Shown one piece after another: positions 1 through 52,563 of a stretch of 52,563 nt of DNA (positions are counted from its first letter, which is position 1; the number at the start of each line of letters is the position of its first letter). Both the position numbers and the translations under genes were made by a program. Under the pieces are notes generated by a model that did not search any database, was not told the DNA's origin, and was given only the letters and a program-made list of their open reading frames with translations. Source of the DNA: Planctomycetota bacterium (GTDB lineage: Bacteria > Planctomycetota > Planctomycetia > JALXBF01); the NCBI GenBank assembly GCA_026991575.1, contig JALXBF010000115.1, positions 1 through 52,563 of the forward strand, read 5' to 3'.

Positions 1-538
1 CCTCGTCGATCTGGATCACATCCGCATGGATTCCCCGAACCTGGTTCGCAAGCACCTGCGCGATGGCCATCGTCAACCGTTCCCGGTCCCGATAGTAGGC
101 ATCCATTAGGACCTGCGCGAGCATGAACGGGCTGGTGACGGTGAACTTGAGTGGCTTGTCGGTTAACCGGCGGACCAGGGCGAAGTCGTCCGGCAAATGC
201 AGCGAACCCTCGCCAATCGGACCGCGCACGATGCCGGCCGGTTTCAAGCGGTACGCCGTGTCCTGACGACGGCGGTACTCCTCCAGCTCGGCCCGCGTGA
301 GCGACTCGTCTATGCCGCTCATCGCGCGCACAAAGTACTCGATCATCCCGTTCGTTTCCGGATGGTTCACGTCAAACCGCATCAACTCGCCATCGGTTAC
401 CACGTCGATGCCCGCTAACTCTTGAGTCTTCAACACGACCATGACCGCATCGATCAGCGACTGACGTGTCGGATAGACCTTCAACCACTCGGGCATCGGA
501 TAGGAACCAACGACGGTGGTCCGTAGCTGGATCGCCAT
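1..538 (-). CDS. MetE-like methyltransferase (cobalamin-independent methionine synthase core family), partial
   Basis: Only the first ~179 residues are in the window; the frame is open to the left edge. ATG at 538 lies 8 bases after a GAGGAGG ribosome binding site. Visible motifs are VVGSYP (residues 9-14) and VVTDGE (46-51), followed by an HPETNG stretch, which together fit the catalytic TIM barrel of the MetE/UROD-like superfamily. Characterised MetE enzymes use zinc to move a methyl group from methyltetrahydrofolate to homocysteine; the zinc ligands would lie beyond the edge and cannot be checked. The protein starts directly at the barrel, so it is the short core type without the N-terminal MetE domain, and its methyl donor is uncertain. 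metF, which makes methyltetrahydrofolate, lies 1.5 kb away on the other strand, which supports a one-carbon/methionine role. Related short family members can act on other substrates. Confidence 0.8.
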   Translation of the reverse strand, partial: MAIQLRTTVVGSYPMPEWLKVYPTRQSLIDAVMVVLKTQELAGIDVVTDGELMRFDVNHPETNGMIEYFVRAMSGIDESLTRAELEEYRRRQDTAYRLKPAGIVRGPIGEGSLHLPDDFALVRRLTDKPLKFTVTSPFMLAQVLMDAYYRDRERLTMAIAQVLANQVRGIHADVIQIDE

Positions 539-726
539 GGCCTGCCTCCTCAGTTGGTCGATCGGTGCTCCGTCTATAGGATTCTCCGGCGCATCCGTCC
601 GAGCCGGACAGGGGCGTGTTGTCGCGGCCGGGCTGGTCGCGCAACCATATTAAACTAAACTCCCTGCGGTCGCCCTCGGAACCGAGAACTACTGCAGGCA
701 GTTGCGAGCGCATGAGGTCGGCTGCC

Positions 727-1974
727 ATGCTCGGTCGAGCACGCGCGTGGACAATTGCCATTCTGTTGCTCTGGGCCCTAGCAGCTAGCTGGCTTGCCAT
801 CAGCGGTCACCGGCCGCAGCCGCTTGATGCAGACCAGCCCGACCCGCCGGCAGAGCGCGCCACCGACAGGGAGCTCCAGAAGATCAAGGATGAACTCACC
901 AAGTGGCGCATCCTGGTGACCGGCAACGCCGAGCTGGGCTGGGAAGAGGCGCAGACCAAGCTTGAGTCGCTCCGGCAGCGGGCGGCCTCGTTGCCGAACA
1001 CCGCGGTGCAGGAGCAGCCGTCGCTGCTGCAGGCGTACGCCGACGCGCTGCAGCGCATCGCCACGTTGGAACGAGAACTGACCGAGCTGCGCGGCCAATT
1101 GCGTACCGCTCAGCTGGCAGCACAGCACCCGGCGACGGCCCAAGCCGTGGACGAGTACGTCCGAGAACTCCATGAGGAGCGACTCGAGGAGCAGCAACGG
1201 ATGCTGGCGGTCATCAGGGAACGAGAGCGGCGAATTCAGTCGCTTGCGGACCGGGTTCAGACGTTGGCGAAGCGGCTGCGTGATGAGCGGCAGGACAAGG
1301 CAAGGCTCGAAGCAGAACTGCTCCGCGAGCTAGACCGGCTCCGCACCGCTCTGGAAGAACTCCGCCGCTACCGGCCGAAGCCGGCCGGCGTCGTGCGCCT
1401 GGAGCCGGACGGCAGGGTGGTTCGGGCCAATAACGTGCAACGCGTCGTCTGGATCAGCCTGGGCCGACGTCACGGTGTGCAACCGGGCATGACGTTCAAC
1501 GTCTGGCCCAGTACGGCGTCCGTTGCGCTGGACAAACCAAAGGCGAGTATTGTCGTCAGCCGGGTGATCGACCGGAGCCTGAGCGAGGCGCGGATCGTAG
1601 CGGCCGATCCACGACATCCGATCGTCGACGGCGACCTGATCTGCAACGCCGCTTTCGACCCCGATCGGCCGACAACGTTCGTGCTGGCGGGCGTCATCGA
1701 CATCGATGGCGATGGCAAGGACGACCGCGCGATTGTGCGCAACTGCATCAAACGCTCAGGGGGCAAGATCGTGGCGGAGTTGCTGCCGGACGGCACGGTG
1801 CAGGGAGAGGTGCGGGCGGAGGTGCGGTACTTCGTGCGAGGGGAGGCTGCCGGCGCGGTCCGCATGGCTCGCGATCGGCTGGAGGCGGAAGCACGCGATT
1901 TCGGGGCATACGTACTGACCGTCGATAAACTGATCGATTTGCTCGGCCTGCCGCGCGTGCGGCGGTTCCGCTGA
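727..1974 (+). CDS. Membrane-anchored coiled-coil protein of unknown function
   Basis: 415 residues from ATG 727, chosen because GAGG lies 9 bases upstream; an in-frame ATG at 712 has no such site. The N-terminus has a short basic stretch and one hydrophobic segment (about residues 8-25, AWTIAILLLWALAASWLAI), which should be an uncleaved membrane anchor or signal. Residues ~40-215 are rich in Glu, Arg, Leu and Gln with heptad character, typical of a long coiled coil. The C-terminal ~200 residues are a compact beta-rich domain (VVRLEPDGRVV, then GVQPGMTFNVW). It has the look of a periplasmic planctomycete protein with a coiled-coil stalk. No enzyme motif is recognised. It is followed 20 bases later by metF on the same strand, so the two may be co-transcribed without a functional link. 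Confidence 0.7.
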   Translation: MLGRARAWTIAILLLWALAASWLAISGHRPQPLDADQPDPPAERATDRELQKIKDELTKWRILVTGNAELGWEEAQTKLESLRQRAASLPNTAVQEQPSLLQAYADALQRIATLERELTELRGQLRTAQLAAQHPATAQAVDEYVRELHEERLEEQQRMLAVIRERERRIQSLADRVQTLAKRLRDERQDKARLEAELLRELDRLRTALEELRRYRPKPAGVVRLEPDGRVVRANNVQRVVWISLGRRHGVQPGMTFNVWPSTASVALDKPKASIVVSRVIDRSLSEARIVAADPRHPIVDGDLICNAAFDPDRPTTFVLAGVIDIDGDGKDDRAIVRNCIKRSGGKIVAELLPDGTVQGEVRAEVRYFVRGEAAGAVRMARDRLEAEARDFGAYVLTVDKLIDLLGLPRVRRFR

Positions 1975-1994
1975 CCTAATCGAGACGTCGACCG

Positions 1995-2912
1995 ATGGCA
2001 CGAACCTTTGCGGATTTCTACCGAGAGAAGCAACCGGTAGTGTCGTTCGAGGTGTTTCCGCCTAAGACAGAGGCGGCCGAACAGAATCTCTACCGCGTCC
2101 TGCCGGAGCTCATCGCGCTTCGCCCCGACTTCATGACCGTCACCTACGGCGCGATGGGTTCGACGCGGGAACGGACCGTTGAGATTGCGGCGTTCATCAA
2201 ACGGGAGTACGGACTGGAGACCGCTTGTCACCTGACGTGCGTCGGCTCATCCCGAGCAGAGCTGGTGACGATCGTCGAGGAGATCTACGCCAACGGCATC
2301 CGCAATATCGTGGCCCTTCGAGGTGATCCGCCCCGAGGCGAGACGACGTTCACGCCACCGAAGGACGGGCTAGCGCACGCCAACGAGCTCGTCACCCTGA
2401 TCCGCGAGCTCCAGCGCCAGCGCGGCTGGGAGCAACTGGGCATTGCCGTGGCAGGCTATCCGGAAAAGCACCAGGAAGCGCCGGACATGGAGACAGACAT
2501 CCGCTACTTGAAGCAAAAGGTCGACGCTGGGGCGGACGTCGTTATCACGCAGCTGTTCTTCGACAATCAGGACTTCTTCACGTTTCGTGAGCTGGCAGTT
2601 GCTGCCGGGGTGCGAGTGCCGATCGTACCCGGGCTGTTGCCCATCGTCTCGGCCAAGCAAATCAAGCGGATCGCGTCCCTGTGTGGGGCACGGATCCCGG
2701 AGGCGCTCGCCCGGCAGTTGGATGCGGCAGAAGGGGATGACGCGGCGGCTGAGGCGATTGGTGTGCGTCAGTGTATTGAGCAGGCCAGGGAGTTGCTGGA
2801 GGCCGGTGTTCCCGGCATCCACTTCTATGTGCTTAACCGCTCAAGCCACATGAAGCAGATCATCGCCGCCCTGCGGCCTTACCTTAAACAAGACCACCAG
2901 ACGGCCCGGTGA
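1995..2912 (+). CDS. metF: Methylenetetrahydrofolate reductase
   Basis: 305 residues, the usual length for bacterial MetF. The enzyme is a cytosolic flavoprotein that reduces 5,10-methylenetetrahydrofolate to 5-methyltetrahydrofolate, the methyl donor for methionine synthesis. Visible family motifs are SFEVFPPK at residues 17-24 (E19 aligns with the catalytic Glu), the TYGAMGSTRERT strand, HLTCVG, the LRGDPP substrate loop near residue 104, and the ITQLFFD segment near 190, all in order along the TIM barrel. The start is 20 bases after the preceding stop and has only a weak ribosome binding site, which suggests coupling to the upstream gene. A MetE-like gene lies divergently 1.5 kb away. Nothing is missing or unusual. 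Confidence 0.96.
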   Translation: MARTFADFYREKQPVVSFEVFPPKTEAAEQNLYRVLPELIALRPDFMTVTYGAMGSTRERTVEIAAFIKREYGLETACHLTCVGSSRAELVTIVEEIYANGIRNIVALRGDPPRGETTFTPPKDGLAHANELVTLIRELQRQRGWEQLGIAVAGYPEKHQEAPDMETDIRYLKQKVDAGADVVITQLFFDNQDFFTFRELAVAAGVRVPIVPGLLPIVSAKQIKRIASLCGARIPEALARQLDAAEGDDAAAEAIGVRQCIEQARELLEAGVPGIHFYVLNRSSHMKQIIAALRPYLKQDHQTAR

Positions 2913-3069
2913 ACCATCCGCGGCGCACTCCGGCTGTCCCAACTGCTTCCCTCACCGCCAATCATGCGCACGGGCCTGGATCAGAGCACCCGCTCCCAGC
3001 AAGGGATGCAGCCGGCGAGCTCCCGGTGTTGAGTTCGCCAAACTGCATCCCCGTCGAATCCTGTGCGGA

Positions 3070-3498
3070 TCAGTTATTCGGCAAGATCGAAACGAGTTCC
3101 AGTTCGAAGATCAACGTCTTGCCGGCGCATGGATGGTTGGCATCGAGCACGGCCGTTCGATCACGGAGCTCTTTAACCCAAACGGTGATCCGTTGCGGAC
3201 CGACCTGTGCGCTCAGCCGGTCGCCAACTGCCACGTCGGGCGGAAGCATGGCGCGATCCACCTCGTACTGAAGCTCAGGCTCATGGGGCCCGAATCCCTT
3301 CTCCGGCGGCACCGTCACCGTCTTCTTCTCGCCCTCCTGCATGCCGATCACCGCCTCTGACACGCCTTCGATGACGTCAGAACTGCCGGCCACGAACTCA
3401 ATCGGCTCGCGCCCCGCAGAACTGTCAAACACGTTCCCGTCTTCAAAACGTCCCACGTAATGCACTCGAACCCTGTCGCCTGGTTGTACCACGGCCAT
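3070..3498 (-). CDS. FKBP-type peptidyl-prolyl cis-trans isomerase (SlyD-like)
   Basis: 142 residues. ATG 3498 is preceded by GGAGTAGGAG, which decides the start over longer in-frame options. Residues 8-30 (DRVRVHYVGRFEDG, NVFDSS) are the hallmark N-terminal FKBP strand, and residues 33-72 contain the EFVAGSSDVIEGVSEAVIGM loop leading into GEKKTVTVPPEKGFG. This arrangement, with an inserted domain of about 50 residues before the final FELELVSI strand, matches SlyD-type isomerases, which catalyse proline isomerisation and act as folding helpers. The C-terminal His/Cys-rich metal tail of E. coli SlyD is absent. It appears to be cytosolic, with no signal peptide. It is convergent with metF and monocistronic as far as can be seen. 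Confidence 0.93.
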   Translation of the reverse strand: MAVVQPGDRVRVHYVGRFEDGNVFDSSAGREPIEFVAGSSDVIEGVSEAVIGMQEGEKKTVTVPPEKGFGPHEPELQYEVDRAMLPPDVAVGDRLSAQVGPQRITVWVKELRDRTAVLDANHPCAGKTLIFELELVSILPNN

Positions 3499-4005
3499 TG
3501 CTCCTACTCCGAACCAACAGTTGCCGACCAAAGCGGCCGGACCACAAGAGACAGACCACGCAGAGTACACCACAAATCCGACTAGCCGCGGTGCAACTCA
3601 GTGGGCGATCAGATGGAACTGGCCGGGAGAGGATCGGAGAGATGGTCCGGCAACCGACAGACGTCTCACCAAACCCAACCTGGCCCGCTTTCCAATCCGC
3701 CCGCGAGCCACCGTCCCACCGGGACCTATGTCACTCTGCAACCACACGTGCTCGCAGCGCTTGCTGCCAGCACTACCTAAGCATACGCTAAAGCCACCCG
3801 AAAAGCTAGGCCGAAAGGCACGAAGCCTCCAAATTGGTCTGTGCATTGCGGTTGGGCGCCGCTTTGGCCGCAGCACCGCCCCAGGTGCCATGCTGAAACG
3901 GTGAGGCCGGGCTCGTCGACGGCGGCTCGCGGCCAGGCTCCTCATACGATAGGAACGAACGCAGCATGGCCGCCAAGAAACACGCCGGACGAGCCCGCGT
4001 GACGA
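3499..4005. other. Intergenic region, about 0.5 kb
   Basis: Divergent space between the FKBP gene and the aminotransferase gene, presumably holding both promoters. Open frames on either strand lack ribosome sites and recognisable motifs. No RNA gene or clear hairpin terminator was seen. Confidence 0.5.
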
Positions 4006-5154
4006 ATGGTTGCCATCCTGGGAGATCCACCAGCTTTCCCGGACGGGCCACCTGCGTGGCCCCGCACCACACCCGCCATTCGACGGGCCCTTCAAGATGC
4101 GCTCCGTGACCACCAGTGGGGCACGTACGACGGCCCGCACACCGATAGGCTTCAGCGCGCGTTGAGAGACTTCTACGGGGTCGACTACGTGGTGCTCACT
4201 GCTAGCGGCACGTTTGGCATGGAGCTCGCGCTACAGGCTGCGCGGGTCCGCCCTGGCTCGTCCGTCGTCATGGCGGCCTATGAGTTTCCGGGCAATTTCC
4301 TGTCAGTTCTGAAGCTCGGTGCCACGCCGCTGCTTGTCGATGTCCGAGCAGACGATGGCCAGATGGATGTGGACCAGGTGGAGCTGGCCATGCGTCGTAA
4401 GCCCACCGCGGTGATTGCCACTCACCTGCACGGCGGCATGGTCGACGTTGCGCGGCTCCGAACCATCTGCGAGGACAACAGTGTGACGCTCATCGAGGAT
4501 GCCGCGCAGATGCCGGGCGCAACCATCGCCGGTCGGCGCGCCGCTACCATCGGACACATCGGCGTCATCAGCTTCGGGGGTTCCAAGCTGATGAGCGCCG
4601 GGCGTGGCGGAGCCGTGCTGACAGACGTTGCCGTCTGCCACCAGCGAATCCGCCTTCTGTCCACCCGGGCCAACGATCTGGTCTGCCCGCTGTCGCAGCT
4701 TCAAGCCGTCGTGCTCGTGCCGCAACTCCACGAGCTCGAGACACTGGAGCGGCGGCGGGCATCTGCAGTGGCGTGGCTTTCCAAAGGCCTCGAAGAAGAG
4801 GTGCCGGGACTAAGCGTTCTGCGTTCCAGCTTGCCTGGCCGACCAGGCTACTACAAGGTGGGCCTCTTGTTCGACCCTGCCGCTTTCGCGCCGCTGACCC
4901 GGGAAGCCTTCGTGCAGGCGGCCCAGGCGGAAGGAATTGCCGTCGATGTCGGTTTCCGGGCACTCCACTCGGGCCGGTCGAGGAGCCGCTTTGAGCAAGT
5001 TGACCGGTTGTGCAACGCGGAACGATTTGCTCAGCGAATACTCGTGCTGCACCATCCCGTGCTGCTCGAATCCCGGCGCACGCTCGAACGGCTGATCGAA
5101 GCCCTGGGCGACATCTACCGGGCGCGTGACCGGATCGCCAAGCTGTTCGCCTAG
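4006..5154 (+). CDS. DegT/DnrJ/EryC1/StrS-family PLP-dependent aminotransferase
   Basis: 382 residues, normal for the family. These fold-type I enzymes usually transaminate nucleotide-linked keto sugars for cell-surface glycans or natural products. Visible features are the TASGTFGMELAL cofactor-phosphate segment (65-76), IEDAAQ with the cofactor-binding Asp165, and SFGGSKLMSAGRGG containing the candidate Schiff-base Lys194. The family usually has SF..(T/N)K; here it is SFGGSK, which is acceptable. No other sugar-biosynthesis gene is next to it, so the substrate cannot be inferred. ATG 4006 has no strong ribosome site. The gene is convergent with the FG-GAP/hydrolase gene. Confidence 0.9.
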   Translation: MVAILGDPPAFPDGPPAWPRTTPAIRRALQDALRDHQWGTYDGPHTDRLQRALRDFYGVDYVVLTASGTFGMELALQAARVRPGSSVVMAAYEFPGNFLSVLKLGATPLLVDVRADDGQMDVDQVELAMRRKPTAVIATHLHGGMVDVARLRTICEDNSVTLIEDAAQMPGATIAGRRAATIGHIGVISFGGSKLMSAGRGGAVLTDVAVCHQRIRLLSTRANDLVCPLSQLQAVVLVPQLHELETLERRRASAVAWLSKGLEEEVPGLSVLRSSLPGRPGYYKVGLLFDPAAFAPLTREAFVQAAQAEGIAVDVGFRALHSGRSRSRFEQVDRLCNAERFAQRILVLHHPVLLESRRTLERLIEALGDIYRARDRIAKLFA

Positions 5155-5285
5155 CACGATCCCCCCGCGCGTCGGCTAGCCACTGCGCCAGGAAACGCGA
5201 CCCTACGTGGCAGAAACCGCTACGCCTAAAGCGCTTCGCGTGTGGTCGTCGCGCAAGCGGCTGCGGACCGCTCCGCGCGCGGCCG

Positions 5286-7493
5286 TCACCGTGATCGGGT
5301 CAGTACTGCCTTCAGCCACCGGTACGCCTGCCGTTTCTCACGCTCTGGGAAATCATGGCCGGAGTTCGGGTAGACGACCACCAGCCGGTCCACGGCACCA
5401 AACAGCCGATACACAGGCCGCACGGCAGCAATCACCTCGCGTACCCCGGCGTTGTCGAAATTGCCGTCATTCAGGGGGGCGTTGACAAACAGCGGTCGGG
5501 GTGCGATGGCAGCCAGCACTTCGTGGAAATCAAACGGCATCCGTTTCGGATCCATGGCATACGCGGTGCGGATCCGCGGCATGTAGCGATCGCTGGTCCA
5601 ACCACGCAGGTTGCCGCCGTAGTAGTTGGGAAAGGCCGTGAACCCGCAGCTGGTGACGACTGCCCGGATCCTCTGATCAAACGCCGCGGTGAACAGCGCG
5701 TTGTGGCCACCCAGGCTGTGCCCGAAAGCGGCGATCGCGTCCCGATCGACCTCGGGCCGAGACTCCAGCAGGTCGATAGCGCGAATGTTGTTCCAGATCG
5801 CTTTCATGGTGCCGGAAACGTACTCCGGATGCGTGCGGAAGTCGTAGCGATACTCACCAAAGCTCGGGTAATCGGGCACCAGGCAGACGAAGCCTTCTCG
5901 AGCCAGCTCATCCGCGTAGCGTCGGTTGGCACGGCCGGCCAGGCCGACCAGTTCATCCTTGCCGTGCGGGTTCGTTTGGTGCAGCACAAGTACGGCCGGA
6001 GCGGGGAGCTTCACACGGAGAGGCACCAGCAGGTAGGCTGGCACCCGGTCACCCGGATCGGCCGTGTAGAACAGCTTGATCCGGCGGTAGTACTGCGTGT
6101 CCACCTCTTCGACGATCTGCACATCTAACGGCACGCGCCGCTGCGGTCCTGGCAGCGGCCCCATGACCTTTTCCATGTTTCTCAGGATCTGGAACCGCCT
6201 GCGCCCCCAATCGAAAAGGTTCTCCCGGCGGATGTGTCGGAGCGTTCCACGCGGAGTTCGATAGATCAGCAGATTGCTGCGGTCATGGTAGACGGGCACC
6301 TGGTCAGCAGGCGGCACCGGATCGCGGTAGGCCTCCCCCTGAGCGGATCGGTTCTCGAAGCAGTACAGCCCGTTGCGCGTGGGGCCGATCAGGTCCAGGT
6401 CGCCATCGCCGTCCAGGTCGACGACTTCTGGATCAAGATCCCAGCCGCCGCTGTCCCATGCGATGGTGGCTGCATGCCACGATCTGGTCTTTCTGGAGAA
6501 CTGGTACGCTCGCACCAGCAGTGGGTCGTACTCACCGGGGTCGCGGCCGTCGTGGCCCAGGTAGCGGCGGGCGGCGACAAGCTCGGGCCGACCGTCTGCA
6601 TTGAGATCGGCCCAACGGAGGGCGTGCACCTGGGATATCGTGTGGTCAATGCAATGCAGCTGCCAGGTTCGCCGACCGCCGCTAGCCCGTTGCTCGAGCC
6701 AGTAGACGCCGATGTCGTGTCCTCGGCCCCAGATGAGGTCCGAGTCGCCATCGCCGTCAACGTCGACGACCAGGATGGGGATGGATGCATCGCGGTGCAG
6801 CGTGAACTCTGCCAGCCACTGCCAGCGGATGGTGCCCCCTGGGCCGGGCACCTGTCTGGCCCAACCCCTCTGACCGACAACGTCCACCAGTCCGTCCCCG
6901 TCCACGTCACCGGCCCCGATGCCATGGGCCCGGACCTGGTCGGGCAGGGGGCGTCTGGCGGTGGCGAAAGAAGCGACCCCGGGACCTGCCGGCAGAACGT
7001 ATCGCTCGTACCACGCGGCGTAGTCAATTCCGTTGGGGAGGATGTCCGGCAATCCGTCCCCGTTGATGTCTACCAGCAGAGCAGTCTCCGCACGACCAAG
7101 CCGTTCGACCTCAATGACCTGCCAGCTCTGTCCCAGGGCCGACGGGTTAATGGCCACCCGGACGGTGCCGCTGCGGTAGTTGACACTGACGATGTCTAGA
7201 TCACCGTCGCCATCGACATCGACCGGCAGGTTGCTGTAATCGTCGTAGCGGCCGCGGATTACCGGCACGTCGCGCAGGCGTATCAGTCGCCAGTGCGGGG
7301 CGAGGTAACCGAATGCACCGCAGACGATATCGCGATGCCCGTCGCCGTTGAGGTCCAGGGTGGTCGCAGCAGGAAACCGCGAGCCCGGGTGGATGACCAC
7401 CGTCCGGAACGGGGGTGGCCTGTAGTCGTCGCCACCGGCCGTGCTCGTAACGAGAACCATCAGCACGGTGCAAAGGGCCACAAGGAACGCCAC
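5286..7493 (-). CDS. Secreted FG-GAP/VCBS repeat protein fused to an alpha/beta hydrolase
   Basis: 735 residues starting at GTG 7493, with GGAGG 7 bases upstream. Residues 1-20 are a signal peptide. Residues ~40-390 hold about seven calcium-binding FG-GAP-like repeats of the D.(D/N)GDG..D type (for example DLNGDGHRDIV, DVDGDGDLDIV, DINGDGLPDIL), expected to form a beta propeller. From ~430 the protein becomes an alpha/beta hydrolase with GHSLGG around the nucleophile Ser593, a later NDGNFD acid region and SGHDF with the likely catalytic His; it resembles dipeptidyl-peptidase/acetyl-xylan-esterase-like enzymes. The substrate is unknown, possibly an ester on a polysaccharide. It lies 21 bases downstream of a sulfatase gene on the same strand, so the two probably form an operon for degrading sulfated or esterified glycans. 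Confidence 0.88.
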   Translation of the reverse strand: MAFLVALCTVLMVLVTSTAGGDDYRPPPFRTVVIHPGSRFPAATTLDLNGDGHRDIVCGAFGYLAPHWRLIRLRDVPVIRGRYDDYSNLPVDVDGDGDLDIVSVNYRSGTVRVAINPSALGQSWQVIEVERLGRAETALLVDINGDGLPDILPNGIDYAAWYERYVLPAGPGVASFATARRPLPDQVRAHGIGAGDVDGDGLVDVVGQRGWARQVPGPGGTIRWQWLAEFTLHRDASIPILVVDVDGDGDSDLIWGRGHDIGVYWLEQRASGGRRTWQLHCIDHTISQVHALRWADLNADGRPELVAARRYLGHDGRDPGEYDPLLVRAYQFSRKTRSWHAATIAWDSGGWDLDPEVVDLDGDGDLDLIGPTRNGLYCFENRSAQGEAYRDPVPPADQVPVYHDRSNLLIYRTPRGTLRHIRRENLFDWGRRRFQILRNMEKVMGPLPGPQRRVPLDVQIVEEVDTQYYRRIKLFYTADPGDRVPAYLLVPLRVKLPAPAVLVLHQTNPHGKDELVGLAGRANRRYADELAREGFVCLVPDYPSFGEYRYDFRTHPEYVSGTMKAIWNNIRAIDLLESRPEVDRDAIAAFGHSLGGHNALFTAAFDQRIRAVVTSCGFTAFPNYYGGNLRGWTSDRYMPRIRTAYAMDPKRMPFDFHEVLAAIAPRPLFVNAPLNDGNFDNAGVREVIAAVRPVYRLFGAVDRLVVVYPNSGHDFPEREKRQAYRWLKAVLTRSR

Positions 7494-7514
7494 AGCCGAT
7501 CCTCCCGCTGGAGA

Positions 7515-8795
7515 TTACGGGGCGAGCCGGGGGGCCAGCCGGTGCACGGTTTCAGGGTACAGGCCGGCCAGGTTGATGCGTTCTTCCGGGTCGAGGTCGA
7601 TGCGAAACAGAGCGGTGGACGTTGGCCCGAACCGGCCGGTAGCCCGTTTGGTTGGTTCCACCAGCTTCCAGTGGCGAGTGATGACACAGCGGAACAGCAG
7701 GCTTGCCTTCGGATCCGCCAGATCGTGGATGTCGTGGTCGTAGATTTCCGCCCGCAGGTACTCTCGCCTCTGCACGGCTTCGGGTGATAGCAGGTTGACG
7801 CCCGGCAAGTCGATGGGGGGGTTGATTCCGAGGATCGACAGCACGGTGGGGACGAAGTCGATGGAGCTAGCCAGGTTGACTTTGTCCCGCCGCGGCTTGA
7901 CTCGCCCGGGCCAGCGGATCATGATCGGCGTGCGCAGTCCGCCGTCGTAGGCGGATCGCTTGCCACGGAGCCCCCCGAACGCTCCTCCCGCGCTGTCCGG
8001 TCGCTGAACCCAGCCATTGTCGCAGATGTAGAAAACGATCGTGTTCTCCGCCAGCTGCTTCTGCTGGAGGTAATCGAGCAGCTTTCCGCACACGGCATCC
8101 CACCACTCGCACATGGCGTAGTACCGCGCTATGGGCTCGGGCAGGCTGAGTTGCTGATATCGGCGCAGGTAGTGCTCGGGCGGGTTGTGAGGCAGGTGCG
8201 GCATCATGGGGGCGAACCAGATGAAGAAGGGGCGGTTGGAGGCAACGGCCAGGTCGATGAAGTCGTAGACGGGCTTCATGGTGCGCCGTCCGATGGTCAG
8301 CCCCACATCTCCGTGCCGGCCGCCGCGGCGCAAGTCGCCGTGGGTCATGCCGTGCGTGAAGCCTCCGTTACGATGATTGCCCTCCCACCACTTGCCGCAC
8401 TGGAAGGTCAGATAGCCATTGCGCGCAAGGATCGCTGGCAGCCGCGGGTTCAGCAGGAACCGCTGGACGATGGCATTCCGCTGAGCAGGGTCGCGGCGAC
8501 CCCGTGCCGGATCGTTGCCGGTGATCCCATGTTGACTGGGGTAGAGACCGGTGATCAGGCTGGCCAGCGACGGACGACAGAGTGACGTGGGCACGTAGCC
8601 ACGTTCAAAGACTAACGACTGAGACGCCAGCCGGTCGAGATTGGGGGTGCGGATCCAGGGATGGCCCATGAACGAGTAGTCGTCCCAGCGTTGGTCGTCG
8701 GCGATGATCCAGACGATGTTGGGGCGTTCGGCTGCGATGGCACAGCAAGCAAGAAAAGAGAACCCCGTGAGCACGACCGCTTGCAGTTGCTTCAT
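7515..8795 (-). CDS. Sulfatase (arylsulfatase family)
   Basis: 426 residues starting at ATG 8795 with GAGGAGGG nearby; residues 1-22 are a signal peptide ending near AIAAE. The family hydrolyses sulfate esters of sugars or aromatics using a formylglycine made from Cys or Ser. Visible motifs are RPNIVWIIADDQRWDD (24-39, metal ligands), SLCRPSLASLITGLYPSQHG with candidate Cys73, CGKWWEGNHRNGG, and FYICDNGW in the metal-binding C-terminal half. The motif at the active cysteine is C-R-P-S-L, so the Arg normally found at +4 in C-x-P-x-R is Leu; similar CRPSL sites are common in planctomycete sulfatases. The protein ends early compared with ~450-500-residue relatives but has a plausible C-terminal subdomain. 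It is the first gene of a likely two-gene operon. Confidence 0.92.
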   Translation of the reverse strand: MKQLQAVVLTGFSFLACCAIAAERPNIVWIIADDQRWDDYSFMGHPWIRTPNLDRLASQSLVFERGYVPTSLCRPSLASLITGLYPSQHGITGNDPARGRRDPAQRNAIVQRFLLNPRLPAILARNGYLTFQCGKWWEGNHRNGGFTHGMTHGDLRRGGRHGDVGLTIGRRTMKPVYDFIDLAVASNRPFFIWFAPMMPHLPHNPPEHYLRRYQQLSLPEPIARYYAMCEWWDAVCGKLLDYLQQKQLAENTIVFYICDNGWVQRPDSAGGAFGGLRGKRSAYDGGLRTPIMIRWPGRVKPRRDKVNLASSIDFVPTVLSILGINPPIDLPGVNLLSPEAVQRREYLRAEIYDHDIHDLADPKASLLFRCVITRHWKLVEPTKRATGRFGPTSTALFRIDLDPEERINLAGLYPETVHRLAPRLAP

Positions 8796-9070
8796 CGCGT
8801 GCGCCCTCCTCGGTGCGTCTCAACGGTGGCAGACACTCTCGTTGCTCAAGGGGGGCAGCGACGGTCCACGTCACATGGTGGCCGCTGCCGTAGCCGGTAC
8901 CGTCGGCCCGGCAGCCGGCCGGCCAACGGAAGCGATTGTAACACGCGCGGGGCTTCAAGGGGGGACATGAGGGGGGCAGATCGGGAATCGGTCCCCGCCG
9001 CTTGTCCGCACACCGCCCGCTGCTTCTGCTACTGGCACCAGCACCCCAACAACGGCCATAGCGGACGGTG

Positions 9071-11503
9071 TCACTCAGCACGCGCGCCCGTGTCGTTCTG
9101 GCGAGCGGCACGGCGGAGCCGCTGGATCGTAGCACGAATGGCGGGCTTGAGCCGATCAGGCGCTCGCTCCAATGCCGATTCTAACGCACTGATGACATCC
9201 GGCGACGGCGGTATCTCCTCGATCTGAGTCAGCAGCGCAGCCGCCGTGACACGCTTGACCGGGTCCCGACGCCGTAGCAGCTTCAGCAGCACCGGACGGG
9301 CTTCTGGCGTCACCGTTCGGATGCGGCGGATCGCTCGCAAGGCATCCGACATGTCGTCGCGCGTGGTAAGCAGACGGGTCAGGATCGCGGGCATGGCCGC
9401 AGCAGCCTGCGGACCGAACTCCGCCAGCTCCTGGTACATCGCCCGGCGCACCGACCAACTCGCTTCTACTGGCAGTGCATCGGCCAGCACACGCACCGCC
9501 TCCGACCGCGGCAGGACGCGGGCTACGGCTCGGACCGCTGCCTGCCGCACAGCCTCCGACTCATCACGCAACGCTTCTTGGATCGCTGCCAGCAGCTTTC
9601 TGTCCCCCGAACCCCCTACGGAGAGTGTCTGTACCGCTTCAAGCGCTCGCACGCGTACGGACGCAGCCCGATCGCGCAAGAGCACCGCGACGGCCGACCG
9701 GGCGGTCTGCTCGTCTAGCGTACCGCCGTAGGCCCTTACAAGCTCGATCGCTGCAGCACGGATCGCTGGGTCAGGATGTTCGACGGCGGCCGCGACTGTC
9801 TTGCGTACCGCCCGCCGGTCCGGCCGCTCTGGCCGCACGGTCACCATGTACTGGACGGCCGCACGCACGATGTCGTCGCGTGGTGCGCTGGCCACCAGCG
9901 TGGCTGCTGCGTCGAACAAGGCGGGGGTGGTGAGCCGGCGGGCCACAAGCGCGTCGAGGACGGTCAGCTTGAACTCTTCGTCGGTTTCCGATGCCGTGTT
10001 ATCGGTCAACACCCGCCGGGCCACCTGGGCAGCCTGCGGGGCTTCGGCCCACAGGATCGCACCCCGGATGGCGGCCAGACGCACACGTGGATCCTCGGCG
10101 CTGAGCGCCTCGGCCGCGAGCCTGGCCGCCTCGGTCCTGCTGACCAGGCCGCGGTCCACCAGGGCCGCGATCGCCATCAGGCCGGCGGCACGCACCTGCG
10201 GTCGGGCATCGTGTGCCGCCCGCAGCACCGTGTCGCGCGCGGACCTGAGGTCGCCTTCCAATGTGGCCAGCGTCGTCAGAGCGGCAGCTCGAACCTCGGG
10301 GACCGAGCTCTGTGCGAGCCGGATGATGGGCGCGGTGGCTGCCGGCCCGAAGCGCGCAAGCAGCGACACCAGTGTGGCGGCGCGCGCACCAAGCTCGTCA
10401 ATCATGACGGTCACCGTCTCAACCGCAGGATGGCCGATGGCCGTAATCGCCTCGGCCAGAGCGCGACGTTCTTCCGGGGTCTCTGCTGTCAGGTAGCTGC
10501 GAGCGAGTTCTTCGGTTGCTGCCGCCGCGGCAGGTCCGAGCCGCTCGAGCAACGCAGCCAGTTCCTGCCGCCGTTGCGGGGGGCTCGTTGCTACCAGGGC
10601 ACCAGCGCGGGCAATCAGCTCCCGGGCATCCTCGCCGTAACTGAGGATCACATCCATGGCCGCAAAGCGAACCTCCTGTTCCTCAGCCTGTAGCGCAGCG
10701 ATCACCGCAGCCTGCCGTCCCGCAGTCAGCGTCGGACGGATCTCCGCCAGGCATCGCAGGGCCGCAGCCCGAACCTCCGGCGATTGGTCTGCTGAGGCGA
10801 GAGTGGTGATCCGCTCCAGGATGTCTTCATCCTGCGGCCGTAACCGGGCGAAGACGTTGAGCGCGGCGACCCGGGCCGCCGGCTTCTCGTGGTTCAGGTA
10901 AGGTTTGACGACCGCTATGGCCGGGCGACCGGCAGCCGCCAGGGCAAGCACCGCCTGATGCCGCACGACTTCGGCAGCATCGGCCAGCAGTCCGGCGAGT
11001 GCTCCGGCAGCTTCAGCGGCACACGGGGGGTTGAACGAAAACGCCAGCGCTGCGCCAGAACGCACCCGTTCGTCCCGATGTTCGAGCGCTGCGAGCAGCT
11101 TCGGTACAGCCGCTTTGCCGATGCGACCAAGGGCATAAGCGGACCGGTACCAGCGCTGGCGGCCCCCGCGGGCCAGGTGCCGAATCAGCGCGTCTGTGGC
11201 CGGGGCAGCGGCCGGCCCGATGTTGGCCAGCGCATCGACCGCGTAAAACCAGACCTGGGGATCGCGGTCCTCAAGCGCTTGGACCAGCGCGTCCACGGCG
11301 TCGGCCGCCTTGGGGCCGAGCTTACTCAGTCGATACGCGGCCTCGCGACGCTGGTCGCGGGTGCCTTCCAGCAGGTCGCGTGTTAGCTGGTCGATGGAGG
11401 GTGAGGCCTCTTGCTGCGCCGCACGGGCAGCTGCCCAATCCAGCACAGCAGAAGGCGCGAAGAGAACGACCAACGGCAGCAACAGGCAGACAGAACAGCG
11501 CAC
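9071..11503 (-). CDS. Secreted HEAT-repeat protein
   Basis: 810 residues from GTG 11503, with GAGG 7 bases upstream. Residues 1-29 form a signal peptide (hydrophobic LLLPLVVLFAP core, ARA-A cleavage region). The rest is a continuous solenoid of HEAT/PBS-lyase-type repeats of about 35-40 residues, with recurring motifs such as D.DPQVWFYAVDALANIG, VRAAALR.LAEI and VRQAAVRAVARV. No catalytic motif is visible, so the likely role is protein-protein binding in the periplasm. It follows the DUF1552 gene by 51 bases on the same strand and is probably co-transcribed with it; such solenoids commonly accompany secreted planctomycete proteins. Confidence 0.85.
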   Translation of the reverse strand: MRCSVCLLLPLVVLFAPSAVLDWAAARAAQQEASPSIDQLTRDLLEGTRDQRREAAYRLSKLGPKAADAVDALVQALEDRDPQVWFYAVDALANIGPAAAPATDALIRHLARGGRQRWYRSAYALGRIGKAAVPKLLAALEHRDERVRSGAALAFSFNPPCAAEAAGALAGLLADAAEVVRHQAVLALAAAGRPAIAVVKPYLNHEKPAARVAALNVFARLRPQDEDILERITTLASADQSPEVRAAALRCLAEIRPTLTAGRQAAVIAALQAEEQEVRFAAMDVILSYGEDARELIARAGALVATSPPQRRQELAALLERLGPAAAAATEELARSYLTAETPEERRALAEAITAIGHPAVETVTVMIDELGARAATLVSLLARFGPAATAPIIRLAQSSVPEVRAAALTTLATLEGDLRSARDTVLRAAHDARPQVRAAGLMAIAALVDRGLVSRTEAARLAAEALSAEDPRVRLAAIRGAILWAEAPQAAQVARRVLTDNTASETDEEFKLTVLDALVARRLTTPALFDAAATLVASAPRDDIVRAAVQYMVTVRPERPDRRAVRKTVAAAVEHPDPAIRAAAIELVRAYGGTLDEQTARSAVAVLLRDRAASVRVRALEAVQTLSVGGSGDRKLLAAIQEALRDESEAVRQAAVRAVARVLPRSEAVRVLADALPVEASWSVRRAMYQELAEFGPQAAAAMPAILTRLLTTRDDMSDALRAIRRIRTVTPEARPVLLKLLRRRDPVKRVTAAALLTQIEEIPPSPDVISALESALERAPDRLKPAIRATIQRLRRAARQNDTGARAE

Positions 11504-11554
11504 GGTGTTGCCTCTTGAGTTCGCGGGCCTCTGTGCAGTGGTGGGAGAAGCTTC

Positions 11555-12949
11555 CTAGCCGAGGTCAGTGAGTTCGCCCGTGCTGTCGCCAAAGCGTTCC
11601 ACGGGAACTCCGGCCCGTCGCAGCATGGCCACGAACAAATTGCACATCGGAGTTTCCCACTGCACCTTCACGTGGCGACCAGTGCGGACGGTTCCCCCGC
11701 CTCGGCCGGCAAACACGACGGGCAGGTCTTCGTTGTTGTGCCGATTCCCGTCACTGATGCCCGACCCATAGACGATCATGCAGTTGTCTAGCAAGGTCGA
11801 GTCACCCTCACGGATTGCTTTCAGCCGGCGCAGGAAGCGGGCAAACATGGCTACGTGGAACCGGTTGATCTCGGCGATCTTGCGGAGCTTCTCAGGGTTG
11901 CCGCCGTGGTGGGACAGATCGTGATGGCCGTCGGGCACGTTGATGAAACGATAGCTCCGGTTGCTCCCCGCGTTCGCGAACATGATCGTGCCGATCCGGG
12001 TCAGATCGGCCTGGAATGCCAGTACAAGCATGTCGGTCATCAGACGGATGTGTTCTGCGTACTCGCGCGGGATGCCCTTCGGCCGCGGATAGCTGAACGG
12101 CTGGTCGTCGTCGGACGGCTCATAGGCCTGGGCTGCGGCCATCTCGAGTCGTCGCTCGATCTCACGGATGCTCGTAAGGTACTCATCCAGTTTCCGTTGG
12201 TCGCCGGCGCCGAGTTGCCGCTTCAGACGGCGGGCGTCTTCGAGGGCGAAGTCCAGGATGCTGCGGCGGTATCGCTCGCGCAATGCCCTTTGCGTTGCGA
12301 CCTCGGTGCCGGTGCCATGGCTGAATAGACGCTCAAAGACCAGCGCTGGATTGATCTCTTTGGTGGCCGGAGTGTACGGGTCGCGCCAGGAGATGTTCGA
12401 CGAGTAGGCGCAGCTGTATCCGGAGTCGCAACTGCCAGCATTGGCACTGGGGTCGCAGCCTAGTTCCAGCGACGGAAACAGCGTCTCCTTGCCAATGTAC
12501 CGGGCCGCGTACTGGTCAACCGAGATCCCGACGCGGATGTTGGCGCCGTTGGTCTTGACGGGCTGGCAGCCGGTCAGAAACACCGACGCACTGCGGGCGT
12601 GATCTCCCGGACCGTCGCCGTTGGCTCGGCCCTTGTCATGCGTGAGACCGGAGAGAATCAGGATCTCGTTGCGGACGTCACGTAGCGGTTCAAGGATGTA
12701 GGGCAAGTCGAAGAAATAGCCGGTACGTTTCGGCGTCCAGTGGGCGAGGTTTACCCCATTGGGAACGAAAATGAACGCCATCCGGACGGGGGGCTTGCCC
12801 GTGGACCCGCCCGCTGCTGCTGCGGCGGCGGCGCGGGCAACGGCGGGGAACATGGCGTCGAGCACAGGCAATGCGATAGCAGTGCCCAGACCGCGCAGCA
12901 CGGTTCGCCGAGACAGGGAGACGTTCTTGAGGGCAATCTTCGGGGCCAT
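11555..12949 (-). CDS. DUF1552 family protein with twin-arginine signal
   Basis: 464 residues from ATG 12949, which has GGAGGAG 5-6 bases upstream; the longer open frame is rejected. The N-terminus carries SRRTVLRGLGTAIALPVLDA, a twin-arginine (Tat) type signal. The body matches the planctomycete/myxobacterial DUF1552 family: FIFVPNGVNLAHW near 55, then ILSGLTHDKG, GDHARSASVFLTG, a DPSANAGSCDSGYSC region and a conserved C-terminus with YGSGISDGNRHNNEDLPVV. The family has an alkaline-phosphatase-like look and is typically exported folded, but no reaction has been established. Usual partners (DUF1592/DUF1588 cytochrome proteins) are not adjacent; instead a HEAT-repeat protein follows. The gene is divergent from the NtrC-type regulator 0.8 kb away. 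Confidence 0.9.
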   Translation of the reverse strand: MAPKIALKNVSLSRRTVLRGLGTAIALPVLDAMFPAVARAAAAAAAGGSTGKPPVRMAFIFVPNGVNLAHWTPKRTGYFFDLPYILEPLRDVRNEILILSGLTHDKGRANGDGPGDHARSASVFLTGCQPVKTNGANIRVGISVDQYAARYIGKETLFPSLELGCDPSANAGSCDSGYSCAYSSNISWRDPYTPATKEINPALVFERLFSHGTGTEVATQRALRERYRRSILDFALEDARRLKRQLGAGDQRKLDEYLTSIREIERRLEMAAAQAYEPSDDDQPFSYPRPKGIPREYAEHIRLMTDMLVLAFQADLTRIGTIMFANAGSNRSYRFINVPDGHHDLSHHGGNPEKLRKIAEINRFHVAMFARFLRRLKAIREGDSTLLDNCMIVYGSGISDGNRHNNEDLPVVFAGRGGGTVRTGRHVKVQWETPMCNLFVAMLRRAGVPVERFGDSTGELTDLG

Positions 12950-13751
12950 AGGTCTCCTCCAGGCTTGCTCCACGCTGCCTGGCCCTGGCACACCTTGCCG
13001 ATGCCGGTGGGGTGCACACCAGTCGCAGCGCCGTTTCTCACGCGGAGGCGGGCGGGGATCCAGAAGCATGCACTCCCATTATCGTCCGGCCCGCCTGGTC
13101 AATCAACATAGGATCATGCGTCCGATGCGACCCAGCCGCATGCACCCACCGGCCCCGATCGGCAGAATTGCTGAGGGGATCGATCGTACGTCCGGTCGTC
13201 CCGATCGGCCACGTGCGTAATCGCAGATGAGCGCGGCAACGGGCGGCCCGCTACGTGTTCCTCCCCGAACGCTGACCCCAGCCGTTTGCCGGATATGCTA
13301 GCGCTAACGCCTAGCGCGAACGCCGCAGCGGAACTAGGTTCCGATGCCCTGCAGATCCGCTGCCCGCACCGTCTGCGGTTCCAATCAGCACTTGCGCACA
13401 ACCTTCTGCGGCTGGTTTCTCGACAGGCAGGCAAGGGGCCGGCAGGGGCCAGACCAAGGCTGGGCTGGGCCCGGCCGAGTCGGCATCTATCCGGGCGGCC
13501 ATCCTGTCCCGGCGTTCCGGGGAAGGAAGAGACTGCTGCCTGGCCCACCGAGCGGACAGGGCTTTGCACCGAACCACGGTCGGTGTTCTGCTCGGCACCC
13601 GAGCAGCCCGCATGCGCTCGACGGGGGTGTCGCTTGCCCAGGGCCTTCCAGGTACAGTGCAAGCCCGATCGGTAGCTGTGCGCACTTAGGCCGGCGACTG
13701 GCTATGATTTAGTGGGGCGGACGTGTGGTTGCCACGTGACGAGGTCTGTGC
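12950..13751. other. Intergenic region, about 0.8 kb
   Basis: Divergent promoter region between the DUF1552 operon and the response regulator. Several overlapping open frames on both strands are GC-driven: none has a ribosome site with a recognisable domain. A patch near 13299-13325 repeats GCTAGCG/CTAGCGC-like words. No RNA gene was recognised. Confidence 0.5.
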
Positions 13752-15209
13752 ATGGCAGCAACGGCGCAGCCGGTAAGCGATAGCGATCAGCTCACCGAGA
13801 CCGTTTCCGTTCTGATCGTTGACGACGACGCTGCGTTTCGCAGCCTTGTGGCTCGTCGGCTGGCGCGGCGCGGTTACGCGGTGCAGGATGCGCCGGACGC
13901 TGAGACTGCCCTGGCGATGGCCCGGGAGCGACATTTCGACGTTGCAATTCTGGACATCGCTCTGCCCGGCATGGACGGAGTGCAGCTGCTGGAGCAGCTC
14001 CGTATCGTGGACCCCGATACACAAGCCATCATGCTGACAGGGCATGCCACGGTGGAGACGGCCATCCGGGCGATGAAGCTGGGGGCGTACGACTACCTGA
14101 CCAAGCCGTGCGAACTTGCGGAGCTGGAGCTGCACGTGCAGCGGGCGTACGAGAGGCTGCGGCTGGCGCGCGAGAACGACGCCTTGCGCACAGCGCTGCG
14201 ACGCAGCGAGCACAGCCTGGAGATCGTCGGGGACAGCCCGGCGATCCGGCAGGTGCTGCATATGATCTCGCGCGTGGCGCCCACGGACAGCCCGGTGCTG
14301 ATTCTGGGCGAAAGTGGCACCGGCAAGGAGCTGGTGGCGCGGGCCATCCACCGAGCGAGCAAACGTGCCCACCGCCCGATGGTGGTCATCAACTGCGCCG
14401 CATTGCAGGAAACGCTGCTCGAAAGCGAGCTGTTCGGGCATGAGCGCGGCGCGTTCACCTCGGCCGTGACCAGCAAGCCGGGCCTTTTTGAGCTGGCCAA
14501 CGGCGGCACGCTATTCATTGACGAGGTCGGCGAGATGGCTGCCAGCGTGCAGGCGAAGCTGCTGAGGGTGCTGGAGGACGGGTCCTTCCGACGCGTGGGG
14601 TCGGTAAAGGAAATCCGGGTCAACGTCCGCATCATTGCGGCGACCAACAAGGACCTGGCGGCCGAGGTGGCCGAGAAGCGGTTCCGTGATGACCTGTACT
14701 TCCGGCTCAACGTGATCACGATCCACGTGCCACCGTTGCGTGAGAGGCGTAGCGACATCCCGCTGCTTGTCCGCCACTTTCTGCAACGTGACCCGCGCGG
14801 CCCTCGGCACATCGAGCCCGAGGCCATGCAGAGGCTGATTGAGTACGACTGGCCGGGCAACGTGCGGGAACTGGCAAACGTGATCGAGCGGGCAAAGATC
14901 CTGTGTGACGGGGAGGTGATCACAGTTCAGGACCTGCCCCCGGACATCATCCACCGCCGCTCGCTGCTGCCCGGTGCCAATCGCCCTGTAGTCGTGCCGG
15001 GAGCTAGTTCGGCGATTCCGACGCCGTCTTCTGCAGTGCAGCCCGGCAACGGCGCTTCGACGCTGGCAGAGATCGAAAAGGCGCACATTGTCAGCGCCCT
15101 GGAACGGCACGGCTGGAACAAAGCTCAGGCCGCGCGCGCCTTGGGCATCAGCCGCCGCCGGCTCTATCGACTGATCGAAAAGTACGGTATCACACGCCGC
15201 CCGTCATAG
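13752..15209 (+). CDS. NtrC-family sigma-54-type response regulator
   Basis: 485 residues, ATG with GAGG 7 bases upstream. The receiver domain (residues ~18-130) has the acidic pair D24/D25, phosphoacceptor D68 in AILDIALPG, T96 and K118. An AAA+ domain (~155-385) has Walker A GESGTGKE (186-193), the L1 loop GAFTSA (233-238), FIDEVGE as Walker B and an arginine-finger region (FRDDLYFRL). The C-terminal ~50 residues form a Fis-type helix-turn-helix (KAQAARALGISRRRLYRLIEKYG). This family remodels sigma-54 RNA polymerase after phosphorylation. The L1 loop reads GAFTSA rather than GAFTGA, a change in the sigma-54-contacting motif. No histidine kinase gene is adjacent, so the partner and targets are unknown. 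Confidence 0.95.
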   Translation: MAATAQPVSDSDQLTETVSVLIVDDDAAFRSLVARRLARRGYAVQDAPDAETALAMARERHFDVAILDIALPGMDGVQLLEQLRIVDPDTQAIMLTGHATVETAIRAMKLGAYDYLTKPCELAELELHVQRAYERLRLARENDALRTALRRSEHSLEIVGDSPAIRQVLHMISRVAPTDSPVLILGESGTGKELVARAIHRASKRAHRPMVVINCAALQETLLESELFGHERGAFTSAVTSKPGLFELANGGTLFIDEVGEMAASVQAKLLRVLEDGSFRRVGSVKEIRVNVRIIAATNKDLAAEVAEKRFRDDLYFRLNVITIHVPPLRERRSDIPLLVRHFLQRDPRGPRHIEPEAMQRLIEYDWPGNVRELANVIERAKILCDGEVITVQDLPPDIIHRRSLLPGANRPVVVPGASSAIPTPSSAVQPGNGASTLAEIEKAHIVSALERHGWNKAQAARALGISRRRLYRLIEKYGITRRPS

Positions 15210-15575
15210 GCTGCCGGTCCGCCCAGGCGAACTCCGCGTTGGGGGGAAGTCTCAGGTTTTTTGCGGACCCGCTCTTGGGACGGGTCGTTGCGAAGCAGTG
15301 CCGGAAACGGCCTTGGGAGTAGCCCCGGGCGCGTGTGGCCGTGCGGATTCCGCTTCCCAGCCCTGTCGGATGACCGACCGAGGAAAAGCCTCGCGCTCGC
15401 CCGTGTGCGCAAGCGATAGCACGAAACCACCTTCTGGCTGCCCGTAAACCTGACGGTCACGCTCGCCGCGCCAGCGGGACACAGCCGGGCCCTGCTTTTG
15501 CTGCTATCGCCCTCTCCGCATCGGAAGGCCAGATTGCTCCCTGCGGTGACTATCCCCGGCGAGCACCCCCGTGCC
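15210..15575. other. Intergenic region between response regulator and tmRNA terminator
   Basis: Convergent space of about 0.37 kb. A T6 run near 15257 could belong to a weak terminator for the response regulator, but I see no good stem before it. The open frame on the minus strand crossing this stretch has no recognised domain. Confidence 0.45.
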
Positions 15576-15620
15576 AAAAGAAAAACGCCCGCTGGCCGGC
15601 AACCATTGCCGGCCAGCGGA
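15576..15620 (-). terminator. Rho-independent terminator of ssrA
   Basis: On the minus strand a perfect 14-bp inverted repeat (CCGCTGGCCGGCAA ... TTGCCGGCCAGCGG) with a 4-base loop is followed by GCG and a T-rich run TTTTTCTTTT. It begins about a dozen bases past the mature tmRNA end. Confidence 0.9.
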
Positions 15621-15632
15621 CGCGGTCGTCAG

Positions 15633-15992
15633 TGGAGGCGGCGGGAATCGAACCCGCGTCCCGCGACAGCTCGGTGAGGGCTTCTACGTGCGTAGCCGGT
15701 CTAGTTCGTCTCGCCCAGCCGGCTCTGACCGGCAAGAGCACAGCTGAGCCAGTCCGGAGTGGTTTCTCGTCGGAGCCTCCCCGGACACCGGCTCCGACCA
15801 GCCCGGTTCACGGCCTCTTGCAGGTTCCCCCGGGCGAAGGATCCTGCAGAGGGGCTACGTGTTTCGCTTACGCAGCCAGAGCATAAGAAGGAGTCGCACT
15901 TATTGTGCAGTCGGCTTGATAACGGGGCCTGCCGACCAACCCCGGCACGCCACCTCTCACCTCGTCTGCCCGGTCGATACCAATTCGCCCCC
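15633..15992 (-). ncRNA. ssrA: Transfer-messenger RNA (tmRNA)
   Basis: 360 nt on the minus strand. The 5' end GGGGGCG (15992-15986) pairs over 7 bp (one G-U) with the 3' acceptor strand that precedes discriminator A15633. The 3' part contains the T-arm GCGGGTTCGATTCCCGC, and the 5' part contains the GGTATCGAC element corresponding to the usual GGxTTCGAC. CCA is not encoded (ACT follows), so it must be added after transcription. The RNA rescues stalled ribosomes together with SmpB, whose gene lies 230 bases upstream on the same strand. A good terminator follows. The mature 5' end is inferred from acceptor pairing. Confidence 0.95.
15868..15897 (-). other. tmRNA proteolysis-tag reading frame
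   Basis: Within ssrA the sequence AATAAGT-GCG begins a frame GCG ACT CCT TCT TAT GCT CTG GCT GCG TAA, giving tag ATPSYALAA (after the Ala carried by tmRNA). The resume context resembles the E. coli AATAGTC-GCA, and the YALAA end matches the degron recognised by ClpXP-type proteases. The resume codon is inferred by analogy; an upstream in-frame GCC would give a longer tag. Confidence 0.8.
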
Positions 15993-16222
15993 GAGCAATC
16001 CGGTGAGGTTGGCTTCCACTGTATTCTATCGTCTTGACTCCCGAAATCTGACAGAAGTTCCCGAGCTGGATCGCATCGCGAGGACTTTACCGACATCGCC
16101 AGCGGCGGTAGTCCCCGGTGCGTTTGCCGCCTGAGCTGCCGCAAGCCAGCTCGGGTGGGCAGGCAGCGGCGGCATGCTGGCTGAAAGCGGCGTGGCCGAT
16201 GCCTGATTGGCAGCAGCGCAGC

Positions 16223-16693
16223 CTATCTTCGCTTCAGCATCCGCTGGCGGATCGCCTTCTTGGCCTCGCGTTCCCTGATCTTCTCCCGTTTGTCGTACTG
16301 GCGTCGTCCGCGTGCCACGGCGAGCTCCACCTTGGCCAGGTGTCGTTTGAAGTAGATCCGCAGCGGGATCAACGTGTAGCCCTTTTGCTGGACGCGGCTG
16401 GCCAGCTTCTCGATCTCGCGCCGATGCAGCAGGAGTTTCCTGGGGCGCTTCGGCTCGTGGTTCATGGCGCCGGCTTCCGGATAGATCGGAATGTCGGCGT
16501 TGACCAGCCACACTTCGCCGTTCTTGATGCGCGCAAACGCTTCTTCTATGGAGGCCTTACCACGACGCAAGCTCTTGACCTCCGTGCCCATCAGCGCCAT
16601 GCCAGCCTCGATCGTTTCCAGGATGTCGTAGTCGTGTTTGGCCTTACGGTTCCGGCAGACGATTTGTACGGCCTTGGTGTTTTGGGCGGCCAT
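16223..16693 (-). CDS. smpB: tmRNA-binding protein SmpB
   Basis: 156 residues, the usual length. SmpB is a small RNA-binding protein that escorts tmRNA into the A site of stalled ribosomes. Recognisable stretches are RNRKAKHDYDILETIEAGM, L.GTEVKSLRRGKASIEEAFARI, EVWLVNADIPIY, KLLLHRREIEKL (RKLLLH core) and the basic tail YDKREKIREREAKKAIRQR that inserts into the decoding centre. The start is 39 bases after the aroF stop and has only a weak ribosome site, so it is probably co-transcribed with aroF. ssrA lies downstream on the same strand, giving the order aroF-smpB-ssrA. Confidence 0.97.
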   Translation of the reverse strand: MAAQNTKAVQIVCRNRKAKHDYDILETIEAGMALMGTEVKSLRRGKASIEEAFARIKNGEVWLVNADIPIYPEAGAMNHEPKRPRKLLLHRREIEKLASRVQQKGYTLIPLRIYFKRHLAKVELAVARGRRQYDKREKIREREAKKAIRQRMLKRR

Positions 16694-16732
16694 GCTCTGG
16701 CATCCGTGGCAGGCTCGCGCGGTTTCTGCAGG

Positions 16733-17746
16733 CTAGAGCGCTCTGCCGATTGCATCGGCCACTCGGGCACACTCCAGCATCATACGTTCGAAGGCTTCCA
16801 AGTTTAGTGACTGATAGCCATCGCTCCAGGCCTCGTCCGGTCTGGGATGGACCTCGACCAGGAGTCCGTCGGCGCCGGCAGCCACGGCGGCTCGGGCCAT
16901 GGCCGGCACCAGCGACGCCTTGCCCGTGCCGTGGCTCGGGTCGACGATGATCGGCAGGTGAGTCCGCTCTTGGAGGTAGGGGACGGTCGCCAGTGGCAGC
17001 GTGAAGCGGGTGTGCGTTTCGAACGTGCGGATGCCGCGTTCGCAAAGGATCACCTGGCGGTTGCCGCGGTCCAGGATGTATTCGGCAGCGAGCAGGAACT
17101 CGTCGACCGTTGCGCCGTGGCCGCGTTTCAGAAGCACCGGTTTGTCCAGCTCGCCAACGGCCTGTAGCAGCAGGTAGTTTTGCATGTTGCGGGCGCCGAT
17201 CTGGAGGACGTCGGCGTATTCGGCGACGAGCGGAACCTGTTCTGGCGCGAGTACTTCGGTCACCACAGCCAGTCCGGTTTCTTCGCGTGCCCGGGCCAGC
17301 AGCTCAAGGCCTTGTTTGCCGAGGCCCTGGAAGCTGTACGGGCTGGTACGCGGCTTGAACGCGCCGCCGCGCAAGGCAGTAGCCCCGGCTGCTTTGACCG
17401 CCCGGGCCGTGGCGAGGATCTGTTCTTCGGTTTCGACAGAGCAGGGGCCTGCGATGACAGCGACGCGGCTGCCGCCGACCTCAAGGGATCCGGTGCGAAC
17501 GATCGTCTTCTCGGGGCGGACTTCACGCGAGGCGATCTTGTACGGGGCAAGGATCGGCACGACCTGCTCAACACCGTCCATCGTCTCCAGCGCTTCGCGC
17601 GCACCGTCGCGCTTCTCACCAATCGCCGCCACGACGGTCCGCTCGGTACCGACGATCACGTGCCCTTTCATGCCCATTGCTTCAATCCTCCGGACCACCG
17701 CGTCGATCAAAGGTTGCGGGACCTTGGGTTTCATGACGACAACCAT
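16733..17746 (-). CDS. aroF: 3-deoxy-7-phosphoheptulonate (DAHP) synthase with N-terminal regulatory domain
   Basis: 337 residues from ATG 17746, chosen because AGGGAGG lies about 9 bases upstream. The enzyme joins phosphoenolpyruvate and erythrose 4-phosphate as the first step of the shikimate pathway in the cytosol. Residues ~1-75 form a ferredoxin-like domain as in the Thermotoga-type enzyme, where it mediates feedback inhibition by Tyr/Phe. The catalytic barrel has AGPCSVE (near 100), [39 protein letters not shown] and VDPSHGTGK. Upstream on the same strand lies a terminator hairpin and a leader peptide rich in Trp/Phe/Tyr, so expression is probably controlled by transcription attenuation. 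smpB follows 39 bases later. Confidence 0.96.
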
Positions 17747-17777
17747 CGCGTTAGCCTCCCTCGTGTTTCGAAAACGC

Positions 17778-17816
17778 AAAAGAAAAAGCCCTGAGGCTTC
17801 TCTGGGCCTCAGGGCT
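17778..17816 (-). terminator. Attenuator (intrinsic terminator) upstream of aroF
   Basis: On the minus strand an 11-bp arm AGCCCTGAGGC (17816-17806) pairs perfectly with GCCTCAGGGCT (17797-17787) across an 8-base loop, followed by TTTTTCTTTT (17787-17778). It lies 31 bases before the aroF start and after the leader peptide, the position of a trp-type attenuator rather than of an upstream gene's terminator. The 5' arm can instead pair with the upstream GCAGGGC segment. Confidence 0.9.
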
Positions 17817-17824
17817 TGGATTGC

Positions 17825-17893
17825 TCGACTGTTCGGTCAGGCGGTGGTTCAGTCGACCGAAGAGCCGGCGCTGCCCTGCGACCCAGCAGGGCT
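17825..17893 (-). promoter_or_regulatory. Alternative RNA structures of the aroF leader (pause/antiterminator elements)
   Basis: Minus-strand segment 1 AGCCCTGC (17893-17886) begins just after the last Phe codon of the leader peptide and pairs with segment 2 GCAGGGC (17879-17873). Segment 2 can alternatively pair over 6 bp (CAGGGC/GCCCTG) with the terminator 5' arm. Between them two overlapping 7-bp hairpins are possible: TTCGGTC (17861-17855) with GACCGAA (17838-17832), and TCGACTG (17856-17850) with CAGTCGA (17831-17825). This is the expected layout of mutually exclusive pause, antiterminator and terminator structures. Confidence 0.75.
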
Positions 17894-17941
17894 AAAGTAG
17901 AACCACCACCAGCTAAATCGCCGGTCTTCGTGGCTGCGCAT
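17849..17941 (-). CDS. aroF leader peptide (aromatic amino acid attenuation)
   Basis: A 30-residue frame from ATG 17941 (or 41 residues from ATG 17974 in the same frame) to TGA at 17849-17851. Residues 11-16 are WWWFYF, encoded at 17911-17894: three Trp, two Phe and one Tyr codon in a row, preceded by another Phe. In classical trpL/pheL leaders, runs of the regulated amino acid's codons stall the ribosome when the charged tRNA is scarce. Here the stall site directly abuts RNA segment 1 of the attenuator, so a stall would free segment 2 to disrupt the terminator and let aroF be transcribed. All three aromatic amino acids come from the pathway that aroF starts. Neither ATG has a strong ribosome site, so the exact start is uncertain. 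Confidence 0.85.
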   Translation of the reverse strand: MRSHEDRRFSWWWFYFSPAGSQGSAGSSVD

Positions 17942-18151
17942 CCGGCTCACTCGGCTTCGGTTAACCACCACCATGCACGCAGGGGACAGGCCACCAGAGC
18001 CTGTTCACGAACAAGAATACCCACCCCTGCCCCCGATGTCAACCCGAACCGCGCAGGCGCGCGGGTTTCCGTGTCGAACGTCGATGGCGGCATCCCTGTG
18101 CACAGCGACATAGCCGACGGATGGTGCGATCCACAGACCCGCCGCCGCACT

Positions 18152-19468
18152 TCATCCGTACACGACCAACTTCTCCGTAAACGGAACAGCCATCCCCTCC
18201 TTGGAGCGGTGCCTGATGTACACGGCTCGATCACCTGGCCGACGAACGGAAACGTACATCTCGATGGTCATCTCCTTGGTGCCGGGAGTCAGATCGACCA
18301 CGACCTGACCCTCCGGGACGTTGCTAAGCCACTGATCTCTTAGCCCTTGCTGAGCCTCCACGAGCCGATCAGGGCTATCGAACTCGCAGAACACCCAGCG
18401 AGGTGACCGGGCAATCAAGCCTCTGGAGAAGCGTGCCACAAGGTCCCGAATCTCCTCGGCCTTCTGCCTCATGTTCTGCGTGTACAGCAGCAGCACCCGG
18501 TCCGGCTGTGTGGCGACGACGCTATAGAAAGCCGAAGCAGCGTTGCCGCTGGCGATCGTGACCAGCGTGTCCGCCGACTGCTGGCCCGTCTGCTGCAGCC
18601 ACTGCTCCCGCAACGCTGCAGCAACGCGGGGCATTACGACCCGCTGATAGTACGCCCTGGCTTTCTCATACTGTCCGGACGAAATCAGACGATCGAAGTA
18701 CTTTTGATGCTCTTGCGGCGGGGCGTCGGCTCGCGGGGCGGGCGGAAAGAGGTCCTTGCACGCCCGGAGCACCTCCCGAAGATCACGGTGCCGGCAGCTT
18801 AGCGAAACGATCTTCAACTCAGCACCCAGTTCTGCGCGCTTCCGCTCCGCTTCTTCTCGATTGAGCTCCGGAACCAGCAGTCGCTCTGCGCCGAGCTCCA
18901 CCGCAAGCTCGACCTTCTGAGGGATTCCCTTCACCGGAAGCACGCCAGACTCAGGGGACCACTCACCCGTGGCAAGACAGCGCAGCGGAGCCTCCAGCGT
19001 ATCCGCAACATCCAACAACGCGATCGCCGCGGGAACCCACCCGGACTCCCATCGCACCAGACTTGCGTCTGTCAGCAGCTCCACCGCCTCTTTCGATACC
19101 CCCTCGGGGGCACATAGGCGCCAGCCAGGCACGTCGAGGCTTCGGCTGACGCGGTCACCGAACGGCAGCACCAGACCGTCATCAGCTGCACCCGCCCGGC
19201 GCCACACAACCGGCAGCGCAATAGCCTGCCGCAGCAGCGGCACCTCCGCCAGCAGCACAAACAGAATCGCAGTGCGCCCTTCCCCGGTTGCTTCGGCCAG
19301 GTCCATCCTGTGGCTGTTGCCAAAGAGTTCATCCAGCCGGCGGAGCGCAGCCGGACACAAGATCCAGACACTCCACGGGCCGAAGGCTCGGGCAACCTGC
19401 GTTAACCGGCCCGGGGTCAACGCATCCAGTTCGGTATCGACTAGACGCAAGAGATCCGATCGAGTCAT
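18152..19468 (-). CDS. Lon-like protease domain fused to CARF-like sensor domain (cassette A)
   Basis: 438 residues from ATG 19468 (a GTG at 19540 is a longer option). Residues ~1-130 are an unassigned N-terminal domain. Residues ~138-205 match the S16/Lon proteolytic fold: SGWVPAAIALL with candidate nucleophile S142, TGEW (167-170), then VLPVKGIPQK with K185, followed by the typical GAERLLVP strand. The Ser-Lys spacing is 43, as in Lon, and the Lys aligns with that of LonB proteases. A helical linker (YFDRL...ARAYYQRVV) leads to a CARF-like Rossmann domain (~300-420) with LVTIASGN at its first strand and VVVDLTPGTKEM at 388-400, resembling the ligand-binding motif of Card1/Can-type CARF proteins. 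I infer a nucleotide-gated protease. It is the last gene of a minus-strand set with a helical/beta protein (44-bp coding overlap-free gap of ~0.1 kb) and a sigma factor. A full-length paralogue sits at 48-49.5 kb. Confidence 0.75.
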   Translation of the reverse strand: MTRSDLLRLVDTELDALTPGRLTQVARAFGPWSVWILCPAALRRLDELFGNSHRMDLAEATGEGRTAILFVLLAEVPLLRQAIALPVVWRRAGAADDGLVLPFGDRVSRSLDVPGWRLCAPEGVSKEAVELLTDASLVRWESGWVPAAIALLDVADTLEAPLRCLATGEWSPESGVLPVKGIPQKVELAVELGAERLLVPELNREEAERKRAELGAELKIVSLSCRHRDLREVLRACKDLFPPAPRADAPPQEHQKYFDRLISSGQYEKARAYYQRVVMPRVAAALREQWLQQTGQQSADTLVTIASGNAASAFYSVVATQPDRVLLLYTQNMRQKAEEIRDLVARFSRGLIARSPRWVFCEFDSPDRLVEAQQGLRDQWLSNVPEGQVVVDLTPGTKEMTIEMYVSVRRPGDRAVYIRHRSKEGMAVPFTEKLVVYG

Positions 19469-19584
19469 CGGAGTGCTCTTGCTCCGCTTCGATTGTTCCC
19501 CCGTTGTCGCCGGCGACAGCTCTCGTCCTCGAGATACCACTCGCCGGCCACCCCCGTGCGCTTACTGTCGTTACGCCAACAGTG

Positions 19585-20757
19585 TCAGCCTGTCGATTCA
19601 GGCCTCTCGTCCTGTTCGACCACACGCTGGGCTTCGCGCAGGGCGTCCAGGTCCGGCGGCCACTCCAGCGGCTCTGTTCCCGGTATGCTCACCTCAAGCC
19701 GCACCGGGGTGTCTTCAGCCAGTTGCCGGCGAAGTTCACGGACTGAGAACGAACAACGGCCTGATTCGTCGATGGTGGTCGTGACGCCGGCCAGTCGAAC
19801 CAGGCCCCCGGCCAGTTCCGTCGCCTCACTGCCGTCCGAATGGCGCACGAACAGCATTCGGATCTCGTCTTCGTCGCTCAGCGGATAACGGATTCTGCTC
19901 TCGGCACGGTACCGCCGCTGTGGATCGTGCCAGACGAGCCAGACCGGGATCCCGGTTCCGCGAGCAGCGGCTCGCACGGTGATGAGACCTGGCGGAAAAC
20001 GGGGATACTCCGGCTCGGGCCGTGGGGGCTCCATTGCGTAGACTACCGCTTCCGCCTCTGCGGCGGTGGCAGCGGCTGCCGTGAGCCGAGCGGTTAGCTG
20101 CTGCAGATCGCGTTCAACGTCACGTGCCAGGGCCTCGGCTGCTTCATCCAGGCCCGGCCCCAGCCACCACGGGGTCTCGTGGGCGTACTCGGGCACGATC
20201 GCGTCGCGCCAGCGCTTCAGCAGCGGGTTGCCGCGAACGGTGCACAAAACGTCGACCTGCTCACGCAGCGCTCGGTCGTACTCATTGAGCGCATCAGTCA
20301 GGCGCCCGACCAGCCCCAGGAACTCCTCATCGGTCACTTCCCCTGCGTCGACCGCCTCAAGCAGTCTGTGTGTCAGCCCGGTATAGACCGCCTGGGCTTC
20401 CATGCGGTTGACGAGCGCGTCCAGACAGAGCTGTTCGCGCCGGGTGAAGTCCTCTTCCGCATCCCACTGCTGGCCGAGCTTACGGGCCTGGTCGGCAAAC
20501 GCCAGAAAGGCTTCGGTGGCTTGGGCCGTACCTAGTCGAACCAGGTGCAACGGGATCTGGCCAGGCAGCTGGTCCTGGGCAACCCCGAACAGAAGACACT
20601 CGCCCAGTGCTCGGGCCGCCGTGTAAGCGACGCGACGAGCCTCTGCGTCGTCCGTGGTCGGTTCGGTCACGGCCTGGTGTCGGAGTGCCTCAGCCAGTTC
20701 CCGTAACGGGGAAGCCGTCAATTGTTCACGCAGTCGCTGGATCTCTTCTGTGTTCAT
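19585..20757 (-). CDS. Helical protein with C-terminal beta domain (cassette A, candidate adaptor or anti-sigma)
   Basis: 390 residues from ATG 20757, with GGAG 7 bases upstream. Residues 1-250 are mostly alpha-helical, rich in Ala, Glu, Leu and Arg, with no recognised domain. Residues ~270-380 are beta-rich (LITVRAAARGTGIPVWLVW, then YRAESRIRYPL) and contain ATELAGGLVRLAGVTTTIDE, which is closely matched by ASELAGARVEFAGATAVIDE in the cassette B protein at 50959-52140; the two proteins differ by only three residues in length. There is no signal peptide or transmembrane segment, so it is cytosolic. It lies between a sigma factor and the Lon-CARF protein. By analogy with CalpT it could be the protease substrate or sigma inhibitor, but no anti-sigma motif is visible. 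The function is unknown. Confidence 0.7.
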   Translation of the reverse strand: MNTEEIQRLREQLTASPLRELAEALRHQAVTEPTTDDAEARRVAYTAARALGECLLFGVAQDQLPGQIPLHLVRLGTAQATEAFLAFADQARKLGQQWDAEEDFTRREQLCLDALVNRMEAQAVYTGLTHRLLEAVDAGEVTDEEFLGLVGRLTDALNEYDRALREQVDVLCTVRGNPLLKRWRDAIVPEYAHETPWWLGPGLDEAAEALARDVERDLQQLTARLTAAAATAAEAEAVVYAMEPPRPEPEYPRFPPGLITVRAAARGTGIPVWLVWHDPQRRYRAESRIRYPLSDEDEIRMLFVRHSDGSEATELAGGLVRLAGVTTTIDESGRCSFSVRELRRQLAEDTPVRLEVSIPGTEPLEWPPDLDALREAQRVVEQDERPESTG

Positions 20758-21023
20758 GGCTGCTCCGGCGGAAAATCCGCGTTTCCAAGACAAACCGTTC
20801 CAAACCAACCGGTCGGGGTCAGTTCAGCCACTGCCTCTGCCTGCATTTGTTACGACCCAGGGCGCAGACTCCTGACAGGAACCAGCCGCCACGTCTGCCG
20901 GGAGTCGCCGGCGGAGCCGGTCGCTTCCGGTCCTTGCCAGCCTGCCGGTACCATGGGCGGCGGCATGTGCACGTCGTGCTTCCGTCACGATGGCTGCCTC
21001 TGGGGTAACGTGACCGGTGCGCG

Positions 21024-21791
21024 TCAGCCGCGCAAGTTCTCGCGGAGTTCCTGAATCGCTTTAAGCTGCAGGAGATATCGCTTCTTCCGGCTCCACACGG
21101 CGTGCACCACAGCGGGGGAAACGCCTAGTTCCTGAGCCAGCGCCGTAGCGCGTCCGTGTTCCCACCCGGGATGGTCCAGATGAGGGGGTGGAAAGGATGC
21201 CGGGAGCTTGGCTTCGCTGCACCACTGGGCCCACACGACCGCTGGCACCTTGCGGTGCATTCCGGCCAGCACAAGCAGGATGATCCGGTCGCGTACCGGG
21301 ACCGACGCGAGAACTTCCAGGTCGTGCTGGCAAAACGGCTCGTTGCGTGCGGCGGTTTCGGCCGGTCCTGGAGCCGGGTCGTGCGGATCAAGGTGCGGGG
21401 CAGAACCGCCGTCATCGTGTTTGCGACCACCGCCGGTTGCAAGCTGCTCCCAGGACAGCTCTCGTCTTCTTTTCTTGACGAGATCGAGCAGGGCATTCTT
21501 CAGCACCCGGCGCGCCCAACCGACGAAGGGACTGCCGGCGCTGGGATTGTACGCTCCCTGCAGTACCTTCACCATCGCGTCCTGAACAACGTCCTCAAGC
21601 GTGGCGTCGTCGAAGCGGTTGCCGAAATGCAGTGCGTTCAGCATTCGCGACACCTGCATGAGCGCGTCGCGTACCCGGAGCGCAGCCGCGTCCTCTTGAT
21701 GCGGTGAAGCAGTTGGGTTGAGCAAAGTGGATACGGCAGCGTGTAACGCCGTTTGCTGCCCGGATGTCTGTTGCCCTTGACCCGCTGCCAT
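21024..21791 (-). CDS. ECF-type RNA polymerase sigma factor (cassette A)
   Basis: 255 residues from ATG 21791 (GGGAG 5 bases upstream; GTG 21803 is 4 codons longer). Residues ~45-115 look like sigma region 2: FDDATLEDVVQDAMVKVLQ, then SPFVGWARRVLKNALLDLVKKRRRE, the core-binding and -10 recognition helices. After an acidic, Gly/Pro-rich linker, the C-terminal ~60 residues read as region 4 with a helix-turn-helix (ATALAQELGVSPAVVHAVWSRKKRYL). ECF factors direct polymerase to small regulons and are usually held by an anti-sigma partner. The next gene downstream on the same strand (267 bases away) is the helical/beta protein, then the Lon-CARF protein. Region 4 contains an unusual insertion (MHRKVPAVVWAQWCSEAKLP) before the helix-turn-helix. 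Confidence 0.82.
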   Translation of the reverse strand: MAAGQGQQTSGQQTALHAAVSTLLNPTASPHQEDAAALRVRDALMQVSRMLNALHFGNRFDDATLEDVVQDAMVKVLQGAYNPSAGSPFVGWARRVLKNALLDLVKKRRRELSWEQLATGGGRKHDDGGSAPHLDPHDPAPGPAETAARNEPFCQHDLEVLASVPVRDRIILLVLAGMHRKVPAVVWAQWCSEAKLPASFPPPHLDHPGWEHGRATALAQELGVSPAVVHAVWSRKKRYLLQLKAIQELRENLRG

Positions 21792-22618
21792 TGGAACTCC
21801 CACGTTCTCTCAGCGCAACCGTCCGCATCAGTGAGTACAAGCCGGGGGTTCAGCGTGCCACCACAGAGGCTGGCCACGCGATCGGCTGCCCTGTCGCGGC
21901 CGACAGCAACAGCAGGCCGTTCCCGGGTGCCCGACTGCCTGTCTCGCGGGCGTGACGCGTTCGGGTTTGCTTGCCCCGCGACCGAAGGCGCCCGCTAGTG
22001 TAGCAGCGCGCACCTGCTGGAGACAGATGCCGGCCGTTCCCCGCCCCGGTTAGTCCGGACCCAACCGGGCACCGTACTTCGGCCGAGCGCGGAACGCGAA
22101 GGATCGGCCCCGGCGCGCGTCGAAGCACCGTGTGCCAGGGCCGGCTCCACGCAGCGCGCCCTGGAGGCTCGGGATTGTGGAGTGTGCCGGCTCCGTGAGA
22201 CTCTGCAGCGTCGTGCCGTGACGAGGGGCCGTCAGAGGCTGGCAGTGGGGGCCTTGCGATGCACTCCGCCCAAAGGCAGGCGCCTTTCTGAGGCTGCCAA
22301 TGCATGCCCCAGGTTGCTCGGCCCTCGGTACATGACACGGACGAAGCGGCGAGAGCACTCCAACGCAACGAGCGTGCCAGGTCAGGTCAACGTGGCGCGG
22401 CGACACTCGCGCGAGACTCATCTACAAGGCCAGCCAACCGGCCGGCAGTCGGGACACCGCACGGATGAGTCGGGCCGTCTGCAACCCCCGGGATCCGAAC
22501 CAGGGGTCACGACGTGTCCTGTTCGTTGACCGTATGCTGCGGGTGCCGGTATACTTGCGATCCGTAACCCGGTGCCCCAGGAGGATGCCGGGGGTCATCA
22601 CCAAGAAAGGAGCACGGC
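21792..22618. other. Intergenic region, about 0.8 kb
   Basis: Divergent space between cassette A's sigma gene and the TPR membrane protein gene; it should hold both promoters, including a possible autoregulated cassette promoter. The overlapping open frames on the two strands are shadows of high GC with no recognised product. No RNA or repeat was identified. Confidence 0.5.
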
Positions 22619-23557
22619 ATGGCAGACCGAAAGCGTGAGCTCGACAGCAACCAGCTGGCTGTCTGGCTGAGCCGCGTCATCACGCAGTACGGTACGGCAC
22701 TGAAGATCGGCGGTGCTGTGCTGGGCGTGCTTGCCCTTGCGTACCTGATCTTCCAGCTCATGGCGGCCACCGAGAGGCACCGGCTCGCGAAGAGCTGGGA
22801 AGAGTACCTCGTGGCTACCGGTCCGGAGGACTACGAGAAGATCATCAACGAGTATAAGGGGTACCGAGTTGAGCTGTGGGCGATGCTCGACCTGGCCGAC
22901 ACCTACTACAGCGAGGCACTCGGTTCCTTCACTTATAGACGCGATGAGGCGCTGACGCGAATCAAGCAAGCGCTGGAGCTGTACCAGAGAGCAGCTCGTG
23001 AAGCGGAACGTTTCCCCGATATTGCCCAACAGGTCAAGTCCCGGGCGTTATTGGGTGCCGCACAGTGCCACGAAAGTCTGGGACAGCGCGACAAGGCTCT
23101 GGAGCTGTATCGCCGGCTAGCGGAGGAATTCCCGAACACTTGGGTTGCTGAGCGCGCCCAGCAGAAGATCGATCAGCTCAGCTCGCCCGGCGCAGCGGAC
23201 TTCTACGCCCAGCTGAATAAGCTGCAGCTTGCCGCACCCAAGGCCGACAGCAGTGAATCGCTGCTACCCCCGGTGCCCGGCACCGAAGGCAACCGGTCTC
23301 AGGGCGGCGAGAAGTCAAGCCCGCAGCCGACGCGGGCCGGCGAAGAACGTGGCCAAGAGCCCGACCAAGCCGAAGCGCGCCAGCCGAAGGACCGGCCGCA
23401 GGAAAAAGTGCCGTCGAAGACATCGCCGTCATCGCAGAAGAAGCCAGATCAGCCCGACGCCCACGGCCGCCGGTCTGCCACCGGGGATGAGTCGCAGGCT
23501 GAGCCCGAGAAGAAGACCGGGGAGAGCCAGGCTGGAAGCCAGGACCAAGAAGACTAG
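22619..23557 (+). CDS. Membrane-anchored TPR protein with disordered tail
   Basis: 312 residues; ATG with AGGAG 7 bases upstream. Residues ~30-50 form one transmembrane segment (IGGAVLGVLALAYLIFQLMA) after a basic/acidic N-terminal helix, like the YfgM/TPR_21 type. Residues ~55-190 are helical and contain TPR-like motifs (ALLGAAQCHESLGQRDKALELYRRLAEEFPNTW). Residues ~205-312 are low-complexity, rich in Pro, Glu, Lys, Gln and Ser, and probably disordered. YfgM-like proteins help envelope protein folding at the translocon, but that assignment is only structural analogy here. It stands alone; no partner gene (such as BamB) is next to it. Confidence 0.75.
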   Translation: MADRKRELDSNQLAVWLSRVITQYGTALKIGGAVLGVLALAYLIFQLMAATERHRLAKSWEEYLVATGPEDYEKIINEYKGYRVELWAMLDLADTYYSEALGSFTYRRDEALTRIKQALELYQRAAREAERFPDIAQQVKSRALLGAAQCHESLGQRDKALELYRRLAEEFPNTWVAERAQQKIDQLSSPGAADFYAQLNKLQLAAPKADSSESLLPPVPGTEGNRSQGGEKSSPQPTRAGEERGQEPDQAEARQPKDRPQEKVPSKTSPSSQKKPDQPDAHGRRSATGDESQAEPEKKTGESQAGSQDQED

Positions 23558-24160
23558 TTTCTGCGGGCGCGACACGGCAGAGCCCGGCCTTGCAGTGGAG
23601 GACTTCTCCCCAGCGTCGGTCGGACGCACCCCTGTTTGCGGACGCAGCCACGGCGTCGGGTGCCACGCCCCGCATCGGGGGGCATTGCCTTTGCCGCCGA
23701 TGCCATGTCGCGTAGTCGAAGAGCCCTCGGAGAACGCGGCGGCCTGTTTGGTGCGGCATGGCCCGACCACGCCGCGCGTGCCACGCACAGGCCGCGTCCG
23801 CCCGCGGCACAGCACAAAGGAACGAACTCTTCTGGGATCAGCGGCGCTGGCCAGTGAACCTGGCCGGGCGGAAGCGCAAGCCCCGCTGGAAGCCTCATCA
23901 GGGCAGGCCATCGCGCGAAGCGACTTCCCCACCCCCATGGGGGCCGATCGCCGGGACCGACATCGCGCAGGACACCCCCAAGGACCTCGCGCAGCGGCCT
24001 CCCCCCGCCGATGCCACGGAGAGTGAATTGGCCCGAGCTGCGGGACGACTCCGGTTGGCTTTCGCATGCGTGCAGGCTTCGCTATACTCGCTGTAGCTGC
24101 CTGATTGCGATGCTTCGGACTGGAACGTATGTTCAGACCGCTCCCTGGAGGCATCCGACC
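23558..24160. other. Intergenic region, about 0.6 kb
   Basis: Between the TPR protein and the ThuA-like gene on the same strand. No ribosome-site-supported frame, RNA gene or clear terminator was seen; the long minus-strand frame here has no domain and overlaps the TPR gene's end. Confidence 0.45.
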
Positions 24161-24961
24161 ATGAACCGACGCGAATTCCTGGGCGCGGCAGCAGCAGCTG
24201 CACTTGCGGCCGGATCAGCTCGCTCTGCCGAGCGGGAGATCAACGTCCTGGTCTGGGACGAGCAACAGGATCGCCAGGTTAAGAGCGGCGCCTACGACAA
24301 CTACCTCGGCAATGCGATCGCCGCGTTCCTGAGTAAGGTTCCGGGGCTGCGGGTTGTGAGCGCCAACATCAACGAGCCGCAGCAGGGCTTGTCGGCTGAG
24401 CGGATTGAGGCCGCCGACGTCATCCTCTGGTGGGGCCATGTCCGGCATGGCGACGTGGACGATTCCCGCGTCGAGTCCATCGTATCCCGGGTCAAGCGGG
24501 GACAGGCTGCCTTTGTGGCCCTGCATTCGGCGCACTACTCCAAGCCGTTCAAGCGGCTGCTTGGCACACGCTGCGGCTTCGCCTACGTGGACTCCAACCG
24601 CGGCCGCGGCTACCGCGAGCGGCTGGTCATCACGAATCCCAACCATCCGATCACACGCGGGCTGAAACCGTTCGAAATACCGCGCACGGAGATCTATGCA
24701 GAACCGTTCGAAGTGCCCTATCCGGACAAAGTTCTTCTTTACGGCTATTGGGACAACGGTCATAGCTTTCCTGACGTGTGCTACTGGTCGGTCGGCCCAT
24801 CTGGGGTTGCGACGCTGGCGAAGCAGCGGGTACGCCAGCCGGGCAAAGTCATCTACTTCCGGCCCGGACACGAGACGTTCCCGATTTTCCACCAGCGCGA
24901 AGTGCAGCAGTTGCTCACCAGGATTGTGCTCTGGGCAGGTCAACAGGTGAAGAAGGCCTAG
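24161..24961 (+). CDS. ThuA-like domain protein with Tat-like signal
   Basis: 266 residues from ATG 24161, with CTGGAGG about 9 bases upstream. The N-terminus MNRREFLGAAAAAALAAGSA is a twin-arginine-like export signal. The body has the ThuA/glutamine-amidotransferase-like fold (INVLVWDEQQ near 27, ADVILWWGHVRHGDV near 88, AFVALHSAHYSKPFKRLLG near 122, ending with VIYFRPGHETFPIF), with the conserved 'trehalose utilization' pattern. In planctomycetes such proteins are common near sugar or dehydrogenase genes. The reaction is not established. It is convergent with the large haem protein gene, separated by ~110 bases that include a G7/C7 inverted repeat which may end both transcripts. Confidence 0.88.
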   Translation: MNRREFLGAAAAAALAAGSARSAEREINVLVWDEQQDRQVKSGAYDNYLGNAIAAFLSKVPGLRVVSANINEPQQGLSAERIEAADVILWWGHVRHGDVDDSRVESIVSRVKRGQAAFVALHSAHYSKPFKRLLGTRCGFAYVDSNRGRGYRERLVITNPNHPITRGLKPFEIPRTEIYAEPFEVPYPDKVLLYGYWDNGHSFPDVCYWSVGPSGVATLAKQRVRQPGKVIYFRPGHETFPIFHQREVQQLLTRIVLWAGQQVKKA

Positions 24962-25069
24962 CCGTTGCCAGCGTAGCGGGCTGCTCTCTGTGTGGGGGGG
25001 CGGTCGGCCAGGGCCCGGCCCCCCCTTCGGCTGCGCTCCGTTGGCTGCAACGGGGGCAGCGGCGCAGCG

Positions 25070-28012
25070 TCAATCGTTAGGCTGCGGGTTCGTGCGCACG
25101 CGCAGCAGGAAGGCCAGCAGGTCAGCAAGCTCTTGAGGCGTCAGCTTCTCACCGAAGCCCGTCGGCATCAGGGATATGCCCAGCGGTTGGATCTGCTCGA
25201 TGTCGGCCCGCTGGATTAGCTCGCGGCTTCCGTCCTGAAGCACCAATTGGATCGACTCGCCCGACTCGTGCTCAATCGCGCCGGCGAGCGATCGGCCGTC
25301 GCGGAGCAGGACGCTGTACTGCACGAATTCGGGGGCGATCTCGCGGTTCGGGTCCAGAATGTGCATGAGAACCTCAGCTGGTCCTCTCCGCCGCACGGAC
25401 GCCAGATCCGGTGCGATCGGCTGGCCGATGCCTTCCAGCCGATGGCACGCGGAGCACTCGCGGCGAAAGAGCTCACGGCCCCGACGCACGTCGCCGTTCA
25501 GCCTCAGCACTTTCGCAACCACGCGCTGGACTTCAGCGGAGGAGACGTTTGTCGCGCCGAGCGACCCGAAGAGCCGTTTGGCCCGGTGTGCGATGGCCTC
25601 GGAGGGATGCTGTGTGAGAAGCCAGCGGCGCTGAGCGGGCACTGCCTGCACAGGTAGCCGCCCGGTTTCAACCGCGTCGAACACCAACTCGATCCACGTT
25701 GTGCGTCGCAGCAGTTGCAGGATCACAGCGGTGCGTAGCGGGCCGTTTACGTCGTGCCACAGCGCGAGCAGATCCTCACCAGCCACACGATCAGCGAACG
25801 TTCCAATCGTGCGCACGGCTGGCCCGGCCAGATCAGGGTCGCCGCACCGGGCCAGTTCCAGGAGCATGCGCCGCGCCTCGGTGTAGGTGGCCACTGTGCG
25901 CAGCGCGTCCAGGGCCCTGGCCAGCTCCGCTGGCTCCGTCGCGCGGCGCACGGCATCTAGAGTGAGCCGTACCAGGCGCTTGCGCTCCGCTTGGAGCTCC
26001 GGATCGTTCAGGACCCCCCTGCGACGCAGCTCGCCCATGGCGGCCGTGGCCAGCAGCAAGCGCAGCGGCTCGGGCATGCCAGCAAGCCCTTGCAGAAGCG
26101 ACGCTGCCTGCTGGGGCGTCGCTTCGCGCGCAGCCGTGGCGACCAGCAGCTCTAGCAGCTCACGGTACTCAGGCAGCACGCTACGTGGCGCGAGCTGACG
26201 AAGCACGCCGTTATAGAGCTGCATCGCGCGGCCAGCCGCAGACGAAGCAATCGCTGTCGCGAACCAGCGGTCTCTGCCGTCGGCGACCGCTAGTTGAATC
26301 AGCGCATCAGTCGCGCGTGGTTCCTGAGTGAGCTCTCCCAAGACCAACGCCAGCCGGAAGCGGACGCGGACGGCGGGATCGCGGGCCAGCCGTAGCAGAG
26401 CTGCCTGCACGGGGGCCCGATCCAGGTAGGCCTCGGCCACGCGCACGGCCTGCTCACGCACGTGCCGGTCCGGGTCTTGCAGTGCCCTGCCTAGCTCGAT
26501 TTCGCTCAGTCCGCCCAGGCGGTGCAGCGCCCAGAGGGCGAGCAGTCGGCCGCGTGGCGTGCGAGCCGTCCCGACAGCCTGGCGTAGCAGCGGCACCGCT
26601 TCCTGATGCTGACGTTCGATCAGCAACCGATGAGCGGTCTCGGACCACCACGCCGCCGGGTGATCCAGCAACTCGACCAGCCGAGCTGGCGAGGCGCTGC
26701 GGAGCTGCGGCCGTGCCCGAGGGCGAAAGCCGTCCGGTTCCAAACGATAGAGCCGTCCCCGATCCACACCGGAGACCAGGTCCAGTTTGGCCAGTAGCTC
26801 ATCGGGAATCGACCACGGATGCTCGATGACCTCCCGGTACATGTCCACAATGTGCAGCGTTCCGTCCGGCGCGTTGCAGAAGTTGACGGGGCGGAACCAG
26901 TTGTCGGTGCTGGCAACCACTTCACTTGCCTCGTCAATACGCTCGGAACGGAACGTCACACCCGCTTCGATCAGACGCCGACGGTGCACGAGGTTGTTGG
27001 CCACTTCGGCAATGAAGACCTGGTTCCGAAACGACGCCGGATACGCGTCCCCTCGATAGACGGTTATCCCACAAGCCGACGTGAAGAAGCCGATGCCGAC
27101 CAGTTCGCTGCGTGGAATACCCCGCGGATCGACGGCCCACCGGCGTGCGCGCAGCAAGCGCCACGGCTCGGGCTTCGCAATCGGGTAGACCGGCACCTGG
27201 TCCCCCGCCTCGGCCACGTCGGTCATTCCACTCCGAATCGCGGTGATCGGATTCCGCGCCAGGTATCGGTAGTCGATGACGATGTGCAGCACCGGGTTTC
27301 GGATATTGCAGATGAAGCGGTTGCCCCAGTCGTCGAAACAGTTCCCGAATCGTCCAGCCCCAGTCTCCACGCGGAATTGCTCGGTCAGTGGATCGAACGA
27401 AAAGTCCTGACGCCTCAAGCTCAGGGTCCGGCCATTCCAGCGTAAGAGGCCGCCGTTGCCTGAGCCGGCTCCGTAGAAACGGCCGTCAATGGCCCACTTC
27501 AGGTTGTTCGCTACTGCTTGGACGTTGTACGTGCCAAAACCGGTGCAGACTCGGCGGCGAATGTCGGCAATCCGATCGCCGTCGGTGTCCTTCAGGTACC
27601 AGAGGTCTGGGGGGGCAAGCACGTACAACCCACCGCGCCAGACAGCCACGGAAGTCGGCCAGTGCAGGCCGTCGGCAAAGATCTTGCTGCGGTCAAAGAC
27701 ACCGTCGCCGTCTTCGTCCCACAGCACTCGGATGCGCCCCGCCGGCGTGCGGTGGTCGTTGGCCGGATACGGATAGCCACGCATCTCGGCTACGTAAGCC
27801 AAGCCGTTCTCGTCGTAGACCAGGTCAACCGGGTCTGTAACCAGTGGCTCGGCCGCAAGCAACCGCATACGCATCCCGTCTGCTACCCGAAACGTCCGCA
27901 GCGCATCCCGCGGTGCCAACGGCGGAACACGCGGCACCTGCTGGGCAACGGCCACGGACCCAGTTGCCATCGCTGCGATCGCCAGGATCCAGATACGCAC
28001 CATCTGCTCCAT
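25070..28012 (-). CDS. PVC-type haem-binding CxxCH protein (membrane-bound dehydrogenase/propeller, HEAT repeats, cytochrome c)
   Basis: 980 residues from ATG 28012 (GAGG 9 bases upstream). Residues 1-23 are a signal peptide. Residues ~35-440 form a propeller-like dehydrogenase domain typical of planctomycetes: LAAEPLVTDPVDLVYDENGLAYVAEMRGYP, VLWDEDGDGVFDRSKIFADGLHWPT, and NFCNAPDGTLHIVDMYREVIEHPWSIP near 385-410. Residues ~460-820 are HEAT-type repeats (LWALHRLGG, DRHVREQAVRVAEAYL, AVRVRFRLALVLGEL). The C-terminal ~130 residues contain RRECSACHRLEG, a c-type haem site, with a later Met (SLMPTGF) as possible axial ligand. This architecture is a hallmark of Planctomycetota and is presumed to oxidise sugars in the periplasm, though the substrate is unknown. 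Downstream, the ThuA gene converges. Confidence 0.93.
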   Translation of the reverse strand: MEQMVRIWILAIAAMATGSVAVAQQVPRVPPLAPRDALRTFRVADGMRMRLLAAEPLVTDPVDLVYDENGLAYVAEMRGYPYPANDHRTPAGRIRVLWDEDGDGVFDRSKIFADGLHWPTSVAVWRGGLYVLAPPDLWYLKDTDGDRIADIRRRVCTGFGTYNVQAVANNLKWAIDGRFYGAGSGNGGLLRWNGRTLSLRRQDFSFDPLTEQFRVETGAGRFGNCFDDWGNRFICNIRNPVLHIVIDYRYLARNPITAIRSGMTDVAEAGDQVPVYPIAKPEPWRLLRARRWAVDPRGIPRSELVGIGFFTSACGITVYRGDAYPASFRNQVFIAEVANNLVHRRRLIEAGVTFRSERIDEASEVVASTDNWFRPVNFCNAPDGTLHIVDMYREVIEHPWSIPDELLAKLDLVSGVDRGRLYRLEPDGFRPRARPQLRSASPARLVELLDHPAAWWSETAHRLLIERQHQEAVPLLRQAVGTARTPRGRLLALWALHRLGGLSEIELGRALQDPDRHVREQAVRVAEAYLDRAPVQAALLRLARDPAVRVRFRLALVLGELTQEPRATDALIQLAVADGRDRWFATAIASSAAGRAMQLYNGVLRQLAPRSVLPEYRELLELLVATAAREATPQQAASLLQGLAGMPEPLRLLLATAAMGELRRRGVLNDPELQAERKRLVRLTLDAVRRATEPAELARALDALRTVATYTEARRMLLELARCGDPDLAGPAVRTIGTFADRVAGEDLLALWHDVNGPLRTAVILQLLRRTTWIELVFDAVETGRLPVQAVPAQRRWLLTQHPSEAIAHRAKRLFGSLGATNVSSAEVQRVVAKVLRLNGDVRRGRELFRRECSACHRLEGIGQPIAPDLASVRRRGPAEVLMHILDPNREIAPEFVQYSVLLRDGRSLAGAIEHESGESIQLVLQDGSRELIQRADIEQIQPLGISLMPTGFGEKLTPQELADLLAFLLRVRTNPQPND

Positions 28013-28361
28013 TGCCGCTGACCTCGCTCGTTCGCGTAAGCAGCTCAGCGCGAGCCGCACTACGATGCGAAGTGCCTTCCCAAAGCATGGGGAACCTACC
28101 ATGGCGCGCTGCGCACGTGGCAACCAAGCACACTCCGCGAGAGCAGCTTGCAGCCGGCAACTCCGCGCCGGCCCAGGCGCACGCCGAGCGTTACAACTTC
28201 GATCATATGGCACCGCCGGGGCCGACCATACGGCAGGGCCGCCACTGACCAGAGGGGGACCGTGGCACGCAGCCGTCCCATCGCCTTAAGACGAGACGAA
28301 CAACCGGCCGGGGGCGATCTATCGGGGTTTCCTCACGGTGCCGGCGGTCCGGCGGCAGCAC
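28013..28361. other. Intergenic region, about 0.35 kb
   Basis: Upstream region of the large haem protein and downstream of the deacetylase-like gene, both on the minus strand. Nothing beyond a presumed promoter is recognised. Confidence 0.45.
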
Positions 28362-29861
28362 CTAACGGAGTCGGATCGCCGGTTTGATCGTCCAGGCCTG
28401 CCGCTTAGCCAACTCCATCATCTCCGGCGCACGGAAGCCCGGCGGGAAGATCACCCAGCCCCAGAGGCCGGCTTGGTCATCAGCCACGTAGGAAGCTGCG
28501 GTCAGGGTCGCTGGCTCAATGAGCACACGCTCGTCCGGCCCCGGCACTTCGCCGCGGGCAACGTAACGGGCAAGCGCCATGTAGAACGACTCCGGTGCGA
28601 CCACCTTGCTACCCAGCCACACCGCGGGAGGCACGGCGCGGTGGTAGCGAACGTAGTCCAGCACGTCGCGTACCGTGCGGTTGAACTGGCTGCCATCGGT
28701 CTCCACAGCTTCGTGCTCGACAGTTGGCTCGGTCGGGCCCAGCGGTGTGAAAGGTAGTGTAGGCCGCGGACTCGAGGCCCCGTCCAGGCGAGCAGCATGG
28801 GCAGCCAGCATCAGGTAGAAGATTTCCGACGCGCTCAGCGCATAGATCCTCCGGTGCACCTGCCACGTCACGCCACGCTCCAGTGCCGCGTCTGCCAGCG
28901 GTTCGGCAAGGAACCGGTGCCCGATGCTGCGGTCCTCGTACAGTGTGACTGCGTCGCGGGCCGTCATGAACCTTACATTGGCGTGGTCCTTGATAAAGCG
29001 CACGTACTGCTCGAAGTTCCGGAACGCCAGTTCGATCTGTTCTGGACGTTTCATCGGAGGAACCTGCCAGCGCTGGCGTGGCGGATTGGCCCCGCGGCTG
29101 AAGTTCACGCCGTCCCAGAACTTGGCGTGGACGAACTCACACGGATGGTAGACGATGCTGACCGGTCCACCCCCTTCGCCGATCAGTTGTCGGTAGTGCT
29201 GCTCGAACTCCGCCTTGCCCTCGGCGAGCTGCTCGGGGCGGTCCAGTTCGCAGCGAATCGTAGCGGTGAGGGCATAGAGGTTCAGGATGCCGCAGTACCA
29301 GAAAGGCTTGCCATCGAGTTGCACGTGTCGGCCTGCGTCGAGATAGACGGGGATGCGCCAGTGGCGCATGGCTCCATACTGCTGCGGTCCCCAGGAGCTG
29401 CCGGGTTGCCCGTAACAGCTCGGCAGCATCCCGAAGATCCGGGCAACGTCACGTACGCCCGGTCCTTCGCGCCGGATGAACTCACGCACACCTTCGTGCC
29501 AGCCGAGCCGCGACAGGTACAGTGCAGGCGTCGGCTGAACGCTGTGGTAGTTAGCGTGAAAGCCGATATCGTGCCGCTTCAGCGCCTCGATCACGTCCTG
29601 TCTGCCGCGTGCCTCAAGGACGCGCGCCTTCTCGCCGACCAGCTTGAACGTGGCCCGCACGCCCAGGCCTGTCAGGAACTCTGCCAGCCTCTTGGCAGCG
29701 TCGTCAGACTGTGGCAGGAGATAGTCTTCGGTATCGAACCACAGGTAGACGTCGACGACCGACCGCTTCCCAGGTGCCTGGCCTGGGACCGCTGTCGCGC
29801 TGGACACGACAGCGAGCGTTACCAGGGCGGTGACCACACAACGCATCAGCCTGTGCACCAT
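28362..29861 (-). CDS. Secreted polysaccharide deacetylase-like (NodB-fold) protein
   Basis: 499 residues from ATG 29861 (GGAG 10 bases upstream); longer starts would overlap the symporter gene. Residues 1-25 form a signal peptide. Residues ~35-130 resemble the NodB/carbohydrate esterase 4 barrel: VDVYLWFDTEDYLLP has the acidic motif-1 pair, GLGVRATFKLVGEKARVL corresponds to the next helix, and DIGFHANYHSVQ offers the H-x3-H metal motif. Later parts (PVSIVYHPCEFVHAKFW near 265) add another His. The C-terminal ~150 residues are unassigned. The family removes acetyl groups from amino sugars. The gene follows the symporter gene by 49 bases, giving a likely operon: small membrane protein, symporter, deacetylase. 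Confidence 0.8.
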   Translation of the reverse strand: MVHRLMRCVVTALVTLAVVSSATAVPGQAPGKRSVVDVYLWFDTEDYLLPQSDDAAKRLAEFLTGLGVRATFKLVGEKARVLEARGRQDVIEALKRHDIGFHANYHSVQPTPALYLSRLGWHEGVREFIRREGPGVRDVARIFGMLPSCYGQPGSSWGPQQYGAMRHWRIPVYLDAGRHVQLDGKPFWYCGILNLYALTATIRCELDRPEQLAEGKAEFEQHYRQLIGEGGGPVSIVYHPCEFVHAKFWDGVNFSRGANPPRQRWQVPPMKRPEQIELAFRNFEQYVRFIKDHANVRFMTARDAVTLYEDRSIGHRFLAEPLADAALERGVTWQVHRRIYALSASEIFYLMLAAHAARLDGASSPRPTLPFTPLGPTEPTVEHEAVETDGSQFNRTVRDVLDYVRYHRAVPPAVWLGSKVVAPESFYMALARYVARGEVPGPDERVLIEPATLTAASYVADDQAGLWGWVIFPPGFRAPEMMELAKRQAWTIKPAIRLR

Positions 29862-29910
29862 CTTCGGTAACTCCACGGAAAGGACAGCGGGGCGGTAGGC
29901 CAGGTTGTGG

Positions 29911-31749
29911 TTAGACGTCGATCGGTTCTTCTTCATACTCAAGGATTACCCGATGGCGAGGTTTCAGATACCCGCGACGCACGGCTTCCTCGGAGAGGCG
30001 TACCGTATCGCGTGGCAGAGTATCGTCCGGCTCGCCAACCACAGCATGGACGGACCGCAAACCCCCTAACCACCAACGCGCGTCGCACACGTAGACAACA
30101 TCACCTTGCTGGAGGTCCAGTTCCTTCATGGTCTCCGGATGCAGATGCAGCCGCGGATCGGTTCCGGGGACGACCTGCACTCGAAATCGACGGTGCCAGA
30201 TGTCGTGCCGCGCCCGACGTCGCGCCGGCCGGGGTCGCGGGATGTGGAACCACGTGAGGCGGTCTGCAGCGCTCTCGGCAGCCGGGACCAGGTAGGTCGC
30301 GGCGACGGCGATAACCAACGAGGTCACCAGCCCGAACAGGCTACGCATGTGGGAGTAACCTTCGGAGGGATCAACCCCGTGGGCAAAGGGGGTTACCAGC
30401 GCGGGGTAGTTCAGAGCGGTGATCATCAGGATCATGCCCAGCACCATGGCGATGATGGCCGCGCGAGCGTGGAAGCGAGGCCAGAGCATCGCCAGCGCCA
30501 GCGGCACGGCCAGCGGAGGTGCCACGGTGGAGAGAAAGTCGCTGAGTGCCTGATAGATCGTGTCGTAGTGTTGGAAGACCGGAATGAGACTGATGCCGAG
30601 AACGGCTGACACGATAGCCACGATCCGAGCGACGGTCAGGTAATGCTGGTCGCTCCGGCCCGGCAGGACGGGTCGGTAGACATCGTTGACGCCGATGGCA
30701 GCTACAGCGGTGATCAGCGTATCGAGCGTACTCATCAGAGCGGCCACCACTGCGGCCAGAACCAGCCCCTGGAAGCCGGGGCCGCACACCTTACCGGTCA
30801 CCGCCACGAAAATGTTGCCTGCATCGACGTCCTCGGGCAGAATACCCCGCTCGACCATGGCTCGTCCGGCCCAACCGGCGCCGCTGACCGCCACCGCCGC
30901 AACGGGCATAAGCACCACGACGACGAACAGCATCGCTTTGCGCCCCTCACGCACCGAGCGGGCTGACAGGAACCGCATCAGCACCCCCTGGTTGATGAAG
31001 TAAAACGCGAACGTGGCGGTCATGGCATCGTTCCAGAAATTCCCCACGGCATGCAGATAGGGAGGCGTATTGAACCGGGCAAACGGGAACCTGTGATGGT
31101 AGGGCAACGCCGCCCAAAACTCGGCCAGGCCACCCACTTCGGCGATACCCAACAGGAAAACGCCAATGCCGGCGGCCAGCAACAGAAGTCCCTGGAACAC
31201 GTCGGTGGCGAGAACGGAAGTCTGGCCACCGGCATGCAGATAGATGCCCGAGATCAGCGCCATCAGCGCGGCACCGTACACCTCAGGCATGCCAAAGACG
31301 CCCTTCATGATCCGGCCGATCGTCAACAGGTTCACTGCCACGTAGCCCTGCAGGTAGACCAGCAGGATGAGTGTCACAACGAAACGGACCTGCCAGTTGA
31401 ACCGGCCGTGAAAGTATTCGGGGACGGAAGTGATCCGGTGGTAGTACATCAGAGGGAACCAACCGAACAGGAACAGCGGCAGGACGAACCATTCGTTCGT
31501 GTACGGCGTCATCGCGCAGAAGCCGTACTTGAAACCCACCTCAGAGTACTGGACGAAGCTGTACGATCCGACGAGTGTGGCCACGCAGGACATTGCCAGC
31601 ACCCACCAATGGAACCGGCGTCCTGCGAAGAAGAAGTCGGCCGTACTCTTGGTAAACTTGCCGAACCAGGTGCCGATGGCCAGGACAAGCACGAAATAGA
31701 GCGCTACGACGATGTAATCGGCCAGCACCAACTCGGTGGCACGGCTCAT
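29911..31749 (-). CDS. Sodium:solute symporter (SSF family) with C-terminal soluble domain
   Basis: 612 residues. The first ~495 form about 13 transmembrane helices of the SSF family (DYIVVALYFVLVLAIGTW; TADFFFAGRRFHWW; AALMSTLDTLITAVAAIGVNDVY, where the Ser/Thr-rich helix includes likely Na+ ligands), importing a sugar or similar solute with sodium. The last ~110 residues are hydrophilic and beta-rich: FRVQVVPGTDPRLHLHPETM, LDLQQGDVVYVCDARWW, HAVVGEPDDTLPRDTVRLSE, looking like a small beta-barrel regulatory domain absent from ordinary symporters. The ATG overlaps the stop of a small membrane protein gene by 4 bases (ATGA), so translation is coupled, as for SSF transporters with DUF4212-type partners. 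A deacetylase-like gene follows. Confidence 0.93.
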   Translation of the reverse strand: MSRATELVLADYIVVALYFVLVLAIGTWFGKFTKSTADFFFAGRRFHWWVLAMSCVATLVGSYSFVQYSEVGFKYGFCAMTPYTNEWFVLPLFLFGWFPLMYYHRITSVPEYFHGRFNWQVRFVVTLILLVYLQGYVAVNLLTIGRIMKGVFGMPEVYGAALMALISGIYLHAGGQTSVLATDVFQGLLLLAAGIGVFLLGIAEVGGLAEFWAALPYHHRFPFARFNTPPYLHAVGNFWNDAMTATFAFYFINQGVLMRFLSARSVREGRKAMLFVVVVLMPVAAVAVSGAGWAGRAMVERGILPEDVDAGNIFVAVTGKVCGPGFQGLVLAAVVAALMSTLDTLITAVAAIGVNDVYRPVLPGRSDQHYLTVARIVAIVSAVLGISLIPVFQHYDTIYQALSDFLSTVAPPLAVPLALAMLWPRFHARAAIIAMVLGMILMITALNYPALVTPFAHGVDPSEGYSHMRSLFGLVTSLVIAVAATYLVPAAESAADRLTWFHIPRPRPARRRARHDIWHRRFRVQVVPGTDPRLHLHPETMKELDLQQGDVVYVCDARWWLGGLRSVHAVVGEPDDTLPRDTVRLSEEAVRRGYLKPRHRVILEYEEEPIDV

Positions 31750-31997
31750 GCGCGTGTCTCCGCGGTCAGTGCCACTGCGGCTTGATCACTGACTGGTGGT
31801 TCCTGGGACGCGGCCCAGATCCAGATGGCGTGGACGGTTGCAAACAACAGCAGCCCTGCCACCAGGGCCAGCAGCGTGCGGCGGTCGGCAGGACGGTTCA
31901 AATCGATGGCGCCAGCCCGAACGCCGGCCACCAGGCTAGCCAGAAACACGCAGCCGCCGACGCCGTAGACGTACACGTACGGCAACCACGGCCCCAT
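31746..31997 (-). CDS. Small membrane protein coupled to the SSF symporter
   Basis: 83 residues from ATG 31997, with GGGAGG 10 bases upstream. Two predicted transmembrane helices (about residues 7-25, VYVYGVGGCVFLASLVAGV, and 38-60, TLLALVAGLLLFATVHAIWIW). The stop overlaps the symporter start (ATGA). Small two-helix partner proteins are known for several SSF carriers, so a subunit or stabilising role is inferred. No catalytic motif is present. Confidence 0.8.
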   Translation of the reverse strand: MGPWLPYVYVYGVGGCVFLASLVAGVRAGAIDLNRPADRRTLLALVAGLLLFATVHAIWIWAASQEPPVSDQAAVALTAETRA

Positions 31998-32695
31998 AGG
32001 CACTAACCTCCCTTCAGTCCACGTGTGGTTCGGCACAAGCGTACCCGAACACCCGGACCAAGGCAAGCTTCGGAGAGCGTTGGGGGGTGATGCCAACCCT
32101 GCCGGGGCTCGGTACAGCCGGCCACCTGGATTAGCCCATGTTCCGTAACCGGGGACGGTCACGACCACGGAACCAGTGACGTGGGCATGCTCGGTCGGCC
32201 AGGCACCTCTTCAGGAGCCCGTAGCGAGGGGTGAACGATCGGAGTCCGCAAAACGATCGGCTGCGCGGCGATCAGGACGGCAAGCGGCCGCAAACGCGCG
32301 CAGCGCAACCTGGCCTGCGAGGCCACGCGTACCCGTTCTGAACTGTCAAAGGCCACTGCCGATCCGGTGACCTCTGGCATCTGGGGCAACGGCGGTTGAA
32401 CTGCCATCCGGGTGCGGTGTTCGCGGTTAGCCCAGCAGAAACGGGGGCGCCACACCGATGTCAGCTGGCCGGTGGTGGGCTGACGGGACACGGCGAACAA
32501 ACTCCAGACGCCGACGTCCGCAGCCTGCTCAGTCGAACCTGCCCTCGGCAGCGATGCCGCACGGCATCGGGACAAGCAGTGCACACCATAGGCTGCTCCG
32601 TGTCTTTGTGCCCCGATCCTTTCTCAATGGGGACGACACGTTCATCGGCCCTTCCGCGCAGGGGGAGCGCTTGTGAGCTCAACTGCGACCGCTTC
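31998..32695. other. Intergenic region, about 0.7 kb
   Basis: Region upstream of the symporter operon and downstream of the unknown helical gene. It probably contains the operon promoter. Several short frames on both strands have no supported start or domain. No RNA gene recognised. Confidence 0.45.
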
Positions 32696-33805
32696 TCAGA
32701 GCTCGTTCCGCCGTAAACCAGGGTCCGAGACGGTGGTCTCTACCGTTGGCGCTCGGCGGCGTGTCGGCTCTTGCGCCGGGCGGTTGTTACGAGGGGCTCG
32801 CAGGATCTGGCGGATGGCTTCCGAACGGAGCTCGTGACGCTTCTCCTCTACCTCAAGCCACCGCTTGCGTAACCGGTCGGTCAGCCGTTGCTCGAGCAGA
32901 TCGAGTTCAGAACGCACCCTGCTGACGAACCTGTCCCTTGTAGCTCTTCGGTAGGCCCAGTCAATCAGCAGCCCGACGACTCCGGTGTGAACCACAGTGA
33001 TAGGTGCCGTCCGTGTCAATTCAACTAGAAGGTCCGTGACCAGCTTCTTGACCAGCTGATTGCCTAGTTCGGCGCCGAGCTTCCCACCGGCCTGCCGTGC
33101 AGCCTGGCGCAGAGCGGACTCGTAGGCTTGCTTAACCTGGATGCTAGTTGCACCCTCGGGAAAGCCACTGGATCCGGTTCGCAGCTCCCGTTGAAGGGCC
33201 CGCAGGAGCTTTTCCTCTTCACGTTGCAATAGCGTCACATACCTCTCCGTCGCCCTGCGCACAGCCAGTTCAACGGCGTCTTCACTCAGCACCTTCTCCG
33301 AGAACTCCTTCGCCACGGCTCTCGAGAGTTCCGCCTTCCGGCCCGTGACGACACACCGCAGCACATAGACCCGCCAGGACCAGGACATGAGCCCGTCGAC
33401 GAATTCGGGCACGCGCGCCTTGGCCCGATCAATCGCTGCATGCACAGGAATCAGGCAATAAGGCAGCCTGTGCTTCACGTTCAAGTGGGTTTCACGCAGC
33501 AGTGCCTCGATCTTGGGGGGTAAAGGCTTTCTACGCGGGTGCTTCTTGCCCTGCAGCCTCGCCGTACGGTCGGCCTCCTTTGCTGAGCCGGATCTGTTGC
33601 GGCCGCCCTCTTGGGACCGCACACCGAACGACGGGTTGCCTGGAGTCTGTGACACGCAGAAGCGTGCGGCACCGCCAGCTAAACTGCCACGTTCCGGGAC
33701 ACAGGAGAGCCGCTCAGCACGGGCCCAAGGTGTTGACTCGCTTGCCACGCTGACCAGGAACCAGCACAGCAACGCCGCGAACTCGGCGGAACTCGCGGAA
33801 CTCAT
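32696..33805 (-). CDS. Uncharacterised helical protein with N-terminal signal
   Basis: 369 residues from ATG 33805 (GGGGGAAATGG upstream). A short N-terminal hydrophobic stretch (FAALLCWFLVSVAS) suggests export or a membrane anchor. Residues ~70-95 are basic (KKHPRRKPLPPK). Residues ~95-330 are helical with alternating charge (AVAKEFSEKVLSEDAVELAVRR, LLQREEEKLLRALQREL) plus a mildly hydrophobic segment (APITVVHTGVVGLLIDWAYR near 265) that could be one transmembrane helix. The C-terminus is Arg/Pro-rich. I do not recognise a family, and no partner in the neighbourhood suggests a role. Codon use seems consistent with its neighbours. Confidence 0.65.
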   Translation of the reverse strand: MSSASSAEFAALLCWFLVSVASESTPWARAERLSCVPERGSLAGGAARFCVSQTPGNPSFGVRSQEGGRNRSGSAKEADRTARLQGKKHPRRKPLPPKIEALLRETHLNVKHRLPYCLIPVHAAIDRAKARVPEFVDGLMSWSWRVYVLRCVVTGRKAELSRAVAKEFSEKVLSEDAVELAVRRATERYVTLLQREEEKLLRALQRELRTGSSGFPEGATSIQVKQAYESALRQAARQAGGKLGAELGNQLVKKLVTDLLVELTRTAPITVVHTGVVGLLIDWAYRRATRDRFVSRVRSELDLLEQRLTDRLRKRWLEVEEKRHELRSEAIRQILRAPRNNRPAQEPTRRRAPTVETTVSDPGLRRNEL

Positions 33806-34342
33806 GCCATTTCCCCCATGACGACCACTAGCGGACGGCCTGCAGTCTTGCCCAGATCCGCACCGCAAACAGGGCATGCCCCTCGGGGGCTCACCAGGCT
33901 ATACGATCCAATTTAACAAATTCGCCAGGACTGGCACCTCGCGGCTGCACGCACCAAGCCATCGGTGAGCCATCCGGTACGGGCGTGCGGCAGGCACGGC
34001 GTAAGCCGGGCGGTCAAGGAAAGGGGCTGCAGGCGCCGCTTCGCGGGGCCCAGCAAGGCAACCCGGCGTTCGCTCTTGGGCCGCCCGGGCGACAGCCAGA
34101 GTCGCTACCGCGTCTTTGCGCGAACCGAGGCGCTGGGCTGCCTACTGCCGCATCTCCGCATCGAGCGTCGTCCACAGAGTCTCCAGCGCTTCCTCAGGCC
34201 GGGCATAGCGGAGCCCGATCTCCCCGTCAGCCATTAGGCACCATTGCGTGAGCTCGCGTGCCAGGCCGGCGTGCGCCAGAACGTTGACGCGGCCGTTGGC
34301 GCATCCAGCGCGGCTGGTTTGAAGGGTCTTCCGGATGCGTGA
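33806..34342. other. Intergenic region, about 0.54 kb
   Basis: Between the unknown helical gene and the exporter permease. On the minus strand the frame of the permease stays open for about 66 codons beyond its TAG (to 34142), including a 30-codon ATG frame at 34234; there is no ribosome site, so I treat it as chance. No RNA gene recognised. Confidence 0.45.
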
Positions 34343-35473
34343 CTAGCTCAGCGTTTGTAGCGAGCGCCTTACGACTCGCGTCGCCAGAAGCACCGCGGCC
34401 GCAGCAAAGGCCGCGAGAGCGGCCAGGTTCGGCAGCAGCACCTCGAAGACATCACCAGCCAGAAACGCTGTCTGCAGACAGCTCACCAGATACCTGGGCG
34501 GGAACAAATAGGTTGCGTACTGCAGAGCGGTTGGCATGGAGCGGATCTCAAACACGAACCCTGACAACATGAACGATGGCAGGAAAGCGATGATCATCGT
34601 CGCCTCCGCGGAGACGAACTGAGATTTCGCCACGGTGGAAATCGTCAGCCCGACGGCCAGCGAGACGACCAGGTACAGGGCGCTTGCTGCCGCCAGCACC
34701 CAGTAGCTTCCCCTGAACGGCACGCCAAAGACGACGATTGCCATGACAAACGTGAACGCTGCCCCTGCAGTGCCGAGCACGAAGTAGGGGGCAAGCTTTG
34801 CCAGCACCAGCTCGGCCGGCCCCAGCGGCGTACTTTGCAGTTTTTCGATTGTTCCCTGCTCATACTCGCGCGCCACGACCAACGCGGTTAACATCGCACC
34901 TAGCAACGTCAGAATCACGGCCGTGGTCCCGGGCACCAGGTAGTAGCTGCTGTCCACGCGCTGGTTGAACCACAGCCGTCCTTCCAGGTACACCCCCCCG
35001 CGGCTGGTGTTTGCCTCGGCCAGCCGAATTGCTGCCGAAAGGTAGGCGCGCGCGAGCTGGGCCGTATTGGCATCCGTCCCGTCAACCAGAACCTGAACCT
35101 CGCCCCCTCGGCCCAGGCGGTGCATGCGAGCGGGGAAGTCAGAGCGGATGCGGACGATTGCCAGAACGTCACCTCGTGCCAGCAGCCGCTCCGCGTGCGC
35201 CATCCCCGCGACAACCCTCGGTTCGATGTATGGCGATCCCTCAAGACGCGCCAGGACCTCGCTGACCGAGGGTGTGAGTCCGTCGTGGACCACGGCCACC
35301 GGTAGGTGCTCCAGATCGAGCGAGACGCCGTACCCGAACAGGACAAGCAGCAGAAGCGGCAGCACAAACGCGATCCCGAAGCTGCTCGGGTCTCGCACGA
35401 TTTCGATCAGTTCCTTGCGGCCCATTGCCAGGACGCGACGGACCGCACCCCCGTGGCGAACGCTACGGGCCAT
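34343..35473 (-). CDS. ABC-2 type exporter permease (YbhS/YhhJ-like)
   Basis: 376 residues from ATG 35473, overlapping the end of the ATPase gene by 11 bases. Topology is typical for the family: one helix near the N-terminus (GIAFVLPLLLLVLFGYGVSL), a ~150-residue outward domain (VDGTDANTAQLARAYLSAAI), then five helices (TAVILTLLGAMLTALVVARE with the family REYEQGT-IEKL loop; FVMAIVVF; SALYLVVSLAVGLTIST; IIAFLPSFMLSGFVF). The pair with a fused ATPase and an HlyD-type lipoprotein matches the YbhGFSR drug/cation exporter arrangement, in which two permeases are used. The second permease of this type lies 8 kb away at 43.6 kb on the other strand. Confidence 0.92.
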   Translation of the reverse strand: MARSVRHGGAVRRVLAMGRKELIEIVRDPSSFGIAFVLPLLLLVLFGYGVSLDLEHLPVAVVHDGLTPSVSEVLARLEGSPYIEPRVVAGMAHAERLLARGDVLAIVRIRSDFPARMHRLGRGGEVQVLVDGTDANTAQLARAYLSAAIRLAEANTSRGGVYLEGRLWFNQRVDSSYYLVPGTTAVILTLLGAMLTALVVAREYEQGTIEKLQSTPLGPAELVLAKLAPYFVLGTAGAAFTFVMAIVVFGVPFRGSYWVLAAASALYLVVSLAVGLTISTVAKSQFVSAEATMIIAFLPSFMLSGFVFEIRSMPTALQYATYLFPPRYLVSCLQTAFLAGDVFEVLLPNLAALAAFAAAAVLLATRVVRRSLQTLS

Positions 35474-37334
35474 GTTCTGAGCACTCCGCCCTCGAGCTTG
35501 CATCCTCTTCATGTTCGATCAGCGCAACGTACGCGTCCTCCAGCGTGCGCACCGACGGATCGAACTGCCGGGCCCGTGCGCGAATCTCGGCGGGCGATCC
35601 TTCGGCGAGCAGCCGGCCTGCGACAAGAATGACCATGCGGTCGCAGTACTCTGCTTCCTCCATGAAGTGAGTCGTTACCAGGACGGTCTTGCCGGCGGCC
35701 GCGAAGCCGTTGATCCGCTGCCAGAACTCGCGTCGCGCAAGTGGGTCGACGCCGGAAGTAGGCTCATCCAGGAAGATCATGTCCGGATCGTGTACCACGG
35801 CACAAGCTAGCGACAACCGCTGCTTGAAGCCCAGCGGCAGCGAACCACTACGCACGTCGCTGTATGGCGTGAGTCCGAAGCTGGCTAGCAGCGATGGCAC
35901 CCGTGCCGCTAGCTGGCGACGGCTCAGCCCATACGCGCGACCGTAGAACCAGAGGTTTTCCTCTGGTGTCAGATCGCCATAGAGCGCGAACTTCTGGGCC
36001 ATGTAGCCGATTCGGCGGCGCAGCGCGATCGGCGAACGGGTCGCGTCGATGCCCGCCACGCGAAGTTCGCCGGACGTCGGCCGCAGTACCCCGCACAGCA
36101 TGCGGAACAGCGTCGTCTTGCCGGCGCCGTTTGCGCCCAGCAGCCCAAAGATTTCCCCCTTCTGCACGGTAAACGTCACGCCCTTGATCGCCTCGAACCG
36201 GCCAAACCGCTTTCGGACGTTGTTGACCTCAATTGCCGGCTGTTGCCAACGTGCTCTCTCTGGCGTGTGCTGCAGCTCGTGCGTCGGCCCCCCCGCACTG
36301 CCCGTCGCGTTGCCATCGGCGGCCTCTTGGCTCGAGCGGCTCGCCGGTGCGAATGCCGGCGGCACTGTTGGCTCCCGCTGCTCACTCAAAGCCAGCGCAA
36401 AGGCTTCGCCGAAACGAGGCTCGGCGACGTGCGCTGTACATCGGCCTGTTTCCCGAGCTGCTGACCGCAACCGCTCAGCCACTTCTTCGGCCCGTTCGGT
36501 TACCAGCACACGAACCTCATCCCCTTCGACCACAGCATCCAAGACCCCCGGGACAGACGCAATCCGAGCCGCCAAGAGCCGCGGCTGCAACGCTCCGTCT
36601 CGACAACTGAGCACTCGACCACGCGCCTGGGCTGTGAACTGATCCGGTGGTCCGCTGTAGAGTAAGCTGCCACGGTCCAGCACCACGGCGTAGTCCGTCG
36701 CAGCCACCTCATCCATGTACGTGGTAGAAAGCACCACCGTGACGCCGCGTTGGACAGCCTGCCGGTAGATCCCCCACATGTCCCGCCGCGACATGACGTC
36801 GACGCCCACGCCAGGTTCATCCAACAGAAGCAACTGCGGGTTGCTGAGCAGTGAACAGATCAGGGCAAGTTTCTGACGCATTCCTCCCGACAGATGCCGC
36901 GCCAGTCGCGACTGAAACTGACCCAGCCGGGCAACCTCCAGCAGTTCCTGGATCCGATTCTTCCGCTCCCTGCCACTGACCCCATACAACGTGGCGAAGA
37001 GCTCTACGTTTTCACGCACACTGAGGTTGTCATACACTCCGCCCGTCTGTGGCATATAGGCGACGTGCCGCTTCAGCTCGGCCGCAGCCGTGCGGATGTC
37101 CCTGCCCAGCACGGTCACCGTACCATCGGCCGCGCCGACGATGCCGGCCAGCAGCCGCAGAAGCGTGGTCTTGCCGGCACCGTCAGGGCCGACAATACCA
37201 ACGATGCGTCGCCGCGGCAGTTGTACTGTGAGCTCGCGCAGAGCCATCGTTCCGCGCCGGCCCGAACGGTACTGGACCGAGACGCCGACCAGCTCGACGG
37301 CAACCTCACTGCTTACATTGCTCACTGCGCTCAT
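35463..37334 (-). CDS. ABC exporter ATPase with two fused nucleotide-binding domains (YbhF-like)
   Basis: 623 residues from ATG 37334. NBD1: Walker A GPDGAGKT (49-56), signature LSGGMRQK (148-155), Walker B LLLLDEP (168-174). NBD2: Walker A GANGAGKT (400-407), Walker B IFLDEPTSGVDP (520-531) and a variant signature LPLGFKQ (499-505) instead of LSGGQ, as in YbhF-like proteins. Residues ~240-365 are a linker that contains a DUF-like beta domain (VPGVLDAVVEGDEVRVLVTE) and a low-complexity stretch. The ATPase drives efflux through ABC-2 permeases with an HlyD adaptor. It overlaps the permease gene and lies 0.5 kb downstream of the HlyD gene. The start has a weak ribosome site. Confidence 0.95.
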   Translation of the reverse strand: MSAVSNVSSEVAVELVGVSVQYRSGRRGTMALRELTVQLPRRRIVGIVGPDGAGKTTLLRLLAGIVGAADGTVTVLGRDIRTAAAELKRHVAYMPQTGGVYDNLSVRENVELFATLYGVSGRERKNRIQELLEVARLGQFQSRLARHLSGGMRQKLALICSLLSNPQLLLLDEPGVGVDVMSRRDMWGIYRQAVQRGVTVVLSTTYMDEVAATDYAVVLDRGSLLYSGPPDQFTAQARGRVLSCRDGALQPRLLAARIASVPGVLDAVVEGDEVRVLVTERAEEVAERLRSAARETGRCTAHVAEPRFGEAFALALSEQREPTVPPAFAPASRSSQEAADGNATGSAGGPTHELQHTPERARWQQPAIEVNNVRKRFGRFEAIKGVTFTVQKGEIFGLLGANGAGKTTLFRMLCGVLRPTSGELRVAGIDATRSPIALRRRIGYMAQKFALYGDLTPEENLWFYGRAYGLSRRQLAARVPSLLASFGLTPYSDVRSGSLPLGFKQRLSLACAVVHDPDMIFLDEPTSGVDPLARREFWQRINGFAAAGKTVLVTTHFMEEAEYCDRMVILVAGRLLAEGSPAEIRARARQFDPSVRTLEDAYVALIEHEEDASSRAECSEHGP

Positions 37335-37870
37335 TCGCTGCCGCAGCGCGTGCCACTCCGGAAGAAACACAGCCAGCTGGTGGTCTGGCCATGCAGGGGC
37401 TTCAGGTGGCGGGTCTGCCAGCTGGTATGCAAGACCGAGCTTCCCTCTCCAGGCGCCACTGCACACCGAGCCCTAAAGCGCGATCACGTGGTGCTAGCTT
37501 CGCTGTATGCTAGGAACCGACGGTGTCTCGTTCAACGATTGCGTTCGCACCCGGTCACGTTCAGTCTTTCTGGACAGGGAACGACGGCGGGTTGGATCCG
37601 CAGGCGGTGGCCCCAAGTTGTCCGACGAGCGCCCGCGCCAGGTGCGGCGGCTTCGACACCGGCTCGAACCGTCAGGGTGCGTCTATCCATGGACAACGAA
37701 GTGTGCCCCGCCACGATCGGCCCTGCTGTCGGGTGGGACGGAAGAAGACCAACCTGCGGCTCATTGCGTCGTGAACCTGCGCGGGGCGCCGCCGAGAGGG
37801 CTCGGTAAGGTGGGGTAGCTTGGCGCCAATCGTCTCGCCGTCCCACGTGTGGGAACGGGATCAGAGCGTC
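37335..37870. other. Gap inside the exporter gene set, about 0.54 kb
   Basis: Unusually long for neighbouring genes of one exporter. Frames on both strands overlap each other and lack domains. It may hold a separate promoter for the ATPase-permease pair. Confidence 0.45.
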
Positions 37871-38932
37871 CTACTTATGAACCGCCTGATTCTTTTTCTC
37901 TGTGTCCGCTTGCTGCTTTTCCTGTTGGTGTTGAGGCTTGGTTGAACGCAGTGGCACGAAGACATCCACCGGTTGGCCCAGTCTCAAGCGACCCTCGTGG
38001 TTCGACACCCAGACCCGCATCTCGTAGACCAGCTGCGTGCGGAGCTCGGGCGTCTCCACCGTACGTGGCGTAAACTCGGCGACCGGTGCGATATGCCCGA
38101 TCTTCCCCTCAAAGCGTTCGTCCGGATAGGCGTCCGAACGGATCGTGACCCTCATGCCCGGCCGGACACGACCGAGATATGGTTCGGGCAGGAACGCTCG
38201 CACCCAGACCGGATCACTCAGGGCGAGCACGAACACAGGCCGATCCGGTGCTGCGTAGTCGCCTTTCTCCAGCAGCCGCTCTTCGATGATGCCTTTCCCG
38301 GGGGAGCGAAGTTCGGTCTGTTGCAGGCGGTATTCGGCCAGCGCCAGGGCTGCTTCGCGGCGGCGTAGCTCGGCCCTGGCCGCCTCGATATCCTCGACCC
38401 GCGGGCCGGCCAGGACCAGGTCGAGCGTTGCCTTGGCCGCGTTGTACCGGGCCTGCGCCAGGGACAGTGCTGCCAGAGCGTCGTCCACGTCCTGTTGCGA
38501 AGCGGCGCGCGTTTCCAGCAGCCGCACCAGCCGTTGGTAGCGTCGCCTGGCATCGGTCAGCTCCGCCTCGGCACCGGCCACATCCGCCTTCGCTTTACGG
38601 ATCTCTTCCGGTCGGCTGCCGGCCTGCAACGCGGCCAGCTTCTGGCGCTGCTGTTCCAGTGCGCTGCGGGCCTCAAGCACGGCCAGATGGTACGGCTCTT
38701 GACGCAAGCGAGCGAGCACATCGCCGGCCTCAACCTCGTCCCCCTCATCCACCAGCAGCTCGTCGATGAGCTCGGCGACGGCGAACGACAGGTGTACCTC
38801 GCGTACTTCGACATGGCCGCTCAGCCGCAGCTCATCCGGATCAGACCGGTCCCGCAGCCAATCGGCAGGCAGGCACCCCACCGCCGTCAGCGCAAGCGGA
38901 ACAAGCAAGGTCCGTACCCAGCGCCGTGCCAT
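37871..38932 (-). CDS. HlyD/RND-type membrane fusion lipoprotein of ABC exporter (YbhG-like)
   Basis: 353 residues from ATG 38932; a longer frame upstream is rejected because the lipoprotein signal (LVPLALTAVGC, lipobox LTAVGC with Cys20) begins here and GAGG lies just before. Residues ~35-75 are the first biotinyl-lipoyl-like half (VHLSFAVAELIDELLVDEGDEVEAGDVLARL); ~80-210 form a long coiled-coil hairpin (LEQQRQKLAALQAGSRPEEIRKAK..., LAAL..AQARYNAAKATLDLVLAGPR); ~215-320 complete the lipoyl and beta-barrel domains (LRSPGKGIIEERLLEKGDYA; VRPGMRVTIRSDAYPDERFEG). It bridges the inner membrane exporter to the outer membrane. It is followed by the fused ATPase and a permease. Confidence 0.94.
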   Translation of the reverse strand: MARRWVRTLLVPLALTAVGCLPADWLRDRSDPDELRLSGHVEVREVHLSFAVAELIDELLVDEGDEVEAGDVLARLRQEPYHLAVLEARSALEQQRQKLAALQAGSRPEEIRKAKADVAGAEAELTDARRRYQRLVRLLETRAASQQDVDDALAALSLAQARYNAAKATLDLVLAGPRVEDIEAARAELRRREAALALAEYRLQQTELRSPGKGIIEERLLEKGDYAAPDRPVFVLALSDPVWVRAFLPEPYLGRVRPGMRVTIRSDAYPDERFEGKIGHIAPVAEFTPRTVETPELRTQLVYEMRVWVSNHEGRLRLGQPVDVFVPLRSTKPQHQQEKQQADTEKKNQAVHK

Positions 38933-38970
38933 CGGGCCTCGGTCTCCGCGGCGGTCACTCAGGCAGTCGG

Positions 38971-40533
38971 TCACACGGCTAATGGTACGCGATCGCGTGC
39001 CGCCGCGCGGTGCTGACGGATGGCAATCCAGGTACCGAACGCGCCACCGACGGTCCCGAGGAACACGCTGTCGATCGACGGCACGCGGCCGACGAATCCC
39101 TGCAGTGTCTCCAGCAGTGCAGCCACGACCAGTGTCAGCACGGAACCGACGATGATCGCGCTGGGACGACTCTTGCCCGCAGCCAGCCTGCCGGATGCAA
39201 CGGCCCAGCCGATCGGTATCATCATCGCAAACCATTCGAACACGTTCAGCACCAGCTCGATGCGGCCCGAACTGCGCTCCAGGCCCCGGGAAGGGACGAA
39301 GCTCCAAAAGCCGGCCGCTGAGGGCGTTACGGTCCCGGGGCTCAACAGTTGGGTAGCCGCGTAACCGATCGCAGCCACTACCACCGCGATGACGACCAGC
39401 GTGCGGTGCAACCGGATGATCCGCCAAACGACCGGACCGATCACCCCCGCCGCGGCGGCGATTAGCACGACGTTGATGTCGGCACACTCATGAGGGACGA
39501 GAAGTTGCAGGCCTTCGACCGTGGCCGCAAGGAGCGTTACGGCAAGCGGGCAAAGGAGCAAGTCAACGACAAGCCGTCCGCGACGCCAGGCTGCCAGCGC
39601 TGTGGCAAGCGCCACGTACAGGAAAGCAAACCCCGCGAGCTCGTGAGCGTAACGCAGCGGGGTCAGGTCCTGCCAGAACCGAACCGCGCGGTAGGGACTG
39701 TCGTCAATGGCGAAGCCCAGCTCACGCAGTTGAACGGCAAGATGAGTCCCCGGCATGCGCAGCGGGATGACGTTCGCTTTGGCTGCATTTCGAAGCACCT
39801 CACCATAGACGGCCGAGACTTCCCTGGGAAACAGACAGTGGATGAACAGGTAAGCGATCAAGAAGACAGTCGCCAGGCCGGCCGGCGAGCGAAGAAGTGA
39901 TTCCATGAGAGGCTGCCAGAGGCGGTCCCAAAGAAGCCGCCCCAGTAGCAGCGCCAGGATCGTCGCCACGATCGAACCGGCCGAGATCGTGACGATATCA
40001 GTTGGCGTAGCGACACGTCCCACGACACCTACTTGGATGACTTCCATGGCGGTCGCAGTGAGAAAGCCTTGTAAGCTGGCCAGCACAAGCGCAAGCAGGT
40101 ACGAGCCGGTTGCCCGTCGCCAGCCGATTGCCGCATACCAGCCCAGCAACAACCCGGCGGAAAAGTTCACCGCAGCGTTGCTGATGGAGAAATAGAACCC
40201 GAAGGTTGGCCGGTCACGGTCGAAGAAAGGCGTGCGCCACAGAACACGGAGGATCACGTCGGGTTGCCACCACTCCGGCCGGAACTCAAACGGCAAGAAT
40301 GCACTGTAGGCGTACAAGGCCGATAAGAGGAGGGCGATCCTTAGAGGCCAGTTCGCCTGCCGCCGTGAGACCCGGCCCTCCGGAAAGCTCGTGGCGTTGG
40401 TTGCCATTGCCTGAGATGCCGACTGGTTGCCGCCGTCACGCTTGCTTGCTACGGTCTCCGTATCCAAAGTGGTACGTTGTGCATCGAGTGGTGTCACAAG
40501 GCCCGAATCGAGCTCCTGGGTATCCGCGTTCAT
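38971..40533 (-). CDS. VanZ-like multi-repeat membrane protein
   Basis: 520 residues with about 12 transmembrane helices. Three VanZ-like segments can be seen, each with the family pattern of an acidic residue and Gln (ME.IQ or E.LQ), then an Arg/acidic loop, then (D/N).V...GAxxG: TAMEVIQVGVVGRVATPTDIV near 158-178, VEGLQLLVPHECADINVV near 350, and LETLQGFVGRVPSIDSVFLG near 484. The first and second follow 'FLPFEF' and 'NVIPLRMPGT' type loops. VanZ-family proteins have unclear function (teicoplanin resistance in the founder). Usual members are ~150-200 residues with one unit, so a triple array is unusual. The gene is 38 bases upstream of the HlyD gene and may share its transcript. Confidence 0.8.
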   Translation of the reverse strand: MNADTQELDSGLVTPLDAQRTTLDTETVASKRDGGNQSASQAMATNATSFPEGRVSRRQANWPLRIALLLSALYAYSAFLPFEFRPEWWQPDVILRVLWRTPFFDRDRPTFGFYFSISNAAVNFSAGLLLGWYAAIGWRRATGSYLLALVLASLQGFLTATAMEVIQVGVVGRVATPTDIVTISAGSIVATILALLLGRLLWDRLWQPLMESLLRSPAGLATVFLIAYLFIHCLFPREVSAVYGEVLRNAAKANVIPLRMPGTHLAVQLRELGFAIDDSPYRAVRFWQDLTPLRYAHELAGFAFLYVALATALAAWRRGRLVVDLLLCPLAVTLLAATVEGLQLLVPHECADINVVLIAAAAGVIGPVVWRIIRLHRTLVVIAVVVAAIGYAATQLLSPGTVTPSAAGFWSFVPSRGLERSSGRIELVLNVFEWFAMMIPIGWAVASGRLAAGKSRPSAIIVGSVLTLVVAALLETLQGFVGRVPSIDSVFLGTVGGAFGTWIAIRQHRAAARDRVPLAV

Positions 40534-40644
40534 AGTGTACGTCTTCGTTGCCAGGTACAGTCCGCTAGATTCTGCAATCCGCTGACGTGAGCGCCGGCCG
40601 ACGGCTGCGACTTCGCTTGGGCGACTGCTGCTTGCGGCAGCGGC

Positions 40645-41625
40645 CTACTGAGCGCTTGCCCGTGTGCCGGCGCGTAATAGTTGTTCGGCGAGCTCCAGCG
40701 CGTCAGCCGGCCAGTACTCCGGGGGTCGAGGATGACGGCAGCGCGGGTTGGAGCGATCGGGCCGGCATTGCGTAATCGTCCGCACCCAGCGGTCAGGGAC
40801 GGCTTTCAGCCCGTAGACCGCTCCCAGCAGGGCGCCGCAAATGGCGGCGTTCGTGTCCGTGTCTCCGCCGCTCATGACCGTCTCTACAAGGGCTGCTTCC
40901 AGCGACGGCGCGTGTAAGAGCTGGTACATCGCGTTCTGCAAGGCAATGAGAACCCACCCCTGCTGCGTCAGGTAATCATCGGGGGGTTGCTGGGCGGCAG
41001 CGCGCAGGGCCTCCCGGACCGGGGCGAGAACCGACCGTTCCTCGGCCCAACCAATTACGTTCCGATACAACACCTCCGGCGACGGGCCGCGGCGGACGGC
41101 GTCGGCAACCGCCATCGCAAACAGGGCGCTGCACTGGCAACAGACCGGGTTGGGATGAGTGATCGCAGCGTCCCGTTCAGCCCAGTCGCCGACCTGGTGT
41201 ACCGGGAAGGCGGCACCGAAGATGCCCAAAGGGCTGATTCGCATGAGGGCTCCGTTGGACTGGCTGTCGTGGTTGGGCTGACCGGCCAACCCGGCAGCGG
41301 TGGTCAGCCCGCAGTCAAACGGACCGGAGTTCAGCCAGCGAACATAGGCCTGCCGGATCGCCTCCAGATCGAACCGCCCCACGCGGACCAGCGTTCTGGC
41401 CAGCGCCAGGGCCAGTTCAGAGTCGTCGGTTGGTTGGCCGGCCAGCGTGCCCCAAGTGCCCCCGTCCTGCAGGTCGTGTACCCCGTCCGGATAGAGTGCC
41501 CGGATGCTTTCTGGTGTCTGGAACTCGACGAGGCTCCCGAGACTGTCCCCTGCGAGCTGTCCCAGCAGGCAGCCTTGAGCCCGTTCCAGTTGGCCGGTGT
41601 GAGCGGTAGCGTTCGAGTGCCCCAT
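40645..41625 (-). CDS. ADP-ribosylglycohydrolase family protein (DraG/ARH fold)
   Basis: 326 residues, ATG 41625 with GGGGGG upstream. The family hydrolyses ADP-ribose from protein side chains or related small molecules using two Mg2+ ions. Characteristic motifs are present: LLGQLAGDSLGSLVEF near the N-terminus (20-36), TDDSELALALARTLV with metal ligands T66-D67-D68, and MSGGDTDTNAAICGALLGAVYG with D255, T256, D257 and T258. Length and order are typical. It is the most upstream gene of the minus-strand run; reversal of protein ADP-ribosylation or another conflict-related role is possible but not shown. A long gene-free stretch precedes it. Confidence 0.93.
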   Translation of the reverse strand: MGHSNATAHTGQLERAQGCLLGQLAGDSLGSLVEFQTPESIRALYPDGVHDLQDGGTWGTLAGQPTDDSELALALARTLVRVGRFDLEAIRQAYVRWLNSGPFDCGLTTAAGLAGQPNHDSQSNGALMRISPLGIFGAAFPVHQVGDWAERDAAITHPNPVCCQCSALFAMAVADAVRRGPSPEVLYRNVIGWAEERSVLAPVREALRAAAQQPPDDYLTQQGWVLIALQNAMYQLLHAPSLEAALVETVMSGGDTDTNAAICGALLGAVYGLKAVPDRWVRTITQCRPDRSNPRCRHPRPPEYWPADALELAEQLLRAGTRASAQ

Positions 41626-42572
41626 TGTGGCCCCCCGTTGGATTCAGTGCTGTCGGACCAGCGCCGTGAATTGACGTCAACGCGACGCACATTCGGTTCC
41701 GCCGCGACGGTGGTGGCGGTCATCAGACCTGTCATCTCCGGCGTCGGCCGGCAGCGCAACCGCTGCATGGTTAACATCCTACCCGCGCGCCGTCGCCTGT
41801 GGGGTCGCGGGCCAGCCGACACGCTTGCCCAGGAAGCTGACCGCTACTGCAGACAGCGCTCCCAACCACGAAAACCGCGTCCGACGTCCGGATAGGCGCT
41901 GACCGTTGGCGTGCAGCATGTGATTTCCGGCATGGTTTGGGGACCTGAGCCGTCCGGCCAGCTACTGTGGCAGGTGTGCGTCTGCCCGTCGCCTGGGCTT
42001 GTTTGGGCGGCCGCGGAGACGAGCACGGGGCCGGTTGCTGGCAGGTGGTCGAGGAACTGCCCCCTGGAGTGCGCCCCCGGCGGTTTAGGTGAGCCGAGGC
42101 GGAGTCTCCGCTCGGGCGGTCCCGCTGGGCTGCCGACGGCGGCTGCAAAGCGTCAACGACCGCCAGGTCGTGCAAGGTGTTTCGGAGAAACACGTTAGCT
42201 GTGTCCCTGTTGGGTCGTAGGAGCCAGCAATCGACACGAGCCAGGCGACGCCATCTTTTCGTTAGGGGGGCCAGCGGGCCAGCAACAGCTGAGCCGGGCG
42301 CCGGGGCACGATCGGCCTTGAACTAGAGCCGCGAGGGCCGTATGAATAAGGTGACTTAGGCACTCGTACGCGTGATCGTAGCGACCACGCGAGACTGCGG
42401 CCGAATTGGGCCGAGCGTGGTACTGTTGGCTCCAGCCGTCGAAATGTCGTATGTGCGGAGGCGGTTGGGGCTAAGTGAGAGGCATTGTTTCCGCAGGTGG
42501 CGTGAGCGAGTGCCTAGCTGGGGTGTGCTCAGCTCACGGCGGGTCCCGCCGCCGCTATTCCCCGCGTTGTGT
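41626..42572. other. Gene-poor region, about 0.95 kb
   Basis: No supported gene. Long open frames on both strands overlap one another and have no recognised domain. The tRNA-Asn begins at its right end. Confidence 0.45.
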
Positions 42573-42645
42573 TCCCCGGTAGCTCAATTGGTAGAGCGGG
42601 CGGCTGTTAACCGCTAGGTTGCAGGTTCGAGTCCTGCCCGGGGAG
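42573..42645 (+). tRNA. tRNA-Asn (anticodon GTT)
   Basis: 73 nt folding as a cloverleaf: 7-bp acceptor stem TCCCCGG/CCGGGGA, D-arm AGCTCAATTGGTAGAGC, anticodon loop CTGTTAA with GTT, T-arm GCAGG-TTCGAGT-CCTGC, discriminator G. CCA is not encoded. Confidence 0.97.
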
Positions 42646-43619
42646 CTTCGGTTCGCCGACGGGCTAGCCCACCAGGCCTATGCCACCGCTCTACTGCTCT
42701 TGATCTTTCCTGTCCGCATGTGACGTCCACGGGGTAGCCCGCGTTACCTCTCGCAGTGGCCGTCGATTGACCACTTCGTTGCACATTGGCCACGTAGTTG
42801 GGCAGGGGCGAACAGGACAGTTTCCCTGTTGCTGCGGTTGTCCGCCGACTGGAGGCTTTGCACCGGGGCGTCCTTTCGACCCAATTCCCGTCAATAGCAT
42901 CTGCGTCGTGCCTTCGCAGGATTGCCGTGCGGCACTTCTCGCTGCTGGCCCATCATCCCTGCAGAAGGTGGCCGTGCTCGGAGCGCGGCAGGAGAGTACG
43001 CTGTTGCTCGCCTGGTATACGACCAGCTCTGCACAGGACGGCAGGGTCAGTAGCCTTGCTGGCAGGCCTGAGGTGCTCTGTTTTCCGTTGCCTGTGGTGT
43101 TGAGCCAGGCGGGGCCAGTTCAGCGTCTGCGCACACGATCGCTGGCCGAACGACAGGAAGACACGCCGGAGGGCATCGGGCTCAGGTTGCCATCCGGTGC
43201 CGTTCCGTTCTCGAGGGACATGCATGATGCTGCCCAACCCCGGACGAAGAGCCTGGGAGCTGGGCCCGGCACGTCCGGGGCTGCCCCAACGCGGTTCCGA
43301 GGCCGTCTTGCCGGGCATTGCGGTGGTCAGCCAGGCAGGCACCGCGGTCGCCGCTGCCCGAGCCGGGACGACCGCGACACCCCCGCTCCCGCTGGCCCGC
43401 CACGGCTTGGCGTAGACTGTGTGGTCGGGACGGCTTTGGATGGGACTTGCGAGACGAACGGTCTCGGGCGCGTCCGAGACGGCTCCGCTCCGAGGGCCCC
43501 ATCCGAGTCGGCCACGAACGCTTTCCTCCGCTCCGCGCCGTGCCAAAGATAAAGGGAACGCGGGGAAGCTGCCGCACCTGCGCGCGTGTTCGAAGAGCCC
43601 TTCTGGGAGAACCCTACCG
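42646..43619. other. Gene-poor region, about 1 kb, downstream of tRNA-Asn
   Basis: Between tRNA-Asn and the second ABC-2 permease. No ribosome-site-supported frame, RNA or repeat is seen; open frames at 42.8-43.5 kb on both strands overlap completely. tRNA genes often mark insertion points, but I find no attachment-site repeat here. Confidence 0.45.
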
Positions 43620-44735
43620 GTGCTCTCGAGGCTCCTATCGCTTGTCTACAAGGAGTTCGTCGTGCTGCTGCGCGATCCGCGCAGCCGGTTCTTCGTTATA
43701 GCCCCCCCGATTATCCAGCTCATCGTCTTCTCCAATGCAGCCACCTTTGACCTAATCGAGGCCCCGCTGGCGATCTTCGATGAGAGCCGCACCGAGTTGT
43801 CCCGCGCACTGGCTGCGTCGTTCGACGCCTCAGAAGCGTTCGAAATCGTGGCCTGGATCCACGACGACCAGCAAGTCCGCCAGCTCCTGGATTCCAAGAC
43901 ATGCCTGGCCGTGGTGCGAATCCCGCAGCGGTTCGCCGCCGACCTGGCCCGGCACCAGCCGACCCCGGTGCAGGTCTTGCTCGATGCACGTAACTCGAAC
44001 ACTGCACTGCTAGCTCTTAGCTACACCCAGCAAATCGTTGACCGGTTCAACCGACAACTTGCCGGGCGTGACATCAGACGATCGACTGGCCCGCGGATCG
44101 AGGTCGTTTCGCGCGCTTGGTTTAACCCGAACCTCCTTAGCCGCTGGTTCTTCGTGCCCGGTATCGTTGCCCTCGTGACCCTGGTCACTTCGCTGATTGT
44201 CACGGCGCTGTCGGTTGCGCGAGAGCGCGAACAGCTCACGCTGGAGCGTGTGCTTGTCACCCCGTACCAGCCCATCGAACTGCTCATCGGCAAGACGATT
44301 CCTGGTGTGCTTATCGGGCTGACCTCAGCCAGCATCGTGATCTTCGTCGCGCTGATCGTGTTCCGGATCCCATTGCGCGGTTCCCTGCCTGCCCTTTACC
44401 TCGGTCTGACCACCTTCTTGCTCTCGTGTGTCGGCATCGGCCTGTTTGTCTCCTCCCTCGCGCGCAGCCAGCAGCAGGGGCTGATGGGGGCGTTCATCTT
44501 CTTCGTACCGGCCGTGATTCTTTCGGGCTTCGCCACGCCAGTGCACAATATGCCGGCCTTCTTCCAGTACGTTGCGTACATCGACCCGCTGTACTACTGC
44601 CTTAGGGTCGTGAGGGCCGTTTTCCTGCAGGGGGCCACGGTAGGTGATGTGGCAGCCGAGCTGGCCGCGATGACGGCACTCGGTTTGGGGGCGCTTTCGC
44701 TGGCGGCGCTGTTCTTCCGCCGAGCGACAGGCTAA
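43620..44735 (+). CDS. ABC-2 type exporter permease (YbhR-like)
   Basis: 371 residues from GTG 43620, which has GGGAG 9 bases upstream; the longer frame to 43419 is not supported. Layout: N-terminal helix (FFVIAPPIIQLIVFSNAATF), a ~170-residue external domain (LLDARNSNTALLALSYTQQIV), then a helical half with VPGIVALVTLVTSLIVTALSVARERE(QLTLERVL) and three more helices, ending with the family-type YIDPLYYCLRVVRAVFLQG. Together with the ATPase, HlyD and first permease at 34-39 kb it would complete a two-permease YbhGFSR-like exporter, but it is separated and inverted relative to them. It is 27 bases upstream of tupB and may be co-transcribed with it. Confidence 0.88.
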   Translation: MLSRLLSLVYKEFVVLLRDPRSRFFVIAPPIIQLIVFSNAATFDLIEAPLAIFDESRTELSRALAASFDASEAFEIVAWIHDDQQVRQLLDSKTCLAVVRIPQRFAADLARHQPTPVQVLLDARNSNTALLALSYTQQIVDRFNRQLAGRDIRRSTGPRIEVVSRAWFNPNLLSRWFFVPGIVALVTLVTSLIVTALSVAREREQLTLERVLVTPYQPIELLIGKTIPGVLIGLTSASIVIFVALIVFRIPLRGSLPALYLGLTTFLLSCVGIGLFVSSLARSQQQGLMGAFIFFVPAVILSGFATPVHNMPAFFQYVAYIDPLYYCLRVVRAVFLQGATVGDVAAELAAMTALGLGALSLAALFFRRATG

Positions 44736-44762
44736 CGAGCCGGCACACTGGGGAGCGATCTA

Positions 44763-45431
44763 GTGAGCGAGCAGATTACCGACGTTCTCCTCAGATCGCT
44801 GCACGTCTCCGGGCTGGCCACGGCGATCGCCTGTTTGCTGGGGGTTCCAGCAGGGGTGCTGCTGGGGCGATCGCGCAGGCGGTGGGCCAGGCTGGCCCGG
44901 CTGCTTGCGCACACGCTGCTGGCGCTGCCGCCGGTCGTTGTCGGACTCGTGCTTTACATCGTTTTTTCACGCAGCGGACCGCTGGGCAATTGGGGATGGC
45001 TGTTCACGACGCGAATCATGGTACTGGCCCAGGTTATCCTGGCAACGCCGTTTGTGGTTTCGGTCGTAGCCAGCGCGATGTCAGCGGTGCCGGTGGAACT
45101 TGAGCTGCAGCTGCAGGCTATTGGAGCAAGCCGTTTGCAGGCCCGGCTGCTGGCCCTGCGTGAGGCCCTACCCGGCATCGCACTTGCCGCAGCGGCTGCC
45201 TTCGGGCGAAGCATCTCAGAGGTAGGTGCTGTGCTGATGGTAGGCGGCAACATCGAACAGCACACGCGTGTGTTGACCACGGCGATCGTCCTGGAGACCG
45301 GGCGTGGCCATTTTCGACTGGCGTTGCTGCTTGGGGCCATCCTGTTGACGCTGGCCCTGGCGGCCAACGCTGCACTGCTTGCTTTGTCTGCTCGCACCGG
45401 AGTCGCGCTGCCGCGAGCCGCGGCCGAATGA
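44763..45431 (+). CDS. tupB: Tungstate ABC transporter permease (TupB-like)
   Basis: 222 residues, GTG start with GGGGAG upstream. Six transmembrane helices with the binding-protein-dependent permease signature (QAIGASRLQARLLALREALPGI, EAA loop) and stretches typical of TupB: LPPVVVGLVLY near 57, FGRSISEVGAVLMVGGNI near 145 and RVLTTAIVLETGRG. It moves tungstate (or molybdate) inward with TupC. Its stop overlaps the start of the ATPase gene (ATGA). No TupA-type binding protein is present in the window. Confidence 0.88.
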   Translation: MSEQITDVLLRSLHVSGLATAIACLLGVPAGVLLGRSRRRWARLARLLAHTLLALPPVVVGLVLYIVFSRSGPLGNWGWLFTTRIMVLAQVILATPFVVSVVASAMSAVPVELELQLQAIGASRLQARLLALREALPGIALAAAAAFGRSISEVGAVLMVGGNIEQHTRVLTTAIVLETGRGHFRLALLLGAILLTLALAANAALLALSARTGVALPRAAAE

Positions 45432-46180
45432 CCGAGAGAAGACTAGGGGGCGTCGCCGTGAGCGCAGCAACTGAGCTGCTGGTGGCCGAAGGGCTGAGGC
45501 GAAGTCGAGGCCGAACATTCCAGCTTGCGGTGGACCGGCTCACGCTCCGTGCCGGCGAAATACTCTGTGTGCTCGGCCCCACGGGTGCGGGCAAGAGCAC
45601 GCTGCTGCGGCTGCTGGCCGGCATCGAGCGTCCGGATGAAGGCTGCGTGACGTGGCCCGGGGGGGATGGAGCCGGGCGCCGTGGCCGCCCGCTTCTGGTG
45701 CCCCAACGACCACTCTTGGTCACCGGCACGGTCCGCTACAACGTGGCGCTCGGCCTTCGCTTCCGGAAGACGGCCACTGCTGAGCTGACCAGGCTGGTCG
45801 ATCGGGTGGCCGAGCGTTTGGAGCTGACCGCATTGCTGGATCGGCCGGCACGGCAGCTGTCCGGCGGCGAGACCCGGCTGGTAGCCTTGGCCCGGGCACT
45901 GGTGCTGGAGCCTGACGTGTTGCTGGTCGATGAGCCGACGGCGGATCTGGACCCAGGCCGGGGCGCGTTGGTTGAGCGGGTGCTGACGGAGACCGCTCGC
46001 CGGCGAGGTGCCGGCGTCGTGTGGACGACACACAACCTGTTCCAGGCACGACGCGTCGCAACGACGGTGATGTTGCTGTGCGGTGGTGAGGTGGTCGAGG
46101 TGGGCCCGGCGGAAGCGTTCTTTCGGACTCCGCGCACGCCGCTGGCACGCCGCTTCCTGGAGGGCGAGCTGCTGTATTGA
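45428..46180 (+). CDS. tupC: Tungstate ABC transporter ATPase (TupC-like)
   Basis: 250 residues; the start overlaps tupB by 4 bases (ATGA), so the two are translationally coupled. Walker A GPTGAGKS (51-58), a Q-loop near 90 (VPQRPLLVTG), signature LSGGETRLVALARAL, Walker B VLLVDEPTADLDP and switch His in WTTHNLFQA are all visible. The C-terminal 30 residues (AEAFFRTPRTPLARRFLEGE) fit anion-importer ATPases. Specificity for tungstate rests on the TupB neighbour. The binding protein gene is missing nearby. Confidence 0.88.
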   Translation: MTERRLGGVAVSAATELLVAEGLRRSRGRTFQLAVDRLTLRAGEILCVLGPTGAGKSTLLRLLAGIERPDEGCVTWPGGDGAGRRGRPLLVPQRPLLVTGTVRYNVALGLRFRKTATAELTRLVDRVAERLELTALLDRPARQLSGGETRLVALARALVLEPDVLLVDEPTADLDPGRGALVERVLTETARRRGAGVVWTTHNLFQARRVATTVMLLCGGEVVEVGPAEAFFRTPRTPLARRFLEGELLY

Positions 46181-46263
46181 GCTGTCCTAGCAGGGGCCTG
46201 CTCAACCGCACGGACGCGTGCAGCCATCCGCGGACGACGCGCCCCCTCGTCGTCACTCCCGGC

Positions 46264-47298
46264 CTAGCTTTGCCACTCCTCAATCAGCCTCTGGTAGATG
46301 CTCAGGTAGTCCGATGCCATACGTTCCACCGTGAACCGTTCCTCGAACACTTCGCGGATCTTGCGGCGGTCCAAATCAGCCACGTTCCGCGTTGCTTCAA
46401 TTGCCTCCTCCAGCGTCGTGACCACGAAGCCGGTGACTCCGTCAACCATGACCTCGGGCACCGAGCCGCGACGGTAGGCGATGACCGGAGTCCCGCAGGC
46501 CATTGCTTCGATCATGACCAGCCCGAACGGCTCGGGCCAATCGATCGGGAACAGCAGCGCGTAAGCGTTGCCCAGAAACTCGTCCTTTTCCCCCTCGCCG
46601 ATCTCGCCGATGTACTCAATCAGCGGACTGTCCATCAGCGGCCGGATCACCGTGTCAAAGTACTCCTTGTCTACCCTGTCGACCTTCGCGGCAATCTTCA
46701 GCGGCATGCCCAGGGCTCGGGCAATCAGGATTGCCCGATCGCAGCGTTTCTCGGGCGAGATCCGGCCCAAAAAGGCCAGGTACTTGCCGTGGTCCGGTCG
46801 AAACCGGTACAGGTCACGCGGCAACCCGTGATACACCGTGCCAACCCAGCGCACGTGCGGCAACGGCTCACGCTGGGCGTTGGAGATCGAGATCACAGGC
46901 ATGTCGGTGAACTCCTGGTAGAGGTTCTCCAGATCGGCCAGGTCGAGCCGGCCGTGCAGCGTGGTGACGTGGGGCACGTTGTGGCGACGGGACAGGGGGT
47001 AGTGCAGGTAATCGATGTGGTAGTGGACGATGTCAAATTCGTGAATGCGCTGGAAGACCATCTCCAGCTCGAGGATGTGGTGCGCGATGTGGTCAACAGC
47101 GTTCTTGTCCAGACGCAGGGCTCGGCGGCACGGTGCGACGAGCCGGGCCTTGGTCTCGGAGTCACCGCTAGCAAAGAGCGTCACCTCGTGGCCGCGGCGC
47201 ACGAGCTCTTCAGTCAGGTACGAGACGATCCGCTCCGTGCCGCCGTAGTACTTCGGCGGCACAGCCTCGAACAACGGCGAAACCTGTGCAATCCGCAT
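46264..47298 (-). CDS. Glycosyltransferase, GT4 family
   Basis: 344 residues from ATG 47298, GGAGG about 10 bases upstream; the longer frame is rejected. The N-terminus MRIAQVSPLFEAVPPKYYGGTERIV has the GGTER donor-domain loop, and VHYHIDYLHYPLSRRH, TTLHGRLDL, ISNAQREPLP, LGRISPEKRCDRAILIARAL and EPFGLVMIEAMACGTPVIAYRRGSVPEV (the E-x7-E type nucleotide-sugar site) are characteristic of GT4. Such enzymes add hexoses to surface polysaccharides or lipids or make disaccharides; the acceptor is unknown. Convergent with tupC. Confidence 0.93.
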   Translation of the reverse strand: MRIAQVSPLFEAVPPKYYGGTERIVSYLTEELVRRGHEVTLFASGDSETKARLVAPCRRALRLDKNAVDHIAHHILELEMVFQRIHEFDIVHYHIDYLHYPLSRRHNVPHVTTLHGRLDLADLENLYQEFTDMPVISISNAQREPLPHVRWVGTVYHGLPRDLYRFRPDHGKYLAFLGRISPEKRCDRAILIARALGMPLKIAAKVDRVDKEYFDTVIRPLMDSPLIEYIGEIGEGEKDEFLGNAYALLFPIDWPEPFGLVMIEAMACGTPVIAYRRGSVPEVMVDGVTGFVVTTLEEAIEATRNVADLDRRKIREVFEERFTVERMASDYLSIYQRLIEEWQS

Positions 47299-48004
47299 CG
47301 TCAGCGGACCTCCACGCGATGAGTTCCCTCGTTGATGTATCCTACCGCCTCCATGCAAATTAACTCTCTACCCCATCCTAGCTCGTTTGCCTGCCGATGT
47401 TGTTCTTCTGGCCCGTCACGCAGGGGGATGGCAGACGTACTCCGGCGTGCGCCGGCGAGAACAACCGCGGTACGAGCAGTCGTCGCTACCTTTGCCAAGG
47501 CACACGGTGAGAACGGTAGCGTGCTCGAGGCAGGTCAACGCGCCCGTCCAGATCAGGCACACCGTTGGAACCGGGCGCAGCGTACGGAAGGAAGCTCTCG
47601 GGACAATGGTACGGCCTGCGATTCCGTGGCGGCTATTCGGCACAGTTGGACGGGCCAGCAGGCGTGGTTACCGGAGAGCTTTGCCCGGTTCGGTTTCTCA
47701 AAGGTAGGCGCAGATCGTTGGCAAGCAGGGAGAGGGCCTGCGTGCGCGTTGTCACCGGCGCGCGCGGCCGACGCGTTGGGACAGCGAACGTGTGCGGGGA
47801 CGGGAGCTTGCGCGGCTGGGTGAGTGCTGAGGCTTTGCCGACTCCCGCACCGAAGCTCGCGGCCATGGCAGAGCAGGTCGTTGCTGCTCGCTCGGACTCA
47901 GCCCCCTGAGTAGAAGCCCGCTTGGCGGCTCGTCGCCCCCTCCCGGTGAGGGCTGCCTATGGCCGTGCCTGCGGAAGCTCAACCAGGTCGGTGCACAACG
48001 TAAA
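47299..48004. other. Intergenic region, about 0.7 kb
   Basis: Divergent space between the glycosyltransferase gene and cassette B. It should carry the cassette B promoter. Overlapping open frames on both strands have no domain. No array or repeat was seen. Confidence 0.5.
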
Positions 48005-49483
48005 ATGAACCACTTCCGTACTGCTGTTCGCCAGGTCGCGCCGGACAGAACATCTGGTCGACGCACAATGCATGGGGTCACGATTTCAAGGGAGACGTTC
48101 GATTCCCTCGCGGAGCTTGCCGAAGAATACGGCCGTCGTCCCCGGTTGCGGCCATACATCGCAGAGAAGGCCTGTGATCTGGTGCAAGCCTTCGCTCCGT
48201 GGTGGCTAACGGCCGAGGCCCTGGCACAGGCCAGCCGCAGTGGTACTCCGCCCGCAGATGCGGTGGATCCTGCAAGGTTCACCACTCACGGCCTGGCCCG
48301 CATCCTTTGCCTGTGGCCGACGGCACTGGCCGCGACCATCGAACGAACGGCACCCGCGCGGGACGGTGCTCGCTTGTTACGCGACGCTTGCGTCTTGCCC
48401 GTGCGGTGGGTTCTTGGTGCTTCGCGGCCTGTCAATCCTCTTCCCGATCCACTGGCTCAACTCGCTGAGACTGTCCGATGCGAACTACGGGAAGTCGGCC
48501 TGTTGGCGCACGGCCAGGAAGTCACCCTGGAGTGGTGCCTGGGCCCCTATCGCTTGAAGAGCCCCATCGAGTTCTGTGATGTACAGCTAAGTCTTGCGTC
48601 CGGCTTCGTCCCTTTGGCCTCGGCACTGATTGTGGCAGCGAACGGAGGCGAGCCTGCCGTGGGCGTGTGGTCCACGGGAGCGTGGAACGCGGAGTTCAAC
48701 TTTTGCGAGAACGTGGACGGCGTGCCGCAAAAGGTGCGGACAGCGCTTTCGTTTGGTGCCGAACACGTTTTCGTCCCCTCCGGAAACTACCACGAAGCAG
48801 CAAGGGAAGCAGCCAGGCCCGAGCAGGTGCATGCGCTGGCCGTGGGGCCATCGCTGGACCGAGTGCTCGCGCCGCTGTTGGTGGCCTATCGGGCAGAGCC
48901 ACCTGCCAACGCCTCCTACGAGGAGAAACGCGCGTACTACGTGTACACAGCCGAGTACGATCCGTCGCGCGCACGACGGTACTACGACCGGGCACTCCTG
49001 GAAGACGTCGCGGCCCGAGTGACGCAACGGATGGATGCCCAGCTTTGCTCGCTTGTGGAAGGCCGCTGCGCTCTGGTAACCGTGGCCAGCCAGAGTCCAG
49101 GTGTCGTGTTGCTGGCGGCTTTGGTATTCCGCCCTTGCCGAATCGTGCTCGTGTACGACGATGCGCAGGCCGCCAAGCAGGTGAATGACGAACTGAGGCA
49201 ACGCGGTTACAGCAACGTGGTATGCCTGAGGCTGGACGAAGACCATTTGGGCACAGTGAGGCAGCTCGCCGCAAAGATCAACGAGTGCACAGCGGGCCTG
49301 CCTGTCATCATTGACCTGACTCCGGGTAGCAAGAGCCACACGCTTGCGCTCTACCGGGCACCTGTACAACGGGCCCATCGCGTCTATCTGAGGAACCGCT
49401 GGACCCAGCCGTCCCGAAAGGGGGCGCGGGGGATCGAGGACCCCGACACGATGCAATACGTGACGGTGACAGACGACCAGTAG
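48005..49483 (+). CDS. Lon-like protease domain fused to CARF-like sensor domain (cassette B)
   Basis: 492 residues from ATG 48005 (ATG 48068, 21 codons in, is an alternative; neither has a strong ribosome site). It is a full-length paralogue of the 18152-19468 protein. The Lon-like region shows SGFVPLASAL with candidate S199, TGAW (224-227) and DGVPQK with K243, spacing 44, followed by GAEHVFVPSGNYHEA, aligned with SGWVPAAIAL, TGEW, KGIPQK and GAERLLVPELNREEA of cassette A. Then comes the shared linker (ARRYYDRALLEDVAARV) and a CARF-like domain with LVTVASQSPGVVLLAA (357-372) and PVIIDLTPGSKSHTLAL (433-449). The N-terminal ~180 residues diverge more. It is the first gene of a three-gene plus-strand set; the sigma-like gene starts 90 bases after its stop. 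Activity and ligand are unknown. Confidence 0.75.
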   Translation: MNHFRTAVRQVAPDRTSGRRTMHGVTISRETFDSLAELAEEYGRRPRLRPYIAEKACDLVQAFAPWWLTAEALAQASRSGTPPADAVDPARFTTHGLARILCLWPTALAATIERTAPARDGARLLRDACVLPVRWVLGASRPVNPLPDPLAQLAETVRCELREVGLLAHGQEVTLEWCLGPYRLKSPIEFCDVQLSLASGFVPLASALIVAANGGEPAVGVWSTGAWNAEFNFCENVDGVPQKVRTALSFGAEHVFVPSGNYHEAAREAARPEQVHALAVGPSLDRVLAPLLVAYRAEPPANASYEEKRAYYVYTAEYDPSRARRYYDRALLEDVAARVTQRMDAQLCSLVEGRCALVTVASQSPGVVLLAALVFRPCRIVLVYDDAQAAKQVNDELRQRGYSNVVCLRLDEDHLGTVRQLAAKINECTAGLPVIIDLTPGSKSHTLALYRAPVQRAHRVYLRNRWTQPSRKGARGIEDPDTMQYVTVTDDQ

Positions 49484-49573
49484 CTGCTGGTGCCACGGCC
49501 TCCAGAGGCTACGGGATCGACTGCTGGGACACCAGAACGGGGTGGCGTCGGTAGCGTAGCAGAGCAGAAGGTG

Positions 49574-50605
49574 ATGAGTGAGACCACACTTTACGGCTAC
49601 ACCTGCGAACAGTTGCAGAATCTCATCACGCGCGCCCGCAGCCTGGAAGACAACGACGCAGTCAGCGAGTTGCAGGGGCTGCTGACGAGGCTCGTGGAGA
49701 GTTTCCTCACGGGAGTTCCAGTGCCCCCCGGTCATTCCAGCGTAGAGTTCCAGAAATTCTTGGCGTTAGAGATCGTCCAAGAGCTCCTCTGCCATATCGT
49801 CTGGCCGCGGTCAGACGGTCGATACGCTTTCGACATCGGAAAAATGGACTCTGTCGACTCGCTGCGGGCGTGGGTCAGGGAGTGCGTGCGGCGGTGGCGC
49901 CGCAGGCAAGGCAGCGAGCGCCGCGTGAAACGGTTCACGGATCTGAAACGGGACGACAACGACGACGACACGGAACCGCCCAGCGTCAGTTTGGTTGATC
50001 CGAAGAGTCGACACCCGGTCGAAGCGATCGAACCGGACCCTCCGGCCCGGTACGTGTCCATCATGGGGTGCCTTTTTGATATCACCCAGTGGGCCGCGAG
50101 GCGACTGGCCAGCAAGAAATCGCTTGCGCAGGAATGGGTTGTTCGCTATTGGTTGTACGTCCGGCTGCGCTTGTACCAGCTGCTCTGTCGCCATGAGGAG
50201 AAGACGGTACGGCGCCCCTTGATTCTCCGCCTGGCCGAACGGTACATACCGTGGGATCCAGCCGTGGAGAACGTACCGTTGGCCAGGGACTGGCCAACGC
50301 TGGGGATGTGCTGGCAAGGCTTCGCCCGCCGAGCGGAAAGGCAGGAGACCTACGCGCAAACCTGCCTCATTGAGACCGTGTACGACCATCGCGCAGCGCA
50401 GGAGCCTTTCTCGGCTACGGACGAAGAGGCGGTGAAGAGAGCGATTCGAAATCAATGGGACCAGTGGTGCAGCCGGCTGCGCCGGCACCTCAAGGAGGCA
50501 GTAAGCGGTGTCTGCCCCTGGCACGAACCGGACGATACTCAACGCCAGGCTATGGAACTCTGGCACGCCGTTGCCTTTGGGGTACCGGAACGAGCCACCG
50601 AGTGA
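49574..50605 (+). CDS. Divergent ECF-sigma-like protein (cassette B)
   Basis: 343 residues from ATG 49574 (GTG 49490 is a longer option). Residues ~60-130 resemble sigma region 2: FLALEIVQELLCHIVW, then DSVDSLRAWVRECVRRWRRRQGSERRVKRF, comparable with the ECF sigma of cassette A, followed by an acidic linker (DDNDDDTEPPSVSLVDPKSRHP). The C-terminal ~180 residues are helical and Arg/Trp-rich and lack a recognisable region 4 helix-turn-helix, though a stretch near YWLYVRLRLYQLLCRHEEKT could correspond to cassette A's insertion. It is about 90 residues longer than its partner. A sigma-derived regulator with an altered promoter-binding half is the simplest reading; certainty is moderate. Confidence 0.6.
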   Translation: MSETTLYGYTCEQLQNLITRARSLEDNDAVSELQGLLTRLVESFLTGVPVPPGHSSVEFQKFLALEIVQELLCHIVWPRSDGRYAFDIGKMDSVDSLRAWVRECVRRWRRRQGSERRVKRFTDLKRDDNDDDTEPPSVSLVDPKSRHPVEAIEPDPPARYVSIMGCLFDITQWAARRLASKKSLAQEWVVRYWLYVRLRLYQLLCRHEEKTVRRPLILRLAERYIPWDPAVENVPLARDWPTLGMCWQGFARRAERQETYAQTCLIETVYDHRAAQEPFSATDEEAVKRAIRNQWDQWCSRLRRHLKEAVSGVCPWHEPDDTQRQAMELWHAVAFGVPERATE

Positions 50606-50958
50606 GTCGTAAAACGTTGAAGATGCCCCGGGGCGGTCTCAGCCGCGTTGCGCTTCCGTGTCAACAGCACTCGGCCCGGAAGGGTCAGAGCCGGTGGCAA
50701 CGATTGGACACCGCCTCTGCGGGTGGCCAGCATGGTTGGGAACCCGCCAGGAGGACCGGCGAGCGGTGTCGCATGAGGCCGTGGTCACGCTGAGGCGTCG
50801 AGTGGGAGCACGGCTGATGCGTCAGAAAACGCCGCGCTCTGCCCTATGAGGATGGAGAGGTGTACTGCCGGGCCTGCCCCGGCCTCTTCACGGTTCGGAA
50901 GGAGCCGGCCAAGTGTTATCAGACGTGGAAGGATCGTTACAGAGCGGAGCGACACAAG
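50606..50958. other. Intergenic region within cassette B, about 0.35 kb
   Basis: Gap between the sigma-like gene and the third cassette gene, similar in size to the 0.27-kb gap at the same sigma-to-adaptor junction of cassette A. In-frame GTG 50860 could extend the third gene. No other feature seen. Confidence 0.45.
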
Positions 50959-52140
50959 ATGGCTTCAATGAGAGTCGAGGCACAGCTGGCACGCCTGCAC
51001 AGCGAGTTCAACGTAGTCCTGCCCGATCCGGCCCGTTTGCTGCGCTGCTGGATCACAGAGTTCACGGAACTGTTGCCCAGGTTGCCCGAAGCGCTTGATG
51101 GGGACGATCCCACAGTTGCGCGGCGGCTGCTTACGTCCTGGGCTCGTCTCATGCGTGCCAAGCCCGCGCTTGTTGCGGCGGCTGCCGGCAGGCCACCTGA
51201 GCCAGGCGGGGGGGTGGCAGAGCAACTCGGGCTTCCGGAGCTGGCCGCGTGGGAGAGGCGTCTGCGAGATGAGCACATGGCGGCACTCGTTGAGAGGGCG
51301 AAGGCCACGGCCAACCCGAAGGCCTGGTCGGAGAGGCTCCAGGTGCTTCGCCGCGCCGTGGATGCGGCCGAGGAACCTGAGGACCTGCCGGATCGTACCG
51401 TCGAGCTTCTCAACGATCTGGACGAGCAGGAACTCCTCGACGCCTGCGCCGTGTACGCAGGCAGAACCGACCTGTCCTCGGAGGCGCTACTCGGTGTGCT
51501 CCGGGCTGCGGTGTGCGCGGAGGTTGACCTGTTCCTGCCGGCACGCGAGTACGTTCTTGAGGTCGCCCAAACACTACCGGGTGAACCCACGCACGCGGCG
51601 TTCGCTCCAACGTACTCGAAGTTCGAAGCGATCCTGGACGAGATTCTGGCAGCTGAACTGTTCGCCGAGGGACCGGCCGCGCCATCCTGGTTCCGAACCG
51701 AGCAACTCTTGGCCGAGACCATGCTGATCGGGATTGTCGCCGCCCTGCTGGAAGCGTATCGAGCCCAGCGGCCGGCGGTCCTGGCCGCTGCTGGTGAAGC
51801 CGAACGCGAAGAGTACCGCTCGGCACTCTGGCTCAGCCCTGATAAGCGGTTTGTGGCGCAACTGAGATGGGCACCTGCGGATGCGGCGCGACGCAAGCTG
51901 CCGATCCTCTTTCGCCACGCCTCGATGGTCCAGCGGCAAGTAGTACCGACAGATGCTGCCAGTGAGCTGGCGGGTGCCCGCGTTGAGTTCGCCGGTGCGA
52001 CGGCCGTCATCGACGAGCAGGCGACGGCCTGGTTTGACGTGGATGCGCTTGCGCCGGTCGAGAAAGAGCGAAGCTGGCAACTTGCCCGGCTGGTCGTGCG
52101 CCGCAACGGAACGACAGAGACGTGGACTTTGACCAAGTAG
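50959..52140 (+). CDS. Helical protein with C-terminal beta domain (cassette B, candidate adaptor or anti-sigma)
   Basis: 393 residues from ATG 50959 (GGAG ~10 bases upstream), three residues longer than the cassette A counterpart. Residues 1-260 are helical and rich in Ala, Leu, Glu and Arg (LLRCWITEFTELLPRLPEALDG; LLNDLDEQELLDACAVYAGR). Residues ~280-390 are beta-rich and contain ASELAGARVEFAGATAVIDE, the counterpart of ATELAGGLVRLAGVTTTIDE. No export signal or transmembrane helix. It is the last gene of cassette B and ends 90 bases before a transposase gene on the other strand. A substrate, inhibitor or adaptor role for the Lon-CARF or sigma partner is inferred from neighbourhood alone. 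Confidence 0.7.
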   Translation: MASMRVEAQLARLHSEFNVVLPDPARLLRCWITEFTELLPRLPEALDGDDPTVARRLLTSWARLMRAKPALVAAAAGRPPEPGGGVAEQLGLPELAAWERRLRDEHMAALVERAKATANPKAWSERLQVLRRAVDAAEEPEDLPDRTVELLNDLDEQELLDACAVYAGRTDLSSEALLGVLRAAVCAEVDLFLPAREYVLEVAQTLPGEPTHAAFAPTYSKFEAILDEILAAELFAEGPAAPSWFRTEQLLAETMLIGIVAALLEAYRAQRPAVLAAAGEAEREEYRSALWLSPDKRFVAQLRWAPADAARRKLPILFRHASMVQRQVVPTDAASELAGARVEFAGATAVIDEQATAWFDVDALAPVEKERSWQLARLVVRRNGTTETWTLTK

Positions 52141-52230
52141 CCGACAGTGTCCGGAGCGCCGCGCTATGAGAGGCCAGTTCAGCTTCTGGGTTTAGAAGCT
52201 TCGGGGGGAGAGCCCCACGGCTGACGCACT

Positions 52231-52563
52231 TCAAATCGTGGGCAGGGAGCCCGTACAGAGCAGTTCTAGCAGATCGTTCGGGTTGGACGCGAGTCGCAAG
52301 CGAACGGAGTCAATGCTTTCCTCGGGACCGATTGCACCTCGGAGTAAGGACAACGCTAATCGGTTTACCAATGCCATATTCTGTGCCGACACGAGATGCC
52401 GAATGCGCATCTGGTCCTCGCGAAATGAAACATCCGAAACCCAGTGCAGCTGGTTCTCGATCGACCAGTGGTTTCGAATCACCTTCGCATGGAGCTCAGC
52501 ATCCGGCTCGGCGCTGGATACGTAGTAACGTACCTGCTCTGTCCTACGCCCAGACGACAGATG
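52231..52563 (-). mobile_element. ISAs1-like family transposase, C-terminal part (5' end outside window)
   Basis: The frame is open from the right edge to TGA at 52231 (about 110 residues visible). It contains RYYVSSAEPDAELHAKVIRNHW, then HWSIENQLHWVSDVSFREDQMRIR, the C-terminal catalytic region typical of ISAs1 (DDE) transposases (IEN near the last acidic residue). An internal GTG gives an 83-residue frame, but the coding sequence clearly extends upstream. It is the nearest mobile element to cassette B. The element's terminal inverted repeats are not resolved. Confidence 0.88.

Follow-up and report, generated by a model that had tools for sequence, protein, structure and literature searches.

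The aroF gene of a planctomycete, which encodes a 3-deoxy-7-phosphoheptulonate (DAHP) synthase, is in all probability controlled by classical ribosome-mediated transcription attenuation, in which a single leader would read the supply of Trp-, Phe- and Tyr-tRNA together. A trp-type attenuator had been predicted in front of this gene, and the comparison with related loci bears this out, as the codon run, the antiterminator and the terminator are conserved and covarying across the class. What the sequence and its comparison with relatives show is the leader with its alternative pairings, which covary, and a codon run that matches the pathway.

Architecture of the aroF leader

In the window, which is the whole analysed stretch of 52,563 nt, all elements are found on the minus strand in the order promoter-like site, leader ORF, codon-run hairpin, antiterminator, terminator and aroF. 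The product of aroF (16733-17746) matches the NCBIfam models NF006421 (491.9 bits, cut-off 335) and TIGR01361 (393.5, cut-off 267.75), and translation likely starts at ATG 17746, behind the Shine-Dalgarno-like GAGGGAGG that is read directly from the sequence at 17755-17762, rather than at TTG 17779. The promoter-like site TTGACA-17-TATTCT (18042-18014) is a consensus match only, with 10/12 matching positions and 0.3 such sites expected by chance in a 2.5-kb scan, and it falls outside the range 17778-17974 that was covered by the original prediction. As to the neighbourhood, smpB (16223-16693) and tmRNA (15630-15992) lie directly 3' of aroF on the minus strand, an order that is not conserved, since tmRNA was not found at the aroF loci of 14 relatives. 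Upstream of the leader, also on the minus strand, a 462-aa protein is encoded (18152-19540) that weakly resembles a CRISPR-associated CARF protein (TIGR02710, E 8e-8, under cut-off).

The leader ORF ends with the stop codon TGA (17851-17849) and is present in both of the forms that had been described, a long one of 41 aa (MVVVNRSRVSRMRSHEDRRFSWWWFYFSPAGSQGSAGSSVD, 17974-17849) that begins with ATG 17974, and a short one of 30 aa (17941-17849) that begins with the in-frame internal ATG 17941. The short form is favoured because leaders of the relatives inspected start mostly 2-9 residues ahead of the aromatic run; a Shine-Dalgarno-like core is absent before both candidate starts. Both forms contain the sensing codons TGG TGG TGG TTC TAC TTT (WWWFYF, 17911-17894), equivalents of which are present in 57 distinct units.

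The 143-nt leader folds with a z of -4.4 relative to dinucleotide shuffles. The outer arm of the codon-run hairpin is formed, in the minimum-energy fold, by the Trp codons and the next Phe codon (GGUGGUGGUUC, 17910-17900), which pair with GAACCACCGCC (17850-17840), a segment that begins inside the stop codon. This outer codon helix encloses a hairpin of strand 1, GCCCUGC, directly 3' of the aromatic codons (17892-17886), with 17879-17873, and the terminator forms downstream. Strand 2 (CUGGGUCGCAGGGC, 17886-17873) can alternatively pair with strand 3 (GCCCUGAGGCCCAG, 17815-17802) to form an antiterminator of 12 pairs around a 2x2 loop, with a duplex energy of -28.7 kcal/mol and a z of -3.8 relative to shuffled linkers. 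The terminator (17817-17786) has a perfect stem of -23.4 kcal/mol with an 8-nt loop and is closed by the T-tract TTTTTCTTTT (17787-17778); its perfect pairing and T-run had been recognized correctly, but the stem comprises 12 rather than 11 bp. As strand 3 contributes to both the antiterminator and the 5' arm and loop of the terminator, the two compete for it and the hairpins are mutually exclusive, as had been proposed. The competing folds are the classical states, 1:2 with 3:4 versus 2:3.

Conservation of the aromatic codon run

Homologues of aroF were collected from relatives and from named genomes, and those with 65-72% identity are labelled Planctomycetota in their record titles. Of 109 aroF upstream regions, 53% contain a short ORF with at least 5/8 aromatic residues, whereas the corresponding values are 1.8% for the reverse strands of these regions and 1.7% for dinucleotide shuffles, which makes the predicted conservation of the run in planctomycetes evident. 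The prediction would have had to be given up if related aroF genes lacked conserved leader codons or terminators; what is found upstream of aroF are 57 distinct units of leader and terminator, nearly all of them planctomycete, with phyla beyond thinly sampled. L, I and V make up 2.3, 1.3 and 1.1% of the run residues, and the run is therefore not a mere matter of hydrophobicity. A test for coding based on codon differences (18 synonymous, 5 aromatic-to-aromatic, 51 other; positions 37/39/42) was uninformative overall, as residues outside the run drift.

W, F and Y together are found in 48 of the 57 leaders within 14 residues of the run's end, which speaks for the sensing of all three amino acids. 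It is rather unlikely, if still worth considering, that each leader senses chiefly one of them, Trp in the window and Phe or Tyr elsewhere, and that the mixed run reflects a loose composition. In line with such a view, three Trp codons are consecutive in the window, W is missing from 8/57 leaders and Y from 1/57, and W is mostly located 4-7 codons before the end of the run with F and Y nearest to it, so that stalls at different residues may differ in effect. The ratio of W:F:Y among the aromatic residues is 19:51:29, and their ranking is thereby roughly the one seen in proteins overall. Besides the 48 complete leaders, an argument against sensors for one amino acid comes from trpE and pheA, at which the unit was found in 0/29 cases each in the same class: with no leaders of their own at these genes, aroF alone among them could read each amino acid.

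Not every aroF gene is preceded by the unit. A leader was detected at 38/63 named loci with at least 62% identity, and the unit is absent from close relatives such as L004, L009, L022, L040 and others. At leaderless loci, a long open frame often reaches aroF or ends close by, as expected if aroF became operon-internal there; L009, L040, L042 and L061 are examples of leaderless loci without such a frame. Units are found in L062 and L073, labelled Gemmataceae, and reach Brocadia-type members (L097, L101) as well as L178, L179, L181 and L183 outside the class, which are considered Brocadia-like because they resemble L097 and L101. Among ten aroF loci at a greater distance, from other phyla and from two Scalindua, L109 (Anaerolineae) alone combines an aromatic short ORF (AYFYFFY) with a terminator close by, about 22 nt past the stop codon of this ORF. 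The ORF is far from the gene, about 500-600 nt upstream, and the arrangement may represent attenuation by aromatic amino acids beyond the Planctomycetota. At L106, likewise a distant locus, an aromatic ORF is present and a terminator was not found. A strong terminator, identical in both, is located 62-27 nt upstream of aroF at L026 and L051. No aromatic leader could be detected there, and the terminator may be a remnant or serve some other control.

Covariation of the terminator and the antiterminator

Covariation was computed on a sequence-only alignment of 45 aroF units, and the predicted covarying hairpins emerged strongly in the case of the terminator and significantly in the case of the antiterminator. 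Double changes occur in 10/12 pairs of the terminator stem, with a covariation score of 0.495 vs 0.227 in shuffles and 97 vs 25 double-change cells, and the T-run is kept alongside the covarying stem across relatives. For the antiterminator, the score is 0.222 vs 0.172 with 27 vs 11 double-change cells, and the pairing is best at slide 0. Strand 2 fits the variable strand-3 segment of its own locus better than that of others (-4.93 vs -3.62, p≤0.0001). In this permutation test, the control segments reached p=0.056 (3' part of the linker) and p=0.002 (codon run), and as the codon run also fits its own locus, relatedness contributes to these results. The codon run pairs better with its own downstream element than with permuted ones (p=0.004; for example ACUACUUCCGG:CCGGAGGUGGU in L068), and the sensing codons therefore sit in the outer arm. 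The inner hairpin of strands 1 and 2 (17892-17886 : 17879-17873) covaries weakly (permutation p=0.038), and the 1:2 domain reaches a mean z of -0.9, only slightly better than mononucleotide shuffles, both of which speak against the proposed fold rather than for it.

The conservation of a terminator also bears on the level at which aroF would be controlled. The alternative pairings by themselves would permit translational control, with hairpins hiding the ribosome binding site of aroF, but this is improbable, because the T-tract closes the terminator upstream of and apart from GAGGGAGG, terminators of relatives end a median of 80 nt ahead of the reference start of aroF, and the stem covaries with its T-run kept. 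Control by termination of transcription fits these observations better.

Specificity for biosynthetic genes and exchange of the codon run

The unit is specific for certain genes. None of 20 second copies of DAHP synthase from the same class, which share about 50% identity, carries it, and, in addition to the trpE and pheA genes mentioned above, it was found at 0/29 ilvB and 0/27 hisD genes of the same class. A covariance model termed R1, which was built from aroF units alone, matched 31/39 relatives. It recognizes the window with E 2.3e-11, a training sequence, and it also recognizes the leuA leader of the window's own genome with E 6.5e-5, which was outside the training set. Several of its matches at genes other than aroF precede a 2-isopropylmalate synthase gene and contain Leu runs, or precede a citramalate synthase gene and contain Ile/Val runs. 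Other matches, L256, L257 and L260 among them, have no cognate codon run and were ruled out as attenuators of this type.

In a direct scan, Leu-run units were detected at 50% of 28 leuA loci and Ile/Val-run units at 46% of 28 cimA loci, whereas non-matching combinations of codon run and pathway were near zero in the scans of aroF, leuA and cimA. The leuA leader of the window's own genome is MPNLPLLLKLLRLRPGR (L264, G000:C29, about 1319-1470), and further Leu-run leaders with terminators precede leuA in L265-L269, L271, L275, L276, L284, L285, L287, L288 and L290. At cimA, Ile/Val-run leaders with terminators are present in L294, L295, L297, L299, L300, L301, L305, L306, L310, L313, L314, L316 and L317. 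Genomes of family f4 (e.g. G003, G008, G013, G018 and G025) have no attenuator-bearing aroF orthologue and contain only the copies of about 50% identity, and several of them still have Ile/Val-run units at cimA.

As a model built on aroF finds Leu runs at leuA and Ile/Val runs at cimA, the codon run tracks the pathway, and no other single argument for the proposed attenuation mechanism is as strong as this match. The leaders of aroF, leuA and cimA may share one ancestral RNA or may have converged on a design of a terminator plus GC-rich strands. A metabolite-binding riboswitch or a T-box-like RNA that overlaps a short ORF by accident would have a similar output, as it would also place a terminator ahead of a biosynthesis gene. 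Such an RNA is very unlikely here, because the leader has no match to any Rfam family at gathering score, Trp_leader and Phe_leader included, with weak matches being unrelated short hairpins, and because a ligand pocket would not need the conserved, pathway-matched codon identity with its swapped cassettes. That a terminator of another unit lies by mere chance beside a meaningless short ORF is hardly credible, since, common as short ORFs are and with a promoter that is a consensus match only, such ORFs are so much rarer in shuffles than upstream of aroF, terminator and antiterminator covary, and units are absent from the paralogues and the other genes scanned.

Proposed mechanism of aroF attenuation

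As judged from the sequence, the leader would be transcribed and translated, and stalling of the ribosome would allow readthrough in the following way. RNA polymerase would start near 18006, trailed by a ribosome that translates the leader ORF. With charged tRNAs available for Trp, Phe and Tyr alike, this ribosome would clear the codon run. In the window, the codon-run hairpin with its 1:2 strands would then re-form, whereas the closer stop codon of most relatives would leave the ribosome covering strand 2. In either case, strand 3 would pair with strand 4 and transcription would end before aroF. A shortage of any one of these tRNAs would instead make the ribosome stall in the run and break the outer codon helix, and by masking part or all of strand 1 it would free strand 2, which would pair with strand 3, so that no terminator is formed and aroF is read. 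One leader, placed at the committed step, would thereby gauge the combined supply of all three end products.

The geometry is compatible with such a mechanism if a ribosome is taken to cover about 10 nt beyond the A-site codon. A stall at the final Phe or Tyr codon would mask all of strand 1, whereas a ribosome that stalls at the Trp codons would reach only the edge of strand 1, yet would break the outer helix, which is why Trp sensing would have to act mainly via this helix. Across the relatives, the median distance from the run to the stop is 33 nt and from the stop to the terminator 30 nt, and a ribosome at the stop would therefore often cover strand 2. The leader in the window would depend on re-formation of the 1:2 domain, because its stop is about 45 nt from the run.

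Relation to known attenuators

The planctomycete unit resembles the enterobacterial trp and pheA leaders (RF00513 Trp_leader, Phe leader) in that a leader peptide with cognate codons and a putative codon-run hairpin are combined with an antiterminator that shares an arm with the intrinsic terminator; unlike these, it would read three aromatic amino acids and guard a DAHP synthase. Like in the planctomycete, the sensing codons of the E. coli trp leader are in the outer arm. Several amino acids of one pathway are also read by the multivalent leader of ilvGMEDA, which differs in that they are branched-chain amino acids, where those of the planctomycete leader are aromatic.

A single leader that senses all three aromatic amino acids for the first shikimate step in a planctomycete had been considered apparently unreported, and this has to be qualified. 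For the aroF gene of Corynebacterium glutamicum, a leader peptide with Phe-Tyr-Phe has been predicted (PMC4046766); in the available part of that report, no Trp is named and no covarying structure is described, and this leader from a different phylum is likened here by description only. The uORFC-13-1 motif of Acholeplasma, an upstream ORF with at least one Phe followed by a terminator before aroF (PMC8632094), is likewise likened by description and is restricted to Acholeplasma and environmental sequences. Already in 1980, attenuation was hypothesized at the DAHP synthase gene aroF of E. coli, for tyrosine only according to the citing work (Camakaris 1980, cited in PMC2659441). A survey of Actinobacteria lists no attenuators for Phe or Tyr operons (PMC1262725). 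Given the predictions in C. glutamicum and in Acholeplasma, the mere presence of an attenuator at aroF is no novelty. No report of planctomycete attenuators was found in the open-licence literature searched, and what appears new with respect to this literature is the combination of W, F and Y in one leader, its home in the planctomycetes and the design that it shares with the leuA and cimA leaders, with their swapped codon cassettes.

Implications for gene regulation in planctomycetes

It is on balance probable that planctomycetes use modular attenuators at aroF, leuA and cimA, in which the codon cassette is exchanged, and that transcription and translation are coupled across the class. The modular design may consist of the codon run, a GGGGCC-type strand 2, a GCCC[CT]GA-type strand 3 and the terminator, and if this holds true, the cassettes for W/F/Y, Leu and Ile/Val mark the committed steps aroF, leuA and cimA. 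Coupling is implied by conserved attenuators, because the ribosome must closely trail RNA polymerase. For Gemmata obscuriglobus, it has been claimed that transcription and translation are spatially separate (Gottshall 2014, cited in PMC6212462), and the planctomycete cell model underlying this claim is contested (PMC6554331). It can be argued that the conserved putative attenuators, including those of the Gemmataceae-labelled L062 and L073, favour coupling at least at these genes, as covarying and conserved attenuators would make little sense without it. The leaders are ready reporters for testing the disputed coupling in planctomycetes. Leader-peptide attenuation would thus be extended to a phylum for which no report was found, with a single sensor at the entry of the aromatic pathway.

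Follow-up and report, generated by a model that had tools for sequence, protein, structure and literature searches.

A probable type III CRISPR relay in Planctomycetota: Lon-CARF protease, two-domain protein and ECF sigma factor

The stretch of DNA analysed here, called the window, comprises 52,563 nucleotides from a bacterium of the Planctomycetota. Three consecutive minus-strand genes make up cassette A, in the order ECF sigma factor, middle protein (mid), Lon-CARF. All three are present, and their identity as an ECF sigma factor, a 390-residue helical/beta protein, and a Lon-CARF fusion, proposed in a preliminary description from the sequence alone, is borne out. The genes and features of the cassette are as follows.

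21024..21791, minus strand: gene 1, ECF-type sigma factor of 255 aa (P0003 from its ATG)
about 21462-21611, minus strand: region 2 of the sigma factor (PF04542)
19585..20757, minus strand: gene 2, mid, 390 aa, two-domain adaptor and predicted anti-sigma factor
20104..20706, minus strand: N-terminal helical domain of mid, which co-varies with the sigma factor
19657..19971, minus strand: C-terminal beta domain of mid, which occurs with CARF-Lon
18152..19468, minus strand: gene 3, Lon (S16)-CARF fusion (P0001), assigned by PADLOC CARF_LON, TIGR02710, and AlphaFold/Foldseek
19043..19045, minus strand: predicted catalytic Ser codon, S166 of P0001, invariant in 42 of 42 homologues
18914..18916, minus strand: predicted catalytic Lys codon, K209 of P0001, invariant in 42 of 42 homologues
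18152..18571, minus strand: CARF sensor domain, about residues 324-462 of P0001, with a DxTxGTK motif

The sigma factor contains region 2, which PF04542 (Sigma70_r2) matches with a score of 37 bits (cutoff 24). The protein also matches TIGR02937 (1e-8), and the profile of its family finds solved ECF sigma factors at an E value of about 1e-9. Pfam gives no region 4 match in P0003; an HTH-like C terminus is visible by eye. The sequence GGAG lies upstream of the ATG start.

Judged from its sequence, the Lon-CARF protein belongs to an already catalogued family, CARF_m2--CARF_LON of PADLOC, whose profile PDLC01981 it matches over positions 1-406 of 408 (E 2.3e-81). TIGR02710, a CARF family, is also matched (E 8e-8). 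The S16 and CARF folds that had been proposed are both predicted by AlphaFold and Foldseek. In the model (pLDDT 85.5), the best matches of the Lon part are the Lon protease domains of A. fulgidus and human (E 7e-6), and those of the CARF domain are Csm6, Cam1, Can2, and Card1 (E 2e-8 for TtCsm6 and 1e-6 for Cam1). The alignments given to AlphaFold contained no sequences from loci found by genome search and were therefore shallow (6-7 rows). No SAVED family is among the PADLOC matches listed for the protein, the C-terminal domain of which matches CARF families and structures. S166 lines up with the serine of the DSAS motif of A. fulgidus Lon. A reading in which this serine had been lost to Trp, taken from the order of residues in the Lon alignment, was rejected, as the family alignment has an invariant serine two residues earlier. 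An upstream GTG at 19540 is a possible alternative start. As a single query, P0001 found no relative in genome contigs; a 3-sequence CARF-Lon alignment found 6 named loci in genome contigs and no match in viral contigs.

What is the protein encoded between these two? Mid has no family in Pfam, NCBIfam, or PADLOC. AlphaFold predicts that residues 1-242, at the N end, are all-helical and that residues 270-366, at the C end, form a beta part. In two other genomes, the N domain also occurs as part of helicase fusions, and these lack the beta domain. Neither a PDB profile search nor Foldseek found a credible relative of mid, and no homology could be detected with any anti-sigma factor of solved structure or with CalpT or Csx30, though a missing match is not proof. 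The matches returned by VIA-align (up to Z 9.9) were discarded as mostly generic helical bundles, with scores of the kind that helical models can be expected to give. At a type III-D locus (L058), the gene in the position of mid carries HRESCHSC, which fits the HxxxCxxC signature of zinc anti-sigma factors, and a sigma factor confirmed by Pfam is encoded nearby. Anti-sigma activity of mid is an inference with indirect support only, namely, this pattern in its L058 counterpart and the co-variation described below.

A second cassette (B), which the preliminary description had not noted, occupies positions 48068-52140 of the window.

48068..49483, plus strand: second Lon-CARF (PDLC01981, E 1e-66), with Ser and Lys kept
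49490..50605, plus strand: diverged sigma-like protein of a second subtype (profile sigC, E 6e-51)
50860..52140, plus strand: mid homologue with N and C domains, by homology to mid

The sigC profile also matches the sigma factor of cassette A (2e-24); the sigma-like protein of cassette B has no Pfam match. The same genome has, in addition, a solitary copy of CARF-Lon (L042).

Where might a nucleotide signal come from? Neither cas genes nor a CRISPR-like repeat array was found within the window, so the initial statement that no cas gene is present holds locally. The absence does not extend to the genome as a whole, which has three type III Cas10 loci, each Cas10 with an intact GGDD cyclase site. 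Given these genes, cassette A is most likely an ancillary module of type III CRISPR and not CRISPR-independent. It does not lie beside cas genes, and an effector responding to a diffusible signal does not strictly need to. Three cas-bearing stretches showed no direct repeats of CRISPR-like spacing, so the arrays were not located. A CD-NTase as an alternative nucleotide source was dismissed, there being no PF18144 SMODS match in this genome.

The trio is not confined to this genome. A survey of related Planctomycetota yielded 41 CARF-Lon loci, with mid in 33, sigma in 31, and both in 30, and the co-occurrence that would have been missing from a spurious set is therefore found. The mid homologue lies immediately upstream of CARF-Lon in most loci. 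A homologue of cassette A is encoded on BPJU01000006.1. Since the three genes keep the same order across several planctomycete families, their arrangement is not a matter of chance. Type III cas genes adjoin 17 of the 41 loci; at one of them (L098), sigma-mid-CARFLon-cmr2-cmr3-cmr4-cmr5-cmr6 run on one strand. Among 398 genomes of the class, Cas10 is present in 26 of the 29 that have CARF-Lon versus 28 of the 369 that do not (p about 1e-22). One genome (G006) has the trio and RAMP genes, with no Cas10 detected by the profiles used. With those profiles, mid, sigma, or both are missing from 11 of the 41 loci, and four CARF-Lon copies are solitary (L042, L101, L103, and L120). Some of the incomplete loci are cut by contig ends. 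At L058 and L127, other genes occupy the positions of mid and sigma.

Do the parts evolve together? The subtypes of sigma and mid-N match at all 25 of 25 loci. Partial correlations link sigma with the N half of mid (0.63, p 0.0025) and, less cleanly, CARF-Lon with the C half (0.31, p 0.0025); those of the cross pairs are not significant. There are at least 3 changes of sigma type on the CARF-Lon tree (6 by parsimony) versus one on the sigma tree and one on the mid-N tree. When the sigma subtypes are taken separately, mid-N co-varies with CARF-Lon too (0.43), which blurs the separation of the two halves.

Observation thus supplies the gene order, the folds, the invariant dyad, the conserved trio, the type III linkage, the intact Cas10, and the co-variation of sigma with mid-N. 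From these, cassette A is probably a type III CRISPR relay in which cyclic oligoadenylate causes CARF-Lon to cleave mid, the anti-sigma factor, and so free sigma. On infection, a Cas10 encoded elsewhere in the genome would make cyclic oligoadenylate, most likely cA4, which the CARF domain would bind, most likely as a dimer. Binding would switch on the Ser-Lys Lon protease. The activated enzyme would then cut mid, with the C-terminal beta domain as the putative docking or cleavage part. Until then, the N-terminal helical domain of mid is presumed to keep the sigma factor inactive; once mid is released or degraded, free sigma may transcribe defence genes. There is no biochemical evidence for the ligand and its binding, protease activation, cleavage, anti-sigma activity, or the target genes, all of which are inferred.

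There is experimental precedent for such a scheme in CalpL/T/S and CASP (PMC11417357, PMC10028731). CalpL-CalpT-CalpS comprises a type III CRISPR Lon-SAVED protease, an anti-sigma factor, and an ECF sigma factor (PMC11417357, PMC12751052). Like it, cassette A has a Lon protease whose C-terminal domain is of a type that senses cyclic oligoadenylate; an intermediate gene and one for an ECF sigma factor accompany that of the protease, and there is again a linkage to type III CRISPR. It differs in that the sensor is a single CARF domain rather than SAVED, mid has no similarity that could be found to CalpT or another solved structure, the cassette is encoded away from the cas operon, and cleavage has not been shown. 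The Calp-like logic with a CARF sensor, as first proposed, is supported, its biochemical steps remaining inferred; it gains strength from the invariant Ser/Lys dyad, the adjacent type III cas operons, and the co-variation of sigma with mid-N. CASP/Craspase, the type III-E system of Cas7-11-Csx29, Csx30, and CASP-sigma (PMC10028731), likewise directs a CRISPR-activated protease at a sigma inhibitor, the N part of which binds sigma and the C part of which is cut; tagged CASP-sigma has been mapped by ChIP-seq in E. coli. Its protease, however, is the TPR-CHAT protein Csx29 and not a Lon S16 enzyme, and that of cassette A should be controlled by a nucleotide rather than through physical contact with an RNA-guided effector. 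The PDLC01981 CARF-Lon effectors are of the same protein family as P0001, which matches over its full length. The view of the set as an undescribed module must accordingly be narrowed: CARF-Lon was already catalogued, and it is for its stable association with mid and an ECF sigma factor that no description was found in the literature searched, which did not include the CARF classification of Makarova 2020.

Could CARF-Lon instead kill its host? It has been discussed as a predicted stand-alone killing protease (PMC9704534), in a paper that does not mention conserved sigma and mid genes. As a promiscuous suicide effector, it would leave sigma to regulate only the operon and mid to act as protease inhibitor or scaffold. 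The solitary copies, one in the window's own genome, fit this account, which is nonetheless unlikely: in most loci the protease is accompanied by a sigma factor of its own and by a partner with two domains, the co-variation of sigma with mid-N goes beyond what ancestry shared with CARF-Lon would give, and the sigma and mid-N pair also exists without CARF-Lon (L051 and L052). Still harder to sustain is the idea that mid is an antitoxin-like substrate whose cleavage frees a toxin, for example, the product of an extra small gene (x4), with sigma secondary. CalpT was itself first read as toxin-like (PMC9704534), and x4 lies between or beside sigma and mid in 12 of the 41 loci and occurs in the helicase-fusion loci as well. 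It is, however, absent from cassettes A and B and was not found in the other 29 loci; having no Pfam or PDB match, its toxicity is unproven.

The same relay logic might also be fed by a nucleotide other than the cyclic oligoadenylate made by Cas10, as could be argued from the lack of cas genes next to cassettes A and B and from the trio in G006 without a detected Cas10. This is very improbable in view of the strong Cas10 co-occurrence, the cas operons adjoining so many loci, the RAMP genes of G006, the nearness of the CARF domain to Csm6/Cam1, and the failure to find a SMODS cyclase in the window's genome.

A broader, tentative suggestion is that sigma and the mid N domain serve planctomycetes as an exchangeable output unit for more than one kind of immune sensor. 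In type III CRISPR genomes, the beta domain would join the unit to a nucleotide-gated Lon-CARF protease; where Cas10 was undetected (G013 and G018), it would be coupled directly to DrmD-like or BrxH-like helicases. Were this so, it would add a further protease-sigma relay to CRISPR immunity and reveal a more general route from defence sensors to transcription.

Two systems, Calp and CASP, are known experimentally for CRISPR-controlled proteolysis of a sigma inhibitor. If the relay is real, it would be the third, one that uses a CARF sensor and a two-domain candidate inhibitor not described before and that is found at tens of planctomycete loci. The small size of its genes makes an in vitro test feasible. 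CARF-Lon, which has until now been regarded as a killing protease, would gain a specific substrate, and the coupling of CRISPR signalling to dedicated transcription would have arisen repeatedly.

Cassette A is indeed, as the preliminary description had it, a run of three consecutive minus-strand genes at 18152-21791:

21024-21791, minus strand, ECF sigma factor, region 2 above the Pfam cutoff
19585-20757, minus strand, middle protein (mid), 390 residues, without a family in Pfam, NCBIfam or PADLOC searches
18152-19468, minus strand, Lon-CARF protein (P0001), PADLOC CARF_m2--CARF_LON, E 2.3e-81

The intergenic gaps are 266 bases (sigma/mid) and 116 bases (mid/Lon-CARF). The PADLOC model spans the entire Lon-CARF protein, which also matches the TIGR02710 CARF and Lon models, less strongly. 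Both regions initially read in this protein, Lon-type and CARF-like, were matched by Foldseek on its AlphaFold2 model (pLDDT 85.5, 7-row alignment). The C-terminal half resembles the CARF domains of Thermus Csm6 (E 2e-8), Cam1, Can2, Cdn1, and Card1, and the N-terminal part the Lon protease domains of A. fulgidus, E. coli, and human (E 7e-6 and weaker). Members of this CARF-Lon family are mostly less than 35% identical, yet the predicted catalytic Ser and Lys of Lon (S166 and K209 of P0001) are kept in 42/42 homologues. The middle protein is modeled as a helical N part (mid-N) and a small beta C part (mid-C) (pLDDT 79.9); structure and profile comparisons found no solved structural relative.

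Does the set occur elsewhere? The CARF-Lon model was searched in relatives, the phylum, and the class, flanking DNA was fetched, and iterative profile searches led to 41 scored loci. A mid gene is present at 33 of these, a sigma gene at 31, and both at 30, so the trio recurs elsewhere in Planctomycetota, mostly in the order sigma, mid, CARF-Lon. Several incomplete loci are interrupted by contig ends. The sigma factors fall into two subtypes, the second too diverged for Pfam to recognize and joined to the first by profile. Both are represented in the window, one in cassette A and the other in cassette B (48068-52140, plus strand), which encodes a CARF-Lon, a type-2 sigma-like protein, and a mid homologue in an order unlike that of A, near the contig end, where a transposase fragment lies at 52231-52563. 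Type-1 sigma genes are accompanied at 12/41 loci by a conserved family of about 210 to 270 amino acids, x4 (L043:11523-12293, L109:4907-5728, L051:8706-9419, and others). It has no match in Pfam or PDB; from its conserved His, TCYF-like, and WGF motifs, one guess is a small nuclease.

What supplies the signal? Type III cas genes lie within the fetched stretch at 17/41 CARF-Lon loci, often directly adjoining. At L098, sigma, mid, CARF-Lon, and cmr2 to cmr6 follow one another on one strand, with an 11-base gap ahead of cmr2; at L048, cas6 is directly downstream (PF10040 above cutoff). Across the class, with 398 genomes screened, Cas10 was detected in 26/29 genomes carrying CARF-Lon versus 28/369 of the others (odds ratio 106, Fisher p 1.3e-22). 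The test disregards the kinship of genomes; the positives nevertheless span several families. Two of the three CARF-Lon genomes without detected Cas10 have RAMP genes. Three type III loci (contigs C27, C32, and C183), each with a GGDD-bearing Cas10, lie in the same genome as the window, and no SMODS-type CD-NTase was found in that genome. Given this linkage, the GGDD Cas10 proteins, and the absence of a hit to such a CD-NTase, Cas10, acting in trans, is very probably the signal source for cassette A.

Scattered parts also occur in this genome. On C32, a two-domain mid homologue directly follows a type III operon (L096:13619-14863), with neither a sigma gene nor CARF-Lon found nearby. C183 holds the genome's third CARF-Lon, solitary, about 20 kb from a Cmr operon (L042:9248-10669). 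Two further contigs end in such parts, one in a sigma gene (L054:7995-8729 on C12) and the other in a mid gene (L053:15630-16907 on C34). These genes could be neighbors without CARF-Lon, for which the solitary protein could serve as an in-trans protease.

Three lines suggest that the middle protein bridges sigma factor and protease: domain distribution, co-variation, and a counterpart motif. In genomes G013 and G018, mid-N occurs without mid-C as part of a helicase fusion, with the same sigma type next to it and no CARF-Lon. Mid-C otherwise accompanies CARF-Lon, except at two loci in the window's genome and in L050, where the stretch stops shortly past mid. Across 25 complete loci, sigma co-varies with mid-N when CARF-Lon is controlled (0.63, p 0.0025), and mid-C with CARF-Lon when sigma is controlled (0.31, p 0.0025); the cross pairs (0.10, 0.07) and mid-N/mid-C (0.03) are not significant. 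Sigma and mid-N split into the same two groups at 25/25 loci, and on the CARF-Lon tree these groups require six changes, at least three forced by well-supported branches. Within each subtype, mid-N co-varies with CARF-Lon too (0.43), so only the sigma-mid-N link is robust. The motif comes from L058, a type III-D locus with a sigma factor confirmed by Pfam. The gene that takes the place of mid there, downstream of the sigma gene, encodes HRESCHSC, which fits the HxxxCxxC signature of zinc anti-sigma factors; judged by this motif, its product is a candidate zinc-type anti-sigma factor. The locus (L058:6460-11162, G150), divergent from cas10, encodes the sigma factor, a 279-aa protein, the 276-aa HxxxCxxC protein, and a 690-aa CARF-Lon.

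The helicase fusions (L051:7903-12517 in G013; L052:7190-12486 in G018), one DrmD-like and one BrxH-like, stand beside the sigma gene and x4, near restriction or TmtA/PDC-S68 defense genes. With no Cas10 detected in either genome, they are possibly a sigma-coupled defense system outside CRISPR. At L055:9770-13683 (G008), a gene of the same sigma family, without mid or CARF-Lon, adjoins genes for a CARF-PDDEXK nuclease and a CARF7 (Cas_APE2256) protein.

How might the module work? Cas10 would produce a cyclic oligoadenylate, with cA4 a first guess because it is the ligand in several of the closest solved CARF structures; binding by the CARF domain would activate Lon, which would cleave the middle protein and release the sigma factor. 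These reaction steps are predicted, whereas the parts, their conservation, and their genomic linkage are established. CalpL/T/S follows the same relay logic but has a SAVED sensor in place of CARF (PMC11417357; PMC12751052). In CASP, a CHAT protease is paired with Csx30, which binds a sigma factor through its N part and is cut in its C part (PMC10028731). CARF-Lon itself has been known as a prediction only, a protease presumed to act in killing (PMC9704534). No paper tying it to a sigma factor was found in the literature searched; the main CARF classification paper lay outside coverage, and an earlier notice is not excluded. Cassette A is a genuine module that is conserved and linked to type III CRISPR; it represents a variant of the protease-sigma relay.

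Follow-up and report, generated by a model that had tools for sequence, protein, structure and literature searches.

The window analysed here, a stretch of 52,563 nucleotides, spans contig C115 of a draft Planctomycetota genome (G000; 191 contigs, 97.84% complete) from end to end and contains two related three-gene cassettes on opposite strands. Cassette B lies on the forward strand and begins with a gene for a CARF-Lon protease (48005..49483). Its probable start is the ATG at 48068, residue 22, a position that hardly varies across the aligned family. The protease gene is followed by one for an ECF-type sigma-like protein (49490..50605) and by one for a protein with a helical and a beta part, here called HELB (open reading frame 50860-52140; 393 residues from the ATG at 50959). 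Cassette A occupies positions 18152-21803 of the reverse strand in the order ECF-type sigma factor (21024..21803), HELB (open reading frame 19585-20808; 390 residues from the ATG at 20757) and CARF-Lon (18152..19540). The open reading frames agree with the original prediction on the order and strand of both cassettes, as do the lengths of 390 and 393 residues for the third protein when counted from the ATGs, and the short motifs that it quoted as shared are found in both. The GC content of cassette B resembles that of the remainder of the window. Downstream of it, near the contig end, an open reading frame at 52231-52482 looks transposase-like by eye.

Both proteases match the PADLOC model PDLC01981 (CARF_m2--CARF_LON) over nearly its whole length (2.3e-81 for cassette A, 2.2e-67 for cassette B), and a third copy in the same genome (L005) matches it at 3.2e-76; since PADLOC already holds this model, the protein family itself is not new. 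Among 37 aligned CARF-Lon proteins there are three invariant columns, one Trp, one Ser and one Lys. The latter two are the predicted catalytic residues, S199 (48599..48601, forward strand) and K243 (48731..48733, forward strand) in cassette B, with S166 (19043..19045, reverse strand) and K209 (18914..18916, reverse strand) in the same columns in cassette A. The Ser pairs with that of the GPSAG sequence in the genome's own Lon and the Lys with the second Lys of GGIKEK, which we take to correspond to the dyad S679/K722 in E. coli numbering. Loss of the GPSAG sequence might have suggested a dead Lon domain, but this was ruled out by the alignment and invariance of both residues (37/37). In the C-terminal half, the motif DLTPGSK (residues 437-443 in cassette B; 49313..49333, forward strand) is the predicted ligand site of a CARF domain, based on a profile match to the CARF domain of Csm6, and its D-x-T-x-G pattern is largely retained across the family (D 34/37, T 33/37, G 36/37). 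Among solved structures, the 37-row profile matched CARF domains of Csm6 at 2.4e-14 and protease domains of Lon at 5.7e-11. A structure model computed from a three-sequence alignment has a pLDDT of 47.5 and is confident in the CARF half only. CARF-Lon is thus predicted to be an active, intact Lon-type Ser-Lys protease with a C-terminal CARF domain.

All three genes of cassette B had been described as paralogues of those in cassette A, with pairwise scores at chance level outside the short motifs named as the outcome that would speak against it. Direct alignment bears this out for the proteases (score 237, shuffle maximum 61, Z 34.5; 200 shuffles) and for HELB (score 87, shuffle maximum 68, Z 6.2; 200 shuffles), but for the sigma-like proteins the relationship holds at the family level only, their pairwise score of 39 being reached by 47 of 200 shuffles. 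A profile from which cassette A and two relatives in the same genome, L010 and L011, had been left out still gave HELB B 132.6 bits, compared with 4.3 for the best of 500 shuffles; HELB A reached 161.7 bits against one built without cassette B and L010. Sigma B scored 61.3 bits against a wider family profile that excluded A and L011 (best of 500 shuffles 6.2), but against a profile of A-clade sigmas only it reached no more than the best shuffle (7.1 bits), and sigma A scored 1.7 against the B-clade sigmas only (best shuffle 4.6); the pair is therefore linked only via intermediates. The cassette B protein is strongly diverged. By itself it has no match in Pfam, including to Sigma70_r2, the domain found in sigma A (2.9e-09) and in 14 of the 33 rows of the sigma family, and the iterated sigma profiles also pick up ordinary ECF sigma factors (e.g. 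L005:8604-9257).

In a tree of CARF-Lon proteins, cassette A groups with L076 (genome G539) and L063 (G744) with support of 100/99, and cassette B with L005, L062 (G744) and L079 (G539) with support of 98/95. An arrangement with A and B as sisters is rejected (p-AU 0.0006), and one with B and the genome's own third copy as sisters is borderline (p-AU 0.047). The HELB tree agrees, placing A with L063 (99/96) and B with L010, L011, L062 and L079 (98/99). Together, the trees indicate that A and B represent old lineages coexisting in at least three genomes and not a copy made within this one. The suggestion of an old duplication or a separate acquisition therefore survives as two ancient forms of a single unit with separate lines of inheritance, behind which a very old duplication could still lie, and a recent origin by copying in this genome falls away.

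We then looked at how widely the arrangement recurs. CARF-Lon was found in 7 of 392 genomes of a phylum sample (E <= 1e-15) and in 31 of 397 genomes of a class sample (E <= 1e-10), and neighbourhoods were retrieved for most of the matches; a profile search of genome contigs with a three-row alignment gave one relative. Outside the window there were 45 hits, of which 40 were full-length and 37 of these had at least 2.8 kb of upstream sequence and were testable. Several of the 37 come from a single genome. L095, kept among them, matches the PADLOC model over its C-terminal part only, as does L096, which was discarded as not full-length; L090 was counted alone since it and L033 are apparently one contig (12832 bases). 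HELB abuts CARF-Lon in 27 of the 37 loci, a same-strand sigma gene lies upstream in 28, and both are upstream on the same strand in 26. Genes of the window, together with neighbouring ones, supplied the starting sequences of the HELB and sigma profiles, which were then iterated over open reading frames of 50 loci, nearly all of them CARF-Lon neighbourhoods; the guard against this seeding bias is a downstream control, in which sigma or HELB was found at none of 32 CARF-Lon loci. Neither gene was detected by profile at eight loci (L005, L031, L064, L065, L085, L090, L093 and L095), the genome's own third CARF-Lon (L005) having no adjacent HELB or co-directional sigma gene. Examination by hand found a HELB-like protein below the threshold at L089 (52.3; best of 30 shuffles 17.1), a possible one at L088 (24.0; best of 30 shuffles 18.6) and a Sigma70_r2 match in the sigma protein of L082 (1.5e-5). 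At L031, the protein occupying the HELB slot matches the beta domain of HELB at its C-terminus (score 35.9, against 17.6 for the best of 30 shuffles). Its N-terminus shows an HxxxCxxC pattern by eye, where Pfam called no zinc finger; CRISPR-like repeats, a gene resembling Cas10 and another resembling RT-Cas1 were recognised by eye at the same locus.

Across 23 complete operons, the pairwise distances of the three proteins correlate (0.29 for CARF-Lon and HELB, 0.38 for CARF-Lon and sigma, 0.53 for HELB and sigma), with none of 999 permutations as high for any pair, although shared species history is still included in these values. Together with the contrast between the upstream loci and the control, this strongly supports the proposal that the three parts function as a unit. 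Wherever all three co-occur outside the window the order is that of cassette A, sigma - (X) - HELB - CARF-Lon, where X is an additional gene considered below; the protease-first order of cassette B is absent from all other loci examined.

The distribution of CARF-Lon also ties it to type III CRISPR systems. In the class sample, a Cas10 palm domain is present in 28 of the 31 CARF-Lon genomes compared with 34 of the 366 others (p 1.6e-22), and Cas10 went undetected in three of the 31. The genome under study has one III-B and two III-D loci and three Cas10 genes, all with a GGDD motif, and gave no match to gRAMP (Cas7-11) at E <= 1e-60. HELB was found in 29 of the 397 genomes by a profile whose training set drew on many of these genomes, and this genome carries five HELB genes, two of them in the window. 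The type III link, the third CARF-Lon and the three further HELB copies all go beyond the original prediction. One of these copies (L010, contig C117), 57% identical to HELB B, adjoins a CARF-HEPN gene and another (L016, C32) follows III-D genes, in both cases with no sigma gene nearby. The last (L011, C96) has a sigma-like gene on one side and, on the other, a gene judged RT-like by eye; Cas1 and a CRISPR-like array of 8 units come next.

HELB itself resembles little that is catalogued. Its profile showed no similarity to any Pfam entry and no convincing match among PDB sequences, and Pfam called the anti-sigma zinc finger zf-HC2 in none of 30 HELB rows. A low-confidence model (two-sequence alignment, pLDDT 52.6) is helical over residues 1-277 and beta over residues 284-393, and Foldseek returned no match to this model at E <= 0.001. 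HELB was considered as a homologue of Csx30, and rejected, with hhalign probabilities below 1 against two Csx30-slot proteins that also fail to match each other; likewise, a comparison of X with Csx31 gave no support for homology. With no similarity to Pfam, PDB or Csx30-slot proteins, the role that we propose for HELB, as an anti-sigma factor and substrate of the protease, therefore rests on position and analogy.

Two systems provide that analogy. The SAVED-Lon protease CalpL cleaves the anti-sigma factor CalpT while this is bound to CalpS (excerpts of PMC11417357). The cassettes resemble the CalpL/CalpT/CalpS set in having a type III-linked Lon-type protease together with an ECF sigma gene, assigned in cassette B at the family level only, and one further protein in the position of a candidate substrate. 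They differ in their sensor, which in CARF-Lon is a CARF domain in place of SAVED: the sensor half matched CARF proteins in PADLOC and the PDB, and the listed matches include no SAVED model. HELB also appears to be a different family from CalpT with no detected relative, and X is frequently present in relatives of the cassettes. In type III-E systems, Csx29 cleaves Csx30, an inhibitor of CASP-sigma, with predicted targets that include cas1 (excerpts of PMC10028731), and cleavage of a sigma-factor inhibitor by a protease is what we propose for the cassettes too. The slot order of sigma, small protein and candidate anti-sigma is also shared with III-E loci of this phylum, two of which read CHAT or CHAT-slot - sigma-slot - csx31-slot - csx30-slot. 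Of these two, L141 alone has a sigma-profile match in its sigma slot and L143 alone a Pfam-confirmed CHAT domain; the Csx30-slot protein of L143 carries zf-HC2 (7.6e-8). Unlike Csx29, a CHAT protease bound to gRAMP, CARF-Lon is of the Lon type and putatively senses cyclic oligoadenylate, and neither HELB nor X has sequence similarity to the Csx30/Csx31-slot proteins tested. The literature searched, in part as excerpts and not extending to the original classification of CARF proteins or the Nature paper on Calp, contains no description of a sigma/HELB operon with CARF-Lon.

In type III systems, Cas10 detects invader RNA and makes cyclic oligoadenylate. Recurring as it does in many related bacteria, the CARF-Lon/sigma/HELB set looks like an immune circuit, and we consider it probable (roughly 60%) that cassettes A and B are signalling units tied to type III CRISPR immunity. 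CARF-Lon would bind cyclic oligoadenylate from Cas10 through its C-terminal CARF domain, and this would switch on its Ser-Lys protease, which would then cut HELB, a protein that would otherwise keep the ECF-type sigma factor inactive. The released sigma would transcribe defence genes. These may include genes for spacer acquisition, because the sigma-HELB pair on contig C96 lies directly upstream of the RT-like gene, cas1 and the CRISPR-like array, an arrangement that suggests regulation. Our best reading is thus a third CRISPR pathway of protease, anti-sigma and sigma, with CARF replacing the SAVED domain of CalpL. Against it stand the HELB genes that have no sigma gene nearby (L010, L016) and those in operons of genomes where Cas10 was not detected. 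The eight CARF-Lon loci lacking both partners by profile, the three CARF-Lon genomes in which Cas10 went undetected and the strong divergence of sigma B also count against it.

The fourth gene, X, allows a different reading. Its product has ~210-360 residues, and 20 of the 29 listed pairs of sigma and HELB carry it between the two genes. By eye the proteins sort into two families, X1 (7) and X2 (13), between which hhalign hints at a remote relationship (probability 41, compared with 0.2 for the reversed control). If CARF-Lon freed a toxic effector, HELB could be an antitoxin or cage for X, and the sigma factor would merely drive the operon; release of a toxin was the first published interpretation of a SAVED-Lon substrate (excerpts of PMC9704534). 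However, neither cassette of the window has X, nor do five further pairs whose sigma and HELB genes are full, and searches of X1 and X2 against Pfam, PADLOC and the PDB gave no convincing match that would support a toxin. We therefore regard toxin release as unlikely.

Three other HELB contexts, each arranged sigma - X - HELB, lie away from CARF-Lon, in genomes with no Cas10 detected. The helical part of HELB is joined in L134 to a DEAD helicase that has an MrfA zinc domain and in L135 to a DUF1156 protein, as fusions; in L136 HELB stands beside an unassigned 627-residue protein and the sigma-slot protein falls below the profile threshold. These fusions, and the HELB that adjoins CARF-HEPN, would suit a scaffold that recruits various immune effectors, with CARF-Lon cleaving some other host or phage protein, and a review, the one paper in the literature searched that names CARF-Lon, speculates that it kills the host by cleaving essential proteins or promiscuously (excerpts of PMC9704534). 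Such a scaffold leaves unexplained both the constant sigma gene ahead of HELB and the parallels with CalpT and Csx30, and we think it quite unlikely. Finally, it is highly improbable that cassette B, rearranged, without X and at the contig edge beside a transposase fragment, is a decaying relic: its gene order is unique among the loci examined and the transposase-like frame is close by, but all three of its reading frames are open, its dyad and CARF motif are intact, its GC content is like that of the rest of the window, and the C117 relative of its HELB adjoins CARF-HEPN, which places the lineage still in a CRISPR context.

For the sigma-release pathway, the conserved operon points to a substrate, HELB, and an output, the sigma factor, and so makes the question of what CARF-Lon does directly testable; in the literature searched we found no functional work on CARF_m2 CARF-Lon and no experimental target. 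If correct, it would be a third CRISPR protease with a transcriptional output, with a sensor unlike that of CalpL and a protease unlike Csx29. A wider transcription-based immune circuit is suggested by the HELB genes that neighbour, or are fused to, those of non-CRISPR proteins of a defence type. More tentatively, and with the odds somewhat against it, sigma-(X)-HELB might be a general plug-in that turns varied immune sensors into transcriptional switches, with HELB as a novel type of anti-sigma factor, cleaved by CARF-Lon, paired with CARF-HEPN or fused to a sensor (DEAD helicase, DUF1156). A single sigma circuit would then serve CRISPR and non-CRISPR immunity in Planctomycetota and could control spacer acquisition.

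A 12-base motif, GGSCAGTTCAGC, was considered as a possible sigma promoter. It has four matches in the window at no more than one mismatch, against a chance mean of 0.88 and an equal count in 2 of 100 shuffles, and one of the copies may be a transposon end.

The helical/beta protein (HELB), the inferred anti-sigma factor and protease substrate of both cassettes, is also encoded elsewhere in the same genome. On contig C117 (L010:2486-5851), a CARF-HEPN protein carrying a long C-terminal extension is followed by a HELB that is 57% identical to the copy in cassette B; the sigma/anti-sigma circuit may be common to a CARF nuclease as well. On contig C96 (L011:6573-14489), sigma-like and HELB genes immediately precede an RT-like gene, which is followed by Cas1 and an 8-unit CRISPR-like array, an arrangement in which spacer acquisition is possibly under sigma control. 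The third CARF-Lon gene of the genome (L005:10246-11670, contig C183) is adjoined by neither HELB nor a co-directional sigma gene; a III-B Cas10 is encoded on the same contig, approximately 23 kb away.

In two further loci (L134:7403-12017 and L135:5078-10784), a sigma gene and then one for X1, one of the two protein families encoded between sigma and HELB, precede fusions of the HELB helical part to a DEAD/MrfA-type helicase or a DUF1156 protein. Cas10 was not detected in either genome, and this is possibly a non-CRISPR version of the sigma-HELB module. Within type III-E loci of the same phylum, one protein in the Csx30 position (L143:10251-11795) contains an anti-sigma zinc finger, zf-HC2; the two Csx30-slot proteins compared (L141 and L143) share no sequence likeness.

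The motif GG(T/C)CAGTTCAGC occurs near each of cassettes A and B and once between them (window 20817-20828, 43113-43124 and 52172-52183), a match count equalled in 2 of 100 shuffles. The motif may serve as a promoter element, or it may mark the end of a transposon.

Cassette A is flanked by a tmRNA gene (15632-15992) on one side and a tRNA-Ser gene (21987-22074) on the other; such genes are frequent integration spots for mobile islands. Directly past cassette B, at the end of the contig, a transposase-like ORF fragment (52231-52482) was read by eye.
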